From: Halorubrum amylolyticum
GTDB lineage: Archaea > Halobacteriota > Halobacteria > Halobacteriales > Haloferacaceae
Direction: 5' to 3'
NCBI RefSeq assembly: GCF_004114995.1
Contig: NZ_SDJP01000001.1
Coordinates: forward strand, 186,001 to 250,000
Length of the DNA stretch: 64,000 nucleotides
Part shown: positions 1 through 64,000 of the stretch, in pieces
How positions within the stretch are numbered: the stretch's first letter is position 1
Layout: each line of letters begins with the position of its first letter
Notes under the pieces: generated by a model
Database searches by the model: none
Seen by the model: the letters and a program-made list of their open reading frames with translations, nothing else
What the model was told of the DNA's origin: nothing
Made by a program: the position numbers and the translations under genes

Positions 1-1472
1 CGGTCGCCGAGGCGGTCGCGACCGAGGGCGTCGACTACCGCGAGATGGACGAGGACGCCCGCCAAGAGTTCCTCACCGAGGCGATCCTCCAAGAAGACCC
101 GGTCGTCGACGCCGACGAGCCCGGCGACGTCTCCGAGACCACCGAGCGCGTGCTCCGGCGGTTCCAGGAGCTTGCCGACTGGCAGGACGAGTACGGCGCG
201 CAGGCGATTGACACCTACTGCATCTCGATGACGGAGGAGCCGAGCCACGTGCTCGAAGTGCTCTTCTTGGCCGATCAGGTCGGTGTCGTCTCGCTGCCGG
301 ACCACTGCGGGCTCGACGTGGTCCCCCTGCTGGAGACCGAATCCGCACTCAACGGCGCCGAACGCATCCTCGGGGAGCTCTTCGACAACGAGGCGTACGC
401 GACCGCGCTGGAGGTCCGCGGGGAGATCCAAGAGGTCATGCTCGGCTACTCCGACTCCAACAAGGAGAACGGGTTCCTCGCCGCGAACTGGGACCTCTAC
501 GAGAATCAGCGCCGGATCGCGCGGTTCTGCCGCGAAGAGGAGGTCACCCTCCGGCTGTTCCACGGCCGCGGCGGCTCCATCTCGCGGGGCGGCGGGCCGA
601 TGAACGAGGCGCTGCTCGCGCTTCCCAACGAGACGGTCACGGGACAGGTGAAGTTCACCGAGCAGGGCGAGGCGATCGCCGAGAAGTACGCCAACCCGCG
701 GATCGCCGAACGCGAGCTCGAACAGATGCTCGACGCGCAGATCCGCGCCCGTCAGGAGGCCAACGAGGAGCCCACCGAGGAGGTGCCCGAGAGCTGGGTC
801 GACGCGATGGAGACGATGGCGCCCGCCGCCCGCGAGACGTACCGCGATCTCCTGAACACCGACGGGTTCGTCGACTACTTCGGACAGGCGACGCCCATCT
901 CCGTCGTCGAGAACCTCAACCTCGGCTCGCGGCCCGCCTCGCGCTCCGGCGAGCGCACCGTCGAGGACCTGCGGGCGATCCCGTGGGTGTTCTCGTGGAC
1001 CCAGACCCGGCTCATCCTCCCGGGGTGGTACTCGCTCGCATCCGGGCTCGACGCCTACCTCGACGCGGTCGGGGAGGCGGAGGGCCTCGAAACCCTCCGA
1101 GAGATGTACGAGAAGTGGCCGTTCTTCCGCACCACTCTCGACAACGCGGCGCTCGCGCTCGCCCGCACCGAACCGGAAATCGCCGCCGAGTACGCCGACC
1201 TCGCGGACGACGACCTCCGGGAGCGGTTCTTCCCCGAACTGATCGGGGAGTACGAACGCGGCCGCGAACTCGTCCTGGCGATCAGCGGCCGCGACGATCT
1301 GATCCGCCGCGAGTGGCTTGAAGAGAGCCTCGACCGGCGGAACCCCTACGTCGATCCGCTGAACCTGCTGCAGGCGAACCTACTCGGGCGGACGCACCGC
1401 ACCGAGGAGGAGGAGCGGACCCTCCGGCTCACCGTCAACGGCATCGCCGCCGGGATGAAGAACACGGGATAG
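1..1472 (+). CDS. ppc: Phosphoenolpyruvate carboxylase, C-terminal part (5' end outside the window)
   Basis: Carboxylates phosphoenolpyruvate to oxaloacetate, an anaplerotic step feeding the TCA cycle. The frame is open from base 3, so the gene enters from the left and only its C-terminal roughly 490 residues are here. Visible family signatures are the active-site stretch GYSDSNKENGF, the glycine-rich loop FHGRGGSISRGGGP and the C-terminal tail ending NGIAAGMKNTG, which carries the conserved ending of bacterial-type PEPC. The gene is convergent with S19e. The family call is very safe; the full length cannot be judged. Confidence 0.95.
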   Translation, partial: VAEAVATEGVDYREMDEDARQEFLTEAILQEDPVVDADEPGDVSETTERVLRRFQELADWQDEYGAQAIDTYCISMTEEPSHVLEVLFLADQVGVVSLPDHCGLDVVPLLETESALNGAERILGELFDNEAYATALEVRGEIQEVMLGYSDSNKENGFLAANWDLYENQRRIARFCREEEVTLRLFHGRGGSISRGGGPMNEALLALPNETVTGQVKFTEQGEAIAEKYANPRIAERELEQMLDAQIRARQEANEEPTEEVPESWVDAMETMAPAARETYRDLLNTDGFVDYFGQATPISVVENLNLGSRPASRSGERTVEDLRAIPWVFSWTQTRLILPGWYSLASGLDAYLDAVGEAEGLETLREMYEKWPFFRTTLDNAALALARTEPEIAAEYADLADDDLRERFFPELIGEYERGRELVLAISGRDDLIRREWLEESLDRRNPYVDPLNLLQANLLGRTHRTEEEERTLRLTVNGIAAGMKNTG

Positions 1473-1771
1473 TTCGGTCGGGGATTCGATCGAACCGGTT
1501 CACTTGCCGTACCGCCCGCACACCGTTTTTCATCGACGCTACCGATAGCCGAGGCTCTGCGATCCGATCACGACGACGCCCTGCGAATCGGCCACCCGAC
1601 AATTTTGTATAGCGATATTGGATATATGTCGGCGAGCGTGGGACGATCGGTACCGAGCGCCAACGCGAGAAAAGCGCCGCAAGACGGCGAGTATCGGTGG
1701 AATCAGACGAAAAGGGAGTGCCGGAGCCGCGGCTCGGGAGCGAGCGCGACGTGCAAAAAGCGAATCGCTAT
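1473..1771. other. Convergent intergenic region, no gene seen
   Basis: 299 bases between the converging ppc and S19e stops. It holds an AT-rich patch near 1600-1627 and a 12-bp GC palindrome (GAGCCGCGGCTC, 1724-1735). Open frames through it lack haloarchaeal codon bias and look like noise. A terminator role is possible but no clear T-run follows the palindrome. Confidence 0.5.
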
Positions 1772-2227
1772 CTACGCGTAGCGTTCGAGTTCCGGCCGGT
1801 CGAGGTCCTCGAAGACGTCGGCGGCGACCTCGGAGAGGAACGCCTCGCCGTCGTCGGAGACGCGACGCCCTTCGCCGGCGGCGGTGGTCACGAGCCCGTC
1901 CTCTTCGAGGGCCTGCAGCGACGCGCGGATGAGCTTGCGGGAGCCCCCCTCGTGCTCGCCGGGGCGGACGGAGTAGCGGTTCGAGCCGCGCTTCTTCGAG
2001 CCGTACTCGGTGGCGAGCCGCTCGATGCCGATCGGCTCGTTCTGGGCGACCTTCCGGAGGAGGCTGGCGGAGCGCACGTACCAGAAGTCCTCCTGTTCCG
2101 GCGGGAGCTCCTTGCCGGCGCCGCTCTTGGCGAACTCGACCCAATCGGGCTCGTCGATCCGGTCCTCGAGTCGTGCGGCGACCTCCTCGATGAGGGCGTC
2201 GGCCGGCACGTCGTAGATGGTTACCAT
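1772..2227 (-). CDS. rps19e: 30S ribosomal protein S19e
   Basis: Small-subunit ribosomal protein of archaea and eukaryotes, needed for 18S/16S-side assembly. The 151-residue product starts MVTIYDVPADALI and carries the family's winged-helix fold with the basic stretch GSKKRGSNRYSVRPGEH and the C-terminal ALEEDGLV motif. An in-frame upstream ATG would add 12 residues, but the internal ATG at 2227 matches the family start and lies 25-32 bases from a GTTTAAAC box, so a leaderless transcript is likely. It appears to be transcribed alone. Confidence 0.93.
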   Translation of the reverse strand: MVTIYDVPADALIEEVAARLEDRIDEPDWVEFAKSGAGKELPPEQEDFWYVRSASLLRKVAQNEPIGIERLATEYGSKKRGSNRYSVRPGEHEGGSRKLIRASLQALEEDGLVTTAAGEGRRVSDDGEAFLSEVAADVFEDLDRPELERYA

Positions 2228-2251
2228 TGAGGTGAATTTCAGCCTAACGTC

Positions 2252-2259
2252 GTTTAAAC
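2252..2259 (-). promoter_or_regulatory. TATA box of rps19e
   Basis: GTTTAAAC lies 25-32 bases upstream of the S19e ATG, the spacing expected when transcription starts at the start codon. Confidence 0.55.
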
Positions 2260-2362
2260 CCATCGTATTCGAGAAGCGTCGTGTGACCCGTTTTCACGGG
2301 TAGCGGAGCCACAGAAACGGAATCACGAGGCAGAAATATCGTCGTCGACGCGCACCGAACAG

Positions 2363-3706
2363 CTACTCGACGTACTCGTACTTCCGCTCGTTCATTCGGC
2401 CCCAGCCGGTGAAGACGAACTCCGCCTCCGGCTGCGTGAACTCCTCGATCTCGCGTTCCACGTCCATGTCGTACTCGTGAACGTCGTGGACGTCCTCGTA
2501 CTCGTCCCACGTGAGGTCGTAGCGCGCGGCGAGCCGGTCGTCGATGTCGAGCCCCTCGATCTCCGCGCGCCAGCCCTCGCGGACCGTCTCCGCGTGGATC
2601 TCCGCCTGGGCGCCGGAGCCGTAGGAGGCGATGAGCAGCGTGTCGCCGACGAACGAGCGGTCGCGGGTCAGAGCGTCGCGCAGCGCGCTGACGCGGGCGA
2701 TGTGGACCGAGCTGGTGTACCAGTTGCCGACCTCCCGCGAGAGCCCGAGCGTTGGCTCCACGGCGGTATCGTACCACGTCTGATACTGCTCGGTCGTCTT
2801 CAGCTCGTCCATGTAGTCGCGGATGGCCTCCTCGTACGCCTCGCGGTCGGCGAAGTCCTCCTCGCGGGGCTGCCGGCCGATCTCGTCGGCGAGCGCGTCC
2901 TCGTACTCCGTGTCGCGGATAACGTGGCGGTACGCGAGCAGGGCCGCCTTCCGGACCATGCCGGGGAACGGCGTGTGGAACGGGGCGTACGCGAAGTCGT
3001 CGAGCTCGATGTCGTCGGTGACCGACTCGTAGTCTTCGAGGGCCTCGCGCATCCGAGAGAGGTACACCTGCACCGAGCGCTTGCCGTCCACGCTCGGGAA
3101 CTGCTGGTTCGGCTTCAGGAAGTCCGTCTCGTCTTTCGAGCCGTAGCCCTGCTCGGTCGAGAGCGCGACGAGCGAAGGATCCTCGTCGATCAGCATCGCG
3201 ACGGCGCCGGCGCCCTGCGTCGCCTCCCCGGGGTCGCCGCGGGCGTACAGCGCGGTGTCGGTCGAGATCACGAGCGCCGCGCGACCCCGGTTCCGCCCCG
3301 CCCGAATCCAGTTGTAGGCGTCGTCGATCGCCTGCGTACCGGCCAGACACGCGAACTTGCGCTCGCCCTTGTTGGCGTGCGTGAAGTCGCCGTCGTACAC
3401 CTGCTCCAGACAGCCGGCGATGTACGTCGACACCGGCTTCGAGTGGTCGAACGCCGACTCGGTCGCCACGTCGATCCGGCCGATGTCTTCGGGGTCGAGC
3501 CCCTTCCGGTCCATCAACCCCTTCGCGGCGTTCGCGCCCATCGTGACGATGTCCTCGTACACGTCCGGGAACGAGGAGTTGTTGAGCCCGAGCCCCTTCG
3601 TGTACTTCTCCGGGTCGTCGCCCTTCTCCGGCGCGAACGTGCCCGGCAAGTCGAGCTTGAGCTTTCCGGTCCAGATCTCGACGGCGTCGATCCCGACTGC
3701 GGTCAT
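2363..3706 (-). CDS. hmgB: Hydroxymethylglutaryl-CoA synthase
   Basis: Condenses acetyl-CoA and acetoacetyl-CoA to HMG-CoA, the entry to the mevalonate pathway that feeds archaeal isoprenoid lipids. The 447-residue protein has the thiolase-like fold of the family: the nucleophile region reads FACLAGTQAIDDA, and an N-terminal GIDAVEIW start, the STYIAGCLEQVYDG segment and the C-terminal EFVFTGWGRMNER tail fit archaeal HMGS. Length is normal. A CATATGG box at 3729-3735 is correctly placed for a leaderless start at 3706. Confidence 0.93.
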   Translation of the reverse strand: MTAVGIDAVEIWTGKLKLDLPGTFAPEKGDDPEKYTKGLGLNNSSFPDVYEDIVTMGANAAKGLMDRKGLDPEDIGRIDVATESAFDHSKPVSTYIAGCLEQVYDGDFTHANKGERKFACLAGTQAIDDAYNWIRAGRNRGRAALVISTDTALYARGDPGEATQGAGAVAMLIDEDPSLVALSTEQGYGSKDETDFLKPNQQFPSVDGKRSVQVYLSRMREALEDYESVTDDIELDDFAYAPFHTPFPGMVRKAALLAYRHVIRDTEYEDALADEIGRQPREEDFADREAYEEAIRDYMDELKTTEQYQTWYDTAVEPTLGLSREVGNWYTSSVHIARVSALRDALTRDRSFVGDTLLIASYGSGAQAEIHAETVREGWRAEIEGLDIDDRLAARYDLTWDEYEDVHDVHEYDMDVEREIEEFTQPEAEFVFTGWGRMNERKYEYVE

Positions 3707-3778
3707 ACACGGACCTTCATGCGGCCGCCATATGGATTTGTCGATGGGCGTTTACGTCGATCGTGGAAACGGTGTCGG

Positions 3779-3829
3779 CCACCGCGTCGGGCGTCAATCG
3801 TCCGCCACCGCGTCGGGCGTCAGTCGTCG
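3779..3829. repeat. 26-bp tandem duplication at the 3' end of a pilin-like gene
   Basis: Two adjacent near-identical copies (3779-3804 and 3805-3829) of a unit beginning CCACCGCGTCGGGCGTCA. The second copy runs into the stop codon and last residues of the pilin-like gene ending at 3820; the first lies beyond it. Confidence 0.75.
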
Positions 3830-5400
3830 TCCCCGTCGGACTCGATTGTCGGTTCGGGGTTGAACCACGCGCCGGTCGTCGCGACCGTTCCGTCGTCCGA
3901 CTCGATCTCGATGTCGCCGTCGGACGCGAACAACGCGAACGCCCTCGCGTTGAACGCGCCGTTCGTGAGATCGACATCACCCTCGGCGGACAGGGAGATG
4001 TCGCCGGCGTCCGCCCCGAAGAGCGCCTGCGTCGTCGTCTTCACCGTGGCACCACGAGCGTCGATCCCGCCGCCCGACTCGATCTGAATGTCACCGCTCG
4101 ATGCGCCGAGGAACCCGGACGACGAGGTGTCGATCACCGCGCCCTCCGCTATCGAAACGCGCTCCTCGGCCGCCAGTTCGATCGACCCCGCCGACAGGGA
4201 GACGCCCTCGCGCACCGTGATCCGGTCGGTCTCCGCCGCGAACGAGCCACGGACGGGAGGGTCGTCGAAGACGACGAAGTGCCCGTCAAACTCGCCTTCG
4301 AACTCGCCGTCCTCGATGTCGGCGCCGTCGAACGTCTCGTCCGCCGAACCGTCCCCGTCGCGGTCGATGTACGCGAACCCGTCGGTCTCAGCGGGTACCA
4401 CCTCCACGGTCGCGGTCGCCGTGTCGTCCTCGCTCGCGACCGCGAGTTCGACCTCGCCCACGTCGGTCGGCCCCGGCCGCCACGTCAGCGGTATCTCGCG
4501 GCTCTCGCCGCCCGAGAGGGTGAGCGTCGCGTTCGCGACCTCGTCGCCGGCCGCGGTGAACTCGATCCGCTGGGTCCCCTCCTCGTCGCCGACGTTCTCG
4601 ACGGTCGCGTTCACCTCGACCGGCTCCCCCACGTCGACTTGGGTGTCGACCCCGTCGATCGTCACCGCGAACTCGGCGGGAGCGAGGGGGTCGAGCTCGA
4701 AGCGCTCGGTCGCCGTCTCGTTGGGGCCGACGGCGACGGACCTGGTCGCCGAGACGAACCCGGCGGCCGTCACGGTGACGTCGTACTTCCCCGGCTCGAC
4801 CCCCTCGATCCGGTACGCTCCGCCCGCGGCCGTGGTCGTCTCGGCGACGCGGCCGGCGCCCTCGACGGTGACCGTCGCGCCGGTGACGGGAGCGAGGGAG
4901 CGGCGGAGGCCGAGCGCGGCGCCCGAGGCGACCGCCGCGGTCGGCTCCTGCCCGACGACGGTCCCCTCGATGGCGCCCGTCTCGGCGGTCGGGTCCGGTT
5001 CCGGCGCGAGCGAGGCCCGCTCGATCACCGTCCCGGACGGTCGGTGCACGAGCCGGACCTCGTTCGAGGCGTTCGCGACGAGCGCGTCCGCGAACGTGCG
5101 GCGGTCTCCCGGTCCGAACCGCCCCTCCGGCGGCGCGAACGCGATCCGGGTGCGGTTCCCGTCGGCCTCGACGATCGCGGCGAGGTCGTCGTTCGAGAGC
5201 GCATCGCCGCCGAGGTGGCTGACGCCGAGGTCGGTCCCGTCGGCCGTCAGGTCGGCCGAGACGACGATGTCGTCCCCTCCCGACGTCACGTCGCCGAGGT
5301 AGGCGATTCCGACCGCGCCCGCGGCCACGACGAAGACGCCAAGCAGCAGCACCACTCCGACCGTCTCCGACTGGGCGCGGGCGGTAGTGGGACGGGACAT
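3820..5400 (-). CDS. Pilin-like surface protein with Ig-like and beta-helix domains
   Basis: A 526-residue secreted protein of unknown role. The N-terminus RAQSETVGVVLLLGVFVV is a positively charged stretch followed by one hydrophobic helix, resembling haloarchaeal type IV pilin (class III) signal segments; it should be membrane-tethered or assembled by PibD-type processing. Residues about 160-235 look like a carboxypeptidase regulatory-like beta-sandwich (GAIEGTVVG ... GKYDVTVTAAGF), about 240-330 like a CARDB domain, and the last 130 residues form repeats rich in G, S, D and I (GDIQIES, GDISLS, GDIEIES) typical of a right-handed beta-helix. It lies 110 bases downstream of a second pilin-like gene on the same strand. 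Start chosen at MSRPTTARAQS. Confidence 0.75.
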   Translation of the reverse strand: MSRPTTARAQSETVGVVLLLGVFVVAAGAVGIAYLGDVTSGGDDIVVSADLTADGTDLGVSHLGGDALSNDDLAAIVEADGNRTRIAFAPPEGRFGPGDRRTFADALVANASNEVRLVHRPSGTVIERASLAPEPDPTAETGAIEGTVVGQEPTAAVASGAALGLRRSLAPVTGATVTVEGAGRVAETTTAAGGAYRIEGVEPGKYDVTVTAAGFVSATRSVAVGPNETATERFELDPLAPAEFAVTIDGVDTQVDVGEPVEVNATVENVGDEEGTQRIEFTAAGDEVANATLTLSGGESREIPLTWRPGPTDVGEVELAVASEDDTATATVEVVPAETDGFAYIDRDGDGSADETFDGADIEDGEFEGEFDGHFVVFDDPPVRGSFAAETDRITVREGVSLSAGSIELAAEERVSIAEGAVIDTSSSGFLGASSGDIQIESGGGIDARGATVKTTTQALFGADAGDISLSAEGDVDLTNGAFNARAFALFASDGDIEIESDDGTVATTGAWFNPEPTIESDGDDD

Positions 5401-5510
5401 GAGGGATCGGTCGCTTTGATTGACGGATACGCGATATTTCAATACCCCGTCGCGGCTATCGAGTCCGATAACCGCGGATCGCCGGGTGCAGAAGGGGTGC
5501 CCACCGCACC

Positions 5511-7226
5511 TCAGGGATACGGAACGGTCTGCCGGTCTCGCTCGTTGCCGGCGCCGTCGTAGAGGATGACGCGGACCTCGACGGCCTGATTATCTCCTTT
5601 GACCGTCTCGGTCTGTGGCTGTGTCTCGACCGGGAAGAAATCAGTTTCCTCAACCTTTCCATTGCCCGAAATCGACTGGAGTTTCACCTGCGCGTTAGGG
5701 TTGCTGGTGTCGACATCGAACGTGACATCGATATTGTTCCCGGTGCCAGCACTCTGGGGATCGACGCTCAGGATCTCGTACGTTGGAGCTTCCTCGTCAG
5801 TGACCTCAACCAGAATACTATCGGCATCATCCCCTGTGGCCGCATACAGATCAAACCGGTCGCCGACAGCATCATTTGCACTGACATCGACCGTAATCCG
5901 GCCGTCGACCTCGGTAGTATCCGTGCCGGGCGGATCAGGGACGAAACCGTCATTATCCGGTCTGGGAGCGATCGAGAAGTCAACGGTTGCTCCCTTAATC
6001 CGCTCGCCGGAGAGGCGATCAGAGACGGTTACGCCCAGAGGCTCGTCGCTGCCGGCCGGAACGGCGACCGGGTCCGGCTCGTCCCACTCGACGTCGAACG
6101 TCCGGCTCCCGGGACCACCGTCGTCACCCCCCACGTCGAAGGTCACGGACTCGTAGGCGGGTCCCGCGGACCCGTTGATCGCGGCGGTGAGCGACCCCGT
6201 CGCGGTCGGCTCGAAGAACGCTCGCCCGTCGTCGCCCGTCGTGCGGTTCGCTCCGCCGAACGAGACCGTGGCGTCCGGGACGGGGTTGTTGTACCGGTCG
6301 CGGACCTCGACGCCGACGCGCTCGCCGAGGGCGGCGCTCTCGGAGCCGACGGACACGACGTACGCCGGTTCGGTCGTCCCGGTGGTGTCGAGCGACACCT
6401 CCGAGAGCCCCAGCCGGTACGGGTCGGAGCCGTTGGGCAGCGTGATCCGCACCGTTCCGCTGGCCTCGTCGGCGGCGGCGGTCGCGCCCGCCGGGAGCCG
6501 CTCCTCCCAGCGGGTCGCGAGCGTCGCCGGGTCGTCGACCGTCGTCGGGAGTTCGAGGGTGATCGACCCGCCGTCGGGGACGATCGGGACGGTGGTGTCG
6601 CTCGCCGAGACCGCCCGCGCGTCGACGCTACGTCGGCCGACGCCGTTTGCCGACACCGAGCCGGTCAGCGCGGTCAGAGAGATGCGGCCGTCGGCCACCG
6701 CCGTCTGGTCCGATCGGAGGAGGACCGCGTCGTCGAACTCGGCGGCGACGACCGAGTGCTCGTAAGTGAGCCGCGGGGCGCCCCGAAACTCGTTGTAGTC
6801 GGCGGCGTACCGGAGCGAGCGCGTCTCGAACGCCGGGTCCGTGTTCCAGAACAGGCGGGCGTTCTCGTGGGCGGCGTCGCCGATCGTCGCGTTGCTGATC
6901 CGTATCGCGCTGTCGCCCTCGCTTTCGACCGTCGTGAGCGACCCGGAGACGGGCGGCGGGTTCACGAAGAACGTCCGGGAGGAGTACCGCGTTCCGAGCC
7001 GGATCTGCGTCGACCGCGTCGACCCCGTGGCGGCGGCGTCGAGGACGCCGTTGCGGAGGTCGCCGAACCGGTCTTCGACCTGCTGGCTGTGTTCGTACTC
7101 GACGTCCGCGTTCTCGGTCGGGACGACCTGCACCTGATAGACGCCCAGCGCCAAGACGAGAAAGCCGAACAGGATCACCGTTCCGACCACGACCGACTGA
7201 CCCCGACGGTCGCGACTGAAGCGCAT
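5511..7226 (-). CDS. Pilin-like surface protein with Ig-like domains
   Basis: 571 residues. The start MRFSRDRRGQSVVVGTVILF followed by a hydrophobic helix is the class III signal pattern seen in haloarchaeal pilins and related surface proteins. The body is rich in D, S, T and G, carries a probable beta-rich adhesin-like region, then two Ig-like modules (around SAALGERVGVEVRDRYNNPV and the DRLSGERIKGATVDF segment). No enzymatic motif is visible. It precedes the other pilin-like gene (3820-5400) and both probably share the promoter at 7251-7257. Base use from about 5580 to 6010 is less GC-rich than in the rest of the gene, so the C-terminal module may be a recent acquisition. Function unknown; adhesion or a minor pilin is inference. 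Confidence 0.72.
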   Translation of the reverse strand: MRFSRDRRGQSVVVGTVILFGFLVLALGVYQVQVVPTENADVEYEHSQQVEDRFGDLRNGVLDAAATGSTRSTQIRLGTRYSSRTFFVNPPPVSGSLTTVESEGDSAIRISNATIGDAAHENARLFWNTDPAFETRSLRYAADYNEFRGAPRLTYEHSVVAAEFDDAVLLRSDQTAVADGRISLTALTGSVSANGVGRRSVDARAVSASDTTVPIVPDGGSITLELPTTVDDPATLATRWEERLPAGATAAADEASGTVRITLPNGSDPYRLGLSEVSLDTTGTTEPAYVVSVGSESAALGERVGVEVRDRYNNPVPDATVSFGGANRTTGDDGRAFFEPTATGSLTAAINGSAGPAYESVTFDVGGDDGGPGSRTFDVEWDEPDPVAVPAGSDEPLGVTVSDRLSGERIKGATVDFSIAPRPDNDGFVPDPPGTDTTEVDGRITVDVSANDAVGDRFDLYAATGDDADSILVEVTDEEAPTYEILSVDPQSAGTGNNIDVTFDVDTSNPNAQVKLQSISGNGKVEETDFFPVETQPQTETVKGDNQAVEVRVILYDGAGNERDRQTVPYP

Positions 7227-7250
7227 TGGGGGGTGTCGACGCCGGATCGG

Positions 7251-7257
7251 TATAAAA
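7251..7257 (-). promoter_or_regulatory. TATA box of the pilin-like pair
   Basis: TTTTATA on the minus strand, 25-31 bases upstream of the ATG at 7226; consistent with a leaderless transcript covering both pilin-like genes. Confidence 0.6.
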
Positions 7258-7341
7258 TCCTCCGTCGGCCTCTCACTCGTGATACCGCCCCTCCCCCGCG
7301 GTCGGGGCCGGGATCGCAGATCCGCCCCGGTGCGGGGTGTT

Positions 7342-7545
7342 TCAGTCGCCCCCGTCGGCCCGTCGTGCCGTCAGCCACGCCGACGCGACGGCGACGGAGC
7401 CGGCGAACCCGCCGAGCAACACGGCCTGCGTCCAATTGAACCCGAGCAGCGTCCCCGCGACCGGCGTGACCAGGAGGAACGTGACCACGAGGGCGCCGAT
7501 CGTCGACGAGAGAGAGGCGGTCGCAGACTCGTCGGAGTCGCTCAT
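7342..7545 (-). CDS. Small two-helix membrane protein
   Basis: 67 residues starting MSDSDESATASL. Two predicted membrane segments (about residues 14-30 and 38-55: IGALVVTFLLVTPVAGTLL and AVLLGGFAGSVAVASAWL) with an acidic N-tail and a charged C-tail. A longer in-frame start at 7650 would add an arginine-rich segment unlike haloarchaeal proteins, so the internal ATG is preferred. It is divergent from the nucleoside phosphorylase gene. I do not recognise a family. Confidence 0.6.
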   Translation of the reverse strand: MSDSDESATASLSSTIGALVVTFLLVTPVAGTLLGFNWTQAVLLGGFAGSVAVASAWLTARRADGGD

Positions 7546-7733
7546 GTCACGGATCTGGCGAAGGCGGGCGATAAACCGGGCGATCCGCCGTCGTCGACGG
7601 TGTCGGCGAAACGATCGGAGCAGCCGCAGTGATCCTGTCATAAATCTCATTCTGCGATATCAAATCCGCTTCTCGAGGGCGACCCCGCCTCCCGACCGGT
7701 CCGTTTTTGCGCGCGGCGGCTGTCTCGGCGCGT

Positions 7734-8459
7734 ATGGCGAAACAGCCGCACCTGCTGGTCGAGGAGGGCGACGTCCACGAGATCGCGATCATCCCGGGCG
7801 ACCCGGGGCGCGTCGACCGGATCGCGGACCTGTGCGACGACAGCGAACTCGTCGCGCAGAATCGCGAGTACAAGGTCGTCAACGCGAGCTACGAGGGGAC
7901 CGACCTCACCATCTGCTCGACCGGGATCGGCTGTCCGTCGGCCGCCATCGCGGTGGAGGAGCTCTCGCGGGTCGGCGTCGAGACGTTCCTCCGCTGTGGC
8001 ACCTGCGGCGCCCTGCAGGCCGACATGGAGGTGGGCGACATGGTGGTCGCGACCGGCGCGGCCAAGGAGGAGGGGACGAGCAAGCGCTACGAGTCGGTCG
8101 AGTACCCCGCAGTCCCCGACTACGACGCGCTCACCGAGTTGGTCGGCGCCGCCGAAGACAACGACGAGGAGATCCACGTCGGACCGATCGTCTCCGACGA
8201 CGCGTTCTACAACGAGGACGACGAGTACGTCGACGACTGGGAGGACGCCAACCTGCTCGCGATCGAGATGGAGGCGGCGACCGTCTTCTCGCTCGCGCGC
8301 CGCAAGGGGCTGCGCGCCGGGGCGATCTGCACCGTCGACGGCAACCTCGTCGCGGGCACGCAGAAGGGCGCGGACTCGGACGACGAGCTGCCGGCGAAGG
8401 CCAAGGACAACGTCGAGCGCGCGATCCGGATCACGCTGAACGCGGTCACGGCGCTGTAG
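7734..8459 (+). CDS. udp: Nucleoside phosphorylase (uridine phosphorylase-like)
   Basis: Phosphorolytic cleavage of a nucleoside to base and ribose/deoxyribose 1-phosphate in salvage. The 241-residue protein has the PNP/UDP-family signatures: IIPGDPGRVDRIA near residue 20 (phosphate loop), STGIGCPSAAIAVEEL near 70, RCGTCGALQ near 92 and the nucleoside-binding AIEMEAATVFSLA near 182. The ATG at 7734 is chosen over one 9 codons earlier because family members start close to it. Whether uridine or purine nucleosides are preferred cannot be told from sequence alone. Confidence 0.88.
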   Translation: MAKQPHLLVEEGDVHEIAIIPGDPGRVDRIADLCDDSELVAQNREYKVVNASYEGTDLTICSTGIGCPSAAIAVEELSRVGVETFLRCGTCGALQADMEVGDMVVATGAAKEEGTSKRYESVEYPAVPDYDALTELVGAAEDNDEEIHVGPIVSDDAFYNEDDEYVDDWEDANLLAIEMEAATVFSLARRKGLRAGAICTVDGNLVAGTQKGADSDDELPAKAKDNVERAIRITLNAVTAL

Positions 8460-8483
8460 GCGCCGGTTCCGAGAATCGATCCG

Positions 8484-8933
8484 CTACCCGTCTTCCGCCC
8501 GGAACTCCACCAGCGTCAGGTCTCGTCCGAGCGCGCACTCGTCGTGGGGCGGCTCGCCGAGCACCTGATCGATGACGCGCTCGTCGTCGAAGTCGGCGCC
8601 GTCGGGGACGCAGTAGCCGTGGCTCGGGCACTCGGTGTGCGGGCACGGGCCGGCGAGCGAGACGCGGCTCCCGGCGTACGCCTGCTTCGACGGGACATTG
8701 GCGGGGACGGGCGCGGGTTCGACCTCGACCGCGCGGACGCCGGCGTCGTGGACGGCGCAGTCGAGCGTCTGGGCGTTTTCGCGGATTCCGGTTACGCGGT
8801 ACCGGGTCCCCTCGGAGAGGTTGAGACACTGGCTCCGGTAGGGACACCCCTCGCAGTCGGGCGATTCCCCCTGATAGACGAACTCGCGGCCCGTGTCCGC
8901 GAGCCGCGTCCCGATGAGCGTGACCGTGGTCAT
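8484..8933 (-). CDS. UPF0179 family cysteine-rich protein
   Basis: 149 residues, start MTTVTLIGTRLADTG. Archaeal UPF0179 members are conserved and of unknown function. Cysteines fall in clustered motifs: CEGCPYRSQC near residues 28-37, one in LDCAVHDAG, and CPHTECPSHGYC near 98-109, which suggests a metal site or iron-sulfur cluster. The gene is divergent from tmcA with only 123 bases between them, so they may share a control region. Family call is confident, function unknown. Confidence 0.88.
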   Translation of the reverse strand: MTTVTLIGTRLADTGREFVYQGESPDCEGCPYRSQCLNLSEGTRYRVTGIRENAQTLDCAVHDAGVRAVEVEPAPVPANVPSKQAYAGSRVSLAGPCPHTECPSHGYCVPDGADFDDERVIDQVLGEPPHDECALGRDLTLVEFRAEDG

Positions 8934-9056
8934 GTCCGGAGAGACGCGCCGAGTGTCCGTAAGCGTCCCGCCTCGCGCGGCGGAGAGGGGACGACCGAGG
9001 TGGGGGCGGGTCCGGAGGGCAAGACACATCCCCGCCCTCCGGCAACCACAACCAAC

Positions 9057-11396
9057 ATGATCGCGGCGCTGGCGCGGGACGCGACACGGGAAGCCGAACG
9101 AGCGAACGAGCGGCGCGTCCTCGTGCTCGCCGGCGACCGCGACCGCGGATTCGACGCCGCCTACGACGCGATCGAGTCGATCGCTGGCGACGAGCAGACC
9201 GCCGACGAATCGGTTTCGATCGTCTCCACGCGCGAGGGGTTCCGGTTCGAGGAGCACCGCCCGCGGAGCGCCGATGAACTCCTCGGTCGCACCCGCGAAG
9301 TCGTCGTCCTCGACTGCCACGAGCAGTTCGTCCCGAACGCGCTCGGCCGGAGCGTCGGCGCGGTCGACGGCGGCGGCCTCCTCGTCCTCCTGACCCCCGA
9401 CCTCGACGCGTGGCCCGCGGTCCGTGACCGGTTCGACGACTCGCTCGCGGTCCCGCCGTACGAGGTCGACGACGTGACGGGCCGGTTCCGCGAGCGCCTC
9501 GTCGGGACGCTCCGGTCGCATCCGGGGATCGCGGTCGTTTCGCTCGGAGAAGACGGACCGGATGGCGACGCGATCGAGCGCGACGGGCTCACCGGCCGGC
9601 GGGACGGTGCGACCCCGGAATCAACCGACCGGGCACCCGCGGAGAACCCGACCGCCCCGCCGAACGCGACGTTCCCGGCCGCGGCCTACGAGGCGTGTCT
9701 CACGGGCGATCAGGTCCGGGCGGTACGGGCGTTCGAGTCGCTCGCGACGCCGGGGCACGCGGTCGTCGTCGAGGCGGACCGCGGGCGCGGGAAGTCGAGC
9801 GCGGCGGGGATCGCGGCGGGCGCGCTCGCGCTCGCGGGCGCCGACGTGCTCGTCACGGCGCCGGCGTTCCGCAACGCGGCGGAGGTGTTCGCGCGGGCGG
9901 GAGAGCTGATCGCGCGGGCGGGAGAGCTGATCGGGGGGAGCGAGCGCGACGACGGAAGCGAGGGTGACGGCGGCGCGACCGGGTCCGAGGACGACGCCCG
10001 CCGCCTCGACGCGCCGGGCGGCGGGCGGGTGCGCTACCTTCCGCCCGCCGAGGCCGCCGACCTCCCCGACGGCCCGGACGCGGTGATCGTCGACGAGGCG
10101 GCCGCGCTCCCGGTGCGGCTGCTCGAACGGTTCCTCGACGCGCCGGCGGTCGCGTTCTGCACGACGGTTCACGGCTACGAGGGGGCCGGTCGCGGGTTCT
10201 CGATCCGGTTCAAGGAGCGCCTGCGCGCGAGCCGCTTTTCGGTGCGGGACGTGCGGCTCGACGAGCCGATCCGGTACGCCCGGAATGACCCGGTCGAGGC
10301 GTGGGCGTCGCGGGCGCTCCTGTTCGACGCGCGCCCGGCGGTCGACGAGGCGGTCGCGGGGTCGGCAGTCGAGGACGCGACGTACCGGACTCTCGCGCCG
10401 GACGACCTGCTCGCGGACGAGGCCCTGCTCCGGGAGGCGTTCGGGCTGCTCGTCGCCGCGCACTACCGCACGGAGCCGAACGACCTCGCCCGGCTGCTCG
10501 ACGCGCCGAACCTCGCCGCGCGGGCGCTCGTCGCGGACGGGCGCGTCGTCGCGGTCGCGCTGCTCGCGCGGGAGGGCGGGCTCGACGCCGAGACCCGCCG
10601 GCGGATGTACGAGGGCGAGCGCGTCCGCGGCAACATGGTGCCGGACGTGCTCACGAGCCAGCTCCGCGACGAGACAGCCGCCGCGCCGCGGGGCCTGCGG
10701 ACGGTCCGCATTGCGACCCACCACGCGCTCAGAGGCGAGGGGTTCGGCTCCCGCCTGCTCGACGAGGTACACGGGGAGTTCGGGGGCGACATCGACTACT
10801 TCTCGGTCGGCTACGGCGCGACGCCGCGTCTGCTCCGGTTCTGGCGGCGCACGGGCTACGGGACGGTTCACCTCTCGACATCCCGTAACGACGCCTCCGG
10901 GGAGCGCTCCGCGATCATGGTGCGGCCGGCCGGCGAGGACGGACCGGGGAGGGACCTCCTCGACCGCCACGCCGTCGCCTTCCGGGACCGCGAGCGCGAC
11001 GGGCTCTCGGACGCGCACCGCGACGTCGACCCGGACGTGGTCCGCGGCGCGCTTCGCGCGTGTTCCGCCCCGGTCCCGGTCGATCTCACCGAGACCGAGT
11101 GGCGCTCAGTCGTCGGCGCGTCGGTCGGCCCGGGGATGTACGACACCGCGCCCGGCGCGTTCCGCGACCTCGCGCTCGCGACGCTGATCGGGGGGAGCGA
11201 ACTCGACGACCGGGAAGAGCGCCTGCTCGTCCGAAAGGTCCTCCAAGGCCGGCCGTGGGAGGAAGTCGCCGCCGCGCTCGGCTTCGTTTCGCCGAGCGCG
11301 TGTATGCGTGCGCTCGGCGACGCCTACGTTCCGATCGTGGAGCGGTACGGGACCGAGTTCGCGCTCGCGGAACGGGAGCGATTTATCAGCGATTGA
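9057..11396 (+). CDS. tmcA: tRNA(Met) cytidine acetyltransferase TmcA
   Basis: Makes N4-acetylcytidine in RNA using acetyl-CoA and ATP; in archaea the targets include tRNA and rRNA. The 779-residue protein shows an N-terminal DUF1726-like region, an ATPase module with Walker A GRGKSS (about residue 244) and Walker B VIVDEAAALPV, then a GNAT acetyltransferase domain with RIATHHALRGEGFGSRLL and a C-terminal tRNA-binding region ending near the stop. Between the Walker motifs sits a low-complexity acidic insert (about residues 290-320) preceded by a perfect 21-bp in-frame duplication. Start ATG at 9057 chosen; longer frame upstream overlaps UPF0179. Confidence 0.93.
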   Translation: MIAALARDATREAERANERRVLVLAGDRDRGFDAAYDAIESIAGDEQTADESVSIVSTREGFRFEEHRPRSADELLGRTREVVVLDCHEQFVPNALGRSVGAVDGGGLLVLLTPDLDAWPAVRDRFDDSLAVPPYEVDDVTGRFRERLVGTLRSHPGIAVVSLGEDGPDGDAIERDGLTGRRDGATPESTDRAPAENPTAPPNATFPAAAYEACLTGDQVRAVRAFESLATPGHAVVVEADRGRGKSSAAGIAAGALALAGADVLVTAPAFRNAAEVFARAGELIARAGELIGGSERDDGSEGDGGATGSEDDARRLDAPGGGRVRYLPPAEAADLPDGPDAVIVDEAAALPVRLLERFLDAPAVAFCTTVHGYEGAGRGFSIRFKERLRASRFSVRDVRLDEPIRYARNDPVEAWASRALLFDARPAVDEAVAGSAVEDATYRTLAPDDLLADEALLREAFGLLVAAHYRTEPNDLARLLDAPNLAARALVADGRVVAVALLAREGGLDAETRRRMYEGERVRGNMVPDVLTSQLRDETAAAPRGLRTVRIATHHALRGEGFGSRLLDEVHGEFGGDIDYFSVGYGATPRLLRFWRRTGYGTVHLSTSRNDASGERSAIMVRPAGEDGPGRDLLDRHAVAFRDRERDGLSDAHRDVDPDVVRGALRACSAPVPVDLTETEWRSVVGASVGPGMYDTAPGAFRDLALATLIGGSELDDREERLLVRKVLQGRPWEEVAAALGFVSPSACMRALGDAYVPIVERYGTEFALAERERFISD
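9891..9932 (+). repeat. Perfect 21-bp in-frame tandem duplication inside tmcA
   Basis: Two identical 21-bp units (9891-9911 and 9912-9932) encode the repeated residues ARAGELI. It keeps the frame and lies just before the acidic insert, so it probably lengthens a surface loop. Confidence 0.9.
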
Positions 11397-11417
11397 GGAA
11401 CGCCGCCGACGACGCCG

Positions 11418-11426
11418 TTTATAAAA
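11418..11426 (+). promoter_or_regulatory. TATA box in front of structured element copy A
   Basis: TTTATAAAA, close to the haloarchaeal TATA consensus. Its spacing predicts a transcription start near 11443, exactly where the conserved stem of element A begins. It is only 22 bases after the tmcA stop and no protein gene follows on this strand. Confidence 0.6.
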
Positions 11427-11432
11427 CGACCC

Positions 11433-11754
11433 GCGGTGGCGCGTGCCTGCGAGCGGCCGCCCTCGGCGGCCGCGAGTCAGCACGCGCGAGGGACGCCGCG
11501 AACGCCCGAAGGGCGTGAGCGGCGAGGCTGGGGAGGTGCGAGGTCCGGTTGTGGTGCGGTGCCGGGTGGGAGTCAAAGGGGCAGCCGCGAGGACGACGTA
11601 GGCGACGCAAGCACTGGAATGAGGGAGCGAACGGAGTGAGCGACCGAGTGAAGCGCGCAGCGAGCGTACGTCGTCCTCGCGGCTGGGGCTTTGGCGGTGG
11701 TCGCCGCAGCAACCACGTACAGCCGAGCGGCTGGGGCTTTGGCGGTGGTCGCCG
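11433..11754 (+). ncRNA. Candidate structured RNA / repetitive element, copy A
   Basis: Noncoding stretch sharing blocks with 51418-51570 and, reversed, 52831-53095. It folds locally into P1 (GCGCGTGC 11439-11446 with GCACGCGC 11480-11487), P2 (11453-11461 with 11465-11473, 9 bp, 3-base loop), P3 (CGCCGC 11494-11499 with GCGGCG 11519-11524, enclosing 11502-11507/11511-11516) and P4, a perfect 19-bp pairing of 11582-11600 with 11667-11685. The 3' tail CGGCTGGGGCTTTGGCGGTG occurs twice. Open frames here are shadows. Function unknown; the structure and TATA suggest a transcribed RNA. Confidence 0.55.
11680..11754 (+). repeat. 27-bp direct repeat forming the doubled tail of element A
   Basis: 11680-11706 and 11728-11754 are identical over 27 bases, 48 bases apart. 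The same tail appears once in copies B and C, so copy A has duplicated its 3' end. Confidence 0.85.
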
Positions 11755-11827
11755 TCGATCTGCGGTCAGTTATTTATAAGCGGGCGACTCGAACGACAGA
11801 GTCCGTCACCGCACCGACAACGACTAC

Positions 11828-12184
<357 letters not shown>

Positions 12185-12252
12185 TTAACCTCCGCGGCAG
12201 GCGGTCGGTGAGGTCGCGTCGCGGACCGCGCGGCGCCCCCGAGGACTCCCGA

Positions 12253-14025
12253 TCACGGATGCGCGTAGTACGCGAGCAGGTCCTCCTCGCCGGCCCGCCC
12301 GTCGGGCTCGTCGGTTGCCTCGAGATCGAACGCGTCGATCCGGACGAAGCCGACGCGCTCGAACTGGACGACGGTGTCGGGGTCAACCTCGGCGAGCGCG
12401 GGCTCGGCGATCCCCCGCACGTCGCCGGAGACGGTCCGGAGGAGGGTCGCGAGCCCCTCGTCGGCCGGCGCCCAGTGGACCACGTCCACGTCCCCCTCGC
12501 GGACCACGTCGATGTCGGCGTCGACGAAGGCCAGCTCGTCGCCCGCGTGCCGGACGCAGCCGTATCCCTTGAGCCAGACGCGCTCGCCCTCGCTCGGGAG
12601 GTCGGAGAATTCGACGACGACTCGCCCGGCGGGCACCTCGCGGTCGCCGCGGTCGGCGTGGTCGGGGTGGAGCGGCGGGTGGCCGGCCTCGGGCGCGGGC
12701 GCGTCGCCCTCGACGACCGGCAGCTCGACGGCGGGGTCGTCGTCGCGGTCGCGCACGAGGAAGTAGCGGTTCGCCTCGTCGTCGACCAGATCGCGGTTGT
12801 TCGCGTAGACGGAAGACATCGCCAGATCGACGTCGGAGGTGGACATCCCGAGTTCGGTCATCGAGTCGACGAGCGCTTGCCCCCGAATGCCGCGGCGGCG
12901 CATCGACCGGATCGTCGGGGCGCGCGGGTCGTCCCAGCCGGTCAGCTCGCCCGTTTCGATCAGCTCCTTGATCGTCGAGGTGGAGAGTTTCACGTCGTAC
13001 TCGTCGACCTGCACGTGGCCCCAGTGGAGCACCTCCGGGTACTCCCAGTCGAAGTAGTCGTAGACGAACCGCTGGCGCTTCGCGGAGTCCTGCAGGTCGA
13101 TGCCGCGGATGATGTGGGTGACGCCCGTGAGGTGGTCGTCGACGCCGGACTGGAAGTCGAGCATGGGCCAACAGCGGTAGTCGGCCGCCTCCTCGCGCGG
13201 GTGGGGAGTGTCGATCATCCGGAACGCGACCCAGTCGCGGAGCGCGGGGTTCTTGTGCTCGATGTCGGTCTTCACGCGAAGGACCATCTCGCCGGCGGAG
13301 TACTCGCCGTCGACCATCGCCGAGAACTCCTCGTGGACGATTTCGGCGTCCTTCTCGCGGTGCGGACACGCCTCGCCCGCGTTCTTCAGCTCCGAGAAAT
13401 CGTCGCCGGAACACGAGCAGGTGTAGGCGCCGCCGGCGTCGATCAGGTCGCGGGCGTGGTCGTAGTAGGTCTCCAACCGGTCGGAGGCCCGGAGCACGCG
13501 GTCGGGCTCGAACCCGAGGTACTCGATGTCCTCGAGGATGGCGTCGTACGCGTCCAGATCCGGGCGCTTGGTCTCCGGATCGGTATCGTCGAACCGGCAG
13601 ATGAACTCCCCGTCGTAGCGCTCCTTGTACGTCCCGATCACCGCGGGCATCCGGGCGTGGCCGACGTGCCACGGCCCGTTGGGGTTCGGCGCGGCGCGCA
13701 TCACGACCTCTCCCGCCTCGGCGTTCGGGAGGTCGGGGAGGACGTGTTCGTCCGCCTCGTCCTCGGCCTCCAACTCCGCGAGCTTGTCGGGCGCGAGCTC
13801 GCCGAGCCGCTCCCGGCGCTCGGCCTCGTCCATGCCGGCGACCCGGTTCACTACCGGCGCGACGACGCTCGGGATATCGTCGCCGTGCGGTCTAAAGTCG
13901 GGGTTCTCGCCCATGAGCGGCCCCATGATGGCGCCCACGTCCGGGTCGTTGCCGTGTTTGAGCGCGTTGAACAGCGCGGCGGCCTCGCCCGCCGCCTCGA
14001 CGCGCCCGCGGAGTTCGTCGTCCAT
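12253..14025 (-). CDS. gltX: Glutamyl-tRNA synthetase (archaeal, GlxRS type)
   Basis: Charges tRNA-Glu (and in archaea usually tRNA-Gln, corrected later by GatDE). 590 residues; class I signature HVGHAR in PNGPWHVGHARMP at about residue 110, and a KLSTS form of the KMSKS loop in VKLSTSTIKEL. The N-terminal roughly 90 residues are the archaeal/eukaryotic extension and the C-terminal half is the beta-barrel anticodon domain typical of archaeal GluRS. Start MDDELRGRVEAAG at 14025 is preferred over an upstream ATG 9 codons earlier. Confidence 0.94.
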   Translation of the reverse strand: MDDELRGRVEAAGEAAALFNALKHGNDPDVGAIMGPLMGENPDFRPHGDDIPSVVAPVVNRVAGMDEAERRERLGELAPDKLAELEAEDEADEHVLPDLPNAEAGEVVMRAAPNPNGPWHVGHARMPAVIGTYKERYDGEFICRFDDTDPETKRPDLDAYDAILEDIEYLGFEPDRVLRASDRLETYYDHARDLIDAGGAYTCSCSGDDFSELKNAGEACPHREKDAEIVHEEFSAMVDGEYSAGEMVLRVKTDIEHKNPALRDWVAFRMIDTPHPREEAADYRCWPMLDFQSGVDDHLTGVTHIIRGIDLQDSAKRQRFVYDYFDWEYPEVLHWGHVQVDEYDVKLSTSTIKELIETGELTGWDDPRAPTIRSMRRRGIRGQALVDSMTELGMSTSDVDLAMSSVYANNRDLVDDEANRYFLVRDRDDDPAVELPVVEGDAPAPEAGHPPLHPDHADRGDREVPAGRVVVEFSDLPSEGERVWLKGYGCVRHAGDELAFVDADIDVVREGDVDVVHWAPADEGLATLLRTVSGDVRGIAEPALAEVDPDTVVQFERVGFVRIDAFDLEATDEPDGRAGEEDLLAYYAHP

Positions 14026-14386
14026 GCACGCCGCTTGTCGGGGTCGGCTCAAAAACGCCGCGGAACGGCGGTGAAGGAGGCGACTCGCGCAAGGCGGGAC
14101 CGCAACCGCGGGGCCGCGGGCAGGGGTGTTGGAGACGTGAGGGCGGACCGGGTTAAATCATCGAGACCGTTCACGCTGGTAACGGGATCATACCGGCGTG
14201 AACGGTCGAGACGCTTATCAGGCCGCGACGACGTAGGTGTGAGATCGGTTCGCAAATCCGGACGGACGGAGCGGCGCCCGCCCGGCTCCGCCGGGTTGAT
14301 GTCGGGGCGAGCCGTGGGTCGCCCATGAACACGGGAGCGATCGGAGCCCGAGGGCGGACCGCGGAGGGGTCGGCGTGGTAGAGCCC
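14026..14386. other. Divergent intergenic region with a long hairpin
   Basis: 361 bases between the divergent gltX and a small membrane gene. Apart from the 17-bp inverted repeat at 14165-14207 and a TTAAAT box just before it (14152-14158 region), no gene or RNA could be identified. Frames crossing it lack coding bias. Confidence 0.5.
14165..14207. repeat. 17-bp inverted repeat (hairpin) upstream of gltX
   Basis: Arms 14165-14181 (GACCGTTCACGCTGGTA) and 14191-14207 pair over 17 bases with one G/T position and a 9-base loop. Too symmetrical for chance at this GC. It could be an operator, an RNA stem in a leader, or a mobile-element remnant. Confidence 0.85.
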
Positions 14387-14614
14387 ATGTCGGAGGCGGA
14401 GCGCGACGCCGGGAACCGGCAGATAAAGGCCGTCATCCTCCTCGTCGTGGCGGTGACGCCGCCGCTCATCGCGCTCCAGCTCGACCCCTCGCTCGCCGAG
14501 CTGCTCGCGGCGCTCGCCGGCGGGACCGCGCTGGGGCTGGTCGTCGTGTGGTACCTCGGGCGGTTGGGAAAGGAGTTCACCGGGGGATCGCGCCGGACGG
14601 GACGGCGGCGCTGA
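14387..14614 (+). CDS. Small membrane protein
   Basis: 75 residues starting MSEAERDAGNRQIKAV. Two hydrophobic segments (VILLVVAVTPPLIAL, and LLAALAGGTALGLVVVWYL) and a basic C-tail ending in arginines. An upstream GTG at 14375 would add four residues. No family recognised; similar short two-helix proteins are common in haloarchaea. The stop codon lies in a GGCGGCGCTGA tandem repeat. Confidence 0.6.
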   Translation: MSEAERDAGNRQIKAVILLVVAVTPPLIALQLDPSLAELLAALAGGTALGLVVVWYLGRLGKEFTGGSRRTGRRR

Positions 14615-14653
14615 GGCGGCGCAGCGAGGCGGCGCTGAGGCGGCGCTGAGGCG
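14602..14653 (+). repeat. Short tandem GC repeat (GAGGCGGCGCT units)
   Basis: About four imperfect units of 10-11 bases of the type GGCGGCGCTGA between the small membrane gene and surE; the first unit contains the membrane gene's stop. Probably slippage-derived. Confidence 0.7.
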
Positions 14654-14668
14654 GGAGACGCCTGTCCG

Positions 14669-15586
14669 TCAGTCCTGCTCGATCCGGGAGGTCGCCGATT
14701 CAGTCGTCGCCGGACCTTCGACGGCCTCGCCCGCGCGGTCGCCCGCGATCGACCGCGACGACGACAGCGGCGAGATGCTCACCTCGCCCTCGACGGCCGC
14801 GAGCCGGTCGGAGCCGGGGTCGTCAGGGACATCGCCGCGGAGGAACTCCCGCCAGAAGCGGTCGCGGAGCTCCATCCCCATCTCGCCGCGCCGCTCGCCG
14901 AACTCCCAGCCGTCGGGGACGTTCTCGTCCTCCGGGCCCTCCTCGCCCGGCCGGAACTCGATCACGTCGAAGCCGCGCGCGGGCTCGGTCAGCCGGTAGG
15001 TCGGGTCTTCGGCCGCCTCGTCGTCGGCCGCGGGGACGTTGACGTTCAGCACGTCGGCGCCGAACGGGAGGGCGAACTCGGTCTCTCCGTCTCCATCACC
15101 GCCACCCCCTGCCTCGGCGCGGTCGAGCAGGTCGACGACGACCTCGCCGGCGACCGCGAAGTCGCCGCTGTCGAGGGTCGGCGGGACGGGAAGGTTACCC
15201 CGGTCGTACAGCGACACCGCGATCGCCGGCGTACCGAGGAACGACGCCTCCATCGCGGCGCCGACCGTGCCGGACTGTCCGAGGATGTGCGCGCCGATGT
15301 TCGGGCCGTGGTTACAGCCGGAGACGACCACGTCGGGGTCGAGCCCGAGCGCCACGTCCGCGACGGCGACGCAGTCGGCGGGGGTCCCCTCGACCGCGTA
15401 GCCGAGGTCGGTCTCGGCGTACTCCACCGTCGTGTTCCACCACGAGCGCGCGCCGCCGACGCCGGACTGGTTGCTCTCGGGCGCGACGACCGTCACCTCG
15501 TAGTCGTGCGAGAGCGCGTCGAACAGCGCCCGGAGGCCGACGGCGTCGATGCCGTCGTCGTTGGTGAGGAGGATCTCCGTCGTCAT
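14669..15586 (-). CDS. surE: 5'-nucleotidase SurE
   Basis: Metal-dependent phosphatase acting on nucleoside 5'-monophosphates and related phosphates. 305 residues; the metal-binding start LLTNDDGIDAVGL (D10, D11), the serine loop in PESNQSGVGGA and the GCNHGPNIG motif are intact. The last 30 or so residues (after the conserved GEVSISPL) form a low-complexity tail. The ATG at 15586 (MTTEILLTNDDG) is favoured over one three codons earlier. Same strand as carA upstream, separated by 200 G-rich bases. Confidence 0.93.
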   Translation of the reverse strand: MTTEILLTNDDGIDAVGLRALFDALSHDYEVTVVAPESNQSGVGGARSWWNTTVEYAETDLGYAVEGTPADCVAVADVALGLDPDVVVSGCNHGPNIGAHILGQSGTVGAAMEASFLGTPAIAVSLYDRGNLPVPPTLDSGDFAVAGEVVVDLLDRAEAGGGGDGDGETEFALPFGADVLNVNVPAADDEAAEDPTYRLTEPARGFDVIEFRPGEEGPEDENVPDGWEFGERRGEMGMELRDRFWREFLRGDVPDDPGSDRLAAVEGEVSISPLSSSRSIAGDRAGEAVEGPATTESATSRIEQD

Positions 15587-15786
15587 GCCCGTCACTGCGA
15601 GGGGACGGGGGAAAACGTCGCCGGTCGCGGGCGGACGGGGTCCGACGGACGAACGTGAAACCGTGTGGGATGAAAGAGCGTGAGAAGGACCGCGGGCGTC
15701 GGCTGGGTGGTACTCGGGTGGTCAGCGGGAGGGTGCGGTGAGCGGTGAGCTGGGAAGAGCGGGGTGGGTAGCGTGTGGAGACCGGG

Positions 15787-16848
15787 TCAGTCGGCCGCGA
15801 CGGGCGGCGCCGATCGTGCCAGCTCCAACACCTCGTCGAAGAAGCCGAGCGAGTCGTGCGGACCGGGGTTCGCCTCTGGGTGGTACTGGCGGGTGATGAC
15901 GTCGAGCTCCTCGCTGTCGAGGCCCTCGACGGTGTCGTCGTTGACGTTCACCTGCGTCACCTCCAGCGGACCGGTGTCATCGACCGTGTAGCCGTGGTTC
16001 TGCGTCGTCATCACGACCCTGTCGCTGCGGAGGTCCTTGACCGGCTGGTTGACGCCGCGGTGGCCGAACGCCATCTTCTCGGTCGAGCCGCCGAGCGCGC
16101 TCGTGATCACCTGCTGGCCGAGACAGATGCCGGCCATCGGCAGGTCGCCGGCGACGGCGTCGACGACCTCCTGCGCGGCGACGAAGTTCTCCGGGTCGCC
16201 CGGGCCGTTCGAGACGAAGAGCACGTCCGGGTCCACGTCGGCCACGTCCTCGGAGGTCGCGTCGTACGGGAGGACGTGCACGTCCGCGCCGCGCTCGGTG
16301 AGCGAGGAGATGATCGAACCCTTCGCGCCGCAGTCGAGCAGGGCCACGTCGGCGACGCCGTCGCCCTCGTGGACGGTCGGCTCCGACACGGACACCTGCG
16401 CGCCGATGTCGACGTGGTCGCTCATCGGCTTGCACGCCTCCATCTCCGCGACCGCGTCCTCGGGGGTCGCGTCCGGGCCGGCGGCGATCCCGCAGGCCAT
16501 CGCGCCCTCCTCGCGGACGGTGGTGACGATCTCGCGGGTGTCGACGTGGTCGACGGCGGGCACGTCCTCGTCGGCGAGCCACTCGGCGACATCGTCGGTC
16601 AGCTCGCGGGCGATCGCCGCGCGGGGCTGGACCGAGCCGGACTCGAATCGCTCGGATCGGACGCCGTAGTTCCCGATCAAGGGGTACGAGAAGGTGAGGA
16701 TCTGTTCGGCGTAGGAGGGGTCGGTGAGCGACTCCTCGTAGCCGGTGTACGCGGTCGTGAACACCAGTTCGCCACGGGTGCGCCCCGGCGCACGAGCGCG
16801 CGCTTCGAGCACGCGTCCGTCGGCCAGCGCGATGTAGGCGTCCGACAT
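15787..16848 (-). CDS. carA: Carbamoyl-phosphate synthase small (glutamine amidotransferase) subunit
   Basis: Hydrolyses glutamine and passes ammonia to CarB for carbamoyl phosphate used in pyrimidine and arginine synthesis. 353 residues: N-terminal CarA domain (TGYEESLTDPSY), then class I amidotransferase with nucleophile cysteine in AGICLGQQV and the His-Glu pair in YHPEANPGP. CarB is not in the window. A TTTATTA box 25-31 bases upstream predicts a leaderless start at 16848. The divergent Lrp-family gene and palindromes between suggest amino-acid-responsive control. Confidence 0.94.
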   Translation of the reverse strand: MSDAYIALADGRVLEARARAPGRTRGELVFTTAYTGYEESLTDPSYAEQILTFSYPLIGNYGVRSERFESGSVQPRAAIARELTDDVAEWLADEDVPAVDHVDTREIVTTVREEGAMACGIAAGPDATPEDAVAEMEACKPMSDHVDIGAQVSVSEPTVHEGDGVADVALLDCGAKGSIISSLTERGADVHVLPYDATSEDVADVDPDVLFVSNGPGDPENFVAAQEVVDAVAGDLPMAGICLGQQVITSALGGSTEKMAFGHRGVNQPVKDLRSDRVVMTTQNHGYTVDDTGPLEVTQVNVNDDTVEGLDSEELDVITRQYHPEANPGPHDSLGFFDEVLELARSAPPVAAD

Positions 16849-16861
16849 TACGAGATACGTA
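16849..16861. promoter_or_regulatory. Imperfect palindrome abutting the carA start
   Basis: TACG-N5-CGTA immediately upstream of the carA ATG, sharing the TACG half-site with the better palindrome at 16899-16913. Possible second regulator site; it would overlap the predicted transcription start. Confidence 0.4.
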
Positions 16862-16872
16862 CGCGTAGAGGG

Positions 16873-16879
16873 TAATAAA
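16873..16879 (-). promoter_or_regulatory. TATA box of carA
   Basis: TTTATTA on the minus strand, 25-31 bases before the carA ATG. Confidence 0.6.
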
Positions 16880-16898
16880 TGCGTCGTTCGTAGCTTCA

Positions 16899-16913
16899 TT
16901 ACGATATTCGTAA
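16899..16913. promoter_or_regulatory. Perfect palindrome between carA and the Lrp-type regulator
   Basis: TTACGATATTCGTAA, a 15-base perfect palindrome 32-46 bases upstream of the regulator ATG and about 51 upstream of carA. Its position over the regulator's BRE/TATA area fits an operator for autoregulation and carA control. Confidence 0.6.
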
Positions 16914-16944
16914 CGAGTAAGTCGACGGGCCGAGACGAACGGGT

Positions 16945-17358
16945 ATGGACGACCTCGACCGACGAATCCTCTCGATCCTGCGCCGGGACGCGCGGACCCC
17001 GTACACGGAGATCGCGGACCGCGTCGGCACCTCTGAGGGGACGGTGCGGAACCGCGTCGACCGCATGACCGAGGACGGGATCATCGAGCGGTTCACCGTC
17101 ACGACACGCACGGGCAACGTGAAGGCGATGATCGAGATCTCGGTGGAGATGAACGTCGACACGGCCGCCGTCGGCGAGCGCATGGTCGACTGGGAAGAGG
17201 TCGACTTCGTCTGGCAGGTCTCCGGCGAGGACGACATCGTGCTCGTCGTCGACGCCGTCGACACGCGCGCGGTCAACGAGCTCATCTCCCAAGCGAGGGA
17301 GATGGACGAGGTCAAGTCGACGAAGACCCGGCTCATCCTCGACGAGCGGTTAGGGTGA
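16945..17358 (+). CDS. Lrp/AsnC family transcriptional regulator
   Basis: 137-residue regulator. Residues 1-60 are the winged/helix-turn-helix DNA-binding domain (DLDRRILSILRRDART, then GTSEGTVRNRVDRM as recognition helix), followed by a RAM/AsnC ligand domain (AMIEISVEM ... VDFVWQVSGEDDIVLVV). Lrp proteins sense amino acids and form octamers. It is divergent from carA, which makes carA a likely target. Short intergenic palindromes support autoregulation. The effector cannot be inferred. Confidence 0.9.
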   Translation: MDDLDRRILSILRRDARTPYTEIADRVGTSEGTVRNRVDRMTEDGIIERFTVTTRTGNVKAMIEISVEMNVDTAAVGERMVDWEEVDFVWQVSGEDDIVLVVDAVDTRAVNELISQAREMDEVKSTKTRLILDERLG

Positions 17359-17410
17359 CCTCGGCGGCGAACCTGATTACCAAAAATCCGGCTCGAACCG
17401 AGAGAGCCGC

Positions 17411-20272
17411 TCAGGTCGATTCGGAGTCGGCGGCGACGTTGGCCGCTCCCGTCGGCGTGTCGGCTCCTGCCGCCCCGTCGCCGTCTCTCTCATCCTCGAA
17501 CGCCCGTCGATTCCGGATGGTGAACAGCACGAACAGGACGAACCCGATGCCACGCAGAGTCAGATCGAGCAGCAGCGCGTTGACAGAGACGGTTACGCCG
17601 ACGAGTCCGAGCAGGTCAAAGACGGACTCAGAGAGCATCCCCGGCGCCATGAGCAGCAGCGAGCTGAACGCGAACGCGATCCGCTCGAACCGGCCGACAC
17701 GGGTGTACAGCGTCCCGATGACGGTTGCGCCGAGCGCGATCACGCCGAGGAAGACTCCGACGACCGGGATCAGGATCTCGGGGATCGAGTAGGACAGTTC
17801 TGCGAGGTCGGCGAAGTTGACCACGCGGTACTGCTCGCGGATGCCAAGTTCCGCCGCGTTCTCCTTTCGGCGGAGCAGGACGATCCCCGGCACGAACACG
17901 AACGCGAAGGGAACGATCGCCTTGTTTAGCGACAGCGAGAACGCCTTCACGCCGGTCTGGAAGGGGTCGGACTTGGCGACTCCGCTCGCAGCGTACGCCG
18001 CCACCGCCACGGGCGGCGTGATGTCGGCGATCACGCCGAAGTAGAGGATGTACAGATGGGCGGCCAAAAGCGGGATACCGAACTCCACGAGCGGCGTCGC
18101 CAACATCGAGATGAGGATGATGTAGGTGACCGTCGTCGGCATCCCCATTCCGAGGATGATGCTCGCGACGGCCGTCACGAGCAGCATGATCACCTTCGAC
18201 CCGCCCGAGAGCGCCAACAGCAACGAGGTCAGGTTGGGGCCGAGCCCGGAAACGCTGATAACGCCGGGGATGATCCCCGCAGCCGCGACCGCGATCACGA
18301 CCGGGACTGCGGTTCGAGCGCCTTCGTCCATCGATTTGACGACGAACGTGCCGAGTTTGAACGGCTGGCTGTCGCCCAGATCCCGGCCGGTACGGTCGCC
18401 GAGTTCCGCAGCCGTGTCCCGAATCTCCGGGTTGAGTTCGAGCAGCGAGGCGTCGAGATCGGGCTTGGACAGCAGCGTCAACGCCCCTGCGAGCATCACG
18501 TACCACTCGATTCCGGCGCTGACAGCGCTGACCGCGTCCGCGATCGGAAGCCCCGCACCGCCGGCACCAGTCACGAGCCCGGTGATCGGGACGCCCGCGA
18601 CGACGTGACTCGCCAGGTCGACGCCCACGATCGCCGCGAGGGTCCCGAAGAGCCGGAGCCGTGTCTCCTCGCTGTAGGCGGCGATGAAGGCGATCAGCGC
18701 GACCAGCGCGACCAACGTGAACCACGCGGATCGTGAGACCGAGAGCCGCTCGATGATGAGGTAGTACAGGAGCAGTCCGATCGGGACGAGGTAGAACCAG
18801 CCGTGCTTGAGGTGGCTCCAAAACGAGACGGTGTCCCCGCCGGAGACCCCGCCGATCCCCTCCTCAACGGCCTTGAGGTGAACCATCACCCAGACCCCGA
18901 AGAAGAAGACGATCGCCGGGATCGTCGAGACGATGATGATGTCCGCGAACGGCGTCGCGGTGTACTGCACCATGAGGAAGGCGGCCGCCCCCATCACCGG
19001 CGGAAGGATCTGGCCGCCGGAAGACGCGGACGATTCGACGGCTCCGGAGAACTCGGAAGAGTATCCCGAGCGCTTCATCAACGGAATTGTGAACGCGCCG
19101 GTCGTGACCGTGTTGGCGATCGACGAGCCCGAGATCGTTCCCATGAATCCGCTGGCGAGGATGCTCGCCTTGGCCGGGCCGCCTTTACGGCCTCCGGTGA
19201 GCGCGTACGCGAGGTCGATGAACCACTGACCCGCCCCGCTCATCTCGAGGAACGAGCCGAACAGGATGAAGATGTAGATGAAGCTCACCGACACGGTCAC
19301 CGGAATCCCGAAGACTCCGTTTTCCGTGTTGTACCAGAGGTTCTGAACGATGTCCGGCCAGGTGAGTTCCGGGATCGCGAGCAGCCCGAGGAACGGCGTG
19401 CTCGAGCTGATGAGGTACCCCCAGCGGGCGTAGACGATGAAGGTGGCGACGATGATCATCAGCGGGAGGCCGAGCGTCCGGCGGGTGGCCTCCAAGACGA
19501 GCAGGACGCCGATCACGCCGAGCGCCATCGCGTAGGAGTACTCGCTCACGAACGGGACGCCGCCGAGCAGGGGTTGGAGGAACGCGTACACCTCGGTGAT
19601 CGGGCGGCCCGAATCGATCCCGAAGACGCGCATGTTCTGGATCTCCGAGAACTCCGTCAGGAAGTAGATCGCCGACAGGATCGCCGCGGCGATACACAGC
19701 AGGTCGAACGGCGTCACTCGATCGCGGTCGGGGTCGAGGAACGCCCACCGGAACGCCGACCGAACGCCCGTGGTCAGTCGCGTGACAGGGTTACGATCGC
19801 CGAGCCGCCGAGACACCGCCGGCGCGACTCGGCCGAGGTTTCGGGAGACGAGACCGTCGCCCATGCTGGCCGGAAAGAGCAGGAGCGTGAGCACGAGCGC
19901 GAAGGAGACGTGGATCGCGTTCGCCTGTAGGAGCTGGAGCGACACCTGCCAGGGGGCAAGCGCGATTCCGGCGAACTCGACGGTCGGAAGCCAGACCGTG
20001 AACGTGAAACTCCGGGCCGCGAGGAACAGCTGGAAGACCGAAAACAGAATCCCGATCGCCGCGACCGCCACAGCCGCGACCCCCCGTAACGAGCGGCGGC
20101 GCTCGATTTCCTGTATCAGTTCGTCCGCCTCTTCACGGGAGATCTCCTCGTCGTCATCCCCCGGTGGTGTACTCGCGCCGGGAGCGTCCGGACCACCGCC
20201 AGGACCGGGGTCTCGCGAGCCGCCGTCGTTCGGATCGTCGGTGCCGCCGTCCGTTCGGTGAGTCGTAGTCAT
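17411..20272 (-). CDS. TRAP transporter fused permease (4TM/12TM, TAXI type)
   Basis: 953-residue membrane protein combining the small DctQ-like and large DctM-like parts of TAXI-type TRAP transporters. After a hydrophilic N-terminus (about 60 residues) come multiple membrane segments; DctM-type signatures include the stretches GGRKGGPAKASILASGFMGT, SGSSIANTVTTGAFTIP and GMGMPTTVTYIIL. It takes up an organic acid or related solute using an ion gradient. Its ATG overlaps the stop of the DUF1850 gene (ATGA), and the binding protein is upstream, giving one operon. A hydrophilic tail closes the protein. Confidence 0.93.
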   Translation of the reverse strand: MTTTHRTDGGTDDPNDGGSRDPGPGGGPDAPGASTPPGDDDEEISREEADELIQEIERRRSLRGVAAVAVAAIGILFSVFQLFLAARSFTFTVWLPTVEFAGIALAPWQVSLQLLQANAIHVSFALVLTLLLFPASMGDGLVSRNLGRVAPAVSRRLGDRNPVTRLTTGVRSAFRWAFLDPDRDRVTPFDLLCIAAAILSAIYFLTEFSEIQNMRVFGIDSGRPITEVYAFLQPLLGGVPFVSEYSYAMALGVIGVLLVLEATRRTLGLPLMIIVATFIVYARWGYLISSSTPFLGLLAIPELTWPDIVQNLWYNTENGVFGIPVTVSVSFIYIFILFGSFLEMSGAGQWFIDLAYALTGGRKGGPAKASILASGFMGTISGSSIANTVTTGAFTIPLMKRSGYSSEFSGAVESSASSGGQILPPVMGAAAFLMVQYTATPFADIIIVSTIPAIVFFFGVWVMVHLKAVEEGIGGVSGGDTVSFWSHLKHGWFYLVPIGLLLYYLIIERLSVSRSAWFTLVALVALIAFIAAYSEETRLRLFGTLAAIVGVDLASHVVAGVPITGLVTGAGGAGLPIADAVSAVSAGIEWYVMLAGALTLLSKPDLDASLLELNPEIRDTAAELGDRTGRDLGDSQPFKLGTFVVKSMDEGARTAVPVVIAVAAAGIIPGVISVSGLGPNLTSLLLALSGGSKVIMLLVTAVASIILGMGMPTTVTYIILISMLATPLVEFGIPLLAAHLYILYFGVIADITPPVAVAAYAASGVAKSDPFQTGVKAFSLSLNKAIVPFAFVFVPGIVLLRRKENAAELGIREQYRVVNFADLAELSYSIPEILIPVVGVFLGVIALGATVIGTLYTRVGRFERIAFAFSSLLLMAPGMLSESVFDLLGLVGVTVSVNALLLDLTLRGIGFVLFVLFTIRNRRAFEDERDGDGAAGADTPTGAANVAADSEST

Positions 20273-20766
20273 AGCATTATCTCGAGGAACGACCGCTGTT
20301 CGATATAGAGTGTGACATCGCTGCCATCGGTCACCGCGACGAGGTCGTGTTCTCGCCCGTCAACGATCAACGTGTGGTCGGCGATTCGGCCCGGCGAGAC
20401 CGAGAGGCGTTCGAGTTCCGTGATCGGTTCCGCAGGGTCGTACACGAGCGTCCCGTTCACGTTCGTGACGTTGACGCGCGCGGGGAGCCCCCATCCGTAC
20501 GACTCGAACTCCATCCGCGTGTTCACGAGCGTCTCGCCGTCGACGCGGTACTCGTCGTACACGCGCGACTTCTCGACGCTGTGAGTGTACTCCAGCGCCA
20601 CGGTGCTCTCGGAATCGACCGGCTCCGTGAGGTAGCGTTCATCCGTCTCGATGTCCTCGACGACGAGGACGGCTCCGACTGGGGCCGTCGCCGCGACGCC
20701 GGCGAGAACGAGCACCGCGACTGCGAGGATCGCGATACCCACGGTCGATCGAGAAAGGTGACCCAT
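20269..20766 (-). CDS. DUF1850 domain protein of the TRAP operon
   Basis: 165 residues with an N-terminal signal/anchor helix (IAILAVAVLVLAGVAATAP) and an extracellular DUF1850 domain containing VALEYTHSVEKSRVYDEYRV and RMEFESYGWGLPA, the usual signature. DUF1850 proteins are found next to TAXI-TRAP genes, and here the gene sits between the binding protein and the permease with a 4-base overlap to the latter, so a role in the transporter (possibly an accessory subunit) is likely but untested. Confidence 0.85.
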   Translation of the reverse strand: MGHLSRSTVGIAILAVAVLVLAGVAATAPVGAVLVVEDIETDERYLTEPVDSESTVALEYTHSVEKSRVYDEYRVDGETLVNTRMEFESYGWGLPARVNVTNVNGTLVYDPAEPITELERLSVSPGRIADHTLIVDGREHDLVAVTDGSDVTLYIEQRSFLEIML

Positions 20767-20888
20767 GGTTTCGGGTGATCGTCGTGGAATCGAGTTTGAA
20801 ACGGTTATGAAACGATCCGCTGTCAGACCGGATCGATCGGATCGATCGAGCCGGTTCGTTGCGGAGCGAGTCGGGCGTCGAGAGCGAG

Positions 20889-21947
20889 TTAGGCGTCGAA
20901 GTACGCCGCCGCGCCCTCGTGGAGCTCGATGGACATCCCGTCCTGTGCGCTGTCGACGGTGATGAAGTCGGTCTTGATCGTGAGCTCGTCGAGGTTGTCG
21001 AAGATGGCCGCGGTGACCGTCTCGACGGTGTCGGTCGGCACCTCGGAGTTAGTGGCGATCATCGCCTGCACGGCGACGGTCTCGACGTCCTCGTCGACGC
21101 CGCTGTACGTGCCGCCGGGGATGGTGTCGTTCGCGAACCAGGAGGCGTCCTCCTTGACGGCTTCGCGGTTGTCGCCCGCGATCGGAACGATCGCGATGTC
21201 GTTCGTGTTCGCGAGGTCCTCGATCGCGCCGACCGGCCAGCCGCCGACGACGAAGGCGGCGTCGATGTCACCGTTCGCGAGCTGTTCGGACGCCTGCGAG
21301 AAGCCGGCGTTCTGCTCGTTGTAGTCGGAGATACCGAGCGATTCCAGGATCTGCTGTGCGTTGACCTGCGTCCCCGACCCGAGGTCGCCGGTGTTGATCG
21401 TCGCGCCGCTGAGGTCGTCGACGGAGGAAATGTCGTTCTCCGCCAGCGTGACGAGCGTGATCGTCTCCGGATACAGCGTCGCGACGCCCTGTAGATTCTC
21501 GATCGAGTTGTCCTGGAAGGCTTCGATGCCGGTTCCGTTCTTCGCGAACGAGGCGATGTCGTTCTGGATGAGCGCGAAGTCGGCCGACCCGTCCGCGAGG
21601 CTACCGACGTTCTCGACGCTCGCACCGGTGGACTGGACGTTCAGCGAGAAGTCGGTGTTCGCCTCGACGACCGTCTTGAACTCGTTCGAGAGCGGGTAGT
21701 AGGTCCCGCCGGTACCGCCAGCGTGCCAGCTCAGGCGGTTTTCGCTGTCGCCGCCGTCGCTTCCGTCGGAGCCATCGCTGCCGTCGGAGCCGTCGCTGCC
21801 GTCACTACCGTCGGAGCCGTCACTACCATCACTTCCGTCGGAGCCGTCACTACCATCGCCGCCGTTTCCGCTACAGCCGGCGAGTGCGGCCACGCCAGCG
21901 ACACCTGTCGCTTCGAGGAATCTGCGTCGTGTTCGGTGTGAAGACAT
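20889..21947 (-). CDS. TAXI family TRAP transporter solute-binding lipoprotein
   Basis: 352-residue extracellular binding protein. The N-terminus RRRFLEATGVAGVAALAGC is a twin-arginine signal with a lipobox ending at C25, so it is exported folded and lipid-anchored. Residues 31-66 are a DGS repeat linker, then a periplasmic-binding fold starting SWHAGGTGGTYYPLSNEF, the hallmark of the TAXI family, with ATINTGDLGSGTQVNA and GGWPVGAIEDLA. First gene of the operon, 122 bases before DUF1850. Ligand unknown. Confidence 0.93.
   Translation of the reverse strand: MSSHRTRRRFLEATGVAGVAALAGCSGNGGDGSDGSDGSDGSDGSDGSDGSDGSDGSDGSDGSDGGDSENRLSWHAGGTGGTYYPLSNEFKTVVEANTDFSLNVQSTGASVENVGSLADGSADFALIQNDIASFAKNGTGIEAFQDNSIENLQGVATLYPETITLVTLAENDISSVDDLSGATINTGDLGSGTQVNAQQILESLGISDYNEQNAGFSQASEQLANGDIDAAFVVGGWPVGAIEDLANTNDIAIVPIAGDNREAVKEDASWFANDTIPGGTYSGVDEDVETVAVQAMIATNSEVPTDTVETVTAAIFDNLDELTIKTDFITVDSAQDGMSIELHEGAAAYFDA
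21759..21857 (-). repeat. 9-bp repeat array encoding (Asp-Gly-Ser)x11
   Basis: Eleven consecutive 9-base units encode DGS between the lipid-anchor cysteine and the binding domain. Codon choice varies (GAC/GAT, GGC/GGT/GGA, TCC/AGC/AGT) in a higher-order pattern, showing block duplications. Unit gain or loss would change linker length without frameshift. Confidence 0.92.
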
Positions 21948-22144
21948 ACGTTACGCAAGAGAGAACACGAGTATATATATCTAGGGATATCGTTAACAGA
22001 CATTCCCATTTACACAGAGATTGAGTGAGAAGTGGAAAGGAGACAGACTATTAATTAATAATCATTGAGAATGCGCTTTTGACGATAGTTCGGCCAGTCG
22101 AGACGCCGGATCTCCAAAAGTTTCGCGTGGTTCGAAGCGCCCGT
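21948..22144. promoter_or_regulatory. AT-rich promoter region of the TRAP operon
   Basis: 197 bases, markedly richer in A/T than surroundings, with ATATATAT near 21971-21980 and a TTAATTAATAA box near 22051-22062. It lies upstream of the binding-protein start and downstream of icd. The TATATATAT run is 24-33 bases from the ATG at 21947, a good leaderless TATA. No coding frame seen. Confidence 0.55.
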
Positions 22145-23407
<1,263 letters not shown>

Positions 23408-23514
23408 GAACGTGCGTGCGTTGTCGGACCCGCGTAAAGTGCCTGCCGCTTTGCCGCTGACCGCCCGAGCCCCCAGAATCGCCCGGTTTTGCCGGCCTCA
23501 CGGGAGACCCGTCC

Positions 23515-24504
23515 TCAGACGGGGAGCACCTCCACGTCGAACAGCGACCGCCACCGGTAGCGCCGGTCACCCCAGACGAACGTCCGGCGCGCCAGCGCGT
23601 ACGCGAGGAAGAGCGGCGCGACGAGCACGGCCGGACCGGCGAGCAGGAACGTCGCCCGCCGGACTCCGAACCGGGCGTACACCGCGGCCGAGATCGCGGT
23701 GACGAGCGTCACGCCGACCACCGGCGCGAACAGACACAGCGCGGCGAACGCGGCCGCAAAGGCGACGTCGAACGCGGCCGCGCGGGGCGTGTGGAACCGC
23801 ATGATGTGGACGAACCGGACGAACCGCTCCACCGATCCGCGGAAGGAGCCGCCGCACGGGACGGTCCGCGTCCGGCCCGCGGCCGTCACGTCGAGGTACT
23901 CGGTGAGGGTCCCGTCGTCGCTGACGGTCCGGCGGAGGTCCGCGAGGAACGCCGCCTCCGGGTCGGTAGCGTCCGCGTCGGCGTCCGCGGCGGCGTCGGA
24001 GAGCGATCCGGGACGACCGAGGTCGTCGCGCTCGAAGACGACCGCGCCGCCCCAAGCGATCCCGCCGGCGAACACCGCGGCGGTCCCGCCGATCGCGTAC
24101 GCGGGCTCGAACAGGCGGGCGAGGGGATCTTCTCCGACGAAGACGGGGACCTCCGTCGTCGGCCCCTGTCGCTCGTAGTCGGCGTCGAGCGTCGCGAGCC
24201 AGTCGTCCGGGTGCGCGAAGTCGTCGTCGGTCCAGACGATCCGGTGGTGTTCGGCCGCCTCCATCCCCGCGGCGATGGCGTTCGCCTTCCCGGAGCACCC
24301 CTCGGGCTCGCCGGCGAGGACGATCCGGACGCCCTCCGGGGTCGTTTCCCGGCGATCGGCGACCGGGTCGTCGTCGGTGTCGCAGATCACGAGCAGTTCG
24401 TCGCGTGCGCCGAGCTGTCCGGCCACCTCGTCGCAGGCGTCGGCCCAGCGCACGGTGGGGAGGAGAACGGAGGTCGGCGGGCGGTCCTGGTCCGTGCTGG
24501 TCAC
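23515..24504 (-). CDS. Glycosyltransferase family 2-like membrane protein
   Basis: About 329 residues. N-terminal GT-A-like part: TSVLLPTVRWADACDEV, then GCSGKANAIAAGMEAAEHH and the acidic WTDDDFAHPDDWL (a DxD-like metal site), followed by AGGIAWGGAVVFERDDL. The C-terminal third has three or four hydrophobic helices. This fits the ceramide-glucosyltransferase-like GT2 group acting on lipid or cell-envelope sugars. The GTG at 24504 is chosen because a CTTATGG box sits at 24529-24536; an ATG at 24531 would add nine residues but lies inside that box. Substrate unknown. Confidence 0.75.
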   Translation of the reverse strand: MTSTDQDRPPTSVLLPTVRWADACDEVAGQLGARDELLVICDTDDDPVADRRETTPEGVRIVLAGEPEGCSGKANAIAAGMEAAEHHRIVWTDDDFAHPDDWLATLDADYERQGPTTEVPVFVGEDPLARLFEPAYAIGGTAAVFAGGIAWGGAVVFERDDLGRPGSLSDAAADADADATDPEAAFLADLRRTVSDDGTLTEYLDVTAAGRTRTVPCGGSFRGSVERFVRFVHIMRFHTPRAAAFDVAFAAAFAALCLFAPVVGVTLVTAISAAVYARFGVRRATFLLAGPAVLVAPLFLAYALARRTFVWGDRRYRWRSLFDVEVLPV

Positions 24505-24587
24505 GCCGACCGCTTCGCGCGGGGGACCCATAAGTGGTCAGCCGGTCGGCCGCGCGTCGACGCCCGCCGATCTGGCACGCCCCGCCC

Positions 24588-26102
24588 TCACCGACACTCG
24601 CGCGTGCCGAGTTCCACGACCCGCGTCTCCCCGTTCTCGTCGTTCCCGGATACGTCGACCTCGACCGACGACACCGTCACCGATTCCGTCTCCCCGCCGG
24701 AGAAGCCCGTCGCGCGGTCACAGAGGTGCGCGAGCGTCGCGTCGACGCGATCGGTGTCGTCGGCCGACAGCAGGGAGAAGTGCTTCCGCCAGCGGGCGGT
24801 CGGGTACCCCCGAGCGTCGGACGGGGGACGATCCGTCGCGACCGGGTCGCCGTACAGCGCGTCGATCCGGTCGCCGTCGGCGGTCGTCGCCGTCGCGAGC
24901 ACGAGGTCGTCGGTCGACGGCGGCTCCGGCGCGAACATGTCCCAGTCGCTCTCGGCCGGGTCGGACACCGCCGCGACGGGCTCCCGCACGTCGACGACCC
25001 CGAGTCCCATGGCGGTCCACGCGAGCAGCGAGACGAGGAGCACGGTGGCGACGGCGGCGACGACGCGGTCGCGGATCGATCTGTCGGGGACGACACCGGA
25101 GAGCGTGGCGCCTCCGAAGCCCCGATCGGCGGCGACCGATCCTCCGGCTGGCGGTTCGGAGATCCCATCGAGCGCCGACCGAAATCTCTCGATGGCCGGC
25201 GCGGCCAGCGACTCGATCCGGTCCCAGACGAACGGCGGGAAGAAGGGCAGCAGGGCGGTCGCCGACACGACCGAGAAGATGCCGATCTGGAGCGTGAACG
25301 CCATCGAGAGGTGGGCGGCGACGAGGGTTCCGGCGAGCCCGGCCCGGACCCGGCCGGCGGCCGCGACGAGGAGCGGCGAGGCGACGAGCAGCGCGAGCCA
25401 GCCGTACGTGGCCGCCGCGAGCAGCGCCGGGCTCTCCGGCATCAGCCCCCCGAGCGGGCCGCGGAGGTACGTGAGCCGGAAGACGGTCTCGACCGCCTCG
25501 CCCGCGGGCCACGCCTCGCCGCGGAGCTTCACGACCGCGTTCGAGACGTACACCGCGAGGACGGCGGTCAGCAGGAGGGCCGAGGCGGGGCCGGCGACCC
25601 GGGAGCGTTCGGTCGGGAAGCGTTCTCCCGGGGCGTCCCCCCGTCCCCGCCCCCGGACCGCGTCCACCGACCACCGCGCGCCGAGCGGGCACAGCAGGCC
25701 GGCCCCGAGCAGCTGCCAGAGCAGCGTGTCGCCGGCGTTGAGTACGAACGGATTCCGGGCCTGCAGCGACGCGAGCAGGACCAGCGAGCCCGCGGCCGCG
25801 AGCCGGGCTCGGTAGCCGACCGCGAGCGCGACGGCGGCGACAACAGCGACGAGGAACAGCAGCACGACGGCCCACGCGCCGCCGGAGAGCGTGTAGAGCG
25901 AGAACCGGGCGGCGAGCGGGTACGACTCCGCGAGCAGCGAACGGGGGAGCACGCCGGCGTCGGTGTAGAAGGCCGTCAGGTTCCGGGCGCGCAGCGCGAG
26001 GTCAATGAGGAGGACGACGCCGAGCGCGACCCGGAACGCCGCGAGCGCGCGCACGTCGATCCCGATTCGGCGTCGGAGCGCGGCGGGGAGGTGTTCGGCC
26101 AC
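24588..26102 (-). CDS. HTTM domain (vitamin K-dependent carboxylase-like) membrane protein
   Basis: 504 residues, GTG start. N-terminal roughly 300 residues contain several membrane helices with the HTTM pattern: LAAFRVALGVVLLIDLALRARNLTAFYTDAGVLP, NAGDTLLWQLLGAGLLCPLGARWSVD and NAVVKLRGEAWPAGEAV (given here as separate short signatures of the family). HTTM proteins resemble the gamma-carboxylase membrane domain, but haloarchaeal members have no proven activity. A C-terminal extracytoplasmic region follows the last helix. Neighbouring GT2 hints at envelope modification; that is inference. Confidence 0.78.
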   Translation of the reverse strand: MAEHLPAALRRRIGIDVRALAAFRVALGVVLLIDLALRARNLTAFYTDAGVLPRSLLAESYPLAARFSLYTLSGGAWAVVLLFLVAVVAAVALAVGYRARLAAAGSLVLLASLQARNPFVLNAGDTLLWQLLGAGLLCPLGARWSVDAVRGRGRGDAPGERFPTERSRVAGPASALLLTAVLAVYVSNAVVKLRGEAWPAGEAVETVFRLTYLRGPLGGLMPESPALLAAATYGWLALLVASPLLVAAAGRVRAGLAGTLVAAHLSMAFTLQIGIFSVVSATALLPFFPPFVWDRIESLAAPAIERFRSALDGISEPPAGGSVAADRGFGGATLSGVVPDRSIRDRVVAAVATVLLVSLLAWTAMGLGVVDVREPVAAVSDPAESDWDMFAPEPPSTDDLVLATATTADGDRIDALYGDPVATDRPPSDARGYPTARWRKHFSLLSADDTDRVDATLAHLCDRATGFSGGETESVTVSSVEVDVSGNDENGETRVVELGTRECR

Positions 26103-26239
26103 GATGGTGACGACTCCCCGAGCGGCGAGGATAGGTCTTGCGGCGGCGGGAAAGAGGGGAGAGGAGAGACGAGGAAAGGGACCGGCACCGCCCCACCGCT
26201 TTCCGCGCGCTTATTGGGGACGCCGCGCGACCCCCGCGT

Positions 26240-27157
26240 ATGCGCGTCATCGCTCACGGCGGCGCCGGAGGGCGCCCGGACGAGCCGGCTCCCAGACAGG
26301 CGACGCTCGACGAGGCGACCCGCCGCGGCGTCGACGCCGACACGCCCCTCGACGCGGTCGAGGCGGCGCTCGGCGTCCTCGAGTCGAGCCCGCGGTTTAA
26401 CGCCGGCCTCGGCGGCGCGGTCCAGTCCGACGGCGTCGTCCGCACCGACGCGGGCGTGATGACTTCGGACCGGGAGATCGGTGCGGGCTGCTCGATGCCC
26501 GGCGTCGAGCACGCCGCGAGCGTCGCCCGCGTCGTCCACGCCGAGACGCCGCACATCTTCGTCTCGGGAGAGCACGCGGTCGCCCTCGCCGACGAGTTCG
26601 GGATCGAGACCGACGTCGACCTGCTCACCGACGAGACGCGCGAGCGGTACGAGGCGGAGGACCCGCCGCGGGGCGGCCCCCGCGAGCACCTCGACTGGCT
26701 CGCGACGCGGTTCGGGGCCGGCGACGATCAGGCGGGAGAGCGGTCGGAGGCCGGCGGAGGGGATGAAGACGAACCGGGCCGCGCCCCCGACCACGACACG
26801 GTCGGCGCGGTCGCGACCGACGGCGAGGCATTCGCGGCGGCGACCTCCACGGGCGGCCGGTCGTTCGCGCTCGCGGGACGCGTCGGCGACGTGCCGCAGG
26901 TCGGGTCGGGCTTCTTCTGTACCGAGGCCGGCGGCGCGAGCGCGACGGGAGCCGGCGAGGACATCGCGCGCGTGACGCTCTCGCGGCGGGCCGTGGAACA
27001 CCTCGAAGACGGGCTCGGGGCGCGGGAGGCGGCCGAGCGCGCGATCGACGAGTTCGAGTCGGTCACCGGCTCGGGCGCCGGGGTCATCGTCCTCGGCGAC
27101 GAGGGGGCCGGGAGCGCCTTCAACACGGACGGGATGCAGACGAGCGCGTCCCGCTAG
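26240..27157 (+). CDS. Isoaspartyl peptidase / L-asparaginase (Ntn hydrolase)
   Basis: 305 residues. Type 2 asparaginase family: N-terminal HGGAGG, middle NAGLGGAVQSDG (substrate loop), autocleavage threonine T187 in HDTVGAVATDG that becomes the new N-terminal nucleophile, and the TSTGGRSFALAGRVGD and GAGEDIARVTLS segments. It hydrolyses asparagine or isoaspartyl dipeptides after self-cleavage. A hydrophilic insert (about 160-185) just before the cleavage site is the usual disordered linker. Start ATG at 26240. Confidence 0.9.
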   Translation: MRVIAHGGAGGRPDEPAPRQATLDEATRRGVDADTPLDAVEAALGVLESSPRFNAGLGGAVQSDGVVRTDAGVMTSDREIGAGCSMPGVEHAASVARVVHAETPHIFVSGEHAVALADEFGIETDVDLLTDETRERYEAEDPPRGGPREHLDWLATRFGAGDDQAGERSEAGGGDEDEPGRAPDHDTVGAVATDGEAFAAATSTGGRSFALAGRVGDVPQVGSGFFCTEAGGASATGAGEDIARVTLSRRAVEHLEDGLGAREAAERAIDEFESVTGSGAGVIVLGDEGAGSAFNTDGMQTSASR

Positions 27158-27214
27158 CGTCGACCGCCGGACGGCGCACCGGGCCTTTTGGTGGTGCGGC
27201 CCGTCGGCGATCGT

Positions 27215-27304
27215 ATGCGCAAACGGAACGACGGAGCCGAGACCGGAGACCCGAGCGCCCCCGGCGGCGAACCCGCGGACCGAACGGAGGGCGGCGAGGC
27301 GTGA
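27215..27304 (+). CDS. Possible 29-residue leader ORF upstream of Gfo/Idh gene
   Basis: ATG at 27215 opens a 29-codon frame (starts MRKRNDGAETGDPSAPG) whose stop overlaps the next gene's GTG start as GTGA. The composition resembles a disordered haloarchaeal tail. It may be a coupled leader, or a sign of a frameshift that separates a true N-terminus from the oxidoreductase. Weakly supported. Confidence 0.25.
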   Translation: MRKRNDGAETGDPSAPGGEPADRTEGGEA

Positions 27305-28287
27305 CCGCGACGGCGGAGCCGCTCACCTTCGGCGTACTCGGCACGGCGGGGATCGCGCGGAAGGCGGTCGTGCCCGCGATCGCGGCCAGCGACCACGCCG
27401 TCGGCGCGGTCGCGTCCCGGGACGGCGGGCGCGCGGAGCGGTTCGCGGAGGAGCACGGGATACCGCGGAGCCACGGCTCGTACGAGGCGCTGCTCGAAGA
27501 CGACGGGATCGACGCGGTGTACGTCCCGCTCCCGAACGGGTACCACGCCGAGTGGACGAAGCGGGCGGCCGACGCGGGGCTCGACGTGCTCTGCGAGAAG
27601 CCGCTCGCGGTCGACGCCGCGGAGGCGCGCGAGGTGACCGACCACTGCGACGACCGGAGCGTCGTCCTGATGGAGGGGTACATGTATCGATACCACCCCC
27701 GAACCGAGCGCGTTCTGAAGCTGATCGAGCGGGAGCTGGAAGACGTGCGCACGGTGACCGCGACGTTCCGGTTCCCGCTGTACGACCGGCCGAACGACGT
27801 GCGACTGAACCCCGACCTCGCCGGCGGGTCGCTGATGGACGTGGGGTGTTACCCCGTCTCGCTCGTCAGGGCGGTGCTCGGGACGCCGGACCGGGCGTAC
27901 GCGCACGCGAACGACACCCGCGACGCCGGCGTCGACACGGAGCTGGCGGGCGTGCTGGAGTACGACGACGGACGGTCTGCGCGGGTCGCCTCCGGCTTCG
28001 ACACGCAGCTGGTCCAGCGCTACCGGGTCGACGCGACCAACGGCTGGATCGCGGTCGAACGGGCGTTCGACGCGCCGGACGACGAGCCCGTCGAGCTGAC
28101 CTACGAGATCGACGGGCGTCGCGGCGTCGAGACGTTCGGCCCCGTCGATCAGTACCGGCTGCAGGTAGAGCACTTCGCCGACGGCGCTCGCCCGCTGACC
28201 GACGGGGAGGAGGCGGTCGCGAACATGCGGGTCATCGACGCGCTGTACGAGAGCGCCGGCGGCGGCGGATCGGTGGCGATCGAGTGA
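27301..28287 (+). CDS. Gfo/Idh/MocA family NAD(P)-dependent oxidoreductase
   Basis: 328 residues, GTG start. Rossmann motif FGVLGTAGIARK at the N-terminus, the family's CEKPLAVD motif (catalytic Lys) near residue 100, and GGSLMDVGCYPVSL in the C-terminal domain. Family members oxidise or reduce sugars and cyclitols; haloarchaeal relatives include D-xylose dehydrogenase and glucose-fructose oxidoreductase-like proteins. Substrate cannot be assigned. Follows the asparaginase gene by 143 bases on the same strand. Confidence 0.86.
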   Translation: MTATAEPLTFGVLGTAGIARKAVVPAIAASDHAVGAVASRDGGRAERFAEEHGIPRSHGSYEALLEDDGIDAVYVPLPNGYHAEWTKRAADAGLDVLCEKPLAVDAAEAREVTDHCDDRSVVLMEGYMYRYHPRTERVLKLIERELEDVRTVTATFRFPLYDRPNDVRLNPDLAGGSLMDVGCYPVSLVRAVLGTPDRAYAHANDTRDAGVDTELAGVLEYDDGRSARVASGFDTQLVQRYRVDATNGWIAVERAFDAPDDEPVELTYEIDGRRGVETFGPVDQYRLQVEHFADGARPLTDGEEAVANMRVIDALYESAGGGGSVAIE

Positions 28288-28374
28288 GCGGGTCGGTCGG
28301 TTCCGCCGACCGCGACCGAATCCGTTTCCGACCCCACCGCCGCACGTCGGCTGCTCCGTCCCCCGGGGCGAGCA

Positions 28375-28380
28375 TTTATG
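28375..28380 (+). promoter_or_regulatory. TATA box of the thioredoxin gene
   Basis: TTTATG 24-29 bases before the ATG at 28404; supports that start over an in-frame ATG two codons earlier. Confidence 0.45.
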
Positions 28381-28403
28381 CGCTCTCGCGACCGATAATG
28401 CGT

Positions 28404-28772
28404 ATGAGTCCCACTACTGCGCCCGGCGATTCGACCCCCGACGCGGGCGCCCGTCGCCCCGTCGAGCTCGCGGACGAGGGCGAGCTCGACGCGTTCGTCG
28501 CCGACGCGGACGCAGCCGTGGTCGAGTTTTACACCGACGGCTGCGGCATCTGCGCGAGCATGGAGCCCGTCCTCGGCAACGTCGCCCGCGAGCTCGACGT
28601 CGCCGTCGCCACGGTGAACCCCCGCGACGACCCGCCCCTGATCGAGCGGTTCGACGTGCGGAGCGTCCCGCTGTTCGTGCTGTTCGTCGACGGCGAGCCG
28701 GTCGCGCGCCGCGCGGAGGGGTTCGTCCCCGGCGACGAACTCACCGCGTGGATCGCGGACCGCGTCGCGTGA
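28404..28772 (+). CDS. Thioredoxin family protein
   Basis: 122 residues, starting MSPTTAPGDSTPD, with a disordered N-terminal stretch of about 18 residues and then a thioredoxin fold: VVEFYTDGCGICASM with the redox pair C47-G-I-C50, the DPPLIERFDVRSVPLFVLF region containing the cis-proline, and a C-terminal EGFVPGDEL helix. CGIC instead of CGPC may shift redox potential. Cytosolic disulfide reduction is the general role; the specific partner is not apparent. Confidence 0.88.
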   Translation: MSPTTAPGDSTPDAGARRPVELADEGELDAFVADADAAVVEFYTDGCGICASMEPVLGNVARELDVAVATVNPRDDPPLIERFDVRSVPLFVLFVDGEPVARRAEGFVPGDELTAWIADRVA

Positions 28773-28866
28773 CGGCGGGTCAGACAGTACAGCCGACGCT
28801 GTCCGGCGAGGAACGATCTGGGAAAACCAGTTTCGCGTCGTCTACAACGACGACGAAGTCGCCTAG
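28771..28866 (+). pseudogene. Possible gene remnant encoding ...[17 protein letters not shown]
   Basis: Directly after the thioredoxin stop, an open frame with no start codon ends at TAG 28864-28866. The last 17 codons ([16 protein letters not shown] plus stop) have the G/C third positions and acidic composition of real haloarchaeal proteins. It could be the C-terminus of a deleted gene. Short, so coincidence is possible. Confidence 0.25.
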
Positions 28867-29129
28867 AGGCGACCGACGTTTTCGACGGCGACGGACTCGA
28901 CGCCGTCGACCTCGTCGAACGCTTCTTCGACCGCCTCGGTGCCGCCCGCGCCGTCGGGGACGATGACGGTGGGCATGAGGGCGACGAGCCCGAACGCGAC
29001 ATCGTCGCGCTGGAAGCCGCGGATCTTCGCGCCCTGCGGGAGCGACTCTTCCAGTCGGTCCTGCAGGTCGTCGAGGTCAACGTCGGGGCTGTTCGGCATG
29101 ACCTTGATCTTGGCGGCGACGTCTCCCAT
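28863..29129 (-). CDS. aef1b: Translation elongation factor 1-beta (aEF-1beta)
   Basis: 88-residue nucleotide exchange factor that recycles EF-1alpha-GDP. Starts [15 protein letters not shown], has the [14 protein letters not shown] helix and the [17 protein letters not shown] strand, and ends [12 protein letters not shown]: the whole archaeal EF-1beta core. It lies 2 bases after the stop of the upstream zinc-finger gene, so the two are one operon, an arrangement I associate with haloarchaea. Confidence 0.95.
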
Positions 29130-29131
29130 TG

Positions 29132-29311
29132 TTAGGGCCCTCGGAAGCCGCAGTCGGGGCACTCGTAGAGGTTGCTCTGCTTCCGGCACTTCGCACACCG
29201 GTGGATCGTCTCTCCGCAGTCGGGGCAGGAGAACCGCGCGGCGTTCATCCCGGCCACCTGAATGCCACAGGAGACACACTGCCGGGTGCCCTGCGTTTCA
29301 CTCTCGCTCAT
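29132..29311 (-). CDS. Small four-CxxC zinc-finger protein (HVO_2753-like)
   Basis: 59 residues from [11 protein letters not shown]. Four cysteine pairs (CVSCG, CPDCG, CAKCR, CPDCG) make two zinc sites. This matches the DUF1610-type haloarchaeal zinc micro-proteins such as Haloferax HVO_2753, reported to affect swarming and biofilm formation; equivalence is inferred from motif layout and length. Upstream of EF-1beta with 2 bases between, and preceded by TTAAAAG at 29334-29340, so the pair likely shares a leaderless transcript. Confidence 0.88.
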
Positions 29312-29333
29312 ACAGTGAACCACCACCGCGCGA

Positions 29334-29340
29334 CTTTTAA
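29334..29340 (-). promoter_or_regulatory. TATA box of the zinc-finger/EF-1beta operon
   Basis: TTAAAAG on the minus strand, 23-29 bases upstream of the ATG at 29311. Confidence 0.55.
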
Positions 29341-29395
29341 CCGTTGTTCTTTGCCCTCGCTCTCCGTACGGCTGAGTGAGACGCGGTACCGCGGA

Positions 29396-30631
29396 TCACC
29401 CGAGGATAAGCGGCCCGATCAACACACCCATCAAGTGCACCCGCCGCGCGCCGACCCGCGGCGGGACGAGCCCCAGCGCCCCGGCGACGACGAACACGCC
29501 GACGCCGAACGGGCCGGCGAACGCGTACGAGATCCCCGCGAGCAGCGCCAACACGCCGACCGACAGCCGCGTGTAGTCCGCGTTCCCGACGACCCGGAGG
29601 TAGGCGTCGCCGACCAGCAGCACGAGCGCGAACCCGCACGCCGCGGCGGTCGCGGCCGCGACGAGGAGGATCGGGAGCGCGAAGGGGACCTCGGCGCGGT
29701 CGATCGCGACGGTCACGCCCGTTCGCGGCGTCCCGAGCGCGACGAGCGCGAACAGCGCGAAAACTGTATTCGCCGTGTTCGCGCCGCTCGTGGCGACGAC
29801 GAACCCGCGGTCCGACTCCTCGCGCGGGACCGCCGGCAGCGCCGCGACCGCCGCGATGGCCGCGGAGACGCCCGGTACGTATCCCACGACCGCCCCCGCG
29901 AGCGACCCGCCGCCCGCGCTGGCACCGAGCCCGCGGCGGCTCATCGCGATCCGCGCGTCGGCCTGCGGCGGCACGCCGCCGCCGCCCATCGCGTCGACGA
30001 GCACCGGAGCGCCGAACAGCCCGGCGAAGAGCGGCGCGAGGACCCCGCCCGCGTCGAGCGGCGCCGCGGGGTCGGCGTCGAGCGTCGCGAGGCCGAGCGC
30101 GGCGCTCGCGAGGAAGGCGACGAGGCCGCCGAGCGCGGCCCGCTTCGACGACTCGGTGAGGACGAGGAAGGCGACGACGCCGCCCAAAAGCAGCGGGAGG
30201 TGGTCTCTGACAGCAGGGTAGCCGCGGATCATGACCCACGTGATCGGGATCGCGAGCGGGACCGCGAGGGCGACCGCCAGTCCCGATCCGACTGCGGACA
30301 GCCGGATCGCCTCGCGGCCGCGCCCGGCCACCACGAGCCGATGGCCCGGCAGCGCGGCGACCGCGGTGGCCGCGTCGGGGACCCCGAGCGCGAGCGCGGG
30401 CACGATGTCGAGGAAGGAGTGGACCACGCCCGCCCCGAGCATCGCGACGCCGACGAGCAGCGGGTCGGCCGACACCGAGGGGGCCAGTCCGGCCAGAAGC
30501 AGGGCGAAGTTGTTGGCGTGGAGCCCCGGGACGAGTCCGCTCGCGGTCCCGAGCGCGACGCCTCCGCACAGGAACGCCAGCGCCGCCGCCGCGAACCCCG
30601 GCTCGACGACCGGCCGCACGAGCGCGTCCAT
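29396..30631 (-). CDS. TctA/DUF112-like tripartite tricarboxylate transporter permease
   Basis: 411-residue membrane protein with roughly ten hydrophobic segments. The N-terminal GTASGLVPGLHANNFALLL motif belongs to the archaeal DUF112/TctA branch. The canonical TTT system also needs TctB and a TctC binding protein; neither is adjacent, which is typical of the archaeal group, so it may act alone or on another substrate class. Location is the cytoplasmic membrane. Confident on family, not on substrate. Confidence 0.82.
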   Translation of the reverse strand: MDALVRPVVEPGFAAAALAFLCGGVALGTASGLVPGLHANNFALLLAGLAPSVSADPLLVGVAMLGAGVVHSFLDIVPALALGVPDAATAVAALPGHRLVVAGRGREAIRLSAVGSGLAVALAVPLAIPITWVMIRGYPAVRDHLPLLLGGVVAFLVLTESSKRAALGGLVAFLASAALGLATLDADPAAPLDAGGVLAPLFAGLFGAPVLVDAMGGGGVPPQADARIAMSRRGLGASAGGGSLAGAVVGYVPGVSAAIAAVAALPAVPREESDRGFVVATSGANTANTVFALFALVALGTPRTGVTVAIDRAEVPFALPILLVAAATAAACGFALVLLVGDAYLRVVGNADYTRLSVGVLALLAGISYAFAGPFGVGVFVVAGALGLVPPRVGARRVHLMGVLIGPLILG

Positions 30632-30748
30632 CGCGACGAGGTGGCCGCGGCTTCGAGGATAAACGTGGGGAGCGGTCTCCGACCGACGGCGCCAGCGACG
30701 GCCGCGGCTCGACGGGAGCGAAACGAACCGGTGAGAACTCGAAGCCGC

Positions 30749-30943
30749 TTACGCTTTCTGGGCCGCCTGCGACTTCTTCTGAGTGACGTAGCCGGCGATC
30801 CGGTTACGAACGCCCTTCGACTCGACGGTCGTCAGCGTGGTGACGCTCTCCTTGTTCGTCTCGAAGTCCGTGTTGAACGAGTCGGGGTACCGCTCAAGCA
30901 GGACGTTCCCGAGCTGCTTGATGTACTTGGGTTTGATGGCCAT
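30749..30943 (-). CDS. rps17e: 30S ribosomal protein S17e
   Basis: 64 residues: MAIKPKYIKQLGNVLLERYP and the NKESVTTLTTVESKGVRNRI segment are diagnostic of archaeal S17e. A CTTTTAG box near 30970-30976 is correctly placed for leaderless transcription. Downstream of it is a 117-base gap to the permease. Confidence 0.95.
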   Translation of the reverse strand: MAIKPKYIKQLGNVLLERYPDSFNTDFETNKESVTTLTTVESKGVRNRIAGYVTQKKSQAAQKA

Positions 30944-31036
30944 ACCGAGCGATACCGCCGGCCCGAACTAAAAGGGTTCGTTACGCCGCGAGCGGGCCGC
31001 AGGCGCGCTCGCGTCGATCGACTTCAGCGTCCACGG

Positions 31037-31678
31037 TCACTCCTCGTCCCCGTCCGCCCGCTCTCGCCACCCGGTCACCTCGCCGATCCGTGCGAACGCC
31101 TCGCGCTCGGCCGGCCCGCCGCACCGCTCGACCACGTCTGCGAAGTACCGCAGCCGGTCGAGAAGTTCCGCCGTGTCGAATTCCGGTACGTCCAGCCGCG
31201 AGGCGGCCACCGTCGCGTCGATAACGGCCCCGAACCCGCGGTTCACCGTCGGGACGCGCTCTCTCACGACCGCGTGCTCGACCGGGTCGAGCGCCCACGT
31301 CCGGATCGTGGTGTCGCCCTCGACGTCGCTCGCGACCTCCTCGGCGGTCACCTCGACCCACGCGTCGGCGGTCGGGAGCACCGGCTCGTCGACCTCGCGG
31401 ACCGTCAGCGCGGCGTCGACGAACGTCCGCGGATCGGTCGTGAACTGCACGACGCCGCCGCCGCGCTCCGCGAAATTCCGCCGCGTTCGGGTGCGCCCGT
31501 ACGTCCGCGCGGTGACGGGGTCGCTCGGATCGTCGGGCGCGTGGAGCCCGAGCGCCGCGACATTCCAGCGGTCGTTCGGCCCGAGCGTCGTCACGACCGA
31601 CTCGGTGACGCCGCGGAGGGCGACCGGCCAACCGGCGGGCGTGACGGTGTCCGCGGTGTCGCGGTCGGTGCCGTTCAC
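31037..31678 (-). CDS. DUF447 family protein (flavin-reductase-like fold)
   Basis: 213 residues, GTG start overlapping the upstream gene's stop as GTGA. Signatures: TESVVTTLGPNDRWNVAALGLHAP at the N-terminus and GGGVVQFTTDPRTFVDAAL. DUF447 proteins resemble FMN-binding split-barrel proteins and occur across archaea. Last gene of a four-gene run with cofD, a TIM-barrel flavoprotein and a CitG-like enzyme, which implies a job in coenzyme metabolism. A C-terminal helical part (FDTAELLDRLRYFADVVERC) is also typical. Confidence 0.82.
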   Translation of the reverse strand: MNGTDRDTADTVTPAGWPVALRGVTESVVTTLGPNDRWNVAALGLHAPDDPSDPVTARTYGRTRTRRNFAERGGGVVQFTTDPRTFVDAALTVREVDEPVLPTADAWVEVTAEEVASDVEGDTTIRTWALDPVEHAVVRERVPTVNRGFGAVIDATVAASRLDVPEFDTAELLDRLRYFADVVERCGGPAEREAFARIGEVTGWRERADGDEE

Positions 31679-32619
31679 GGTCCCACCTCCGCCCCGCGCC
31701 GGAGGGCGACGTACAGCGCCGCACAGGTGAGGTCGGCGGTCGTCCCGGGGTTGATCCCCTCGTCGACGAACGCGGCCGCCAAGTCCTCCGCGGCGTCGAG
31801 GTCGGCGTCGTGAACCGCGTCGGCGTCGTGAACCGCGTCGGCGTGCGCGCCGGAGCCTCCGCCCGCGCCGCCCAGCACCGCGGCCGCGCGCTCGCTGGCC
31901 TCGCGGGCCGCCTCCGGACCGTGGGTCGCCGCGACCAGCGTGTCGGGTTCGGTCGCGAGCAGGCCGAGGAACGCCCGGGCCGCGCGGTCGGTCAAGGGAC
32001 CCTCGTCGCTCCGTATCCACTCGGCCGCGCGGAACGTCCGCGGGAACCCCTCCACCCACTCCTGCGCGTTGCGGTCGGGAATTCTGGGTTTGGAAGGGTC
32101 CGCGGAGAGCGCCATCACGTCCCGAAGAGTTGCGCTCCGCTCCCGGAGCGCGGGGGCCGCGTCGCTCCCGCGGCGCACGTCGAGGTCGGCGGCGTCAGCC
32201 GGCGGGTCCCCGACCGCGACGTCGACGTGCTCGAACGCGCGGTAGAACGCGACCGCGTCGTCCACGGTCGTCTCTCGGGCCACCCGGTCGACGTTCGCTG
32301 GAGAGAGCCCGTCATCGGACCCCTCGCCCCCAACGGTCGCCCGTACCAACGGAACGAGCAGGAGGAGACAGCCGAACTGGGTGTTCGTCCCGGCCCGCGC
32401 CGCCATCCCGGCGACGCCGCGCTCGAAGGCGCGGCCGATCTCCGTCTCCCCGTCGGCGGCCAGTTTGAGTCCCTCGCGGGCGCCGACCGCCCCGCCGAGG
32501 AACGCCTCGAACCGGAGGTCGTCGAGGTCGCGGCGCCGGTCGACGTTGCCGGGCTTCGGGGTCCCGGCCACCTCCAGCAGGAGCGCGAGGGTCGCGTCGT
32601 CGACGGGGGTCGGTGTCAC
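31675..32619 (-). CDS. CitG-like triphosphoribosyl-dephospho-CoA synthase family protein
   Basis: 314 residues, GTG start. Family motifs are clear: LEVAGTPKPGNVDRRRDL, AGTNTQFGCLLLLVPLV, and DEGINPGTTADL near the C-terminus. Bacterial CitG/MdcB make the prosthetic-group precursor of citrate or malonate decarboxylase, yet no such lyase is nearby and archaeal members have no proven reaction; a phosphoribosyl-transfer step in coenzyme synthesis is plausible. Both ends overlap neighbours by GTGA. An 18-bp tandem duplication near the 3' end adds residues ADAVHD. Confidence 0.8.
   Translation of the reverse strand: MTPTPVDDATLALLLEVAGTPKPGNVDRRRDLDDLRFEAFLGGAVGAREGLKLAADGETEIGRAFERGVAGMAARAGTNTQFGCLLLLVPLVRATVGGEGSDDGLSPANVDRVARETTVDDAVAFYRAFEHVDVAVGDPPADAADLDVRRGSDAAPALRERSATLRDVMALSADPSKPRIPDRNAQEWVEGFPRTFRAAEWIRSDEGPLTDRAARAFLGLLATEPDTLVAATHGPEAAREASERAAAVLGGAGGGSGAHADAVHDADAVHDADLDAAEDLAAAFVDEGINPGTTADLTCAALYVALRRGAEVGP
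31801..31836 (-). repeat. Perfect 18-bp in-frame tandem duplication in the CitG-like gene
   Basis: 31801-31818 and 31819-31836 are identical and encode a repeated six-residue unit (ADAVHD) in an Asp/Ala/His-rich loop. Confidence 0.85.
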
Positions 32620-33443
32620 TGCGGCGCCTCCGGCGGGACCGCCTCGCCCCCCGCGAGGAGTTCCCCGTCTCGCCACGCCTCCACCGCGTCGGCGACTCGG
32701 GAGAGGACCGCCGGACGCTCGCTCGGCCGACCGACGCTCACGGCGTCAGCCCCGTACTCGGCGTACTCTGCGACGGTCTCCCGGCCCCGAACGCCGTTGT
32801 TGGCGATGACGGTGAGGTCGTCGCGGGGGCGCTCGGCCTTGCCAACCGTCCGGCCGGCGATCAGCTCCGAGACGACCGCCTCCGAGTCCATCGCGTCGAC
32901 GTGGAGCCAGTCAGCGCCCGCGTCGGCGACCGCGTCCGCGACGGCGACGAGGTCGACGCCGGGGACCTCGGCGCGCACTTTCACGCTCGTCGTCGCGCCG
33001 GTCTCGGCGGCGGCGGCCACGTACTCGGCCAGTCGGTCGGTGTCCCGGAGGAGCGACTCGCCGCAGCCGACCGCGCGCAGTTCCGGCTGTCGGCAGTGCG
33101 CGTTCACCTCGCAGACCGCGTCGCGCTCGGCGCAGACCGCCGCCGCCTCGCGCACGGGGTCGACGGTCGCGCTCCGGACGTTGACGCCGGGGCGGAGGGG
33201 GGCGTCGGCGAGCCGGCCGAGCTGCTGGTCGATCCACGCGAGCGGGTCCGCGGGGAGGAACTCCGAGCGGTCGCGGGCGACGAGGTCGCGCGCGGCCGCC
33301 CGACTCGCCGGGTCGAGCGCGATCCCTCCGAGAACCGCGGCGTCGACGTGCGGGGCCGCGGTCCGCGCCCAGTCGGCGTCGGCCGCGCCGCTGAGGCTGG
33401 CCGCGACGAGGAACGGGTCGTCGTCGGATCCGCGGTCGCTCAC
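32616..33443 (-). CDS. TIM-barrel flavoprotein related to tRNA-dihydrouridine synthase
   Basis: 275 residues, GTG start. Contains the FMN-barrel pattern of the Dus/dihydroorotate dehydrogenase group: [56 protein letters not shown] and [13 protein letters not shown]. It matches an archaeal group annotated as Dus-like (MJ0144 type) that is linked to cofactor genes rather than tRNA. Being coupled by overlaps to cofD and the CitG-like gene supports a coenzyme-related redox step. Real substrate unknown. Confidence 0.75.
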
Positions 33444-34438
33444 GAGACCGCCTCCAGCGCGCGCTCGCACGCCAGAGCGACGCGCTCCGCGTCGTCCGCG
33501 CCGTCGATGCGGGTGTCGGTGCGCTCGACGTGGCGGTCGGGAAGCTCGGTCGGATCGTCGTCGTCGAGGACGAGCGCGTCCGCGAACGGGTACGCGTCGG
33601 CGACGCCCCCCGTGGAGGGCTCGCGACCGACGCCAGCCATCAGGTCGGCGGCGGGACCGGAGTAGACCTCGTCGCCGACGAACGGGGAGACGGCGACCAC
33701 GGGTGTCGTCGACAGCGCCGCCTCGACGCCCGGGAGCGCGAGCATCGGCCCGACGCTCGTCACGGGGTTGGAGGGGCCGATGACGACCGGCTCGGCGAGC
33801 GCTTCACGGACCGCAGGGGTCGGCTCCGCCTCCGACGCGCCTCGGAACTCAACGTCCGCGACCGCCGGTCCGCCCCGGCGCGCGACCCAGTACTCCTGGA
33901 AGTGGATCGTCTCGCCCGCCTCGGTGCGGATCAGCGTCGCAACCGGGTCATCGGACATCGGCAGGAGGTCGATATCGAGGTCGAAGGCGTCCGCGAGGGT
34001 CCGGATCGCCTCGGTGAGTGATCCCCCCTCGTCGAGGAGGCTCGTGCGCGTGACGTGGACCGCGCGGTCGCGGTCGCCGATCTCCATGAACTCGCCGACG
34101 CCCGAGAAGCGCCGCCAGCGGGCGATTTCGCGACCCGCCGTCTGCGCCTCGTCGTCGAGGTATCGGGGTCCCGTTTCGAGTCCGGCCGCCTCCGCGAGGC
34201 GGCGGAGTTCCTCGTGGGTCGCCGTCGTGTCGTCCGCGATCCCCCACCACGTCTCGCGGTCGAGGACGCCGCCGCCGGCGAACAGCACGGTGTCGACGTC
34301 GGGGCAGACGAGGTGACCGCCGAGCTCGATGTCGTCGCCGGTGTTGGCGACGACCGCGGTCTCCGCGGGGTCCCACACGCGGGTCGCCCCGTCGAGGAGC
34401 TTCGGCGTCCCCGTGCCGCCGGCGAGGAACGTGACCAT
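33440..34438 (-). CDS. cofD: 2-phospho-L-lactate transferase CofD (F420 synthesis)
   Basis: Transfers the phospho-organic-acid moiety from its GDP-like donor onto Fo, giving F420-0. 332 residues with [14 protein letters not shown] at the N-terminus, [18 protein letters not shown] (metal/donor site), and [16 protein letters not shown]. Length is typical. First gene of a four-gene run (cofD, Dus-like, CitG-like, DUF447) all joined by 4-base GTGA overlaps, so translation is probably coupled. Other F420 genes are not in the window. Confidence 0.94.
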
Positions 34439-34471
34439 ACGTCCGCAAGGCGGCGCCCCGATTTGTATCCT

Positions 34472-34550
34472 CGGCTCCGCGGACGCCCGGCGTCGGCGCT
34501 GGCGGGAGCCCGGCGTCGGCTCCGCGGATGCCCGGCGTCGGTCCAGCGGA
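34472..34550. repeat. Three direct repeats of about 23 bp upstream of cofD
   Basis: Three consecutive copies each ending GCCCGGCGTCGG (period 22-25) between 34472 and about 34541, followed by a fourth partial unit. They lie 34-110 bases upstream of the cofD start. They may be slippage products or binding sites. Confidence 0.7.
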
Positions 34551-34628
34551 TAGCCGAGTCCCGTTGCGCTAGGACGCATCCCTCGGGGCCCGCGAGGGGC
34601 GGTCGGTCGGACGCGCTGTACCGGTCCG

Positions 34629-34844
34629 CTACGCCGGTTCGTCTCCCTCGGGCTCGGTCCGCCAGCCGCCCTTCAGCGTGACGTACCAAACCGAGGCGCC
34701 GGCGAGGACGAAGACAGCGGCCATGTACGGGATGATCGGCAGTTCGACGCCGACGAAGTCGAGCACCGTCCGGAGCTCGTAGACGATCACGCCGAAGATC
34801 GCGAGCGTCACGAGGAGTCCGCCGCGGGTCACGTCGACGGTCAT
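34629..34844 (-). CDS. Small membrane subunit next to ba3-type oxidase (CbaC-like)
   Basis: 71 residues starting [18 protein letters not shown], with two membrane helices ([38 protein letters not shown]). Its ATG overlaps the stop of the oxidase subunit I gene, so it is translated with it. Small hydrophobic proteins accompany ba3-type oxidases in haloarchaea (cba clusters); assignment as CbaC is by position and form. Confidence 0.65.
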
Positions 34845-36634
34845 CGGACCACCTCGACGAGCGCGGCCGACGCGTCGCCGATTGCACCGAGCAGCGGGGT
34901 CGCCGCGTTCGCGAGGGCGTCGAGCGCGGGCGCAAGCCACACCGGGTACGTGCCGACGCCCGGCCCGAGCAGCCCGCCGCGGTTGATGATCGCCGCCAGC
35001 GGGAGCGCATACGCGAGGACGACCAGCGTGACCGCGATACCGACCCACAGGCGGAGGTTATCGAGCACGCGCGGCGCGTCGTCGGGTCCGGACAGCGCCG
35101 GCGGCAGCGTCTCGGCGAGCCCGGAGACCTTCGGGTTCCCCATCGTGAGCACGAGGTTCCCGATGAACAGGACCGTCGAGACGAACAGCAGCGTTCCGCC
35201 GATCGCGATCTGGACGTTCAGCTCCTCGAACCCGCCGAACATCGTCGGGTAGTCGAACCCGGAGTACTCCGGCTCCGCGGTCCGCCGCGGGACGCCGAGG
35301 ATTCCCTGCGCGTGCATCGCGTTCGACATCAGCCCCATGCCGACGAACCAGACGACGACCTGGACCAGCCCGATCGTTCGGCTGTAGATCGGCTTGTTGG
35401 TGATCTGCGGCCAGAGCCAGTAGGTGGCGGCCATGAACGTGAGAGCCACCGCGGTCCCCACGGTGAGGTGGAAGTGGCCGGGAATCCAGATCGTGTTGTG
35501 GATCATGTAGTTGATGTTCATCCCGGCGTTCACCATCCCGGAGAAGCCGCCGGCGGCGAACATCAGTCCCGCGAGCATCATCCCGGTGAACGCCGGGTCC
35601 CGCCACGGGAGGTCGGTGAGCCAGCCGAGGAGGCCGGTCCCGCCGCGCTGGCGGGCGCCGTACTCCACGCTCGCGACCACCGTGAACGCGGTGAGCAGGC
35701 TCGGCAGCAGGAGGAAGAACGTGTTCGTCATCGAGATGAACTTGAACCCCTCCGCGATCCCCGGATCGAGGTACTGGTGGTGAATCCCGACCGGGGTGGA
35801 GAGGAGCAGGAACAGCACGAACACGACGCGGGCGAGCGGGTCGCTGAACAGCCGCCCGCCGGCTAGCTTCGGGAGGACGGTGTACCACAGCAGGTACGCC
35901 GGCATCAGCCAGAAGTAGACGACGGGGTGGCCGAAGAACCAGAACAGCGTCCGGGTCAGCGTCGGGTTCACCTGATCGATCAGGCCGAGCGACCACGGCA
36001 GCAGGAAGATGAGCACCGACGCGGCCACGGCCGAGGACGCGATGTACCACATCGCCATCGTCGTCAGCACCATGAACGTCTGCAGCGGAATCCGCTCGTC
36101 GGGGTTGTCGCGCTTCCACGCGAGCCACGTCCGGAAGTAGTCGGCGCCGGCGATCCACGACCCGACGATGAAGACGGCGAGTCCCGCGTAGAACAGGGGG
36201 TGCGCCTGGAGCGGAGCGTAGAAGGTGAAGAGCACGTCCGCGCTCATGTCGATCGCGTCGGTGAAGCCGGCGAGGATCGAGATCCCGGTCATCGTCATCC
36301 CGGCGGCCATCAGTCCGTACCACGTCCACGTGATCCGGATGTCGATCAGCGGTCGGTCGAGGCTCCGCACGACCGCCCAGGTGAACAGCCCGACGAGGAA
36401 GAACGTCGTGAAGCTGAGCGCGAGGAACACCCCGTGTGCGGTGAGCGACGTGTAGTAGTCGGTGGAGGAAATGACTCCGCGGAAGACGCCGGTCCGGTGG
36501 AGCGTCTGGATGATCCCGAAGATCGCGCCGAGCGTGAGCGCGAGGAACGACCCGAGCAGCGCGGCGCGGACGACCCGCGCCTCCTCGGGGAACCTGTCGG
36601 CGAAGGTCCGGTCGCCCTCGATCGCCTCGCTCAT
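34841..36634 (-). CDS. cbaA: b(o/a)3-type cytochrome c oxidase subunit I
   Basis: Catalytic proton-pumping heme-copper oxidase subunit, 597 residues with 12-13 membrane helices. Conserved ligands are present: SLTAHGVFLALSF (low-spin heme His), WFFGHPVVYFWLMPAY (CuB His and cross-linked Tyr region), GIHHQYLDPG and WIPGHFHLTVGTAV (further heme ligands). It lacks the D-channel pattern of A-type oxidases as expected for B-type. ATGA overlaps on both sides join it to subunit II and the small CbaC-like gene. Confidence 0.95.
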   Translation of the reverse strand: MSEAIEGDRTFADRFPEEARVVRAALLGSFLALTLGAIFGIIQTLHRTGVFRGVISSTDYYTSLTAHGVFLALSFTTFFLVGLFTWAVVRSLDRPLIDIRITWTWYGLMAAGMTMTGISILAGFTDAIDMSADVLFTFYAPLQAHPLFYAGLAVFIVGSWIAGADYFRTWLAWKRDNPDERIPLQTFMVLTTMAMWYIASSAVAASVLIFLLPWSLGLIDQVNPTLTRTLFWFFGHPVVYFWLMPAYLLWYTVLPKLAGGRLFSDPLARVVFVLFLLLSTPVGIHHQYLDPGIAEGFKFISMTNTFFLLLPSLLTAFTVVASVEYGARQRGGTGLLGWLTDLPWRDPAFTGMMLAGLMFAAGGFSGMVNAGMNINYMIHNTIWIPGHFHLTVGTAVALTFMAATYWLWPQITNKPIYSRTIGLVQVVVWFVGMGLMSNAMHAQGILGVPRRTAEPEYSGFDYPTMFGGFEELNVQIAIGGTLLFVSTVLFIGNLVLTMGNPKVSGLAETLPPALSGPDDAPRVLDNLRLWVGIAVTLVVLAYALPLAAIINRGGLLGPGVGTYPVWLAPALDALANAATPLLGAIGDASAALVEVVR

Positions 36635-37146
36635 TCGCCGTCACCCCCGTTGGTCCGATCGTCGAACTCAGACTGGCTCACGACCTCCAGTTTGCCCTCC
36701 ATCGCGTGGTGGCCGGCGCCGCAGTACTCGTTACAGACGATGCCGTACTCGGCCGGACCGTCGGTCTCGACGGTGATCTCCGAGACTTCGCCGGGTATCA
36801 CCATCGTGTTGGCGTTCGTCCCGACGACCTCGAACCCGTGGATCACGTCCCGGGAGGTGACGTAGAACGTCACCGTGCTGTTTTCGGGCACCACGATCGG
36901 ATCGGGCTGGAAGCCGAACTGCCGTGCGACGACGTACGCCGCGTACTCGTTTTCGCCGACCTGTTCGACCCGGGGCTCCGAGAACCGCTCGTCTTCGTCG
37001 AGCGCGCCGGCGTCGACCGCCGGCTCGCTGTCGCTCACCATCGCGACGCCGGGACCGACGGCGCCGTAGGTGACCGACCCGAGGAGGAACAGTATCAGGA
37101 GCACCGACGCCGCCAGCCAGATTTTCTCGTAGGCGTGAATGTGCAT
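36631..37146 (-). CDS. cbaB: Cytochrome c oxidase subunit II, ba3 type
   Basis: 171 residues starting MHIHAYEKIWLAASVLLIL with a single membrane anchor, then an extracellular cupredoxin domain. The CuA site is intact: His in RDVIHGFEVVGT and CNEYCGAGHHAMEGKLEV (C-x3-C-x3-H-x2-M). It accepts electrons, probably from halocyanin in haloarchaea, and passes them to subunit I. Four-base overlap with cbaA. Confidence 0.94.
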   Translation of the reverse strand: MHIHAYEKIWLAASVLLILFLLGSVTYGAVGPGVAMVSDSEPAVDAGALDEDERFSEPRVEQVGENEYAAYVVARQFGFQPDPIVVPENSTVTFYVTSRDVIHGFEVVGTNANTMVIPGEVSEITVETDGPAEYGIVCNEYCGAGHHAMEGKLEVVSQSEFDDRTNGGDGE

Positions 37147-37153
37147 GTTGTGA

Positions 37154-37330
37154 TCACCCCACGACGACCAGATCGCGGCCGAGGAACTCGATGTAGTAGA
37201 TGTACACCCACGACAACACCAGAATCGCGAAGTAGATCGCGATGAGCGTGAGCGTCCCGATCGGATCGAATTCCTCGATGTCACCGCCCACGTCGTCTGC
37301 GGGAGCGTGTGCTGTCTCGTTTCGGCCCAT
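37154..37330 (-). CDS. Small ba3 oxidase subunit (CbaD-like)
   Basis: 58 residues: acidic N-tail then one membrane helix (GTLTLIAIYFAILVLSWVYI). First gene of the cbaD-B-A-C run, 7 bases upstream of cbaB. An ATATAA box (37355-37360, reversed) lies 25-30 bases before the ATG, implying a leaderless operon transcript. Resembles the small subunit IIa-like proteins of ba3 oxidases. Confidence 0.7.
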   Translation of the reverse strand: MGRNETAHAPADDVGGDIEEFDPIGTLTLIAIYFAILVLSWVYIYYIEFLGRDLVVVG

Positions 37331-37354
37331 GGGCCGTCTTGTCGGCAAGGAACC

Positions 37355-37360
37355 ATATAA
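37355..37360 (-). promoter_or_regulatory. TATA box of the cba oxidase operon
   Basis: TTATAT on the minus strand, 25-30 bases from the CbaD-like start at 37330. Confidence 0.55.
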
Positions 37361-37395
37361 CGTCCACCCGTTCTCGGACCCTGAAAACACGGATA

Positions 37396-37402
37396 TTATA
37401 TA
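37396..37402 (+). promoter_or_regulatory. TATA box of the small membrane gene divergent from cba
   Basis: TTATATA 26-32 bases before the ATG at 37428. Confidence 0.55.
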
Positions 37403-37427
37403 TGTCCCGCGGACCGTTGGTTCCGAC

Positions 37428-37634
37428 ATGAACGTCTCGGTTCAACAGGCCGTGCTCCTCGTGCTCGGGGGACTCATCCCCGTGGCGGTGTTCATCGCGG
37501 ATCGATCGGAAATCGTCGTCGCGGTCTCGCTGGTGAACGTGCTGCTCATCTGGGCGAGCCTCCGGGTCGCGACCGGCGGGAGCCTGCCGGGGATCGGCGG
37601 CGGCGACGGGGCGGCGGACCCCGAACAGACGTAG
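37428..37634 (+). CDS. Small membrane protein, probable ba3 oxidase-associated subunit
   Basis: 68 residues starting MNVSVQQAVLLVLGG; two membrane helices (VLLVLGGLIPVAVFI; IVVAVSLVNVLLIWASL) and a glycine-rich acidic tail. Divergent from the cba operon and 78 bases before the copper ATPase. Similar short proteins are annotated as cytochrome ba3 oxidase subunits in haloarchaea; I rely on resemblance and position. Confidence 0.6.
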   Translation: MNVSVQQAVLLVLGGLIPVAVFIADRSEIVVAVSLVNVLLIWASLRVATGGSLPGIGGGDGAADPEQT

Positions 37635-37712
37635 TCGACCGGAACGCACCGATCGAAACGCGGCGCGTCAGGGCCGCGACCCCCTCCTGCGGAACGACGG
37701 AAGCGAACACGC

Positions 37713-40196
37713 ATGCCACCCTGTACACTCTGTGACCTGCCGACCGGGGACGACCCTCACGCGGCGCCGGACGTCGACGGCGAGTTCTGCTGTCGGGGGT
37801 GTCTCGCCGTCGCGCGGTCGCTCGGCGACGCCGAGGGTGCGGACGGACCCGACGGGGGACTCGACGAGGTCGAGGAGCGGCGGCCGGACGCGACGCCGGA
37901 CGACGAGTTCGACGGCGAGACGGCGTTCCTCCACGTCGACGGGATGCACTGCGCGACCTGCGAGTCGTTCCTGGAGATGACCGCGGGCGAACAGCCCGGC
38001 GTGGCGGCCGCGGAGGCGAGCTACGCCACCGACACGATCCGGGTCGACTACGACCCCGAGGTCGTCGACGCCGACGACCTCCCCGACCGCCTCTCGGTCG
38101 CCGGCTACTCGGCGAGCCACCGCGCCGACCCCGACGCCGAGGGCGACGACGCCGTCGTCCGGTTCCTGATCGGCGGCGGCTTCTTCGGGATGATGGCGAT
38201 GCTGTGGTACGTCGTCTTCCTGTACCCCACCTACTTCGGCTACGAGCCGTTCCTCGATCTGGGCGGGGTCTCCGGGCTCTACCTGTTCACGCAGATCTGG
38301 GTGTTCGCCTCCATCGTCCTGTTTTACACGGGATACCCCATCCTGCGGGGCGCCTACGTGAGCCTCCGGGCGCGACAGCCGAACATGGACCTGTTGGTGT
38401 CGCTCGCGGCGGTGAGCTCGTACGCGTACAGCACCCTCGCGATGTTCCTCGGCCGGACCGACCTCTACTTCGACGTGACGATCGCGGTCATCCTGGTGGT
38501 CACCGCCGGCAACCACTACGAATCGCTGATCAAGCGGCGCGCGACCGGCGCCCTCTCGGAGCTGACGACCGCGACGGATCGGGACGTCCGGACCGAGGCG
38601 GGCGAGACGGTCGCCGCCGACGCGGTGGACCCCGGCGATCGCCTGCTCGTGCGCCCCGGCGAGCGCGTCCCGTTCGACGGGACCGTCGTCGAGGGGACCG
38701 CCGCGGTCGACGAGGCCTTGGTCACCGGCGAGTCGCTCCCGGCGACGAAACGCGAGGGCGACGCGGTCCGCGGCGGCACCGTCGTCACCGACGCCCCGGT
38801 CGTCGTCGAGGTGGGCGAGGGCGCCGAGAGCACCCTCGACACGCTCGTGCGGATGCTGTGGGAGATCCAGAGCTCGCGGTCCGGGCTCCAGCGGCTCGTC
38901 GACAAGCTTGCGACGGTGTTCGTCCCCCTCGTCGTCGCCGTCGCGGTCCTCGCGGCCGGCGCGACGCTCGCGCTCGGCGCCCAACCCACCGAGGCGGCGC
39001 TAGTCGGGCTCACGGTGCTCATCGTCTCGTGTCCGTGCGCGCTCGGGCTCGCGACCCCCCTCGCGGTCGCGGCCGGGATCCGGGACGCGGCCCGGCTGGG
39101 GATCGTGATCGTCTCCGACGCCGTCTTCGAGGAGGCCGCCGACGTGGACACGGTCGTGCTCGACAAGACCGGCACCCTCACCGACGGGGAGATGCGGCTG
39201 CTCGACGCCGAGACGGACGGAGCGGACCGAGAAACCGTCCGAAAACGGGCAGCGGCGCTGGAGCGCGCTTCGGTCCACCCGATCGCAGAGGCGATCGTCG
39301 CGGGGGTGGCAGGGCGCGAGCCGGAACGCGACGGATCCCCCACCGGCTCCGGCGCGCCGCCGGCCGCCGCGCCGACCGACGGCGGTACGGCGGTCGGCGA
39401 CGGCGACACGCCAGCCGACCGCAGTACGGCGGCCACGACCGACCCGTCGCGCGCTCCCGCCGCGAACGTGACGGTCACGGACAGAGGGGTCTCCGGCCGG
39501 ATCGACGACGACGAGGCCGTCGTCGGCCACCGTTCGCTGTTCGAAGGCGACGCGTGGACCGTGCCCGAGTCGCTCGACGCGGCCGGCGAGAAGGCCCGCG
39601 AGGCGGGTCGCGTTCCCGTGTACGTCGGCTGGGACGGGGGCGTCAGGGGGGTGCTCGTCGTCGGCGACGAGGTGCGCGACGGCTGGGAGGCGGTCGTCGA
39701 GGAACTCGCGGCGGACGGTCGCCGAGTGGTCGTGCTCACCGGCGACTCGCGGGCCGCGGCCCGGCGGTTCGAGGAACACCCCGACATTGACCAGACGTTC
39801 GCGGAGGTCCCGCCGGAGGCGAAGGCGGAGACGGTCCGGCGGCTGACCGCGACCGAGCGCGTCGCGATGGTCGGCGACGGGAGCAACGACGCGCCCGCGC
39901 TCGCGGCGGCCGACATCGGCGTCTCGGTCGCCAGCGGGACCGATCTGGCCGCCGACGCCGCCGACGCCGTCCTGCTGGAGGACCGGCTCTCGGCGATCCC
40001 GGAGCTGTTCGCGGTCACCCGCGGGACGAACCGCCGGCTCAAGCAGAACCTCGGGTGGGCGTTCGTCTACAACGCGGTCGCGATCCCGATGGCCGTCTCG
40101 GGGGTCCTCAACCCGCTCTTCGCCGCGGTCGCGATGGCCACGAGCAGCCTCCTCGTCGTGTCGAACTCCGCGCGAGTCGTGTACAAGGGCGAGTAG
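37713..40196 (+). CDS. Copper-translocating P-type ATPase, FixI/CcoI-like
   Basis: 827 residues. Order: N-terminal cysteine cluster (C4, C7, CC at 26-27, C30) matching the metal-binding cap of FixI/CcoI-type ATPases, a heavy-metal-associated domain with VDGMHCATCESF, eight membrane helices, the Cu-type CPC motif (C440-P-C442), phosphorylation site DKTGTLT with D484, and GDGSNDAPAL hinge. A variable, Pro/Thr/Asp-rich insert sits in the N-domain (about 545-590). Location next to the ba3 oxidase suggests it exports copper for oxidase assembly rather than detoxification. Confidence 0.9.
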   Translation: MPPCTLCDLPTGDDPHAAPDVDGEFCCRGCLAVARSLGDAEGADGPDGGLDEVEERRPDATPDDEFDGETAFLHVDGMHCATCESFLEMTAGEQPGVAAAEASYATDTIRVDYDPEVVDADDLPDRLSVAGYSASHRADPDAEGDDAVVRFLIGGGFFGMMAMLWYVVFLYPTYFGYEPFLDLGGVSGLYLFTQIWVFASIVLFYTGYPILRGAYVSLRARQPNMDLLVSLAAVSSYAYSTLAMFLGRTDLYFDVTIAVILVVTAGNHYESLIKRRATGALSELTTATDRDVRTEAGETVAADAVDPGDRLLVRPGERVPFDGTVVEGTAAVDEALVTGESLPATKREGDAVRGGTVVTDAPVVVEVGEGAESTLDTLVRMLWEIQSSRSGLQRLVDKLATVFVPLVVAVAVLAAGATLALGAQPTEAALVGLTVLIVSCPCALGLATPLAVAAGIRDAARLGIVIVSDAVFEEAADVDTVVLDKTGTLTDGEMRLLDAETDGADRETVRKRAAALERASVHPIAEAIVAGVAGREPERDGSPTGSGAPPAAAPTDGGTAVGDGDTPADRSTAATTDPSRAPAANVTVTDRGVSGRIDDDEAVVGHRSLFEGDAWTVPESLDAAGEKAREAGRVPVYVGWDGGVRGVLVVGDEVRDGWEAVVEELAADGRRVVVLTGDSRAAARRFEEHPDIDQTFAEVPPEAKAETVRRLTATERVAMVGDGSNDAPALAAADIGVSVASGTDLAADAADAVLLEDRLSAIPELFAVTRGTNRRLKQNLGWAFVYNAVAIPMAVSGVLNPLFAAVAMATSSLLVVSNSARVVYKGE

Positions 40197-40216
40197 CGAG
40201 CGCTCCAGTGGGCGCG

Positions 40217-40786
40217 TCACTCGTCGGCGCCTCCCCGATTGCCCGGGAGAAGCCGCCGCGCCAGCGCTCCGAGCCGCTTGTACGCGAGGTTGACGTACAG
40301 CCCCGCGAGGAAGACCGTGCCGGCGACGAGCGGAACGTCGGCCGCGCCGTCGCCGAGGATGACGCCCGACAGGAGGTAGATCCCGACGCCGAGCGGTACG
40401 GCGGCCGGCAGCCGGAAGTTGTACCGGAGCACGTCGCTGACCGAGCTGTCGAACTCCTCGATCAGCGCCGTGAAGACGAACCCCAGCGCCCCGAACAGGC
40501 TGAACGCGTACACGTACGGCGGGACGATCCCGTCGGAGATCCGGCTCAGCTCAGAGAACGGAATCTCGTAGGCGACGACCGTGCCCGCCACGAGCAGCGT
40601 CATCAGGAGCAGGTCCGCCGCGACCACGGCGAGCCCGGCGCGCGACCGGTACCACACGCGTCGGGTCCACTCGCGGCCGGCCGACGGTCGGTCCGACGAA
40701 CCGGCGTCTGCGGACCGGTCGTCGCCCGCGGACCGGTCGTCGCCCGCCCGCCGTCCCTCCGGACTGCCGACCGATCGATCCGTCAT
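40217..40786 (-). CDS. Four-helix membrane protein of unknown function
   Basis: 189 residues. The first 45 are hydrophilic with a perfect 18-bp repeat (AGDDRS twice); then four hydrophobic segments (AVVAADLLLMTLLVAGTVV; VYAFSLFGALGFVFTALI; AAVPLGVGIYLLSGVIL; VPLVAGTVFLAGLYVNLAY). Convergent with the copper ATPase. No family recognised. Confidence 0.6.
   Translation of the reverse strand: MTDRSVGSPEGRRAGDDRSAGDDRSADAGSSDRPSAGREWTRRVWYRSRAGLAVVAADLLLMTLLVAGTVVAYEIPFSELSRISDGIVPPYVYAFSLFGALGFVFTALIEEFDSSVSDVLRYNFRLPAAVPLGVGIYLLSGVILGDGAADVPLVAGTVFLAGLYVNLAYKRLGALARRLLPGNRGGADE
40713..40748 (-). repeat. 18-bp in-frame tandem duplication in a membrane-protein gene
   Basis: 40713-40730 and 40731-40748 differ only at the final base and encode two copies of AGDDRS in the disordered N-terminus. 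Confidence 0.8.
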
Positions 40787-40860
40787 CGGTGTGAATTGTT
40801 AGCGTGTGATAATGAAAGTACCCCGGCCGCAACCGCGCCCGCCGCGGTTGGCGGTATTCG

Positions 40861-41103
40861 CTACGCCGTCGCGCCGACGTGCGGTTTCACCGCGCGCACG
40901 ATGGCGTCCACGTCGTACTCGTCCTCCGTCTTGTCGAAGACGACCTCGCCGTCGGCGCGCACGACGAACACGCCGTCGTCGCCCGTCACCAACGCGACCT
41001 CGTCGATCCGCTCGCCGAACTGCTTGAGGATGGCCGCCGAGACGTCTTGGGCGCGGTTCAACATGCCGCACGGGACGCAGTACTCGACTTCGATGCGGGT
41101 CAT
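40861..41103 (-). CDS. SelW/Rdx-family thioredoxin-like protein
   Basis: 80 residues. Starts MTRIEVEYCVPCGML with redox motif C9-V-P-C12 at the end of the first strand, where SelT/W/H proteins have CxxU or CxxC, and ends in a short basic tail after EYDVDAIVRAVKPHVG. Proposed to reduce disulfides or bind glutathione-like thiols; in haloarchaea the thiol would be gamma-glutamylcysteine. Function of this member unproven. Confidence 0.82.
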   Translation of the reverse strand: MTRIEVEYCVPCGMLNRAQDVSAAILKQFGERIDEVALVTGDDGVFVVRADGEVVFDKTEDEYDVDAIVRAVKPHVGATA

Positions 41104-41174
41104 ACGGGGAAGCGTAGAACGCGAGCGGTGTTAAAATGGGGCGTCCAACCGACGTCTCTCCCGGACCGTCGCGC

Positions 41175-42596
41175 TCAGACCACGAGCGCGTCGAAGACGA
41201 CGGCGAACAGCAGGAGGCCGAGGTAGGCGTTCGACGCGTGGAACGCCCGGAACGCCGCGTCCTCGCTCTGCTCGTAGTGGAGTCGGACGACCGTCCAGAG
41301 GAACAGGGCGCCGACCGCGACGCCCACGACGGCGTAGAGCGCGCCGAGCGGCTCGGCGACGGCCGCGAGCGCGACGGCCGCGACGAGCGTCGCGCCGAGG
41401 TACCAGACGATGTGCCGGCGCGTCGTCGTCTCGCCGCGGACCACGGGCATCATCGGGAAGCCGCCGCGCTCGTAGTCGTCCTTGTAGGCCAGCGCGAGGT
41501 TGTAGAAGTGGGCCGGCGTCCACAGGAAGATGATCAAGGCGAGCAACAGCCCGCCGCCGCCGATCTCGCCGGTCACCGCGGCCCAGCCGATGAGGGCCGG
41601 GAGCGCGCCGGCGGCCCCGCCGATCACGGTGTTTTGCACCGTGTTCGGCTTCAGAACCAGTGTGTACACGACGCTGTAGAACGCGATCGCGATCAGCCCG
41701 AGCGCCGCCGTCAGCGCGTTCACCGTCCAGAACAGACCGACCGAGACGAGCGTGAGGAACCCCCCGAACGCGAGCGCGCGGGACACCGGCACGAGGTCCG
41801 TCGCCAGCGGGCGGTCGTTGGTGCGCTGCATCCGCTTGTCCACGTCGCGTTCGAACACGTGGTTGAACGTGCCGGAGGCGCCGATCGAGAGCGCGCCGCC
41901 GACGAGCGTCGCGGCCACGACGCGGGGGGTGAACCCGGGGGCGCCTTCCGTCGCCACCGGCTCCGCCAGCGCCATCGCGGCGGCGGCGACCAGACAGAGC
42001 AGCCACATCAGCCGCGGCTTCATCAGCCGGAAATACGCCGCCGCGGTCGCCTTCAGCCGCGGACCGGTCGCGGTCGGAACGTCGGGATCGGGGACCTCCT
42101 CAACCGGCGGGAGGTCGTCGGTCCCGGACTGGAAGTCGTCCGGGGCGTCGTCCGGGTCCCCGGTCTCGGCTTCCAACCACCACGCGAGCCCGGCGAGCAC
42201 GGCCGCGAAGATGGCCACGCCGAGGAGGAGGTGGAGGGAGCCGAGCGCGGCCGGGAGCCCGCCGACCGCGACGAGCGCGCCCACTCCGGCCTGCGCCGGG
42301 TACACGAACAGGGCGAGAGTAAGCGCGGCCCGAATCCGGCGGCTCGCGTCGTCGCGCCACGCGAGGGCGGCCGAGAGGGCGACGAGCGTTCCGACGACGA
42401 CGGCGAGGAGCCGGTGGCCGAGCGCGACCCACCCGGCGGTCTCGGCGGGGAGGGCGGTGCCGTCGCCGCAGGCGGGCCAGCCCCCGCATGCCGCGGCCGC
42501 CTCCGTGAGGGAGGTGGTGGCGCCGACGACGATGAGCAGGTACACGCCCATCGCCGCCGCCGCGAGCACCGCGGGGAATCGGTCGGGTATCGTCAC
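41175..42596 (-). CDS. ctaB: Heme O synthase with CtaA-like N-terminal domain (CtaA-CtaB fusion)
   Basis: 473 residues, GTG start. The N-terminal about 150 residues have four membrane helices with CGGWPACGDGTALP and ALGHRLLAVVVG, resembling half of heme A synthase CtaA. After a hydrophilic linker (about 150-185) comes the UbiA-type protoheme farnesyltransferase with NHVFERDVDKRMQRTNDRPL and YFRLMKPR. It supplies heme O/A for terminal oxidases. The fusion is known from haloarchaea; whether the N-half is active in heme A formation is unclear. Its presence beside the oxidase and copper ATPase is functionally coherent. Confidence 0.9.
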   Translation of the reverse strand: MTIPDRFPAVLAAAAMGVYLLIVVGATTSLTEAAAACGGWPACGDGTALPAETAGWVALGHRLLAVVVGTLVALSAALAWRDDASRRIRAALTLALFVYPAQAGVGALVAVGGLPAALGSLHLLLGVAIFAAVLAGLAWWLEAETGDPDDAPDDFQSGTDDLPPVEEVPDPDVPTATGPRLKATAAAYFRLMKPRLMWLLCLVAAAAMALAEPVATEGAPGFTPRVVAATLVGGALSIGASGTFNHVFERDVDKRMQRTNDRPLATDLVPVSRALAFGGFLTLVSVGLFWTVNALTAALGLIAIAFYSVVYTLVLKPNTVQNTVIGGAAGALPALIGWAAVTGEIGGGGLLLALIIFLWTPAHFYNLALAYKDDYERGGFPMMPVVRGETTTRRHIVWYLGATLVAAVALAAVAEPLGALYAVVGVAVGALFLWTVVRLHYEQSEDAAFRAFHASNAYLGLLLFAVVFDALVV

Positions 42597-42698
42597 TTGG
42601 CCGCTCTTAGGAACCGACCCATATAGGTTCCGCGCTTCGTCGTATTATCGGCGTCCGCCGCCTCGTGGCTCCGCTCTGTCGCGGCGCGGGCGTCGTCG

Positions 42699-43145
42699 CT
42701 ACGTCGCGTCGCGGTCGGACCCCCGCCGCTGCAAGATCCGATCGACGATGTCGCCGCTGGAGAGCAGTTCGTCCTCGTACCGGGGGTCGCGGGCCGAGGC
42801 GCGCTCGACCCGGCAGTCGATGCCGCGCTCCGCGAGCGCGTCTGCGATGTCGGCCTCGTCGTGGTGCTGGTCGTAGCCCAACACGATCACGTCGGGATCG
42901 AGGCGCTCGATGGGGACGAACACGTCCTCCGGGTGGCCGAGGTGCGCCTCGTCGACCGCGTCGAGCGCGGCGACCATGTCGCGGCGCTGCTCGGCACAGA
43001 GGATCGGCGCCGGCTTGTGCGTGACGTTGGCGCGGCGGGCGACGATGGCGTGGAGCTCGTCGCCGTACGTCGCGGCGTCCTCCAGGTAGTGGACGTGGCC
43101 GGGGTGAAGCAGGTCGAAGGTCCCCTGTGCGACGACCCGCGTCAT
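42699..43145 (-). CDS. ribL: FAD synthase, archaeal RibL
   Basis: 148-residue nucleotidyltransferase that adenylates FMN to FAD. The cytidylyltransferase-like HxGH motif is in [14 protein letters not shown] at the N-terminus, and the C-terminal ISSTxxR-type region is replaced by [13 protein letters not shown]. Methanocaldococcus RibL is the characterised relative. Its ATG overlaps the stop of the upstream JAMM gene (ATGA). Confidence 0.9.
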
Positions 43146-43663
43146 CGGAACCACGAGAGGAAGCCGCCGCCGTCGCGTCGCTCCTCGCCGATCTCGCGGT
43201 CGATATCCTCTTGCGTGAAATCGAAGAAGTGCTCGTCGGGGACCTCCACGTCGAGCACGTCGAGGGTGGTCTGGTTGCCCTCGTTGTCGAACGCCTTCCA
43301 GTCGCCCCACCCGTAGGGCGCGCCGACGATGATGTGGACCCGCCCCTGCCCGAACGTCGCGAGGTCGGCGTCACTCGGCCGGAGGGCGCCGTTCGGGTGC
43401 GAGTGGACCGAGCCGACCGCGCGCATGTCGTTCGGCTTCATGTGCGTGCGGACGCTAGCGCTCGTCGGGTTCGACTCCGTGCCCGGAATGACGAGCACAT
43501 CGGTGATCACCTGTCCGTCCCGGTCGAGGTCGAGCTTCCGGGCGTCGTCCGCGCGGAGGAACCCCATGTACTCGTCGGGGTGGCTCTCCTCGCTCGCCTC
43601 GAGGACGAACTCCATAGTCTCCCGGGCGATCCCGAGGAGCTCGTCCGAGCGGAACAGTCGCAT
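43142..43663 (-). CDS. JAMM/MPN+ metalloprotease (JAMM2-like)
   Basis: 173 residues. The JAMM zinc motif is complete: E31 in DEYMGFL, then H87-S-H89-P with S97 and D100 in [17 protein letters not shown]. Haloarchaeal JAMM proteins remove ubiquitin-like SAMP modifiers or process sulfur-carrier fusions; Haloferax JAMM1 does so, and this protein is longer and closer to the second type by context (upstream of ribL). Target inferred, not shown. Confidence 0.85.
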
Positions 43664-43831
43664 ACGCGACGAGAGACGCCGTCGCCCCATATGGATTCCG
43701 GACCGCGGGGCGGCGGCGGTCCCCGCCGAGAGCGCGGTCGGAGCGCGTCTCCGGCGGCGTCTGAGCCGCGACCGACGACGGCGGAGACGCAAGAGAACAG
43801 GCTTAACACCGGCCGTTCCCGATGAGCGTCC

Positions 43832-45778
43832 ATGAGCAAGAACACCGCCGGGGATTCCGGCACGCGGGGCGATTCGAGCCCCGAACCCGACGCCGACGCG
43901 GCGGAGGGGGCGGCCGACGACCGGCCGACTGTCTACGATCTGGCACCGGACTGCACCCTCGAAGACGCCGAGGCCGACGCGCTGTACCACGCCGAGGTCA
44001 ACGGTGTCGTCGACTACGGGATCTTCGTCGACGTCTCCGACGCCCTCTCGGGGCTCGTCCACGAGTCGAACCTCGACAGCACCTACGCCGTCGGCAACCG
44101 GCTGGTCGTCCGGCTGACCGAGGTGAAAGAGAACGGCGACGTGGCGTTCGACGACGTCGACCTCGACGACTACCGCACGGAGACGGTCGCTCACGAGCCG
44201 ACCGTCTCCCGCATCCGCGGGCTCGCGCCCGGCGACGAGGTCACCGTCGAAGGGGAGGTCGTGCAGGCGAAGCAGACGGGCGGCCCGACGATCTTCGCCG
44301 TCGCGGACGCCTCCGGCGTCGTCTCCTGTGCCGCCTTCGAGGAGGCCGGCGTCCGGGCGTACCCCGAGGTCGAAGTCGGCGACATGGTCCACGTCAGCGG
44401 GACGATCGAGACGCGCGAGAACGCCCTCCAGCTGGAGGTCGACTCGCTGAAGCGGCTCCCCGAGGAGCGAGCGACCGAGGCCCGCGAGCGGTTCGAGGCG
44501 GCTCTCGACGAGCGCGCCGAGCCCGCCGATGTCGACCCCCTCGTCGAGTGGGAAGCGTTCGAGCCGATCCACGACGACCTCCGCGAGCTGGCGCGGCTGC
44601 TCCGTCGAACCGTGCTCTCCGGGCGTCCGATCCGCGTCCGGCACCACGCCGACGGCGACGGGATGTGCGCCGCGATCCCCGTCCAGCTCGCCTTAGAGAA
44701 CTTCGTCTGTGACGTGCACGAGGACCCGGACGCGGCCCGACACCTGTTCAAGCGGCTCCCGAGCAAGGCGCCGTACTACGAGATGGAGGACGTGACCCGC
44801 GACCTGAACTTCGCGCTGGAGGGGCGCGCCCGCCACGGCCAGAAGCTCCCCTTCCTGCTGATGCTCGACAACGGGTCGACCGAGGAGGACGTGCCCGCCT
44901 ACGAGAACCTCGCGCACTACGACATCCCCATCGCGGCCGTCGACCACCATCACCCCGACCCCGAGGCGGTCGAGCCGCTGCTCGACGCCCACGTGAATCC
45001 GTACCTCCACGGCGAGGACTACCGGGTCACGACGGGAATGATGTGCGTCGAGCTCGCCCGGCTGATCGACCCGTCGATCTCCGGCGAGCTCGAACACGTC
45101 CCGGCCGTCGCCGGGCTCTCCGACCGGTCGAAGGCGGAGGCGATGGACGACTACGTCGCGCTCGCCGAGGACGCCGGCTACGACGAGTCCGACCTGCTCG
45201 ACATCGGCGAGGCGCTCGACTACGCCGCCCACTGGCTGCGCTACTCCGAGGGGAAGACGCTCGTCAACGACGCCCTCAACGTCGGCTGTGAGGACGAGGA
45301 GCGGCACGAGGAGCTGGTCGAGTTCCTCTCCGAGCGGGCCGACCGCGACGTGCAACGCCAGCTCGACGCCGTCGACGACCACGTCGACCACGAGCGGCTC
45401 GCCTCCGGCGCGCACCTCTACCGCATCGACCTCGACGAGTACGCCCACCGGTTCACCTACCCCGCGCCCGGAAAGACGACCGGCGAGCTTCACGACACCC
45501 GCGTCACTGAGACGGGCGACCCCGTCATCACCATCGGCTACGGCCCCGACTTCTGCGTGCTTCGGTCCGACGGCGTCCGGCTCGACATCCCGAACATGGT
45601 GACCGAACTGAACGAGGAGCTTCCGGAGGCGGGCGTCTCGGGCGGCGGCCACCTTGTCGTCGGCTCGATCAAGTTCGTGAAGGGCCGACGGAGCGCCGTT
45701 ATCGAGACGCTCGTCGAGAAGATGGCCGACGCAGAGATCGACGAGGCGCTCTCGTCGACGGTCGCGATCGACGACTGA
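43832..45778 (+). CDS. RecJ-like DHH phosphoesterase with S1 and OB domains
   Basis: 648 residues. After an acidic 35-residue tail come an S1-like RNA-binding domain (ALYHAEVNGVVDYGIFVDVSD), an OB-fold nucleic-acid domain (GDEVTVEGEVVQAKQ) and a DHH/RecJ catalytic core with RHHADGDGMCA and VDHHHPDPEAV, the metal ligands of the family. Such haloarchaeal proteins are thought to be single-strand nucleases in repair or RNA metabolism. Preceded by GCTTAAC at 43801-43807, 25-31 bases from the ATG at 43832. Enzymatic polarity unknown. Confidence 0.88.
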   Translation: MSKNTAGDSGTRGDSSPEPDADAAEGAADDRPTVYDLAPDCTLEDAEADALYHAEVNGVVDYGIFVDVSDALSGLVHESNLDSTYAVGNRLVVRLTEVKENGDVAFDDVDLDDYRTETVAHEPTVSRIRGLAPGDEVTVEGEVVQAKQTGGPTIFAVADASGVVSCAAFEEAGVRAYPEVEVGDMVHVSGTIETRENALQLEVDSLKRLPEERATEARERFEAALDERAEPADVDPLVEWEAFEPIHDDLRELARLLRRTVLSGRPIRVRHHADGDGMCAAIPVQLALENFVCDVHEDPDAARHLFKRLPSKAPYYEMEDVTRDLNFALEGRARHGQKLPFLLMLDNGSTEEDVPAYENLAHYDIPIAAVDHHHPDPEAVEPLLDAHVNPYLHGEDYRVTTGMMCVELARLIDPSISGELEHVPAVAGLSDRSKAEAMDDYVALAEDAGYDESDLLDIGEALDYAAHWLRYSEGKTLVNDALNVGCEDEERHEELVEFLSERADRDVQRQLDAVDDHVDHERLASGAHLYRIDLDEYAHRFTYPAPGKTTGELHDTRVTETGDPVITIGYGPDFCVLRSDGVRLDIPNMVTELNEELPEAGVSGGGHLVVGSIKFVKGRRSAVIETLVEKMADAEIDEALSSTVAIDD

Positions 45779-45811
45779 ACCGGGTCCCGTCGATCAGTTT
45801 TTCGAGCGCTG

Positions 45812-47530
45812 CTACGCGAACGCCACCTCCCTGCGAGCGACGGCTCCGGCGCCCGCGAGGGCGACTCCCAGTCCGCCGAGCAACCCGACCGGCAGGTGGA
45901 CCCCGCCGCCGCGCCAGTCGGCCGCGTACGCGCGGGCGTAGAACTCCGCGACCGATTCGTCTTCGACCGCGAGCAGCACCTCCCGGTTCTCCGTCGCCGC
46001 GCCCTCGTTCCAGTTGAGGCTGCCGACGACGGCGGTGTCGTCGACGACGAGCCCCTTGGCGTGGACCTTCCCGAACCGGCCTCGCGGCTGAGCGATGGCC
46101 ACCTCGATCGGCTCGTCGGCGAGTTCGTCGACGAGCGCGCGGTTCGTCTCGCGGTCGTACCACGCGCCGGACAGCAGGAGGTGAACGTCGACGCCGCGGT
46201 CGGCCGCCCGCCGGAGCGCACGGACGATCCGGTTGTCCGGTCCGCCCGTCCGCGGGACCACGCCCAACACGCGGTCGTCGGCGGCGTCGATCCGTTCGAC
46301 CAGGCGGTCGGCGGCGTTGCCCGGGGTCGTCAGGAGTTCGACGTCCGCGGTCGTCGCACCCGGCGGCTCGAACCGCGTCGGATACGACCCGTTCGCCGTC
46401 CCCGACTCGTGGAACTCGGTGTCGGTCCGGAACGCGCTCCACGACCGGGCGTCGGGCGCCGTCGCGTCCTCGCGAAAGAGGGCGGCGAGGTCGTCGGCCG
46501 CGGTCTCGGAGTCCGCCTCGCGTCCGTTCGTCACCACTCCCCAGCCGCGGTTGGTCCGCCCGCCGGTCCCGGACGCCTTCCAGTTCTCCGTGAGGACGAC
46601 CGCGCGGTCGTCGGCCACCGCGTACTTCGCGTGGTGGAAGCGGAACCGCTCGGGGTCGCCGTCGAGCACGCGGACCTCGACCCCGGCGGCCGCGACCCGG
46701 TCGAGAAAGCGGGCGCTCCGCGCGGAGAACCCGCCGACCGGCGATCCCTCGACGAGAACTCGCACGTCGACGCCGCGACCGGCGGCCGCGACGAGCAGGT
46801 CGGCGACGCGGTCCGACTCGAGGGTGTAGCCGGCGAGCAGCAGTCGGTCGTCGGCCGCGCGGAGCGGTTCGACGGGCACACTCGGGCTGTCCGGCAACAC
46901 GAACGGCGTCACGGTCGCGTTCTCGGTGCGCGTCGCCGTCCGCGGGTCGTGGCCGCGCGCTCGCCACTCCCCCCAGTCGACGCGCCAGCGGTGTCCCTCC
47001 GGGGCGCGGTCGTAGGCGACGGTATCGACCGCAGCCCCGTTCCGTCGAAGTTCGATCCGGTCTCCGGCGGCCGACAGCGGGAAGTAGCCGTTGAGCGCGC
47101 GGAGCTTGGCCGGACCGCGATCGACGCTCGCCGCCTCGTCGTCGAGCAGCGCCGTCGTGTTCGCGGGGTCCATCGACAGCGCCACCCGGCCGCTCGCGTT
47201 CGCCGGGAGCCGCGTCTCGTGGTAGCCGTCCGAGAGCGACCAGTTCCCGCGCTCGGGGAGGCGCACGACGAGGTACTCGCCCCGGTTCTCCGCCGCCGTC
47301 GGGTTCGGAAACAGCTCGACGATCCGCGGGTCGGCGGTCGGAGCCGTCCCGTTGCCCGTCTCCCCGACGGCCCCCATCTCGACTCCGGCGTCGTCGATCC
47401 CGTCTCCGGGATCGGCCGCGACCGCGGTCGGCACGGTGAGCGTCAGGACGACGAGAAGGAGCGCGACGGCGGCGACGGTCCCGACGCTACCGACCGACGG
47501 GTCTCCGGGGAGCGTCAGGGTCGACGACAC
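45812..47530 (-). CDS. Secreted phospholipase D-fold protein with two HKD motifs
   Basis: 572 residues, GTG start. An N-terminal hydrophobic signal (VGTVAAVALLLVVLTLTVP) is followed by a lamin-tail-like beta domain (RIVELFPNPTAAENRGEYLV), two PLD half-domains with H-x-K-x4-D motifs (RFHHAKYAVADD and KVHAKGLVVDD, each followed by an ENW/NWNEG strand), and a C-terminal membrane helix. Both active-site halves look intact. It should act outside the cell, tethered; lipid or nucleic-acid phosphodiester substrates are possible. Convergent with the RecJ-like gene. Confidence 0.82.
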   Translation of the reverse strand: MSSTLTLPGDPSVGSVGTVAAVALLLVVLTLTVPTAVAADPGDGIDDAGVEMGAVGETGNGTAPTADPRIVELFPNPTAAENRGEYLVVRLPERGNWSLSDGYHETRLPANASGRVALSMDPANTTALLDDEAASVDRGPAKLRALNGYFPLSAAGDRIELRRNGAAVDTVAYDRAPEGHRWRVDWGEWRARGHDPRTATRTENATVTPFVLPDSPSVPVEPLRAADDRLLLAGYTLESDRVADLLVAAAGRGVDVRVLVEGSPVGGFSARSARFLDRVAAAGVEVRVLDGDPERFRFHHAKYAVADDRAVVLTENWKASGTGGRTNRGWGVVTNGREADSETAADDLAALFREDATAPDARSWSAFRTDTEFHESGTANGSYPTRFEPPGATTADVELLTTPGNAADRLVERIDAADDRVLGVVPRTGGPDNRIVRALRRAADRGVDVHLLLSGAWYDRETNRALVDELADEPIEVAIAQPRGRFGKVHAKGLVVDDTAVVGSLNWNEGAATENREVLLAVEDESVAEFYARAYAADWRGGGVHLPVGLLGGLGVALAGAGAVARREVAFA

Positions 47531-47584
47531 GCGGGGTCTGCCCGCGTCGTCGGGTAAAAAATATCGTCCGAATCCGGGTCGCCG

Positions 47585-48952
47585 TCAGGCGGTCGGTGCC
47601 GCCTCGTCGAGCGCGCGCTCGGCCTTCTCGGCCTCGGTGGAGACGATGAAGGAGTGCTCGTCTCCGTACTCGGCGACCGCTTCGAGCGCCTTGCGCGTGC
47701 CGATCTGGCGGAGCGCCCAGCCGGCGGCGGCGCGCACGTCGTCGGAGTCGTCCTCGGCGAGCGCGTCGGCGAGCGGATCGATCGCGCGCGTGTCGCCGAT
47801 GAGCCCGAGCGCACGGGCGGCGTGGGGACGCACGAGGTCGGCGGTGTCGCTCTCGGGATCGAGCTCGTTCGCGAGCGGCTGGACCGCCTCCACGGCGCCG
47901 ATCTCACCGAGGGCTTTGAACACGACCTTCTGGAGCTGCGGGTTCGACTCCTCCGGGACGTACTCGACGAGGGTCTCCGTCGCCTCGTCGGCCGCCATCT
48001 TGCCGAGGATGCGGATCGCCGGCTGGTCGCGCTTCTCGGCGCGGCCGAGCAGCTCCTCAACCGACGCCTCGGTCTTCCCGCGTTTCCCCATGCGTTCGAA
48101 CGCTTCGAGGCAGTGACGCTCCATGAAGTCGGACTGCAGCGAGTCGAGCGCGAGCAGGATCATGTCGACGTTGCCGCGCGCCTCGTGTTCCTTCAGCGCG
48201 GCCCACTCGACCGGGAAGTCCTTGTAGTGACCGAGCACGTCGTAGTACTCCTGCGCACGGAGCTGCTCGTGAGTCTCGAGGTCGTCCCACTCCTCCGCGT
48301 CGTCGAGCCCCGCTTCGAGCCCGTCGGTCGCGTCGAGGAGCGCCGCGATCGTCTCGGCGTCGTCGTCGGGATCGAGACCGGCGTCTGCGACCGCCTCGGC
48401 GACCGCGTCGAGCGCCTCGACGAGATCGTTGAGGTCCTCATGCTCGGTGGACGCGTCGACGGCGACCGACTCAGACGCCTCCTCGACGAAGGCGTCGACC
48501 GCGTCTGCGGCGTCATCGCGCCCGTCTGCGGTCCACTCGGTGTCTCCGAGCGTCGAGGCCGCCGCTTCGATCGCGTCGATCACGTCCTCGGCGTAGGGTC
48601 CGCGGGCCTCCTCGACGCCGTCCCGGAGCTCCGCGATCCGGTCTTCGAGGCCGCCGCGCGGGTCGTCGGCGTCCTCCTCGTCCTCGTCAGGCTCGGGGAG
48701 ATCGGCCTCGTCGAGCCCTTCTTCGGCGTCGTCGAGGAGCACGTCGACGTCGTCGAGGTCAGCCTCGGTCTCGGCGTCGTCGAGGCGGTCCGCGATCTCG
48801 TCGAGGTACTCGTTCAACGAGTCCTCGGTCGCTTCGTCGGGAAGCGTCGGCGCGGCGTCCGTCGACTCGCCGGCACCGCCCGCCTCCTCCGCGTCGTCCG
48901 CGGCGTCGGCCCCCTCGGAGGCGTCGGCCGGGTCGTCGTCGCCGTTGCTCAT
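47585..48952 (-). CDS. HEAT-repeat protein with acidic N-terminal half
   Basis: 455 residues from MSNGDDDPADASEG. Residues 1-230 are extremely Asp/Glu-rich with helical heptad-like character. Residues 230-450 hold HEAT/PBS-lyase-like repeats (AALKEHEARGNVDMILLAL, RDQPAIRILGKMAADEA, PQLQKVVFKALGEIG, ADLVRPHAARALGLIGD, DDVRAAAGWALRQIG). A scaffold for protein contacts is likely; no catalytic motif. Not a phycobiliprotein lyase in this host. Confidence 0.8.
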   Translation of the reverse strand: MSNGDDDPADASEGADAADDAEEAGGAGESTDAAPTLPDEATEDSLNEYLDEIADRLDDAETEADLDDVDVLLDDAEEGLDEADLPEPDEDEEDADDPRGGLEDRIAELRDGVEEARGPYAEDVIDAIEAAASTLGDTEWTADGRDDAADAVDAFVEEASESVAVDASTEHEDLNDLVEALDAVAEAVADAGLDPDDDAETIAALLDATDGLEAGLDDAEEWDDLETHEQLRAQEYYDVLGHYKDFPVEWAALKEHEARGNVDMILLALDSLQSDFMERHCLEAFERMGKRGKTEASVEELLGRAEKRDQPAIRILGKMAADEATETLVEYVPEESNPQLQKVVFKALGEIGAVEAVQPLANELDPESDTADLVRPHAARALGLIGDTRAIDPLADALAEDDSDDVRAAAGWALRQIGTRKALEAVAEYGDEHSFIVSTEAEKAERALDEAAPTA

Positions 48953-49087
48953 ACACCACAAACTGCACGCGTACTCCATTAAGACGTTTTCCTTCGCCGG
49001 CGACAGCGTCGACCTCGCCGCCGGAGTATTTTAAGGGTGCAAAAAATATTTTCATTACTCAGAATTTGTGTTTCGATAGTGGGAACT

Positions 49088-49094
49088 GTTAAGT
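49088..49094 (+). promoter_or_regulatory. TATA box of dpsA
   Basis: GTTAAGT 28-34 bases upstream of the dpsA ATG. The stretch 49027-49075 just before is strongly A/T-rich (runs of A and T) and may hold a regulator site, as dps genes are iron- or stress-controlled. Confidence 0.45.
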
Positions 49095-49121
49095 GGCCCG
49101 CGAGCGTACGTCGAAGTAGCC

Positions 49122-49670
49122 ATGAGCACTCAGAAAGAGGCCCGCCAACGCTACGGAGACGTTCACGAAAGCGAAGCCCTGCGTATCCCGGAGGAGAAGG
49201 CCGAACAGCTCGTCGACGCACTCAACGCCGACCTCGCGGCGACGTACGTCCTCTACCACCAGGTGAAAAAGCACCACTGGCTCGTCGAGGGCGCCGAGTT
49301 CCACGACATCCACGAGTACCTCGGCGAGGTCGCCGCGGACCTCGAAGCGGGCGCCGACGTGATCGCCGAGCGCGCGCAGGCGCTCGGCGGCGTGCCGCTC
49401 TCGGGCGGCGCGAACTTCGAGGAGCACGCACCGGTGAGCCCCGAGGACGCGGACGCCTACGACATCCGCACCTCGCTGGAGAACGACCTGGAGATCTTCG
49501 GCGACATCATCGAACAGCTCCGCGAGCACATCCAGCTCGCCAACAACCTCGGCGACTACAACACCGAGGAGCTGCTCCGCGAGATCCTCGAAGGCGTCGA
49601 GGAACACGGCCACCACATCGAGCACTACTTGGAGGACGACACCCTCGTCAGCCAGGGCACGCTCGAGTAG
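49122..49670 (+). CDS. dpsA: DpsA, ferritin-like DNA-protection protein
   Basis: 182-residue Dps-family protein forming dodecamers that oxidise and store iron. The ferroxidase residues lie in YHQVKKHHWLVEGAEFHDIHEYLGEVAADLE (His, Asp, Glu at the subunit interface; shown in parts: KKHHWLVEG, FHDIHEY). Length and C-terminus EHGHHIEHYLEDDTLV match Halobacterium DpsA. Divergent from the HEAT gene with a 169-base A/T-rich control region. Confidence 0.94.
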   Translation: MSTQKEARQRYGDVHESEALRIPEEKAEQLVDALNADLAATYVLYHQVKKHHWLVEGAEFHDIHEYLGEVAADLEAGADVIAERAQALGGVPLSGGANFEEHAPVSPEDADAYDIRTSLENDLEIFGDIIEQLREHIQLANNLGDYNTEELLREILEGVEEHGHHIEHYLEDDTLVSQGTLE

Positions 49671-49809
49671 GCGTCGACGACGGCGCGGTAGCCGCATCCC
49701 GCGGTTTCGACCTTTGATTCTCCCGTTTTTCTCGTTCGAACCAGTGGCTACTGCAGAACTGCGACGATCGAGAGTGGGAGTAGGTGAAGCAGATCGATGG
49801 CGACGATGT

Positions 49810-49880
49810 GACATCCTCCCCGCCGTAAACGGCGGGGCTTCCCCTACGAGGGGAATCCGTCAGGCAGGTTTCAGTCCGAG
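49810..49880 (-). ncRNA. Candidate TnpB guide RNA (omega-RNA) 3' region
   Basis: TnpB proteins use an RNA from the element's right end, its 3' edge reaching into flanking DNA that acts as guide. The right end just after the tnpB stop holds two stable stems (49839-49855 and 49818-49837), consistent with such an RNA ending near 49808. Known for the family; here it is inferred from position. Confidence 0.4.
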
Positions 49881-51106
49881 TACGCCGAGAGCGTCATCTG
49901 TCCGGATCTCGGACTCGTCTCTCGGTGGACTGTGGCGCTGTCACAGGCGCTCCCATCCTGTGGCGAGTCATCGCGTCCGGGTTCCCAACGGACGCTCTCT
50001 CCCCACGGGTTGACGCGACCGGCGATGTTCGCCGCCGCGTTAATGTCTGCTTGGAACTCCGATACGTGGCAGCCGTCGTGCGGACACACGAACTCGGCTT
50101 GTTCACTCCGCCGACCGAGACGACCGCAGGCGTGACACGTCTGGCTGGTGTACGCCGCGTTGACGTACTCGACGCGAATCCCTGCCTCGGTCGCCTTGTC
50201 TTCGATCCGGCCCTGTAGCCGAGTGAACGCCCACGCATGAAGCCGCCGATTCATGAACTTGCCGTAGTCCAACCGCTCACGGATGTACGACAGGTCTTCG
50301 AGGACAATCACCGGATTCTCGAAGGAACCGGCGTACTCGACGGCCTGTCGAGACGTTTTCTCAATGATATCCGTCAGGGCGTTCTGGTAGTGATCGAATC
50401 GTTCGTCCACGCGCCACTCGGCGGCGTCTCGCGACTGTAGCCGCCGGAGCGTGGTGAACATCTCTTTGCGGAGGTGTCGCGCTTGACTGCCGCTGACGAT
50501 CATCGGCTTCCGTGGTACGTCGCGTTTGAGGGCACAGCCCGTGATCAACGCGCTCTCGCCTACGTCGAAGCCAATGTATGTCTCGTCGTCCGAATCGGTC
50601 AGTTCTTCGACCGGATACTCGACGGTGACGTGCAACTCCCACGATGTGCGGTGTCGCTGTAGCCGCAGTTCGCCCGCCGTCGCGCCTCCATCAAGAAGGT
50701 CGAACCACAGGGATTCTTGCTCCGGATTGATACGGAGCGGGACCCAGAAGTTCGTCCCCCGACCGGGCATCGGAACCTGCCACACGAAACCGTGTTCGCG
50801 CTCTTCCGAGTAGTCAAACTTCGCGGCCCGGTTGACGAGTCGAAGCGGATGCTCGTCGTCTAACTCCTCAGCGTTGTACGTCGAGCGGAGTTTCGGGACG
50901 TAGGATTTGAGCGCGTCTTTGGCTTGGTACGGCAAGTCGTAGGGCGTCACAACGTCGTTGACGGCAGACATTGTGTCGGTCCTGTTATCGAAGGCGTCGT
51001 GGAGTGCTTCGCGGTACGTGTCCAAGAGTCGCTGAAGGCGGTGCTCTTTGCCCGTAGTGGGTGTTGCGAGCGTGGCCTGTAGCGTCTTCGTCACCGTCTC
51101 GGACAC
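49871..51106 (-). CDS. tnpB: TnpB, RNA-guided endonuclease of an IS605-type element
   Basis: 411 residues from the GTG at 51106 (alternative GTG at 51094). RuvC-like active site intact: D181 in GFDVGES, E270 in VIVLEDLSYI and D354 in QADINAAANIAG; zinc ribbon C324-x2-C327 and C341-x4-C346. N-terminal helical/REC part includes EHRLQRLLDTYREALHDAF. The open frame extends to 51229 but would overlap the divergent small gene, so it is not used. Codon use is less GC-biased than in neighbours, as expected of a mobile gene. Confidence 0.9.
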   Translation of the reverse strand: MSETVTKTLQATLATPTTGKEHRLQRLLDTYREALHDAFDNRTDTMSAVNDVVTPYDLPYQAKDALKSYVPKLRSTYNAEELDDEHPLRLVNRAAKFDYSEEREHGFVWQVPMPGRGTNFWVPLRINPEQESLWFDLLDGGATAGELRLQRHRTSWELHVTVEYPVEELTDSDDETYIGFDVGESALITGCALKRDVPRKPMIVSGSQARHLRKEMFTTLRRLQSRDAAEWRVDERFDHYQNALTDIIEKTSRQAVEYAGSFENPVIVLEDLSYIRERLDYGKFMNRRLHAWAFTRLQGRIEDKATEAGIRVEYVNAAYTSQTCHACGRLGRRSEQAEFVCPHDGCHVSEFQADINAAANIAGRVNPWGESVRWEPGRDDSPQDGSACDSATVHRETSPRSGQMTLSAYSD

Positions 51107-51160
51107 ACCCGTAGATAGAACGTAGATAAAGTTAAGTGTGGCGGAGCGCAAGAATGACTT

Positions 51161-51298
51161 ATGCCACATATCAACTTCGAGGTAGACGAGGAACAGTACG
51201 AGTCTCTGAAAGAGACGAAGAAGCGCCACGGTCTAACGTGGAAAGGGATGCTACTCCACGCGCAACGGGAGTTGGATTCCGGCCCGGCCAGCGAGTAG
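51161..51298 (+). CDS. 45-residue ribbon-helix-helix-like protein divergent from tnpB
   Basis: Begins MPHINFEVDEEQYESLKETK and ends LDSGPASE. The pattern beta-strand (HINFEV) then two helices (DEEQYESLKETKKRHG; TWKGMLLHAQRELD) fits an Arc/CopG-type DNA-binding dimer. The start is 54 bases from tnpB's GTG on the opposite strand, within the element. It may repress tnpB or itself. It is shorter than common gene-calling cut-offs, so it is easily missed. Function inferred from fold pattern only. Confidence 0.65.
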   Translation: MPHINFEVDEEQYESLKETKKRHGLTWKGMLLHAQRELDSGPASE

Positions 51299-51401
51299 TG
51301 GTTGGTCAGTACCGTGTCGCATTCCTTCCCGGCCTAAAGGCCGGGATTCCCTGCTTGAATTAAGATGGCATTTAAATAATCGTGAGCGGCAGCAGCGGTT
51401 A

Positions 51402-51409
51402 CTTATAAA
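51402..51409 (+). promoter_or_regulatory. TATA box in front of structured element copy B
   Basis: CTTATAAA; its TTATAAA core begins 15 bases before the conserved GGTGGCGCG block, versus 16 in copy A. A near-identical box (ACTTATAAAC) recurs at 51612, after the element. Confidence 0.6.
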
Positions 51410-51417
51410 CGCGATGC

Positions 51418-51570
51418 GGTGGCGCGCGCCGCCGAGTGGCCGCCATCGGCGGCCACGAGGTGCGCGTGCGAGGTCGTCGGGCTTCGCCCGACTGCCAGAG
51501 GGACCTTCGGTCCCTCGCTGGACGCGGCGACCGAAGGGAGCCGCGAGGCTTTGGAGGTGTTCACCGCGTT
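51418..51570 (+). ncRNA. Candidate structured RNA / repetitive element, copy B
   Basis: Same 5' block as copy A (GGTGGCGCGCGCC) after the same TATA box, and the same tail (GAGGCTTTGGAGGTGTTC, 51545-51562). Stems: P1 51422-51429 with 51462-51469; P2 51437-51444 with 51448-51455, 8 bp; then GTCGGGC/GCCCGAC (51476-51482/51486-51492) and GAGGGACC/GGTCCCTC (51498-51505/51509-51516), both with TTC loops. The centre differs from A and C but is again made of perfect hairpins. Noncoding; function unknown. Confidence 0.5.
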
Positions 51571-51749
51571 GTCGACGACGTATAACCAGCCGACAGCAAC
51601 ACCGCTCGTTCACTTATAAACAACCGATGCGTCGCAGTAATTCACGTACTCCCGCTCTCGATCGTCGCTGTGTCTGTGCTGACCGCAGTCGAGTCCGAAT
51701 GTGTTGCCGGCGGCGGATGTCAACGGGCGCTTTTGAGAAGTGGTCTCGT

Positions 51750-52187
51750 CTACCGCCCAGACTCGTAGAACTCCTCGCGGTACACCCGGCCGAAGGCGTT
51801 CCGGCGGAGGGTGCTGGCGGCCGCGTCGGGCTCGTCCTGATACGTCGCCGCGATCACGGTGTCGGCGAAGGGAATCGGGTGCCACACCACGTTGTCGACG
51901 TTGTCGGAGCCGATCCGGACCACGCTCTCCTCGTTGAACTCGCTGTCCGCGAGCCACTCGTCGAACTCCCCGTCCTCGCCGACGTGGACCGCGAGCAGTT
52001 CGGCGAACGTCGCGTCGCGCGCCGTCCGGATCACTTCCGGAGTGACCCGATCGTCGTACTCGTCGGCGCCGAACGACATCGCCTTCGTCGCCTCGCGGAC
52101 GACGACCTGCGCGACCGGCCCGACGTCCTCGTAGCGTTCGAGCGCGTCGGCGCGGGTCTCCGGGGCGAACGTCCCTCTGGTGTGCAT
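51750..52187 (-). CDS. DUF5809 family protein
   Basis: 145 residues starting MHTRGTFAPETRADALERYE. A haloarchaea-specific family of unknown function that is regularly paired with DUF5810, here the next gene upstream (36 bases away). No catalytic motif; a conserved C-terminal RRNAFGRVYREEFYESGR block is visible. Probably cytosolic. Confidence 0.8.
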   Translation of the reverse strand: MHTRGTFAPETRADALERYEDVGPVAQVVVREATKAMSFGADEYDDRVTPEVIRTARDATFAELLAVHVGEDGEFDEWLADSEFNEESVVRIGSDNVDNVVWHPIPFADTVIAATYQDEPDAAASTLRRNAFGRVYREEFYESGR

Positions 52188-52223
52188 ACCCGTCGTTCGC
52201 CGTCGACTGAAAAGGGCGTTCCG

Positions 52224-52739
52224 TTACGCGGACGGGTCGTCGGGGTTGTCGGAGTCGTCGCTGTCGGCTGCGTCGCTCTCGTCGTCCGCGTCGCCCTCGC
52301 CGTCCGCGTCGCCTGCACCGTCCTCACCGTCGCCCGCCTCCCGCGCCATCTCGCGTGCCTCGCGGATCGCGTCGGCCACCTCGGGATCGGTCTCACCGGT
52401 CGAGTCGGTCGTCCCCGGGCCGCCGCCCGCGACGTGATCGTGACCGGTATGGCTGTGTCCCGAGTGGTTGTTTCCTGTGTGATCGTGCGCTCCGAGATCG
52501 ACGTCCGGGCGCCCGCGATTGACGGTGTCCTCGAACACCTCGTGGTATTCGGCGTCTTCGGCGTGGGGCGTCACCTCGGCCGCAAGTCCCGCGGGTTCCC
52601 GGTCGCTCCAGTCGGGGACGCGGTCGTCGAGCCACGCCTCATGGTCGCCGCCGTGTAACATCGCCGTGAACGCGAGGTGATGCGCGAGGTGTTCGCCGTC
52701 GCGCTGCGGGGTGTCGCAGACGGGGCACGCGTATCCCAT
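52224..52739 (-). CDS. DUF5810 family protein
   Basis: 171 residues from [21 protein letters not shown]. The N-terminal CPVC plus HLAHH looks like a C2H2 zinc finger; the middle carries a His/Asn/Gly-rich stretch ([18 protein letters not shown]) able to bind metals; the tail is Asp/Glu-rich. Upstream partner of the DUF5809 gene. Role unknown, metal or nucleic-acid binding is a reasonable guess. Confidence 0.78.
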
Positions 52740-52830
52740 ATCGGACGCGGATACGGTCGTGAGGCGTAAAGCGGCGTCGAACGTGAACCGCTCGCGATCA
52801 GCGGTTCGTCTCAGAGCTGTTGTCGGCGCG

Positions 52831-53095
52831 GAGAACACCTCCAAAGCCCCAGCCGTGGAGGACTCGATGGGCTCGCTGCGGTCCTCAGTCGGTCGCTATC
52901 GCTCCCTCCTTGCGGTCCTTGCGTCGCCCGTCTTCGCCCTCCATGGCTGCCCCTTTGAGTCCCACCCGACCGCACCGCAACCGCAGCCTCACGCCTCCCC
53001 AGCCTCGCCGCTCGCGCTTAAAAGCGCTCGCGGCGTCCCTCGCGCGTGCTCCTCGCGCCCTTATCAGGGCGCTCGGAGGCACGCGCCACCGCACC
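52831..53095 (-). ncRNA. Candidate structured RNA / repetitive element, copy C
   Basis: Reverse-strand relative of copy A, sharing the 5' block GGTGCGGTGGCGCGTGCC, the core GACTCAAAGGGGCAGCC and tail CGGCTGGGGCTTTGGAGGTG. Stems in + coordinates: P1 53042-53049/53079-53086; P2 53055-53061/53066-53072 (7 bp, different sequence from A); P3 53006-53011/53030-53035 enclosing 53014-53018/53023-53027; P4 52850-52861/52938-52949 with one mismatch. Only a weak TTATAGG box lies upstream. Noncoding. Confidence 0.5.
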
Positions 53096-53207
53096 AAACT
53101 GGTGGGTCCGGAAAGCTCGCCGCTGCCTCGTCCGCGTACGCGTTTCGCACCTATAACAGCAACTTTATCACTCGCACGGAGCGAATTTCCGGTAAGACTA
53201 CTCCGTT

Positions 53208-53214
53208 AGGAGGT
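53208..53214 (+). promoter_or_regulatory. Strong Shine-Dalgarno site of aIF2-gamma
   Basis: AGGAGGT, six bases before the GTG at 53221. It decides the start codon; most other genes here look leaderless, so this gene has an unusual leadered start. Confidence 0.8.
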
Positions 53215-53220
53215 CCAACA

Positions 53221-54465
53221 GTGACTGAAGCCAACACACAACCGGAGGTGAACATCGGTCTCGTCGGTCACGTCGACCACGGGAAGACGACGCTCGTGCA
53301 GGCGTTGTCCGGCTCGTGGACCGACCAGCACAGCGAGGAAATGAAACGCGGCATCTCGATCCGGCTGGGGTACGCGGACGCGACGTTCCGGCGCTGTCCC
53401 GGCGTCGACGCGCCCGAGTGTTACACCGTCGACGAGGAGTGCGAGGACGGCTCCGAGAGCGAGCCGATCCGGACGGTCTCGTTCGTCGACGCACCGGGCC
53501 ACGAGACGCTGATGGCGACGATGCTCTCCGGCGCCTCGATCATGGACGGGGCCGTGCTGGTCGTGAGCGCGACCGAGGACGTTCCGCAGGCGCAGACGGA
53601 AGAGCACCTGATGGCGCTCGATCTTATCGGGATCGAGAACATCGTCATCGCGCAGAACAAGGTCGATCTGGTCGGTCGCGACCGCGCCGTCGACAACTAC
53701 CAGCAGATCCAGGAGTTCGTCGAGGGGACCGTCGCGGAGGACGCGCCGATCGTCCCCGTCTCGGCCCAGCAGGAGGTCAACATGGACCTCCTCATCGACG
53801 CGATCGAGTCGGAGATTCCGACCCCCGACCGCGACCCCGGCGAGAGCGCCCGCATGTACGCGGCCCGCTCCTTCGACATCAACCGCCCGGGCGCGACCGC
53901 GGCGGACCTCAAGGGCGGCGTCGTCGGCGGCTCGCTGGTCAGCGGCGAGCTGTCCGTCGGCGACGGACTGGAGATCCGACCGGGCCGCGAGGTCGACGAG
54001 GAGGGCCAGACCGAGTGGCGCCCCCTCGAAACGACGGTACGCTCGCTGCAGGCCGGCAGCAACGACGTGGAGTCCGCCCGGCCGGGCGGGCTGCTCGGCG
54101 TCGGCACCGGGCTCGACCCGAGCCTGACGAAGGGCGACGCGCTCGCGGGACAGGTCGCCGGCGAGCCCGGCACGCTCCCGCCGACGCGCAACGAGTTCGA
54201 GATGCAGGTCGACCTCCTCGACCGCGTCGTCGGGAAGGAGGACGACGAGAGCGGCGAGAGCGACATCGAGGACATCAACACCGGCGAGCCGCTGATGCTC
54301 ACGGTCGGCACCGCGACGACGGTCGGCGCGGTGACGAGTGCGCGCGAGGGCGAGTGCGAGGTGAGCCTCAAGCGACCGGTCTGCGCCGAGGAGGGCGCAC
54401 AGATCGCGATCAATCGGCGCGTCGGCGCGCGCTGGCGGCTCATCGGCGTCGGGACGCTCTCGTAG
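53221..54465 (+). CDS. eif2g: Translation initiation factor aIF2, gamma subunit
   Basis: GTPase that carries initiator Met-tRNA to the small subunit. 414 residues, GTG start ([10 protein letters not shown]). G1 [10 protein letters not shown]3 [11 protein letters not shown]4 NKVD and a zinc knuckle with cysteines in [18 protein letters not shown]. Domains II and III follow (from about [11 protein letters not shown]). An acidic insert lies near residue 340 ([13 protein letters not shown]). It starts a block with PIN, Rpo7 and Spt4 genes. Confidence 0.95.
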
Positions 54466-54466
54466 C

Positions 54467-54949
54467 GTGACCGACACCGCCCGCACGGACGACTCGGACG
54501 CCGACCTCGGTGACGCCGACGCCGGCGACGCCCCTACCGAGGCCCTCGCGGGAGACGGTCCCGACGGCGCCCCGGTCGTCGCGCTCGACGCGAGCGCACT
54601 GATGGCGCCGGTCGAGGCGGACCTGCGGCTGTTCGAGGAGCTCGATCGGCTCCTCGGCGCCTACGAGACCGTCGTTCCGACGGCGGTCGTATCGGAGTTA
54701 GACCGGCTACAGGGCGGGAACGGCGCGGCGGCGACCGGGGCGAGCGTGGGTGCGGACCTCGCGACGCGGGCGGAGACGGTGGCAACGGACGAATCGTACG
54801 CCGACGACGCGCTGGTCGAACTGGCCGCCGAGGGCCGGGTCGACGGCGTCGTCACCAACGATCGACCGCTGGCGAACCGGGTGCTGGACGCGGGCGCACC
54901 AGTAATCGGTTTAAGGGGTCGGAACGCACTGGCGATAACGGAACCCTAG
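54467..54949 (+). CDS. PIN domain protein (FCF1-like)
   Basis: 160 residues, GTG start two bases after the aIF2-gamma stop. After an acidic 35-residue tail, the PIN ribonuclease fold is visible: VVALDASALMAP (first Asp), VPTAVVSELDRL (Glu), DDALVELA and VVTNDRPLANRV (later Asp residues). Archaeal PIN proteins of this group, linked to aIF2-gamma and Rpo7, are candidates for rRNA processing, like eukaryotic Fcf1/Utp24. Catalytic acids are retained, so nuclease activity is likely. Confidence 0.85.
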   Translation: MTDTARTDDSDADLGDADAGDAPTEALAGDGPDGAPVVALDASALMAPVEADLRLFEELDRLLGAYETVVPTAVVSELDRLQGGNGAAATGASVGADLATRAETVATDESYADDALVELAAEGRVDGVVTNDRPLANRVLDAGAPVIGLRGRNALAITEP

Positions 54950-54971
54950 CGGACGCGGACAACCAACGAAT

Positions 54972-55547
54972 ATGTACAAACGAGTTCGACTCAAGGACAC
55001 GGTCGAGGTGCCGCCGAAACACCTGGCGGACGTCACCGACGAGCGGGTGAAAGCCCTGCTGCAGGACAAACTGGAAGGACGAATGGACGAGGACGTGGGG
55101 AGCGTCGTGAGCGTCATCGAGGTCCACGACATCGGCGAGGGCGCGGTGTTACACAACCGCCCCGGCGTCTACTACGAAGCCGAGTTCGACGCGCTGACCT
55201 ACGACCCCGACATGCAGGAGGTCGCCGACGGCACGGTCGTCGAGACGGTCGAGTTCGGCGCGTTCGTCGGGATCGGCCCGGTCGACGGCCTGCTCCACGT
55301 CTCGCAGATCACCGACGAGTACCTCACGTTCGACGGGGTGAACCAGCAGCTCGCCTCCTCGGACTCCGACAAGACTCTCGGGGTCGACGACGCCGTCCGG
55401 GTGCGCGTGGTGACCAAGAGCATCGACGAGCGCAACCCGCGCGACTCGAAGATCGGGCTCACCGCGAAACAGCCCGGCCTCGGGAAACACGAATGGTTGG
55501 AGGGCCAGCGACAACACCGCGAACAGACCGGTGAGGAGGCCGACTGA
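54972..55547 (+). CDS. rpoE1: RNA polymerase subunit Rpo7 (E')
   Basis: 191 residues. N-terminal MYKRVRLKDTVEVPPKHLAD and C-terminal S1 domain (GTVVETVEFGAFVGIGPVDGLLHVSQI) are the Rpo7/RPB7 layout. It forms the polymerase stalk with Rpo4 and binds emerging RNA. Its stop overlaps the Spt4 ATG by one base (TGATG). Confidence 0.96.
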   Translation: MYKRVRLKDTVEVPPKHLADVTDERVKALLQDKLEGRMDEDVGSVVSVIEVHDIGEGAVLHNRPGVYYEAEFDALTYDPDMQEVADGTVVETVEFGAFVGIGPVDGLLHVSQITDEYLTFDGVNQQLASSDSDKTLGVDDAVRVRVVTKSIDERNPRDSKIGLTAKQPGLGKHEWLEGQRQHREQTGEEAD

Positions 55548-55744
55548 TGGCCGAGGACCGCCTGGCGTGTCGTGAGTGTCACCACGTCAACGACCCCGAC
55601 TCCCAGACCTGCGAACACTGCGGGTCGTCGTCGCTCACCGAGGACTGGGCGGGCTACGTCATCATCACCCAGCCCGAGGAGAGCCAGATCGCCGAGGAGA
55701 TGAACGTCACGAAGCCCGGTTCGTACGCGCTGAAGGTCCGGTAA
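55547..55744 (+). CDS. spt4: Transcription elongation factor Spt4 (RNA polymerase subunit E'')
   Basis: 65 residues. Zinc ribbon CRECHHVNDP ... CEHCG then the Spt4 core EDWAGYVIITQPEESQIAEEM. Pairs with Spt5 to raise processivity. Translationally coupled to rpoE1. Confidence 0.95.
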   Translation: MAEDRLACRECHHVNDPDSQTCEHCGSSSLTEDWAGYVIITQPEESQIAEEMNVTKPGSYALKVR

Positions 55745-55798
55745 GCGGCGGTTCGCGGGACGGCTCATAGTCGCGGTTTCGACCGCCATCCACTCCCC

Positions 55799-56377
55799 AT
55801 GCTCACACTCCCCGACTCCCTGCGCGACGCGTTCAAGGAGCCGCTCGGCCCGGTGACGACTGACGCCGAGGAACTGCTCGCGGCGGCGGCGCAGACTCGC
55901 GCCGAACGGGCCGCGCCCGACGCCCCCGTCGTCGCGGTCGGCGACGTGGTCACGTACCACCTGCGGGAGGCGGGCCGCGTCCCCGACGTCGCACTCATCG
56001 ACGGGAAGACCGAGCGCGAGGCGGTCGACGCGGCGATCGAGTCAGCGCTCGCGGCCGCGAACGACCGCCGGATCTCGGTGGAGAACCCCGCCGCGTCGCT
56101 GTCGGCGGAGCTGCTCGAAGCGCTCGCCGAGGCGCTGTCCGCCGCCGACCCCGTCATCATCGAGGTGACGGGAGAGGAGGACCTCGCCGCCCTGCCGGCG
56201 ATCCTCGCCGCACCGGACGGCGCGAGCGTCGTCTACGGCCAGCCCGGCGAGGGGATGGTCCGCGTTCCGGTCACGCCCGAGTCCCGCGCGGAGGCGCGAG
56301 AGCTGTTCGAGGGGCTCGACGGCGACGTCGAGGCGGCCGACGAGGCGCTGGGGATCGCTCCGGACGGCGGCCGGTAG
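55799..56377 (+). CDS. GTP-dependent dephospho-CoA kinase
   Basis: 192 residues of the DUF359 family, shown in archaea to phosphorylate dephospho-CoA with GTP, the last step of CoA synthesis. Signatures: LPDSLRDAFKEPLGPV, VAVGDVVTYHL, DVALIDGKTERE (acid residues of the active site) and VYGQPGEGMVRVPVT. Typical position next to spt4 in haloarchaea. Confidence 0.9.
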   Translation: MLTLPDSLRDAFKEPLGPVTTDAEELLAAAAQTRAERAAPDAPVVAVGDVVTYHLREAGRVPDVALIDGKTEREAVDAAIESALAAANDRRISVENPAASLSAELLEALAEALSAADPVIIEVTGEEDLAALPAILAAPDGASVVYGQPGEGMVRVPVTPESRAEARELFEGLDGDVEAADEALGIAPDGGR

Positions 56378-56471
56378 GTCCCGACAGAGACGACCGCGCG
56401 CCGGATCTCGACGGCACCCCCGCTTCGAAATCCTTTTACAGCTTTCGGGGGGATATACGCCTAACTGAACC

Positions 56472-56780
56472 ATGGACGTCGATATCATCTCCGAGGAGGA
56501 GAACCCGATGTTGCACCGCACGGACATCCGTTTCGAGACGACCCACGAGGAGGCGACGCCCTCCCGGCTGTCGGTCCGCGACTCGCTCGCGGCCAAGCTC
56601 GACAAGGCCTCCGAAGAGGTCGTCGTTCACGAGCTGGACACGAAGTTCGGCATGCGCAAGACGGTCGGCTACGCGAAGGTGTACGACAGCGCCGAGGACG
56701 CGCTCGACGTCGAGCAGGAGTACATGCTCGAACGCAACAAGATCGGCGGCGAGGGCGACGCGGACGCCGAGGAAGCCTAA
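56472..56780 (+). CDS. rps24e: 30S ribosomal protein S24e
   Basis: 102 residues: MDVDIISEEENPMLHRTDIR start and the VVHELDTKFGMRKTVGYAKVY segment are diagnostic. It is followed after 10 bases by kae1-bud32; the S27ae gene that often lies between these two in related genomes is absent here. Confidence 0.95.
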   Translation: MDVDIISEEENPMLHRTDIRFETTHEEATPSRLSVRDSLAAKLDKASEEVVVHELDTKFGMRKTVGYAKVYDSAEDALDVEQEYMLERNKIGGEGDADAEEA

Positions 56781-56790
56781 CGCCCGCCGA

Positions 56791-58548
56791 ATGCGCGTTC
56801 TCGGTATCGAGGGGACCGCGTGGTGCGCGAGCGCCGCCCTGTACGACGCCGAGACCGACTCCGTTCTCATCGAATCGAACCCGTACGAGCCGGACAGCGG
56901 CGGCATTCACCCGCGCGAGGCCGCCGAGCACATGTCCGAGGCGATCCCAGAGGTCGTCGACGCGGTTCTCACGGCGGCCGAGGACGAACACGGTCCGGAC
57001 GCGATCGACGCGGTCGCCTTCTCCAAGGGTCCGGGACTCGGCCCGTGTCTCCGGACCGTCGGGACCGCCGCGCGGTCGCTCGCGGGGGTGCTCGACGTGC
57101 CCCTGGTCGGCGTCAACCACATGGTGGCGCACTTGGAGATCGGTCGCCATCAGTCGGGCTTCGGGAACCCGGTGTGTCTGAACGCCTCCGGCGCGAACGC
57201 CCACCTGCTCGGCTACCACGACGGGCGCTACCGCGTGCTCGGGGAGACGATGGACGCCGGCGTCGGCAACGCGATCGACAAGTTCACGCGCCACGTCGGC
57301 TGGGACCATCCCGGTGGCCCGAAGGTCGAGGCGGCTGCGCGGCGGTACGCCGAGGGAAGCGACGGACCGGACGACCTCCTCGACCTCCCGTACGTCGTCA
57401 AGGGGATGGACTTCTCCTTCTCCGGGATCAGCTCCGCGGCCAACGACGCGTCCGACGACGGGGTTCCCGTCGAAGAGATCTGCTTTTCGCTGCAAGAGCA
57501 CGTGTTCGCGATGCTCACGGAGGTCTCGGAGCGCGCCCTCTCGCTGACGGGCGCCGACGAACTCGTGTTGGGCGGGGGAGTCGCGCAGAACGACCGGCTC
57601 CGCGAGATGCTGGCGTCGATGTGTGCGGCCCGCGGCGCGAAGTTCCACGCCCCGGAGCCGCGCTTCCTCCGGGACAACGCCGGAATGATCGCCGTGTTGG
57701 GCGCGAAGATGGCGCGGGCGGGCGACACCATCCCGATTCCGGAGTCCGCGATCGACCCGAACTTCCGCCCGGATCAGGTGCCCGTGACGTGGCGGGACGG
57801 GGAGTCGGTCGCCCGGGGCCGCGCTCCCGGAGCGGGGGGTGACGGGGCGGAGATCGATCGGCGCGGCGCCGAAGCGACGGTGGAGATCGTCGCGGGCGGC
57901 GGACGCGGACACGGCGGCGCCGGAGGCGGGAGCGCCCCCGACGCCGCCGACCGCCGCGTGATCAAGCGCCGCGTCCCGAAGGCGTACCGCCACCCGGACC
58001 TCGACCGGACGCTCAGACGTGACCGGACCGTGGCAGAGGCCCGACTGACGAGCGAGGCGCGCCGGGCGGGGGTGCCGACGCCGCTGGTGTACGACGCCGA
58101 CGTGCCGAACGCGACGCTGACCCTCCAGCACGTCGGCGACCGCGACCTCGCCGCCGCCCTCGACGAGGGGACGGAGCGCGCGGCTGCGGTCGGTCGACAC
58201 CTCGCGCGGCTCCACGACGCGGGGATCGTTCACGGGGACCCGACCACCCGGAACGTGCGGGTGGGACCGGACGCGTCCGGTGAGGAGTGGACGACGGAGG
58301 CGGGCGAAACGCGGGACGCAGCGACCGTCGCCGACCGAACCGCGCTCATCGACTTCGGGCTCGCCTACCACACCGGCCACGTCGAGGACCACGCGATTGA
58401 CCTCCACGTGTTCGAGGGGGCGGTCCGCGCGACCGCGACCGACCCGGACCCGCTCATCGAGGCGTTCGAGGCCGGGTACGCGGCCGTCGGTGACGGCGAC
58501 GTCCTCGACCGGCTCCGCGACGTGGAGGGGCGCGGACGGTACCGGTGA
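56791..58548 (+). CDS. Kae1-Bud32 fusion, tRNA t6A synthesis
   Basis: 585 residues. Kae1 part (1-330): GIEGTAWCASAALYD, metal ligands in VNHMVAHLEIGRH, and the late RFLRDNAGMIAVLGAKM; it transfers threonylcarbamoyl to A37. A glycine-rich linker (about 345-390) leads to the Bud32 kinase: KRRVPKAYRHPDLDRTLRR, catalytic GIVHGDPTTRNVRVG and DFG in LIDFGLAYHTGHVED. Both parts look complete. The fusion is typical of many euryarchaea. Other KEOPS subunits are not here. Confidence 0.95.
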   Translation: MRVLGIEGTAWCASAALYDAETDSVLIESNPYEPDSGGIHPREAAEHMSEAIPEVVDAVLTAAEDEHGPDAIDAVAFSKGPGLGPCLRTVGTAARSLAGVLDVPLVGVNHMVAHLEIGRHQSGFGNPVCLNASGANAHLLGYHDGRYRVLGETMDAGVGNAIDKFTRHVGWDHPGGPKVEAAARRYAEGSDGPDDLLDLPYVVKGMDFSFSGISSAANDASDDGVPVEEICFSLQEHVFAMLTEVSERALSLTGADELVLGGGVAQNDRLREMLASMCAARGAKFHAPEPRFLRDNAGMIAVLGAKMARAGDTIPIPESAIDPNFRPDQVPVTWRDGESVARGRAPGAGGDGAEIDRRGAEATVEIVAGGGRGHGGAGGGSAPDAADRRVIKRRVPKAYRHPDLDRTLRRDRTVAEARLTSEARRAGVPTPLVYDADVPNATLTLQHVGDRDLAAALDEGTERAAAVGRHLARLHDAGIVHGDPTTRNVRVGPDASGEEWTTEAGETRDAATVADRTALIDFGLAYHTGHVEDHAIDLHVFEGAVRATATDPDPLIEAFEAGYAAVGDGDVLDRLRDVEGRGRYR

Positions 58549-58610
58549 GCGGCCGGGGGAGGACCAGTGAGCGGTCTGCGGAGGACGAACAGCGGCGAGT
58601 TGCGCCACGC

Positions 58611-58617
58611 TTTATAT
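58611..58617 (+). promoter_or_regulatory. TATA box of the DUF5808 gene
   Basis: TTTATAT, 23-29 bases before the ATG at 58640. Confidence 0.55.
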
Positions 58618-58639
58618 GCCCGGCGAGAGACGTACCGGT

Positions 58640-58930
58640 ATGGCAGACAAACCGTCCTCGGGAGAGATACTCGGGATTCCGTACAACTTCGAGCGGCCGA
58701 GCCTCGGGCGGCTGCTCTCGTCGTACTGGCAGCCCGGCAAGGGGATGTTGGTGGAGAAGCCGTTCGGCATCGGCTACACGCTGAACCTCGCGAACTGGCG
58801 GTCGTGGATCGTCCTCGCGGTCGCCGGCGGGCTCTACTACCAGCAGACGCAGTCGGCCGGAGCCGCCGGCGCGTCCGGCGACGCGGATGCGAGCGACGAA
58901 CCGGTCGAAGTGATCGTCGACGACGACTGA
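58640..58930 (+). CDS. DUF5808 domain membrane protein
   Basis: 96 residues from MADKPSSGEILGIPYNFERP. The DUF5808 segment (RPSLGRLLSSYWQPGKGMLV and PFGIGYTLNLAN) is followed by one membrane helix (SWIVLAVAGGLYY) and an acidic tail. Function unknown. Leaderless by TATA position. Confidence 0.8.
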   Translation: MADKPSSGEILGIPYNFERPSLGRLLSSYWQPGKGMLVEKPFGIGYTLNLANWRSWIVLAVAGGLYYQQTQSAGAAGASGDADASDEPVEVIVDDD

Positions 58931-59011
58931 TCGCCGCCGGTCGCCGACCGCGACCGATCGCCGACGACGGCCGGCCCTTCCGGGTCCCGAACGCCGTTCG
59001 AGACGGCTTCC

Positions 59012-59018
59012 TTTAAGT
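59012..59018 (+). promoter_or_regulatory. TATA box of a 44-residue zinc protein gene
   Basis: TTTAAGT, 24-30 bases before the ATG at 59042; supports that this short frame is expressed. Confidence 0.5.
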
Positions 59019-59041
59019 ATTAGAACGGCGTAACCGAGGCA

Positions 59042-59176
59042 ATGAGAGTCCGGTTCGAGTGCTCGTGCTCGGAAGAGATCTCCGAGTTCACCCGCGGCGA
59101 TGCGAGCCGCGGGGTGCACGTCGAGTGCGGAAACTGCGGCGCGGTGTACGCGGTGACGATCACGGAGATCGAGTAG
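59042..59176 (+). CDS. 44-residue zinc-ribbon protein
   Basis: Starts MRVRFECSCSEEISEF and ends AVYAVTITEIE. Two cysteine pairs, C7-x-C9 and C33-x2-C36 (CGNCG), suggest one zinc site joining two hairpins. Third codon positions are G/C and a TATA box is correctly placed. Below the usual length cut-off, so easily missed. Haloarchaea carry many such micro-zinc proteins, some of them regulators; this one I do not recognise. Confidence 0.6.
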   Translation: MRVRFECSCSEEISEFTRGDASRGVHVECGNCGAVYAVTITEIE

Positions 59177-59210
59177 GTCCGCGCTCCGGACGGTCTCGCG
59201 CGTTTCGCGC

Positions 59211-60107
59211 TCACCCGCCGTCGGCCGACTCGAACCGGAGCCGAACCGTCGTCCCGTCGTCGGTCGCCTCGAACCCGACCGTTCCGCCCTGCGTCTCACA
59301 CAGCCACTTGACGAGCCAGAGCCCGATGCTGCTCGCGTGCGACAGCGGGGTCTCCTCCTCGGCGCGCAACACCGCGCGCTCGTCGGCGGGAATCCCCGGT
59401 CCGTTGTCGCTGACCTCCAGACAGACCGTCGACCCGTCCTTGGTGACGCGGGCGTCGACCCGCCGCACCGACTCGTCGTTGTGCGTCACGGCGTTCTCGA
59501 ACACCTCCCGGATCGGGTACTCGATCGAGTCGTCCGCGCGGACCCACGCCTCGGCGGGCGCGTCGACGGTGAGCGAGACGTCCGTGCGGTCGACGTCCGC
59601 GGCCGCCTCGCGGACCGCTTCGACGAGGTCGACCCGGCCGCTCGGGGCGGCCGGCGACGCCTCCTCGATGACGCGGAGCTTCTCGCTTATCTCGACGACG
59701 TCGTCGGTCGTCTCTCGGATCGTCTCCAGACACTCCCGGCTCCGCTCGTCGTCGATCCGGTCGACGAGCAGGTCCGTGTACCCCTGAATGACGTTGAGGT
59801 CGTTCCGTACGTTGTGCCGGAACACGCGGCTCAACACCTGAATCTGCTGGTTCGACGTTTCCAGCTCGCGCCTCGCGTCGACCGCGCGGCGCCGCTGGTG
59901 CGCCACCGCGCCGTAGAGGACGAGCGACGAGGCGCCGACGAGCGCCCACCCGTCGGCGGCGCGAACCGGCGTCCACGTCGAGAGCGATCCGACCGCCGAC
60001 GCGACCGCGAGGTCGGCCGCGACGACGAGCAGCGCCCCGAGACAGAGGTACCCGACGGCGAGTTCCCGCGGAGACCGGCCGAAGACGGAATCGAGTGCTA
60101 ATTTCAT
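59211..60107 (-). CDS. Membrane histidine kinase
   Basis: 298 residues. Two membrane helices near the N-terminus (YLCLGALLVVAADLAVASAV; WALVGASSLVLYGAVAH), no large sensor domain, then a phospho-acceptor helix with H98 in SRVFRHNVRNDLNVIQGY and an ATPase domain with N-box FENAVTHND and G-box DNGPGIP. No response regulator is adjacent, as usual for haloarchaeal orphan kinases. A TATATAA run abuts the ATG; a TTTAATA box near 60165 may be the real promoter. Confidence 0.88.
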   Translation of the reverse strand: MKLALDSVFGRSPRELAVGYLCLGALLVVAADLAVASAVGSLSTWTPVRAADGWALVGASSLVLYGAVAHQRRRAVDARRELETSNQQIQVLSRVFRHNVRNDLNVIQGYTDLLVDRIDDERSRECLETIRETTDDVVEISEKLRVIEEASPAAPSGRVDLVEAVREAAADVDRTDVSLTVDAPAEAWVRADDSIEYPIREVFENAVTHNDESVRRVDARVTKDGSTVCLEVSDNGPGIPADERAVLRAEEETPLSHASSIGLWLVKWLCETQGGTVGFEATDDGTTVRLRFESADGG

Positions 60108-60184
60108 TTATATACCACTAAACATCATGCGATCTTCGTCGCAAGTAACGACAGACTCCGTTCCGTATTAAACTTTGACTCGGA

Positions 60185-60415
60185 TCACCACGACTTACAG
60201 TCGGGACAGACCCGGTCCCCGTCGTCGAGCCAGCGGCGCGTCACGCTCTCGCCGCACCGCTCGCAGTCGGCGCCGCCGGTTGTCCACGTCGCCGTCGCGG
60301 GAACCGGAGCCTCGACATCGGCAGGGTCAGCGTCGGGGTCGATACCGATGGGCTCAGCGTCGGGAGGGTCGCCGTCCGATCCCCCGAACTCGTCGAGCGA
60401 GCGGTCCTCGGGCAT
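60185..60415 (-). CDS. Small zinc-finger protein downstream of lysS
   Basis: 76 residues. Acidic and proline-rich N-terminal 45 residues, then CERCGESVTRRWLDDGDRVCPDCKSW, a two-CxxC zinc ribbon (shown as CERCG and CPDCK). It begins directly after the lysS stop (60416) and is co-transcribed with pyrH-lysS. Function unknown. Confidence 0.72.
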   Translation of the reverse strand: MPEDRSLDEFGGSDGDPPDAEPIGIDPDADPADVEAPVPATATWTTGGADCERCGESVTRRWLDDGDRVCPDCKSW

Positions 60416-62179
60416 CTACGCCTCCCGGCGGAGCCGCGCCACGACGTAGTCGCGCTCCAGTTCGCCGAGAAACTCGCCGAGCCGCGGCCCCTGCGTGTCG
60501 TCGAAGAAGAGCCGGTACCCCGCCGCGAAGAAGTCGCTCACCTCCACGTCGTGTGCGCGCGCCGTCTCGTACATCTCCGACTGGATCGCGTCGCCGTCGT
60601 GGCCGGCCGCGACGAAGTCGGCGAGGTCGTCGAGCGCGGCCGCGACGTTCTCGTCGAAGTCTGCCTCGGGTAGCTCCGTCTGGAGCCGATAGTCGTACTC
60701 GTTGCCGGTGCGCTCCGCCCAGTTGCGCGCCTTCTCGACGCGATCGAGGGCGGCCTCGACGGTCTCGGCGGAGGCGTCGTCGGGGATGTGTCCCTCGTCG
60801 CGGGCGAGCCGCTCGCGGAACGCGGGGTCGTCGACCATCCCGAGGACGGCCGCGAAGGTGTACGGGAGCCGCACGGGCTTTTCGGCGGGCGGGTCGTCCG
60901 CGCGCCCGACGACGAAGGGGTACGCGCGCTCGGCGAAGGCGGTCAGGTCCTCGTCGCCGACCTCGCCGAAGTACGCGCGCTCGAACCGGTCGAAGCGGTC
61001 GACGAGCTGATCGAGTCGCTCGATGTTCAGGTCGCGGGCCTTCTTCGGGTGGAGCGCGAAGAAGTATCGGAGCACCGCGGGTTCGAGCAGTTCGAGCAGC
61101 TCCGGGACGGTGACGATGTTTCCGGCCGACGAGGAGAGCGGCTCGCCGTTGAGCGTGAACCACTCGTACACCATCGGCACCGGCGGTTCGAGTCCGAAGA
61201 CGTTGCGCGCCACGTCGACGCCCGAGGGCCACGACCCCTCCGCGTGGTCCTTCCCGAACGGCTCGAAGTCGACGCCGAGCACGTCCCACTGGCCGGGCCA
61301 CTCCAGCCGCCACGGGAGCTTCCCCTCGCGGAACGCCGCGGTTCCCTCGTGGCCGCAGCCGTCGATCGTCTCGTCGCCGACCTCCATGTCGGTACAGACG
61401 TACTCGACGGTCTCGGCGTCGAGGCCGATACTCGTGACCGTCTCCGTGATCTTCCCGCACTCGGCACAGACCGGGTTGAAGGGGACGTACTCGCCGTCGA
61501 CCTTGTCCTGGTACCCCGAGAGCACCTCGCGGACGCCGTCGAGGTCCGAGAGGACGGTCCGGATCGCGTCGTCGAAGGCGCCGTCGGCGTACAGCTCCGT
61601 GTTCGACACCATCTCGACCGGAATGTCCAGTCGGTCGGCGTCGGCCTTCAGCAGCGCGGCGAAGTGGGCGGCGTACGACTCGCGCTCGCCGAACGGGTCC
61701 GGGATCGCGGTGTACGGCTTCCCGAGGTTCCGGCCGAGCGCGCCGGCGTCCACCTCGCCGAGTCCGACGATCTCTCCGTCGGCGTTCGCCAGCTTCCGCG
61801 GGAGCTTGCGGAGAGGGTCCTTGTCGTCGGAAGTGAACACCTGCCGCACCTCGTGGCCCCGCTCGCGCAGCACCTCGGCGACGAAGTAGCCCCGGATGAT
61901 CTCGTTGAAGTTACCGAGGTGGGCGACCCCCGAGGGCGAGACGCCGCCCTTGATCACGATCGGCTCGTCGGGGTCGCGCGCCTCGATCTCGTCGGCGATC
62001 ACGTCGGCCCAGAAGGCCCGGAACCCCTGGCCGTCGCCCTCGTCGCCCTCGCCGTCGGCTCCCGCCGCGCCGCCGGCCTCCCGGGCCTGTTCAGAGAGGA
62101 TGTGGGGGGAGTCGCTGTGCGGGGAGTCCTCGGACGCCGAATCCGCGGCCGCGTCGGCGGAGGCGTCGTCGGCGCTCAC
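60416..62179 (-). CDS. lysS: Lysyl-tRNA synthetase, class I
   Basis: 587 residues, GTG start overlapping the pyrH stop (GTGA). Class I type found in many archaea: HIGH-like HLGNF in SPSGVAHLGNFNEI, and LSSSAGN as KMSKS loop (first Lys absent). A cysteine cluster CAECGKITETVT is typical of the class I-type zinc site. The first roughly 50 residues form an acidic extension not needed for the fold. The open frame runs further upstream but only as antisense of pyrH. Confidence 0.92.
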   Translation of the reverse strand: MSADDASADAAADSASEDSPHSDSPHILSEQAREAGGAAGADGEGDEGDGQGFRAFWADVIADEIEARDPDEPIVIKGGVSPSGVAHLGNFNEIIRGYFVAEVLRERGHEVRQVFTSDDKDPLRKLPRKLANADGEIVGLGEVDAGALGRNLGKPYTAIPDPFGERESYAAHFAALLKADADRLDIPVEMVSNTELYADGAFDDAIRTVLSDLDGVREVLSGYQDKVDGEYVPFNPVCAECGKITETVTSIGLDAETVEYVCTDMEVGDETIDGCGHEGTAAFREGKLPWRLEWPGQWDVLGVDFEPFGKDHAEGSWPSGVDVARNVFGLEPPVPMVYEWFTLNGEPLSSSAGNIVTVPELLELLEPAVLRYFFALHPKKARDLNIERLDQLVDRFDRFERAYFGEVGDEDLTAFAERAYPFVVGRADDPPAEKPVRLPYTFAAVLGMVDDPAFRERLARDEGHIPDDASAETVEAALDRVEKARNWAERTGNEYDYRLQTELPEADFDENVAAALDDLADFVAAGHDGDAIQSEMYETARAHDVEVSDFFAAGYRLFFDDTQGPRLGEFLGELERDYVVARLRREA

Positions 62180-62901
62180 GCGTCGCTCGCCCCCGTCCAG
62201 TAGGTCGGCTCGTCGCTGCCGGTCGGAATCACGTCGGTGCCGGTGTGGTCGCCGCGGAGCACGGCGTCGACGACCGCGCTCGGGTCGGTACCGTCGAGGA
62301 CGATCGACCGGATTCCCGCCCGGTCGATCAGCTTGGCCGCGAGCAGGTCGACGGGGGCAGACGCGCCCGCGTCCCGGCTCATCGGGAGGACGATGTCGAC
62401 GAGTTCGGACGGCGACATCGATCCGAACTGGGTTGCGTCCGGCTCGACGTTGGGGTCGGCGTCGTACACGCCGTTCGCGCTCGTCGCGTACACGAGCAGG
62501 TCGGCGTCGACCGACTCCGCGAAGGCGGCGGCGACCGCGTCGGTGGTCTGGCCGGGGGTCACGCCCCCCATCACCGACACCTCTCCACGGCGGAGGGCGG
62601 CGGCGGCCTCGTCGTACCCCGTCGCCGGCGAGAGATTCGCGCCGCCGTCGAGCGCGGCGATGAGCAGGCGGGCGTTGAGCCGGGTGGTCCCGATGCCGAG
62701 CTGGTCGAGTTCGACCTCGTTGGCGCCCAGATCGCGCGCCGTCTCGATATACTCGCGCGCGACGCCGCCCCCGCCGACGACGACGCCGACCTCGCAGCCG
62801 TCGGCCGCCAGTCGCTCGATCGCCCCGGCGTACGCGGCCACCCGGTCGGGGTCCAGATCGGGCGCGAGCACGCTCCCGCCGATAGAAACGACGACTCTCA
62901 T
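62176..62901 (-). CDS. pyrH: UMP kinase
   Basis: 241 residues of the amino-acid-kinase fold: VVVSIGGSVLAPDLD (P-loop-like), VVGGGGVAREYIETA, and the ATSANGVYDADPN lid. Converts UMP to UDP in pyrimidine synthesis. First gene of pyrH-lysS-zinc finger; a CCTTAAG box 27-33 bases upstream predicts a leaderless transcript. Confidence 0.94.
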   Translation of the reverse strand: MRVVVSIGGSVLAPDLDPDRVAAYAGAIERLAADGCEVGVVVGGGGVAREYIETARDLGANEVELDQLGIGTTRLNARLLIAALDGGANLSPATGYDEAAAALRRGEVSVMGGVTPGQTTDAVAAAFAESVDADLLVYATSANGVYDADPNVEPDATQFGSMSPSELVDIVLPMSRDAGASAPVDLLAAKLIDRAGIRSIVLDGTDPSAVVDAVLRGDHTGTDVIPTGSDEPTYWTGASDA

Positions 62902-62927
62902 TACCGTCGAATATCCCTGTCGCGGTC

Positions 62928-62934
62928 TTAAGGA
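62928..62934 (-). promoter_or_regulatory. TATA box of the pyrH-lysS operon
   Basis: CCTTAAG on the minus strand, 27-33 bases upstream of the pyrH ATG. Confidence 0.5.
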
Positions 62935-63016
62935 TTATCAAGCGAGACCGGGTCGCTCCCGACTACTCCCCGGCGTCCCGGGAAACGCCTAAGCCGCTCG
63001 CAGCCCGCTGTCGGGT

Positions 63017-63889
63017 ATGCAACCGATATCGATCGTCGGCCCGGGTGCGGCCGACCTCGCTGGGCCGCTCGCGGACCGGCTCGACGGGCGAGTGGCGGTC
63101 GTCGACTGCGGAGGAGAGGACGAGCGTGTCCGCCGATCCGTCGACTCCGAGGCGACCGACGGGGGCGCCGCGGTGGGCCGGGACGACCCCGACGACCGGG
63201 GGGAGCCGGAGGCGACCGCCGACACGACGCTCGCGCTCGATTCCGACGGCTCGTGGACGGGCCGCGGCCGCGTCGACGGGCTCGACGACCTCCTCGACGG
63301 GCTCGCGCCCGATCACGATTACCTCGTCGCCGTCGGCGAGTCCCGCCTGCGCGTCCCGACGGTTCTGCTCGGCCCGGACGCGGAGCCGTCGGACGTCCCC
63401 GGCTCGGTCGTCGCCGTCGCGGACGCGCGCGGCGGGATCGACCTCGATCGGCTCGTCGCGGATCTGGCCGACGCGGAGCCGTGGATCACCCGTGAGGCGC
63501 TCGTACGCCGCGTGGAGGCGTCTGCGGACGCGGACCGCGCGGGCGCCGTCGCGACGTTCACCGGGCGCGTTCGTGCGCGCGACGCCCCAGACGACGACCG
63601 GACGACCCACCTCGCGTTCGAGACGTACGAGGGGGTCGCGGCGGAGCGGATGGACGCCATCGCCGCCGAGCTGGCCGAGCGCGACAGGGTGTTCGAGATC
63701 CGGATGCACCACCGGACGGGCGTGATCGAGGCGGGCGAGGACATCGTGTTCGTCGTCGTCCTCGCGGGCCACCGCCGGGAGGCGTTCCGGACCGTCGAAG
63801 ACGGGATCGACCGCCTGAAAGACGAGGTGCCGATATTCAAAAAGGAGACCACGGAGGCCGAGGAGTTCTGGGTCCACCGGCGGGAGTAG
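63017..63889 (+). CDS. moaE: Molybdopterin synthase catalytic subunit MoaE with degenerate MobB-like N-terminus
   Basis: 290 residues. The C-terminal about 130 residues are MoaE: GAVATFTGRVRARD, TYEGVAAERMDAIA, MHHRTGVIEAGE and the catalytic lysine region KDEVPIFKKETTEAEEFWV. The N-terminal about 150 residues resemble MobB, but where a P-loop (GxxxxGK) is expected the sequence reads IVGPGAADLAGPLADRL without GK, so nucleotide binding is probably lost. MoaE inserts two sulfurs into precursor Z with a MoaD-like SAMP protein. Divergent from pyrH. Confidence 0.9.
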   Translation: MQPISIVGPGAADLAGPLADRLDGRVAVVDCGGEDERVRRSVDSEATDGGAAVGRDDPDDRGEPEATADTTLALDSDGSWTGRGRVDGLDDLLDGLAPDHDYLVAVGESRLRVPTVLLGPDAEPSDVPGSVVAVADARGGIDLDRLVADLADAEPWITREALVRRVEASADADRAGAVATFTGRVRARDAPDDDRTTHLAFETYEGVAAERMDAIAAELAERDRVFEIRMHHRTGVIEAGEDIVFVVVLAGHRREAFRTVEDGIDRLKDEVPIFKKETTEAEEFWVHRRE

Positions 63890-64000
63890 GCGCCGCGACG
63901 AGGTCCCGCGAGCGCTCGGGAGCGACCGAAGAGAGCTCCGAGCGGGCGGCGAGGTCGAGGAGCGTGAGGCGCGGGCGAGAGAGTGTTCCGGACGGTCTGT
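63890..64000. other. Window end, no gene seen
   Basis: 111 bases after moaE; no frame with coding character is visible before the window ends. Confidence 0.4.

Follow-up and report, generated by a model that had tools for sequence, protein, structure and literature searches.

Within 64 kb of a Halorubrum genome, three intergenic stretches resemble each other in sequence and in fold. This raised the question of what kind of element they represent, whether RNA gene, mobile DNA or chromosomal site, and how the copies are kept alike. In the original prediction, they were described as a candidate new multicopy family of noncoding RNAs started from TATA boxes. The analysis presented here covers the whole 64-kb stretch, called the window, and related copies in other haloarchaea.

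Three Copies in the Window

The window contains two full copies, A and C, and a partial one, B. Copy A was located by blastn and by a covariance model at 11433..11755 on the plus strand, and consists of the hairpins P1 and P2, a G-rich linker, the long hairpin P3 and two tail units. It begins with GCGGTGGCGCGTGCC at 11433 and is flanked on the same strand by two TATA-like boxes, both read directly, TTTATAAAA on the 5' side (11418..11426) and TTTATAA on the 3' side (11773..11779). Folding placed P1, GCGCGTGC...GCACGCGC with a tandem G-A step, at 11439..11487 (+), and P2, the sequence class of which varies from copy to copy, at 11494..11523 (+). The linker (CTGGGGAGG ... GGGTGGG, 11528..11570, +) is made up of conserved unpaired segments. 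P3 was identified with the covariance model R1; its core and tail occupy 11569..11694 (+), with the layout UCAAAG-GGG-(long stem, tandem G-A steps)-GGG-CUUUGG, and a second tandem tail unit lies at 11729..11755 (+), its end being approximate. The closest blastn relatives of copy A are 72-84% identical to it. It is bordered on one side by the stop of a gene resembling tmcA and on the other by a small ferredoxin-like gene in convergent orientation, both named by eye, and the same address is also occupied in the genomes G021 and G024 (L034).

Copy B (51416..51570, +) comprises P1 and the GGCTTTGGAGGTGTTCACC tail; the CAAAGGGGCAG core of P3 is absent, and R1 gave no match there. Copy C (52828..53092, -) is a full element with a single tail and no TATA box, and is located between an eIF2-gamma-like gene, named by eye, and a divergent gene. 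Its P3 was found at 52962-52841 (-). In the search of the window with R1, P3 of copy A scored 125.4 bits (E 3.2e-27) and that of copy C 106.8 bits (E 7.8e-23), values far outside what chance would give. All three related intergenic stretches exist as originally described, and when folded as RNA each of them beats its dinucleotide shuffles by 5 standard deviations. The base-pair swaps reported between the copies, from T-A to C-G in P1 and from C-G to T-A in the inner closing pair, are also real.

Architecture of the Element

In Halorubrum, the element starts with TTTATAAA, a few nucleotides and GCGGTG, followed by P1, which is built from GCGCGYGC, C, a triplet NNN, GA, an inner hairpin, GA, the triplet N'N'N', GCRCGCGC and GAGG. 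P1 is followed by the P2 hairpin, for which several unrelated sequence classes occur, by CGAGGCTGGGGAGGYGTGAGG, a variable GCGGT-rich stretch, GGGTGGGACTCAAAGGGGCAG and P3, and on the 3' side of P3 by CTGGGGCTTTGGAGGTGTTCACCG, a spacer and a TATA-like box. P3 is about 118 nt in size with the feet GGACUCAAAG and CUUUGG, and is composed of a UCAAAG/CUUUGG helix, a symmetric GGG/GGG internal loop, a 19-bp stem and 2-bp helices parted by tandem G-A steps. Its core is 108, 116-117 or 124 nt long, in increments of about 8 nt, as would follow from joint length changes of the two arms.

The linker carries YTGGGGAGG in 239 of 246 copies and GGGnGG in equally many, and its G-rich segments are kept in other genera. 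Four conserved G tracts were identified, all four being present in 209 of the 246 copies; judged from their sequence, they could form a quadruplex at high K+. GGAGG motifs, conserved at 11528-11536 and in the tails, are complementary to the CCUCC of the 16S rRNA 3' end. The tail unit of 48-60 nt has its own TATA-like box and is present in one to eight tandem units, which are often identical. Identical spacers, with a TATA-like box in each unit, were observed in such tandem tails (1-8 units) in L037, L006, L018 and copies of G021 and suggest recent amplification.

Conservation of the Fold

Among 79 Halorubrum sequences, 28 of the 42 pairs of P3 have changed on both sides. In the alignment of these sequences 92.8% of the cells pair, compared to 80.6% after shuffling, and 350 cells are doubly changed, compared to 90 after shuffling and no more than 42 in slid structures; the observed values were attained by none of 500 shuffles. 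Across genera, 33 of 40 pairs have changed on both sides, with 506 doubly changed cells versus 152 in shuffles and a maximum of 91 in slid structures, in an alignment that was fitted to the model and is biased towards it. The outer helix of P3 is swapped genus-wide, being UCAAAG/CUUUGG in Halorubrum and UGAAAG/CUUUCG or UGGAAG/CUUCCA elsewhere, while the GGG/GGG loop is kept. The triplet of P1 pairs fully in 139 of 159 copies, with a mean of 49 after shuffling. For P2, with 193 distinct sequences, 126 of 235 copies have a closing stem of at least 5 bp, where shuffling gives 17.

When copies at the same site in two species were compared, 43 of the 58 changed pairs of the proximal stem were doubly compensatory and 10 were broken. 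Wobble pairs of this stem are G-T in 29 cases and A-C in 7, and this strand specificity identifies the given strand as the folded one. It was thus shown that the ability of the named strand to form P1, P2, the G-rich linker and the long P3 hairpin is maintained. Covariation of P3 is strong against shuffled and slid controls, and P1 covaries as well. The claim of a selected RNA structure holds for the selected, strand-specific fold; its RNA nature does not follow, since folded single-stranded DNA would leave identical covariation and would also pass the criteria for structured RNA. The GNA triloops were weighed by eye as a sign of a fold at the DNA level and gave no decision either way. A low G-U content, considered as another such sign, was rejected after calibration on tRNAs of the same genome: the element uses 1.6-3.3% G-U and the tRNA stems 2.1% (a small sample, n=12), and this likeness gives no reason to favour DNA over RNA.

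Occurrence in Haloarchaea

The source genome contains about 60 copies, 50 places being located by blastn alone, and all 52 Halorubrum genomes gave blastn matches. In G021, 140 copies were counted in the 2.22 Mb covered, which lie outside 2.0-2.8 Mb; this extrapolates to about 190 and corresponds to about one copy per 16 kb. Other Halorubrum genomes contain 98 (G014), 58 (G022) or 1 (G025), and copy number therefore spans more than 100-fold within one genus. With a single P3 copy against 58-190 in its congeners, G025 is a natural near-null for functional comparison.

Matches at E <= 1e-6 were obtained in 220 of the 292 genomes searched in the class Halobacteria, representing 62 of 77 genera, and a sample of about 100 non-haloarchaeal genomes of the phylum gave none at E <= 1e-3. 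The outer signature is genus-wide, CUCAAAG/CUUUGG in Halorubrum versus CUGAAAG/CUUUCG elsewhere. Named contigs with matches are nearly all from Halorubrum, with one from Halobellus captivus (L142); this Halorubrum-type copy in another genus is a hint of horizontal transfer. P3 is mostly single in Halorubrum, while head-to-head pairs are common in other genera. These pairs are spaced by about 35 nt or by 180-350 nt (G094, G172, G255, G057; L195, L203, L211, L201, L206), each arm has its own unrelated hairpin sequence, and the tails point outward.

No Rfam family matched the window at the gathering threshold, and a lax search gave only mir-598, below threshold, in L191 and outside the element. 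An exact-pattern search of IMG/VR and a blastn search of phages revealed no copy in virus and phage collections, the Halorubrum form was not found on plasmids, and literature searches of open-licence papers by sequence string and topic gave no description of the family. Nor was a match to a known insertion sequence found, so that the alternative of an insertion sequence end, named in the original prediction, receives no support, and the proposal of a multicopy family without an Rfam match is supported. This is a real, class-wide family of structured elements, uncatalogued in Rfam and in the papers searched.

Genomic Placement and TATA-Like Boxes

Only 2 of 138 Halorubrum copies overlap a gene call, as made with a simple codon model built for this analysis, and all four orientation classes of neighbouring genes occur. 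Compared to the expectation from intergenic length in G021, copies are enriched in convergent gaps (49 versus 17.5), close to expectation in codirectional gaps (72 versus 76.7) and depleted in divergent gaps (17 versus 43.8). From this pattern, the elements are not leaders of particular genes, and either promoter regions are avoided or 3' ends are preferred; the avoidance of divergent gaps may merely reflect selection against promoter breakage. A leader of the downstream gene was rejected as a candidate on account of the mixed orientation classes. Orientation along contig C1 of G021 shows a plus bias at 0-300 kb and a minus bias at 300-1000 kb, near a change of GC skew, and is balanced elsewhere; a replication-strand rule was rejected as a rule, the bias being local to 0-1000 kb. 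No transposase was identified between close neighbouring copies when the proteins were read.

A TATA-like box at -24..-10 precedes 66% of the Halorubrum copies. TWTAWA starts in most copies at -16 to -11 from GCGGTG, with a peak at -14/-13. A similar box is present on the 3' side, in most copies at +29..+32 after TTTGG and in 63% at +20..50. Since boxes are found at both ends in every gene-orientation class, convergent gaps included, they belong to the element itself. P1 begins about 17-18 nt from the centre of the 5' box. In haloarchaea, the centre of the TATA box is usually about 26-27 nt from the transcription start. The flexibility of this distance was described as restricted in a dRNA-seq study (PMC4983044). 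A transcript started by the 5' box would therefore begin inside the 5' strand of P1 and contain an incomplete P1, so that the TATA reading is unsupported for an RNA containing P1. The originally predicted start, placing the beginning of copies A and B where a TATA-driven transcript should start, had been derived from a TTATAAA-to-GGTGG spacing of 15-16 nt, counted from the start of the box instead of its centre.

Fixed Addresses and Exchanged Content

For 49 copies, the flanking genes are also adjacent in G021. At these addresses, G021 contains a copy in the same orientation in 40 cases and in the opposite orientation in 4, and 5 are empty; orientation is kept beyond chance (p 1.7e-8). No clear target duplication was found at the empty G021 sites, where the flanks have diverged. 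For copies from other genera, 19 of 30 flank pairs are not adjacent in G021, and one site is empty.

The content at shared addresses is mixed. P3 identity is 87.3% between orthologs and 86.4% between paralogs, and the ortholog ranks at a median of 63 among the 140 G021 copies by P3 likeness. Same-site orthologs have the P1 triplet in common in 7 of 35 cases (7.0 by chance) and the tail number in 15 of 40 (13.3 by chance). The 3' strand of P2 is common to 7 of 34, versus 2.4 by chance, and this excess indicates a weak memory of orthology and an incomplete exchange. Fixed addresses with mixed content are best explained by exchange among copies through gene conversion, which is likely in the polyploid haloarchaea; part of the likeness between ortholog and paralog values could also stem from saturation at free positions.

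The Plasmid Form

The P3 form of other genera is present on 41 plasmids. At 12 plasmid loci found through P3, and at one in Halomicrobium with a divergent P3, P3 ends a non-coding block that lies immediately upstream of a divergently oriented gene encoding a protein of about 286-300 amino acids with a C-terminal RPA/SSB-like OB fold (alignment A4). This arrangement occurs on plasmids of about a dozen genera. Among 10 loci picked by the OB-fold gene, 2 gave clear and 3 weak P3 matches, and 1 more contains a visible variant.

A block of about 460 nt at these loci shows strong conservation across many genera; on the P3 strand G-U outnumbers A-C by 98 to 10, and Rfam searches of the plasmid loci gave no match to it. 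The block, which contains long hairpins, was observed between the start of the OB-fold gene and P3 in L349-L374 (e.g. L350:3524-4106); the large plasmids concerned, among them pNRC100 and plasmids of Halorubrum, come from more than a dozen haloarchaeal genera. In L368, L370 and L374, the block is present even without P3. On several plasmids (L350, L372, L374, L353, L356), the OB-fold gene is followed by a gene of the TFIIB family or one for an HNH-repeat/C2H2 zinc-finger protein, in varying combination. An origin or a leader of the OB-fold gene would be equally conceivable roles for the block.

A two-part RNA system can be imagined as a long shot, in which a plasmid RNA of about 600 nt ending in P3 is partnered by the RPA-like OB-fold protein, and 1 to about 200 dispersed chromosomal P3 elements with the same domain would be bound in trans by such proteins, linking gene control of chromosome and plasmid. 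The shared P3 domain would possibly include a K+-stabilised four-tract G-quadruplex.

Comparison to Known Repeats

BOX, ERIC and NEMIS-type sequences are bacterial repeats, modular and intergenic, which measure 100-300 nt, have RNA-like folds and vary in the number of an inner or end unit. The haloarchaeal element is likewise a modular intergenic repeat with variable unit number, but its sequence and fold differ, and the bacterial repeats are not known to have an equivalent spanning an entire class of archaea. The ends of IS200/IS605 elements and archaeal MITEs are hairpin-bearing and non-coding and can be mobilised in trans; for the present element, in contrast, neither target duplication nor transposase linkage was found, and it was not detected in the viral collections. 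Its GCGGTG/CACCGC ends are short. GOLLD and ROOL are structured RNAs of large size found close to genes of phages or plasmids. The plasmid form resembles them as a conserved non-coding block of several hundred nucleotides beside a gene for a nucleic-acid-binding protein, but it has no Rfam match, and the chromosomal form is dispersed and multicopy.

The bacterial REP, BIME and REPIN sequences are extragenic imperfect palindromes, present in tens to hundreds of copies, often as inverted doublets and with lineage-specific variants (Nunvar 2010, PMC2817692; Bertels and Rainey 2011, PMC3116915). The haloarchaeal family shares with these its 60 to about 190 mostly extragenic copies in several Halorubrum genomes (with 1 in G025), the imperfect palindrome P3 and the inverted doublets of other genera. 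However, REP units have 20-40 bp and a GTAG/CGTC-type foot, whereas here a hairpin of 118 nt with GGACUCAAAG / CUUUGG feet is part of a multi-helix element of about 270 nt. The haloarchaeal element further differs in its tandem G-A steps, its GGG/GGG loop, its addresses conserved across species and its archaeal host. In the one genome searched for a Y1/RAYT link, the source genome, the three Y1 matches were found on C11, C53 and C15, contigs without a listed copy. Since unit size and RAYT linkage, two defining features of REP, are thus lacking, the family is not filed as REP/BIME; by analogy, the best reading is still that it works most like these repeats.

Weighing the Explanations

The reading preferred here, at a probability of about 0.42, is that of haloarchaea-wide dispersed non-coding elements which fold as single strands and have a REP/BIME-like organisation, larger and more elaborate, and which would act at the RNA level. 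The fold would act in transcripts running through from neighbouring genes, where a structured 3' side might limit convergent read-through or protect transcript ends. An element in a convergent gap acts on the transcript of one strand only, which counts against such a 3'-side role. The copies would have spread in the past, their likeness presumably being maintained by gene conversion between them. Non-autonomous mobile DNA of the REP/REPIN or MITE type, with hairpins recognised as single-stranded DNA by a trans-acting transposase and any RNA incidental, is conceivable but doubtful. It would account for the high, lineage-specific copy number, the intergenic placement, the outward ends of the head-to-head doublets, the tandem tails, some pairs of filled and empty sites and the genus-wide signature of the outer helix. 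Against it stand the lack of a transposase between neighbouring copies, the position of the Y1 matches, the absence of a legible target duplication at empty sites with diverged flanks, the negative searches of IMG/VR and phages, and the 40 of 49 comparable sites common to both species in the same orientation.

The view of the original prediction, by which every copy would be a small RNA gene in its own right with a TATA promoter of its own, is unlikely. A strand-specific covarying fold and 5' boxes in about two thirds of the Halorubrum copies, even in convergent gaps, agree with it, but the 5' box is too near to P1, such boxes are also present on the 3' side, and about a third of the copies, copy C among them, have no 5' box. 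In addition, about 35 nt between the head-to-head P3 cores of other genera leave little room for promoters, and a Halorubrum with one copy exists. Very improbable is a site in the DNA that serves chromosome organisation or recombination, either protein-binding or a crossover-prone palindrome, where the fold would matter in the form of a cruciform or of single-stranded DNA. Frequent recombination at the element does follow from addresses that stay fixed while content is exchanged, and on plasmids P3 adjoins the RPA/SSB-like OB-fold gene; a copy number of 1 to about 190 in one genus, the merely local orientation bias along the G021 chromosome and a 101-kb plasmid (C2 of G014) on which no copy was found speak against such a site.

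Among the structured non-coding families of haloarchaea, the dispersed elements described here may be the most abundant. Lying unannotated in convergent gaps, they would blur the calling of 3' ends and antisense transcripts in haloarchaeal transcriptomes. With fixed addresses, swapped content and compensated folds, they provide a natural experiment on the means by which likeness among dispersed structured repeats is maintained in a genome.
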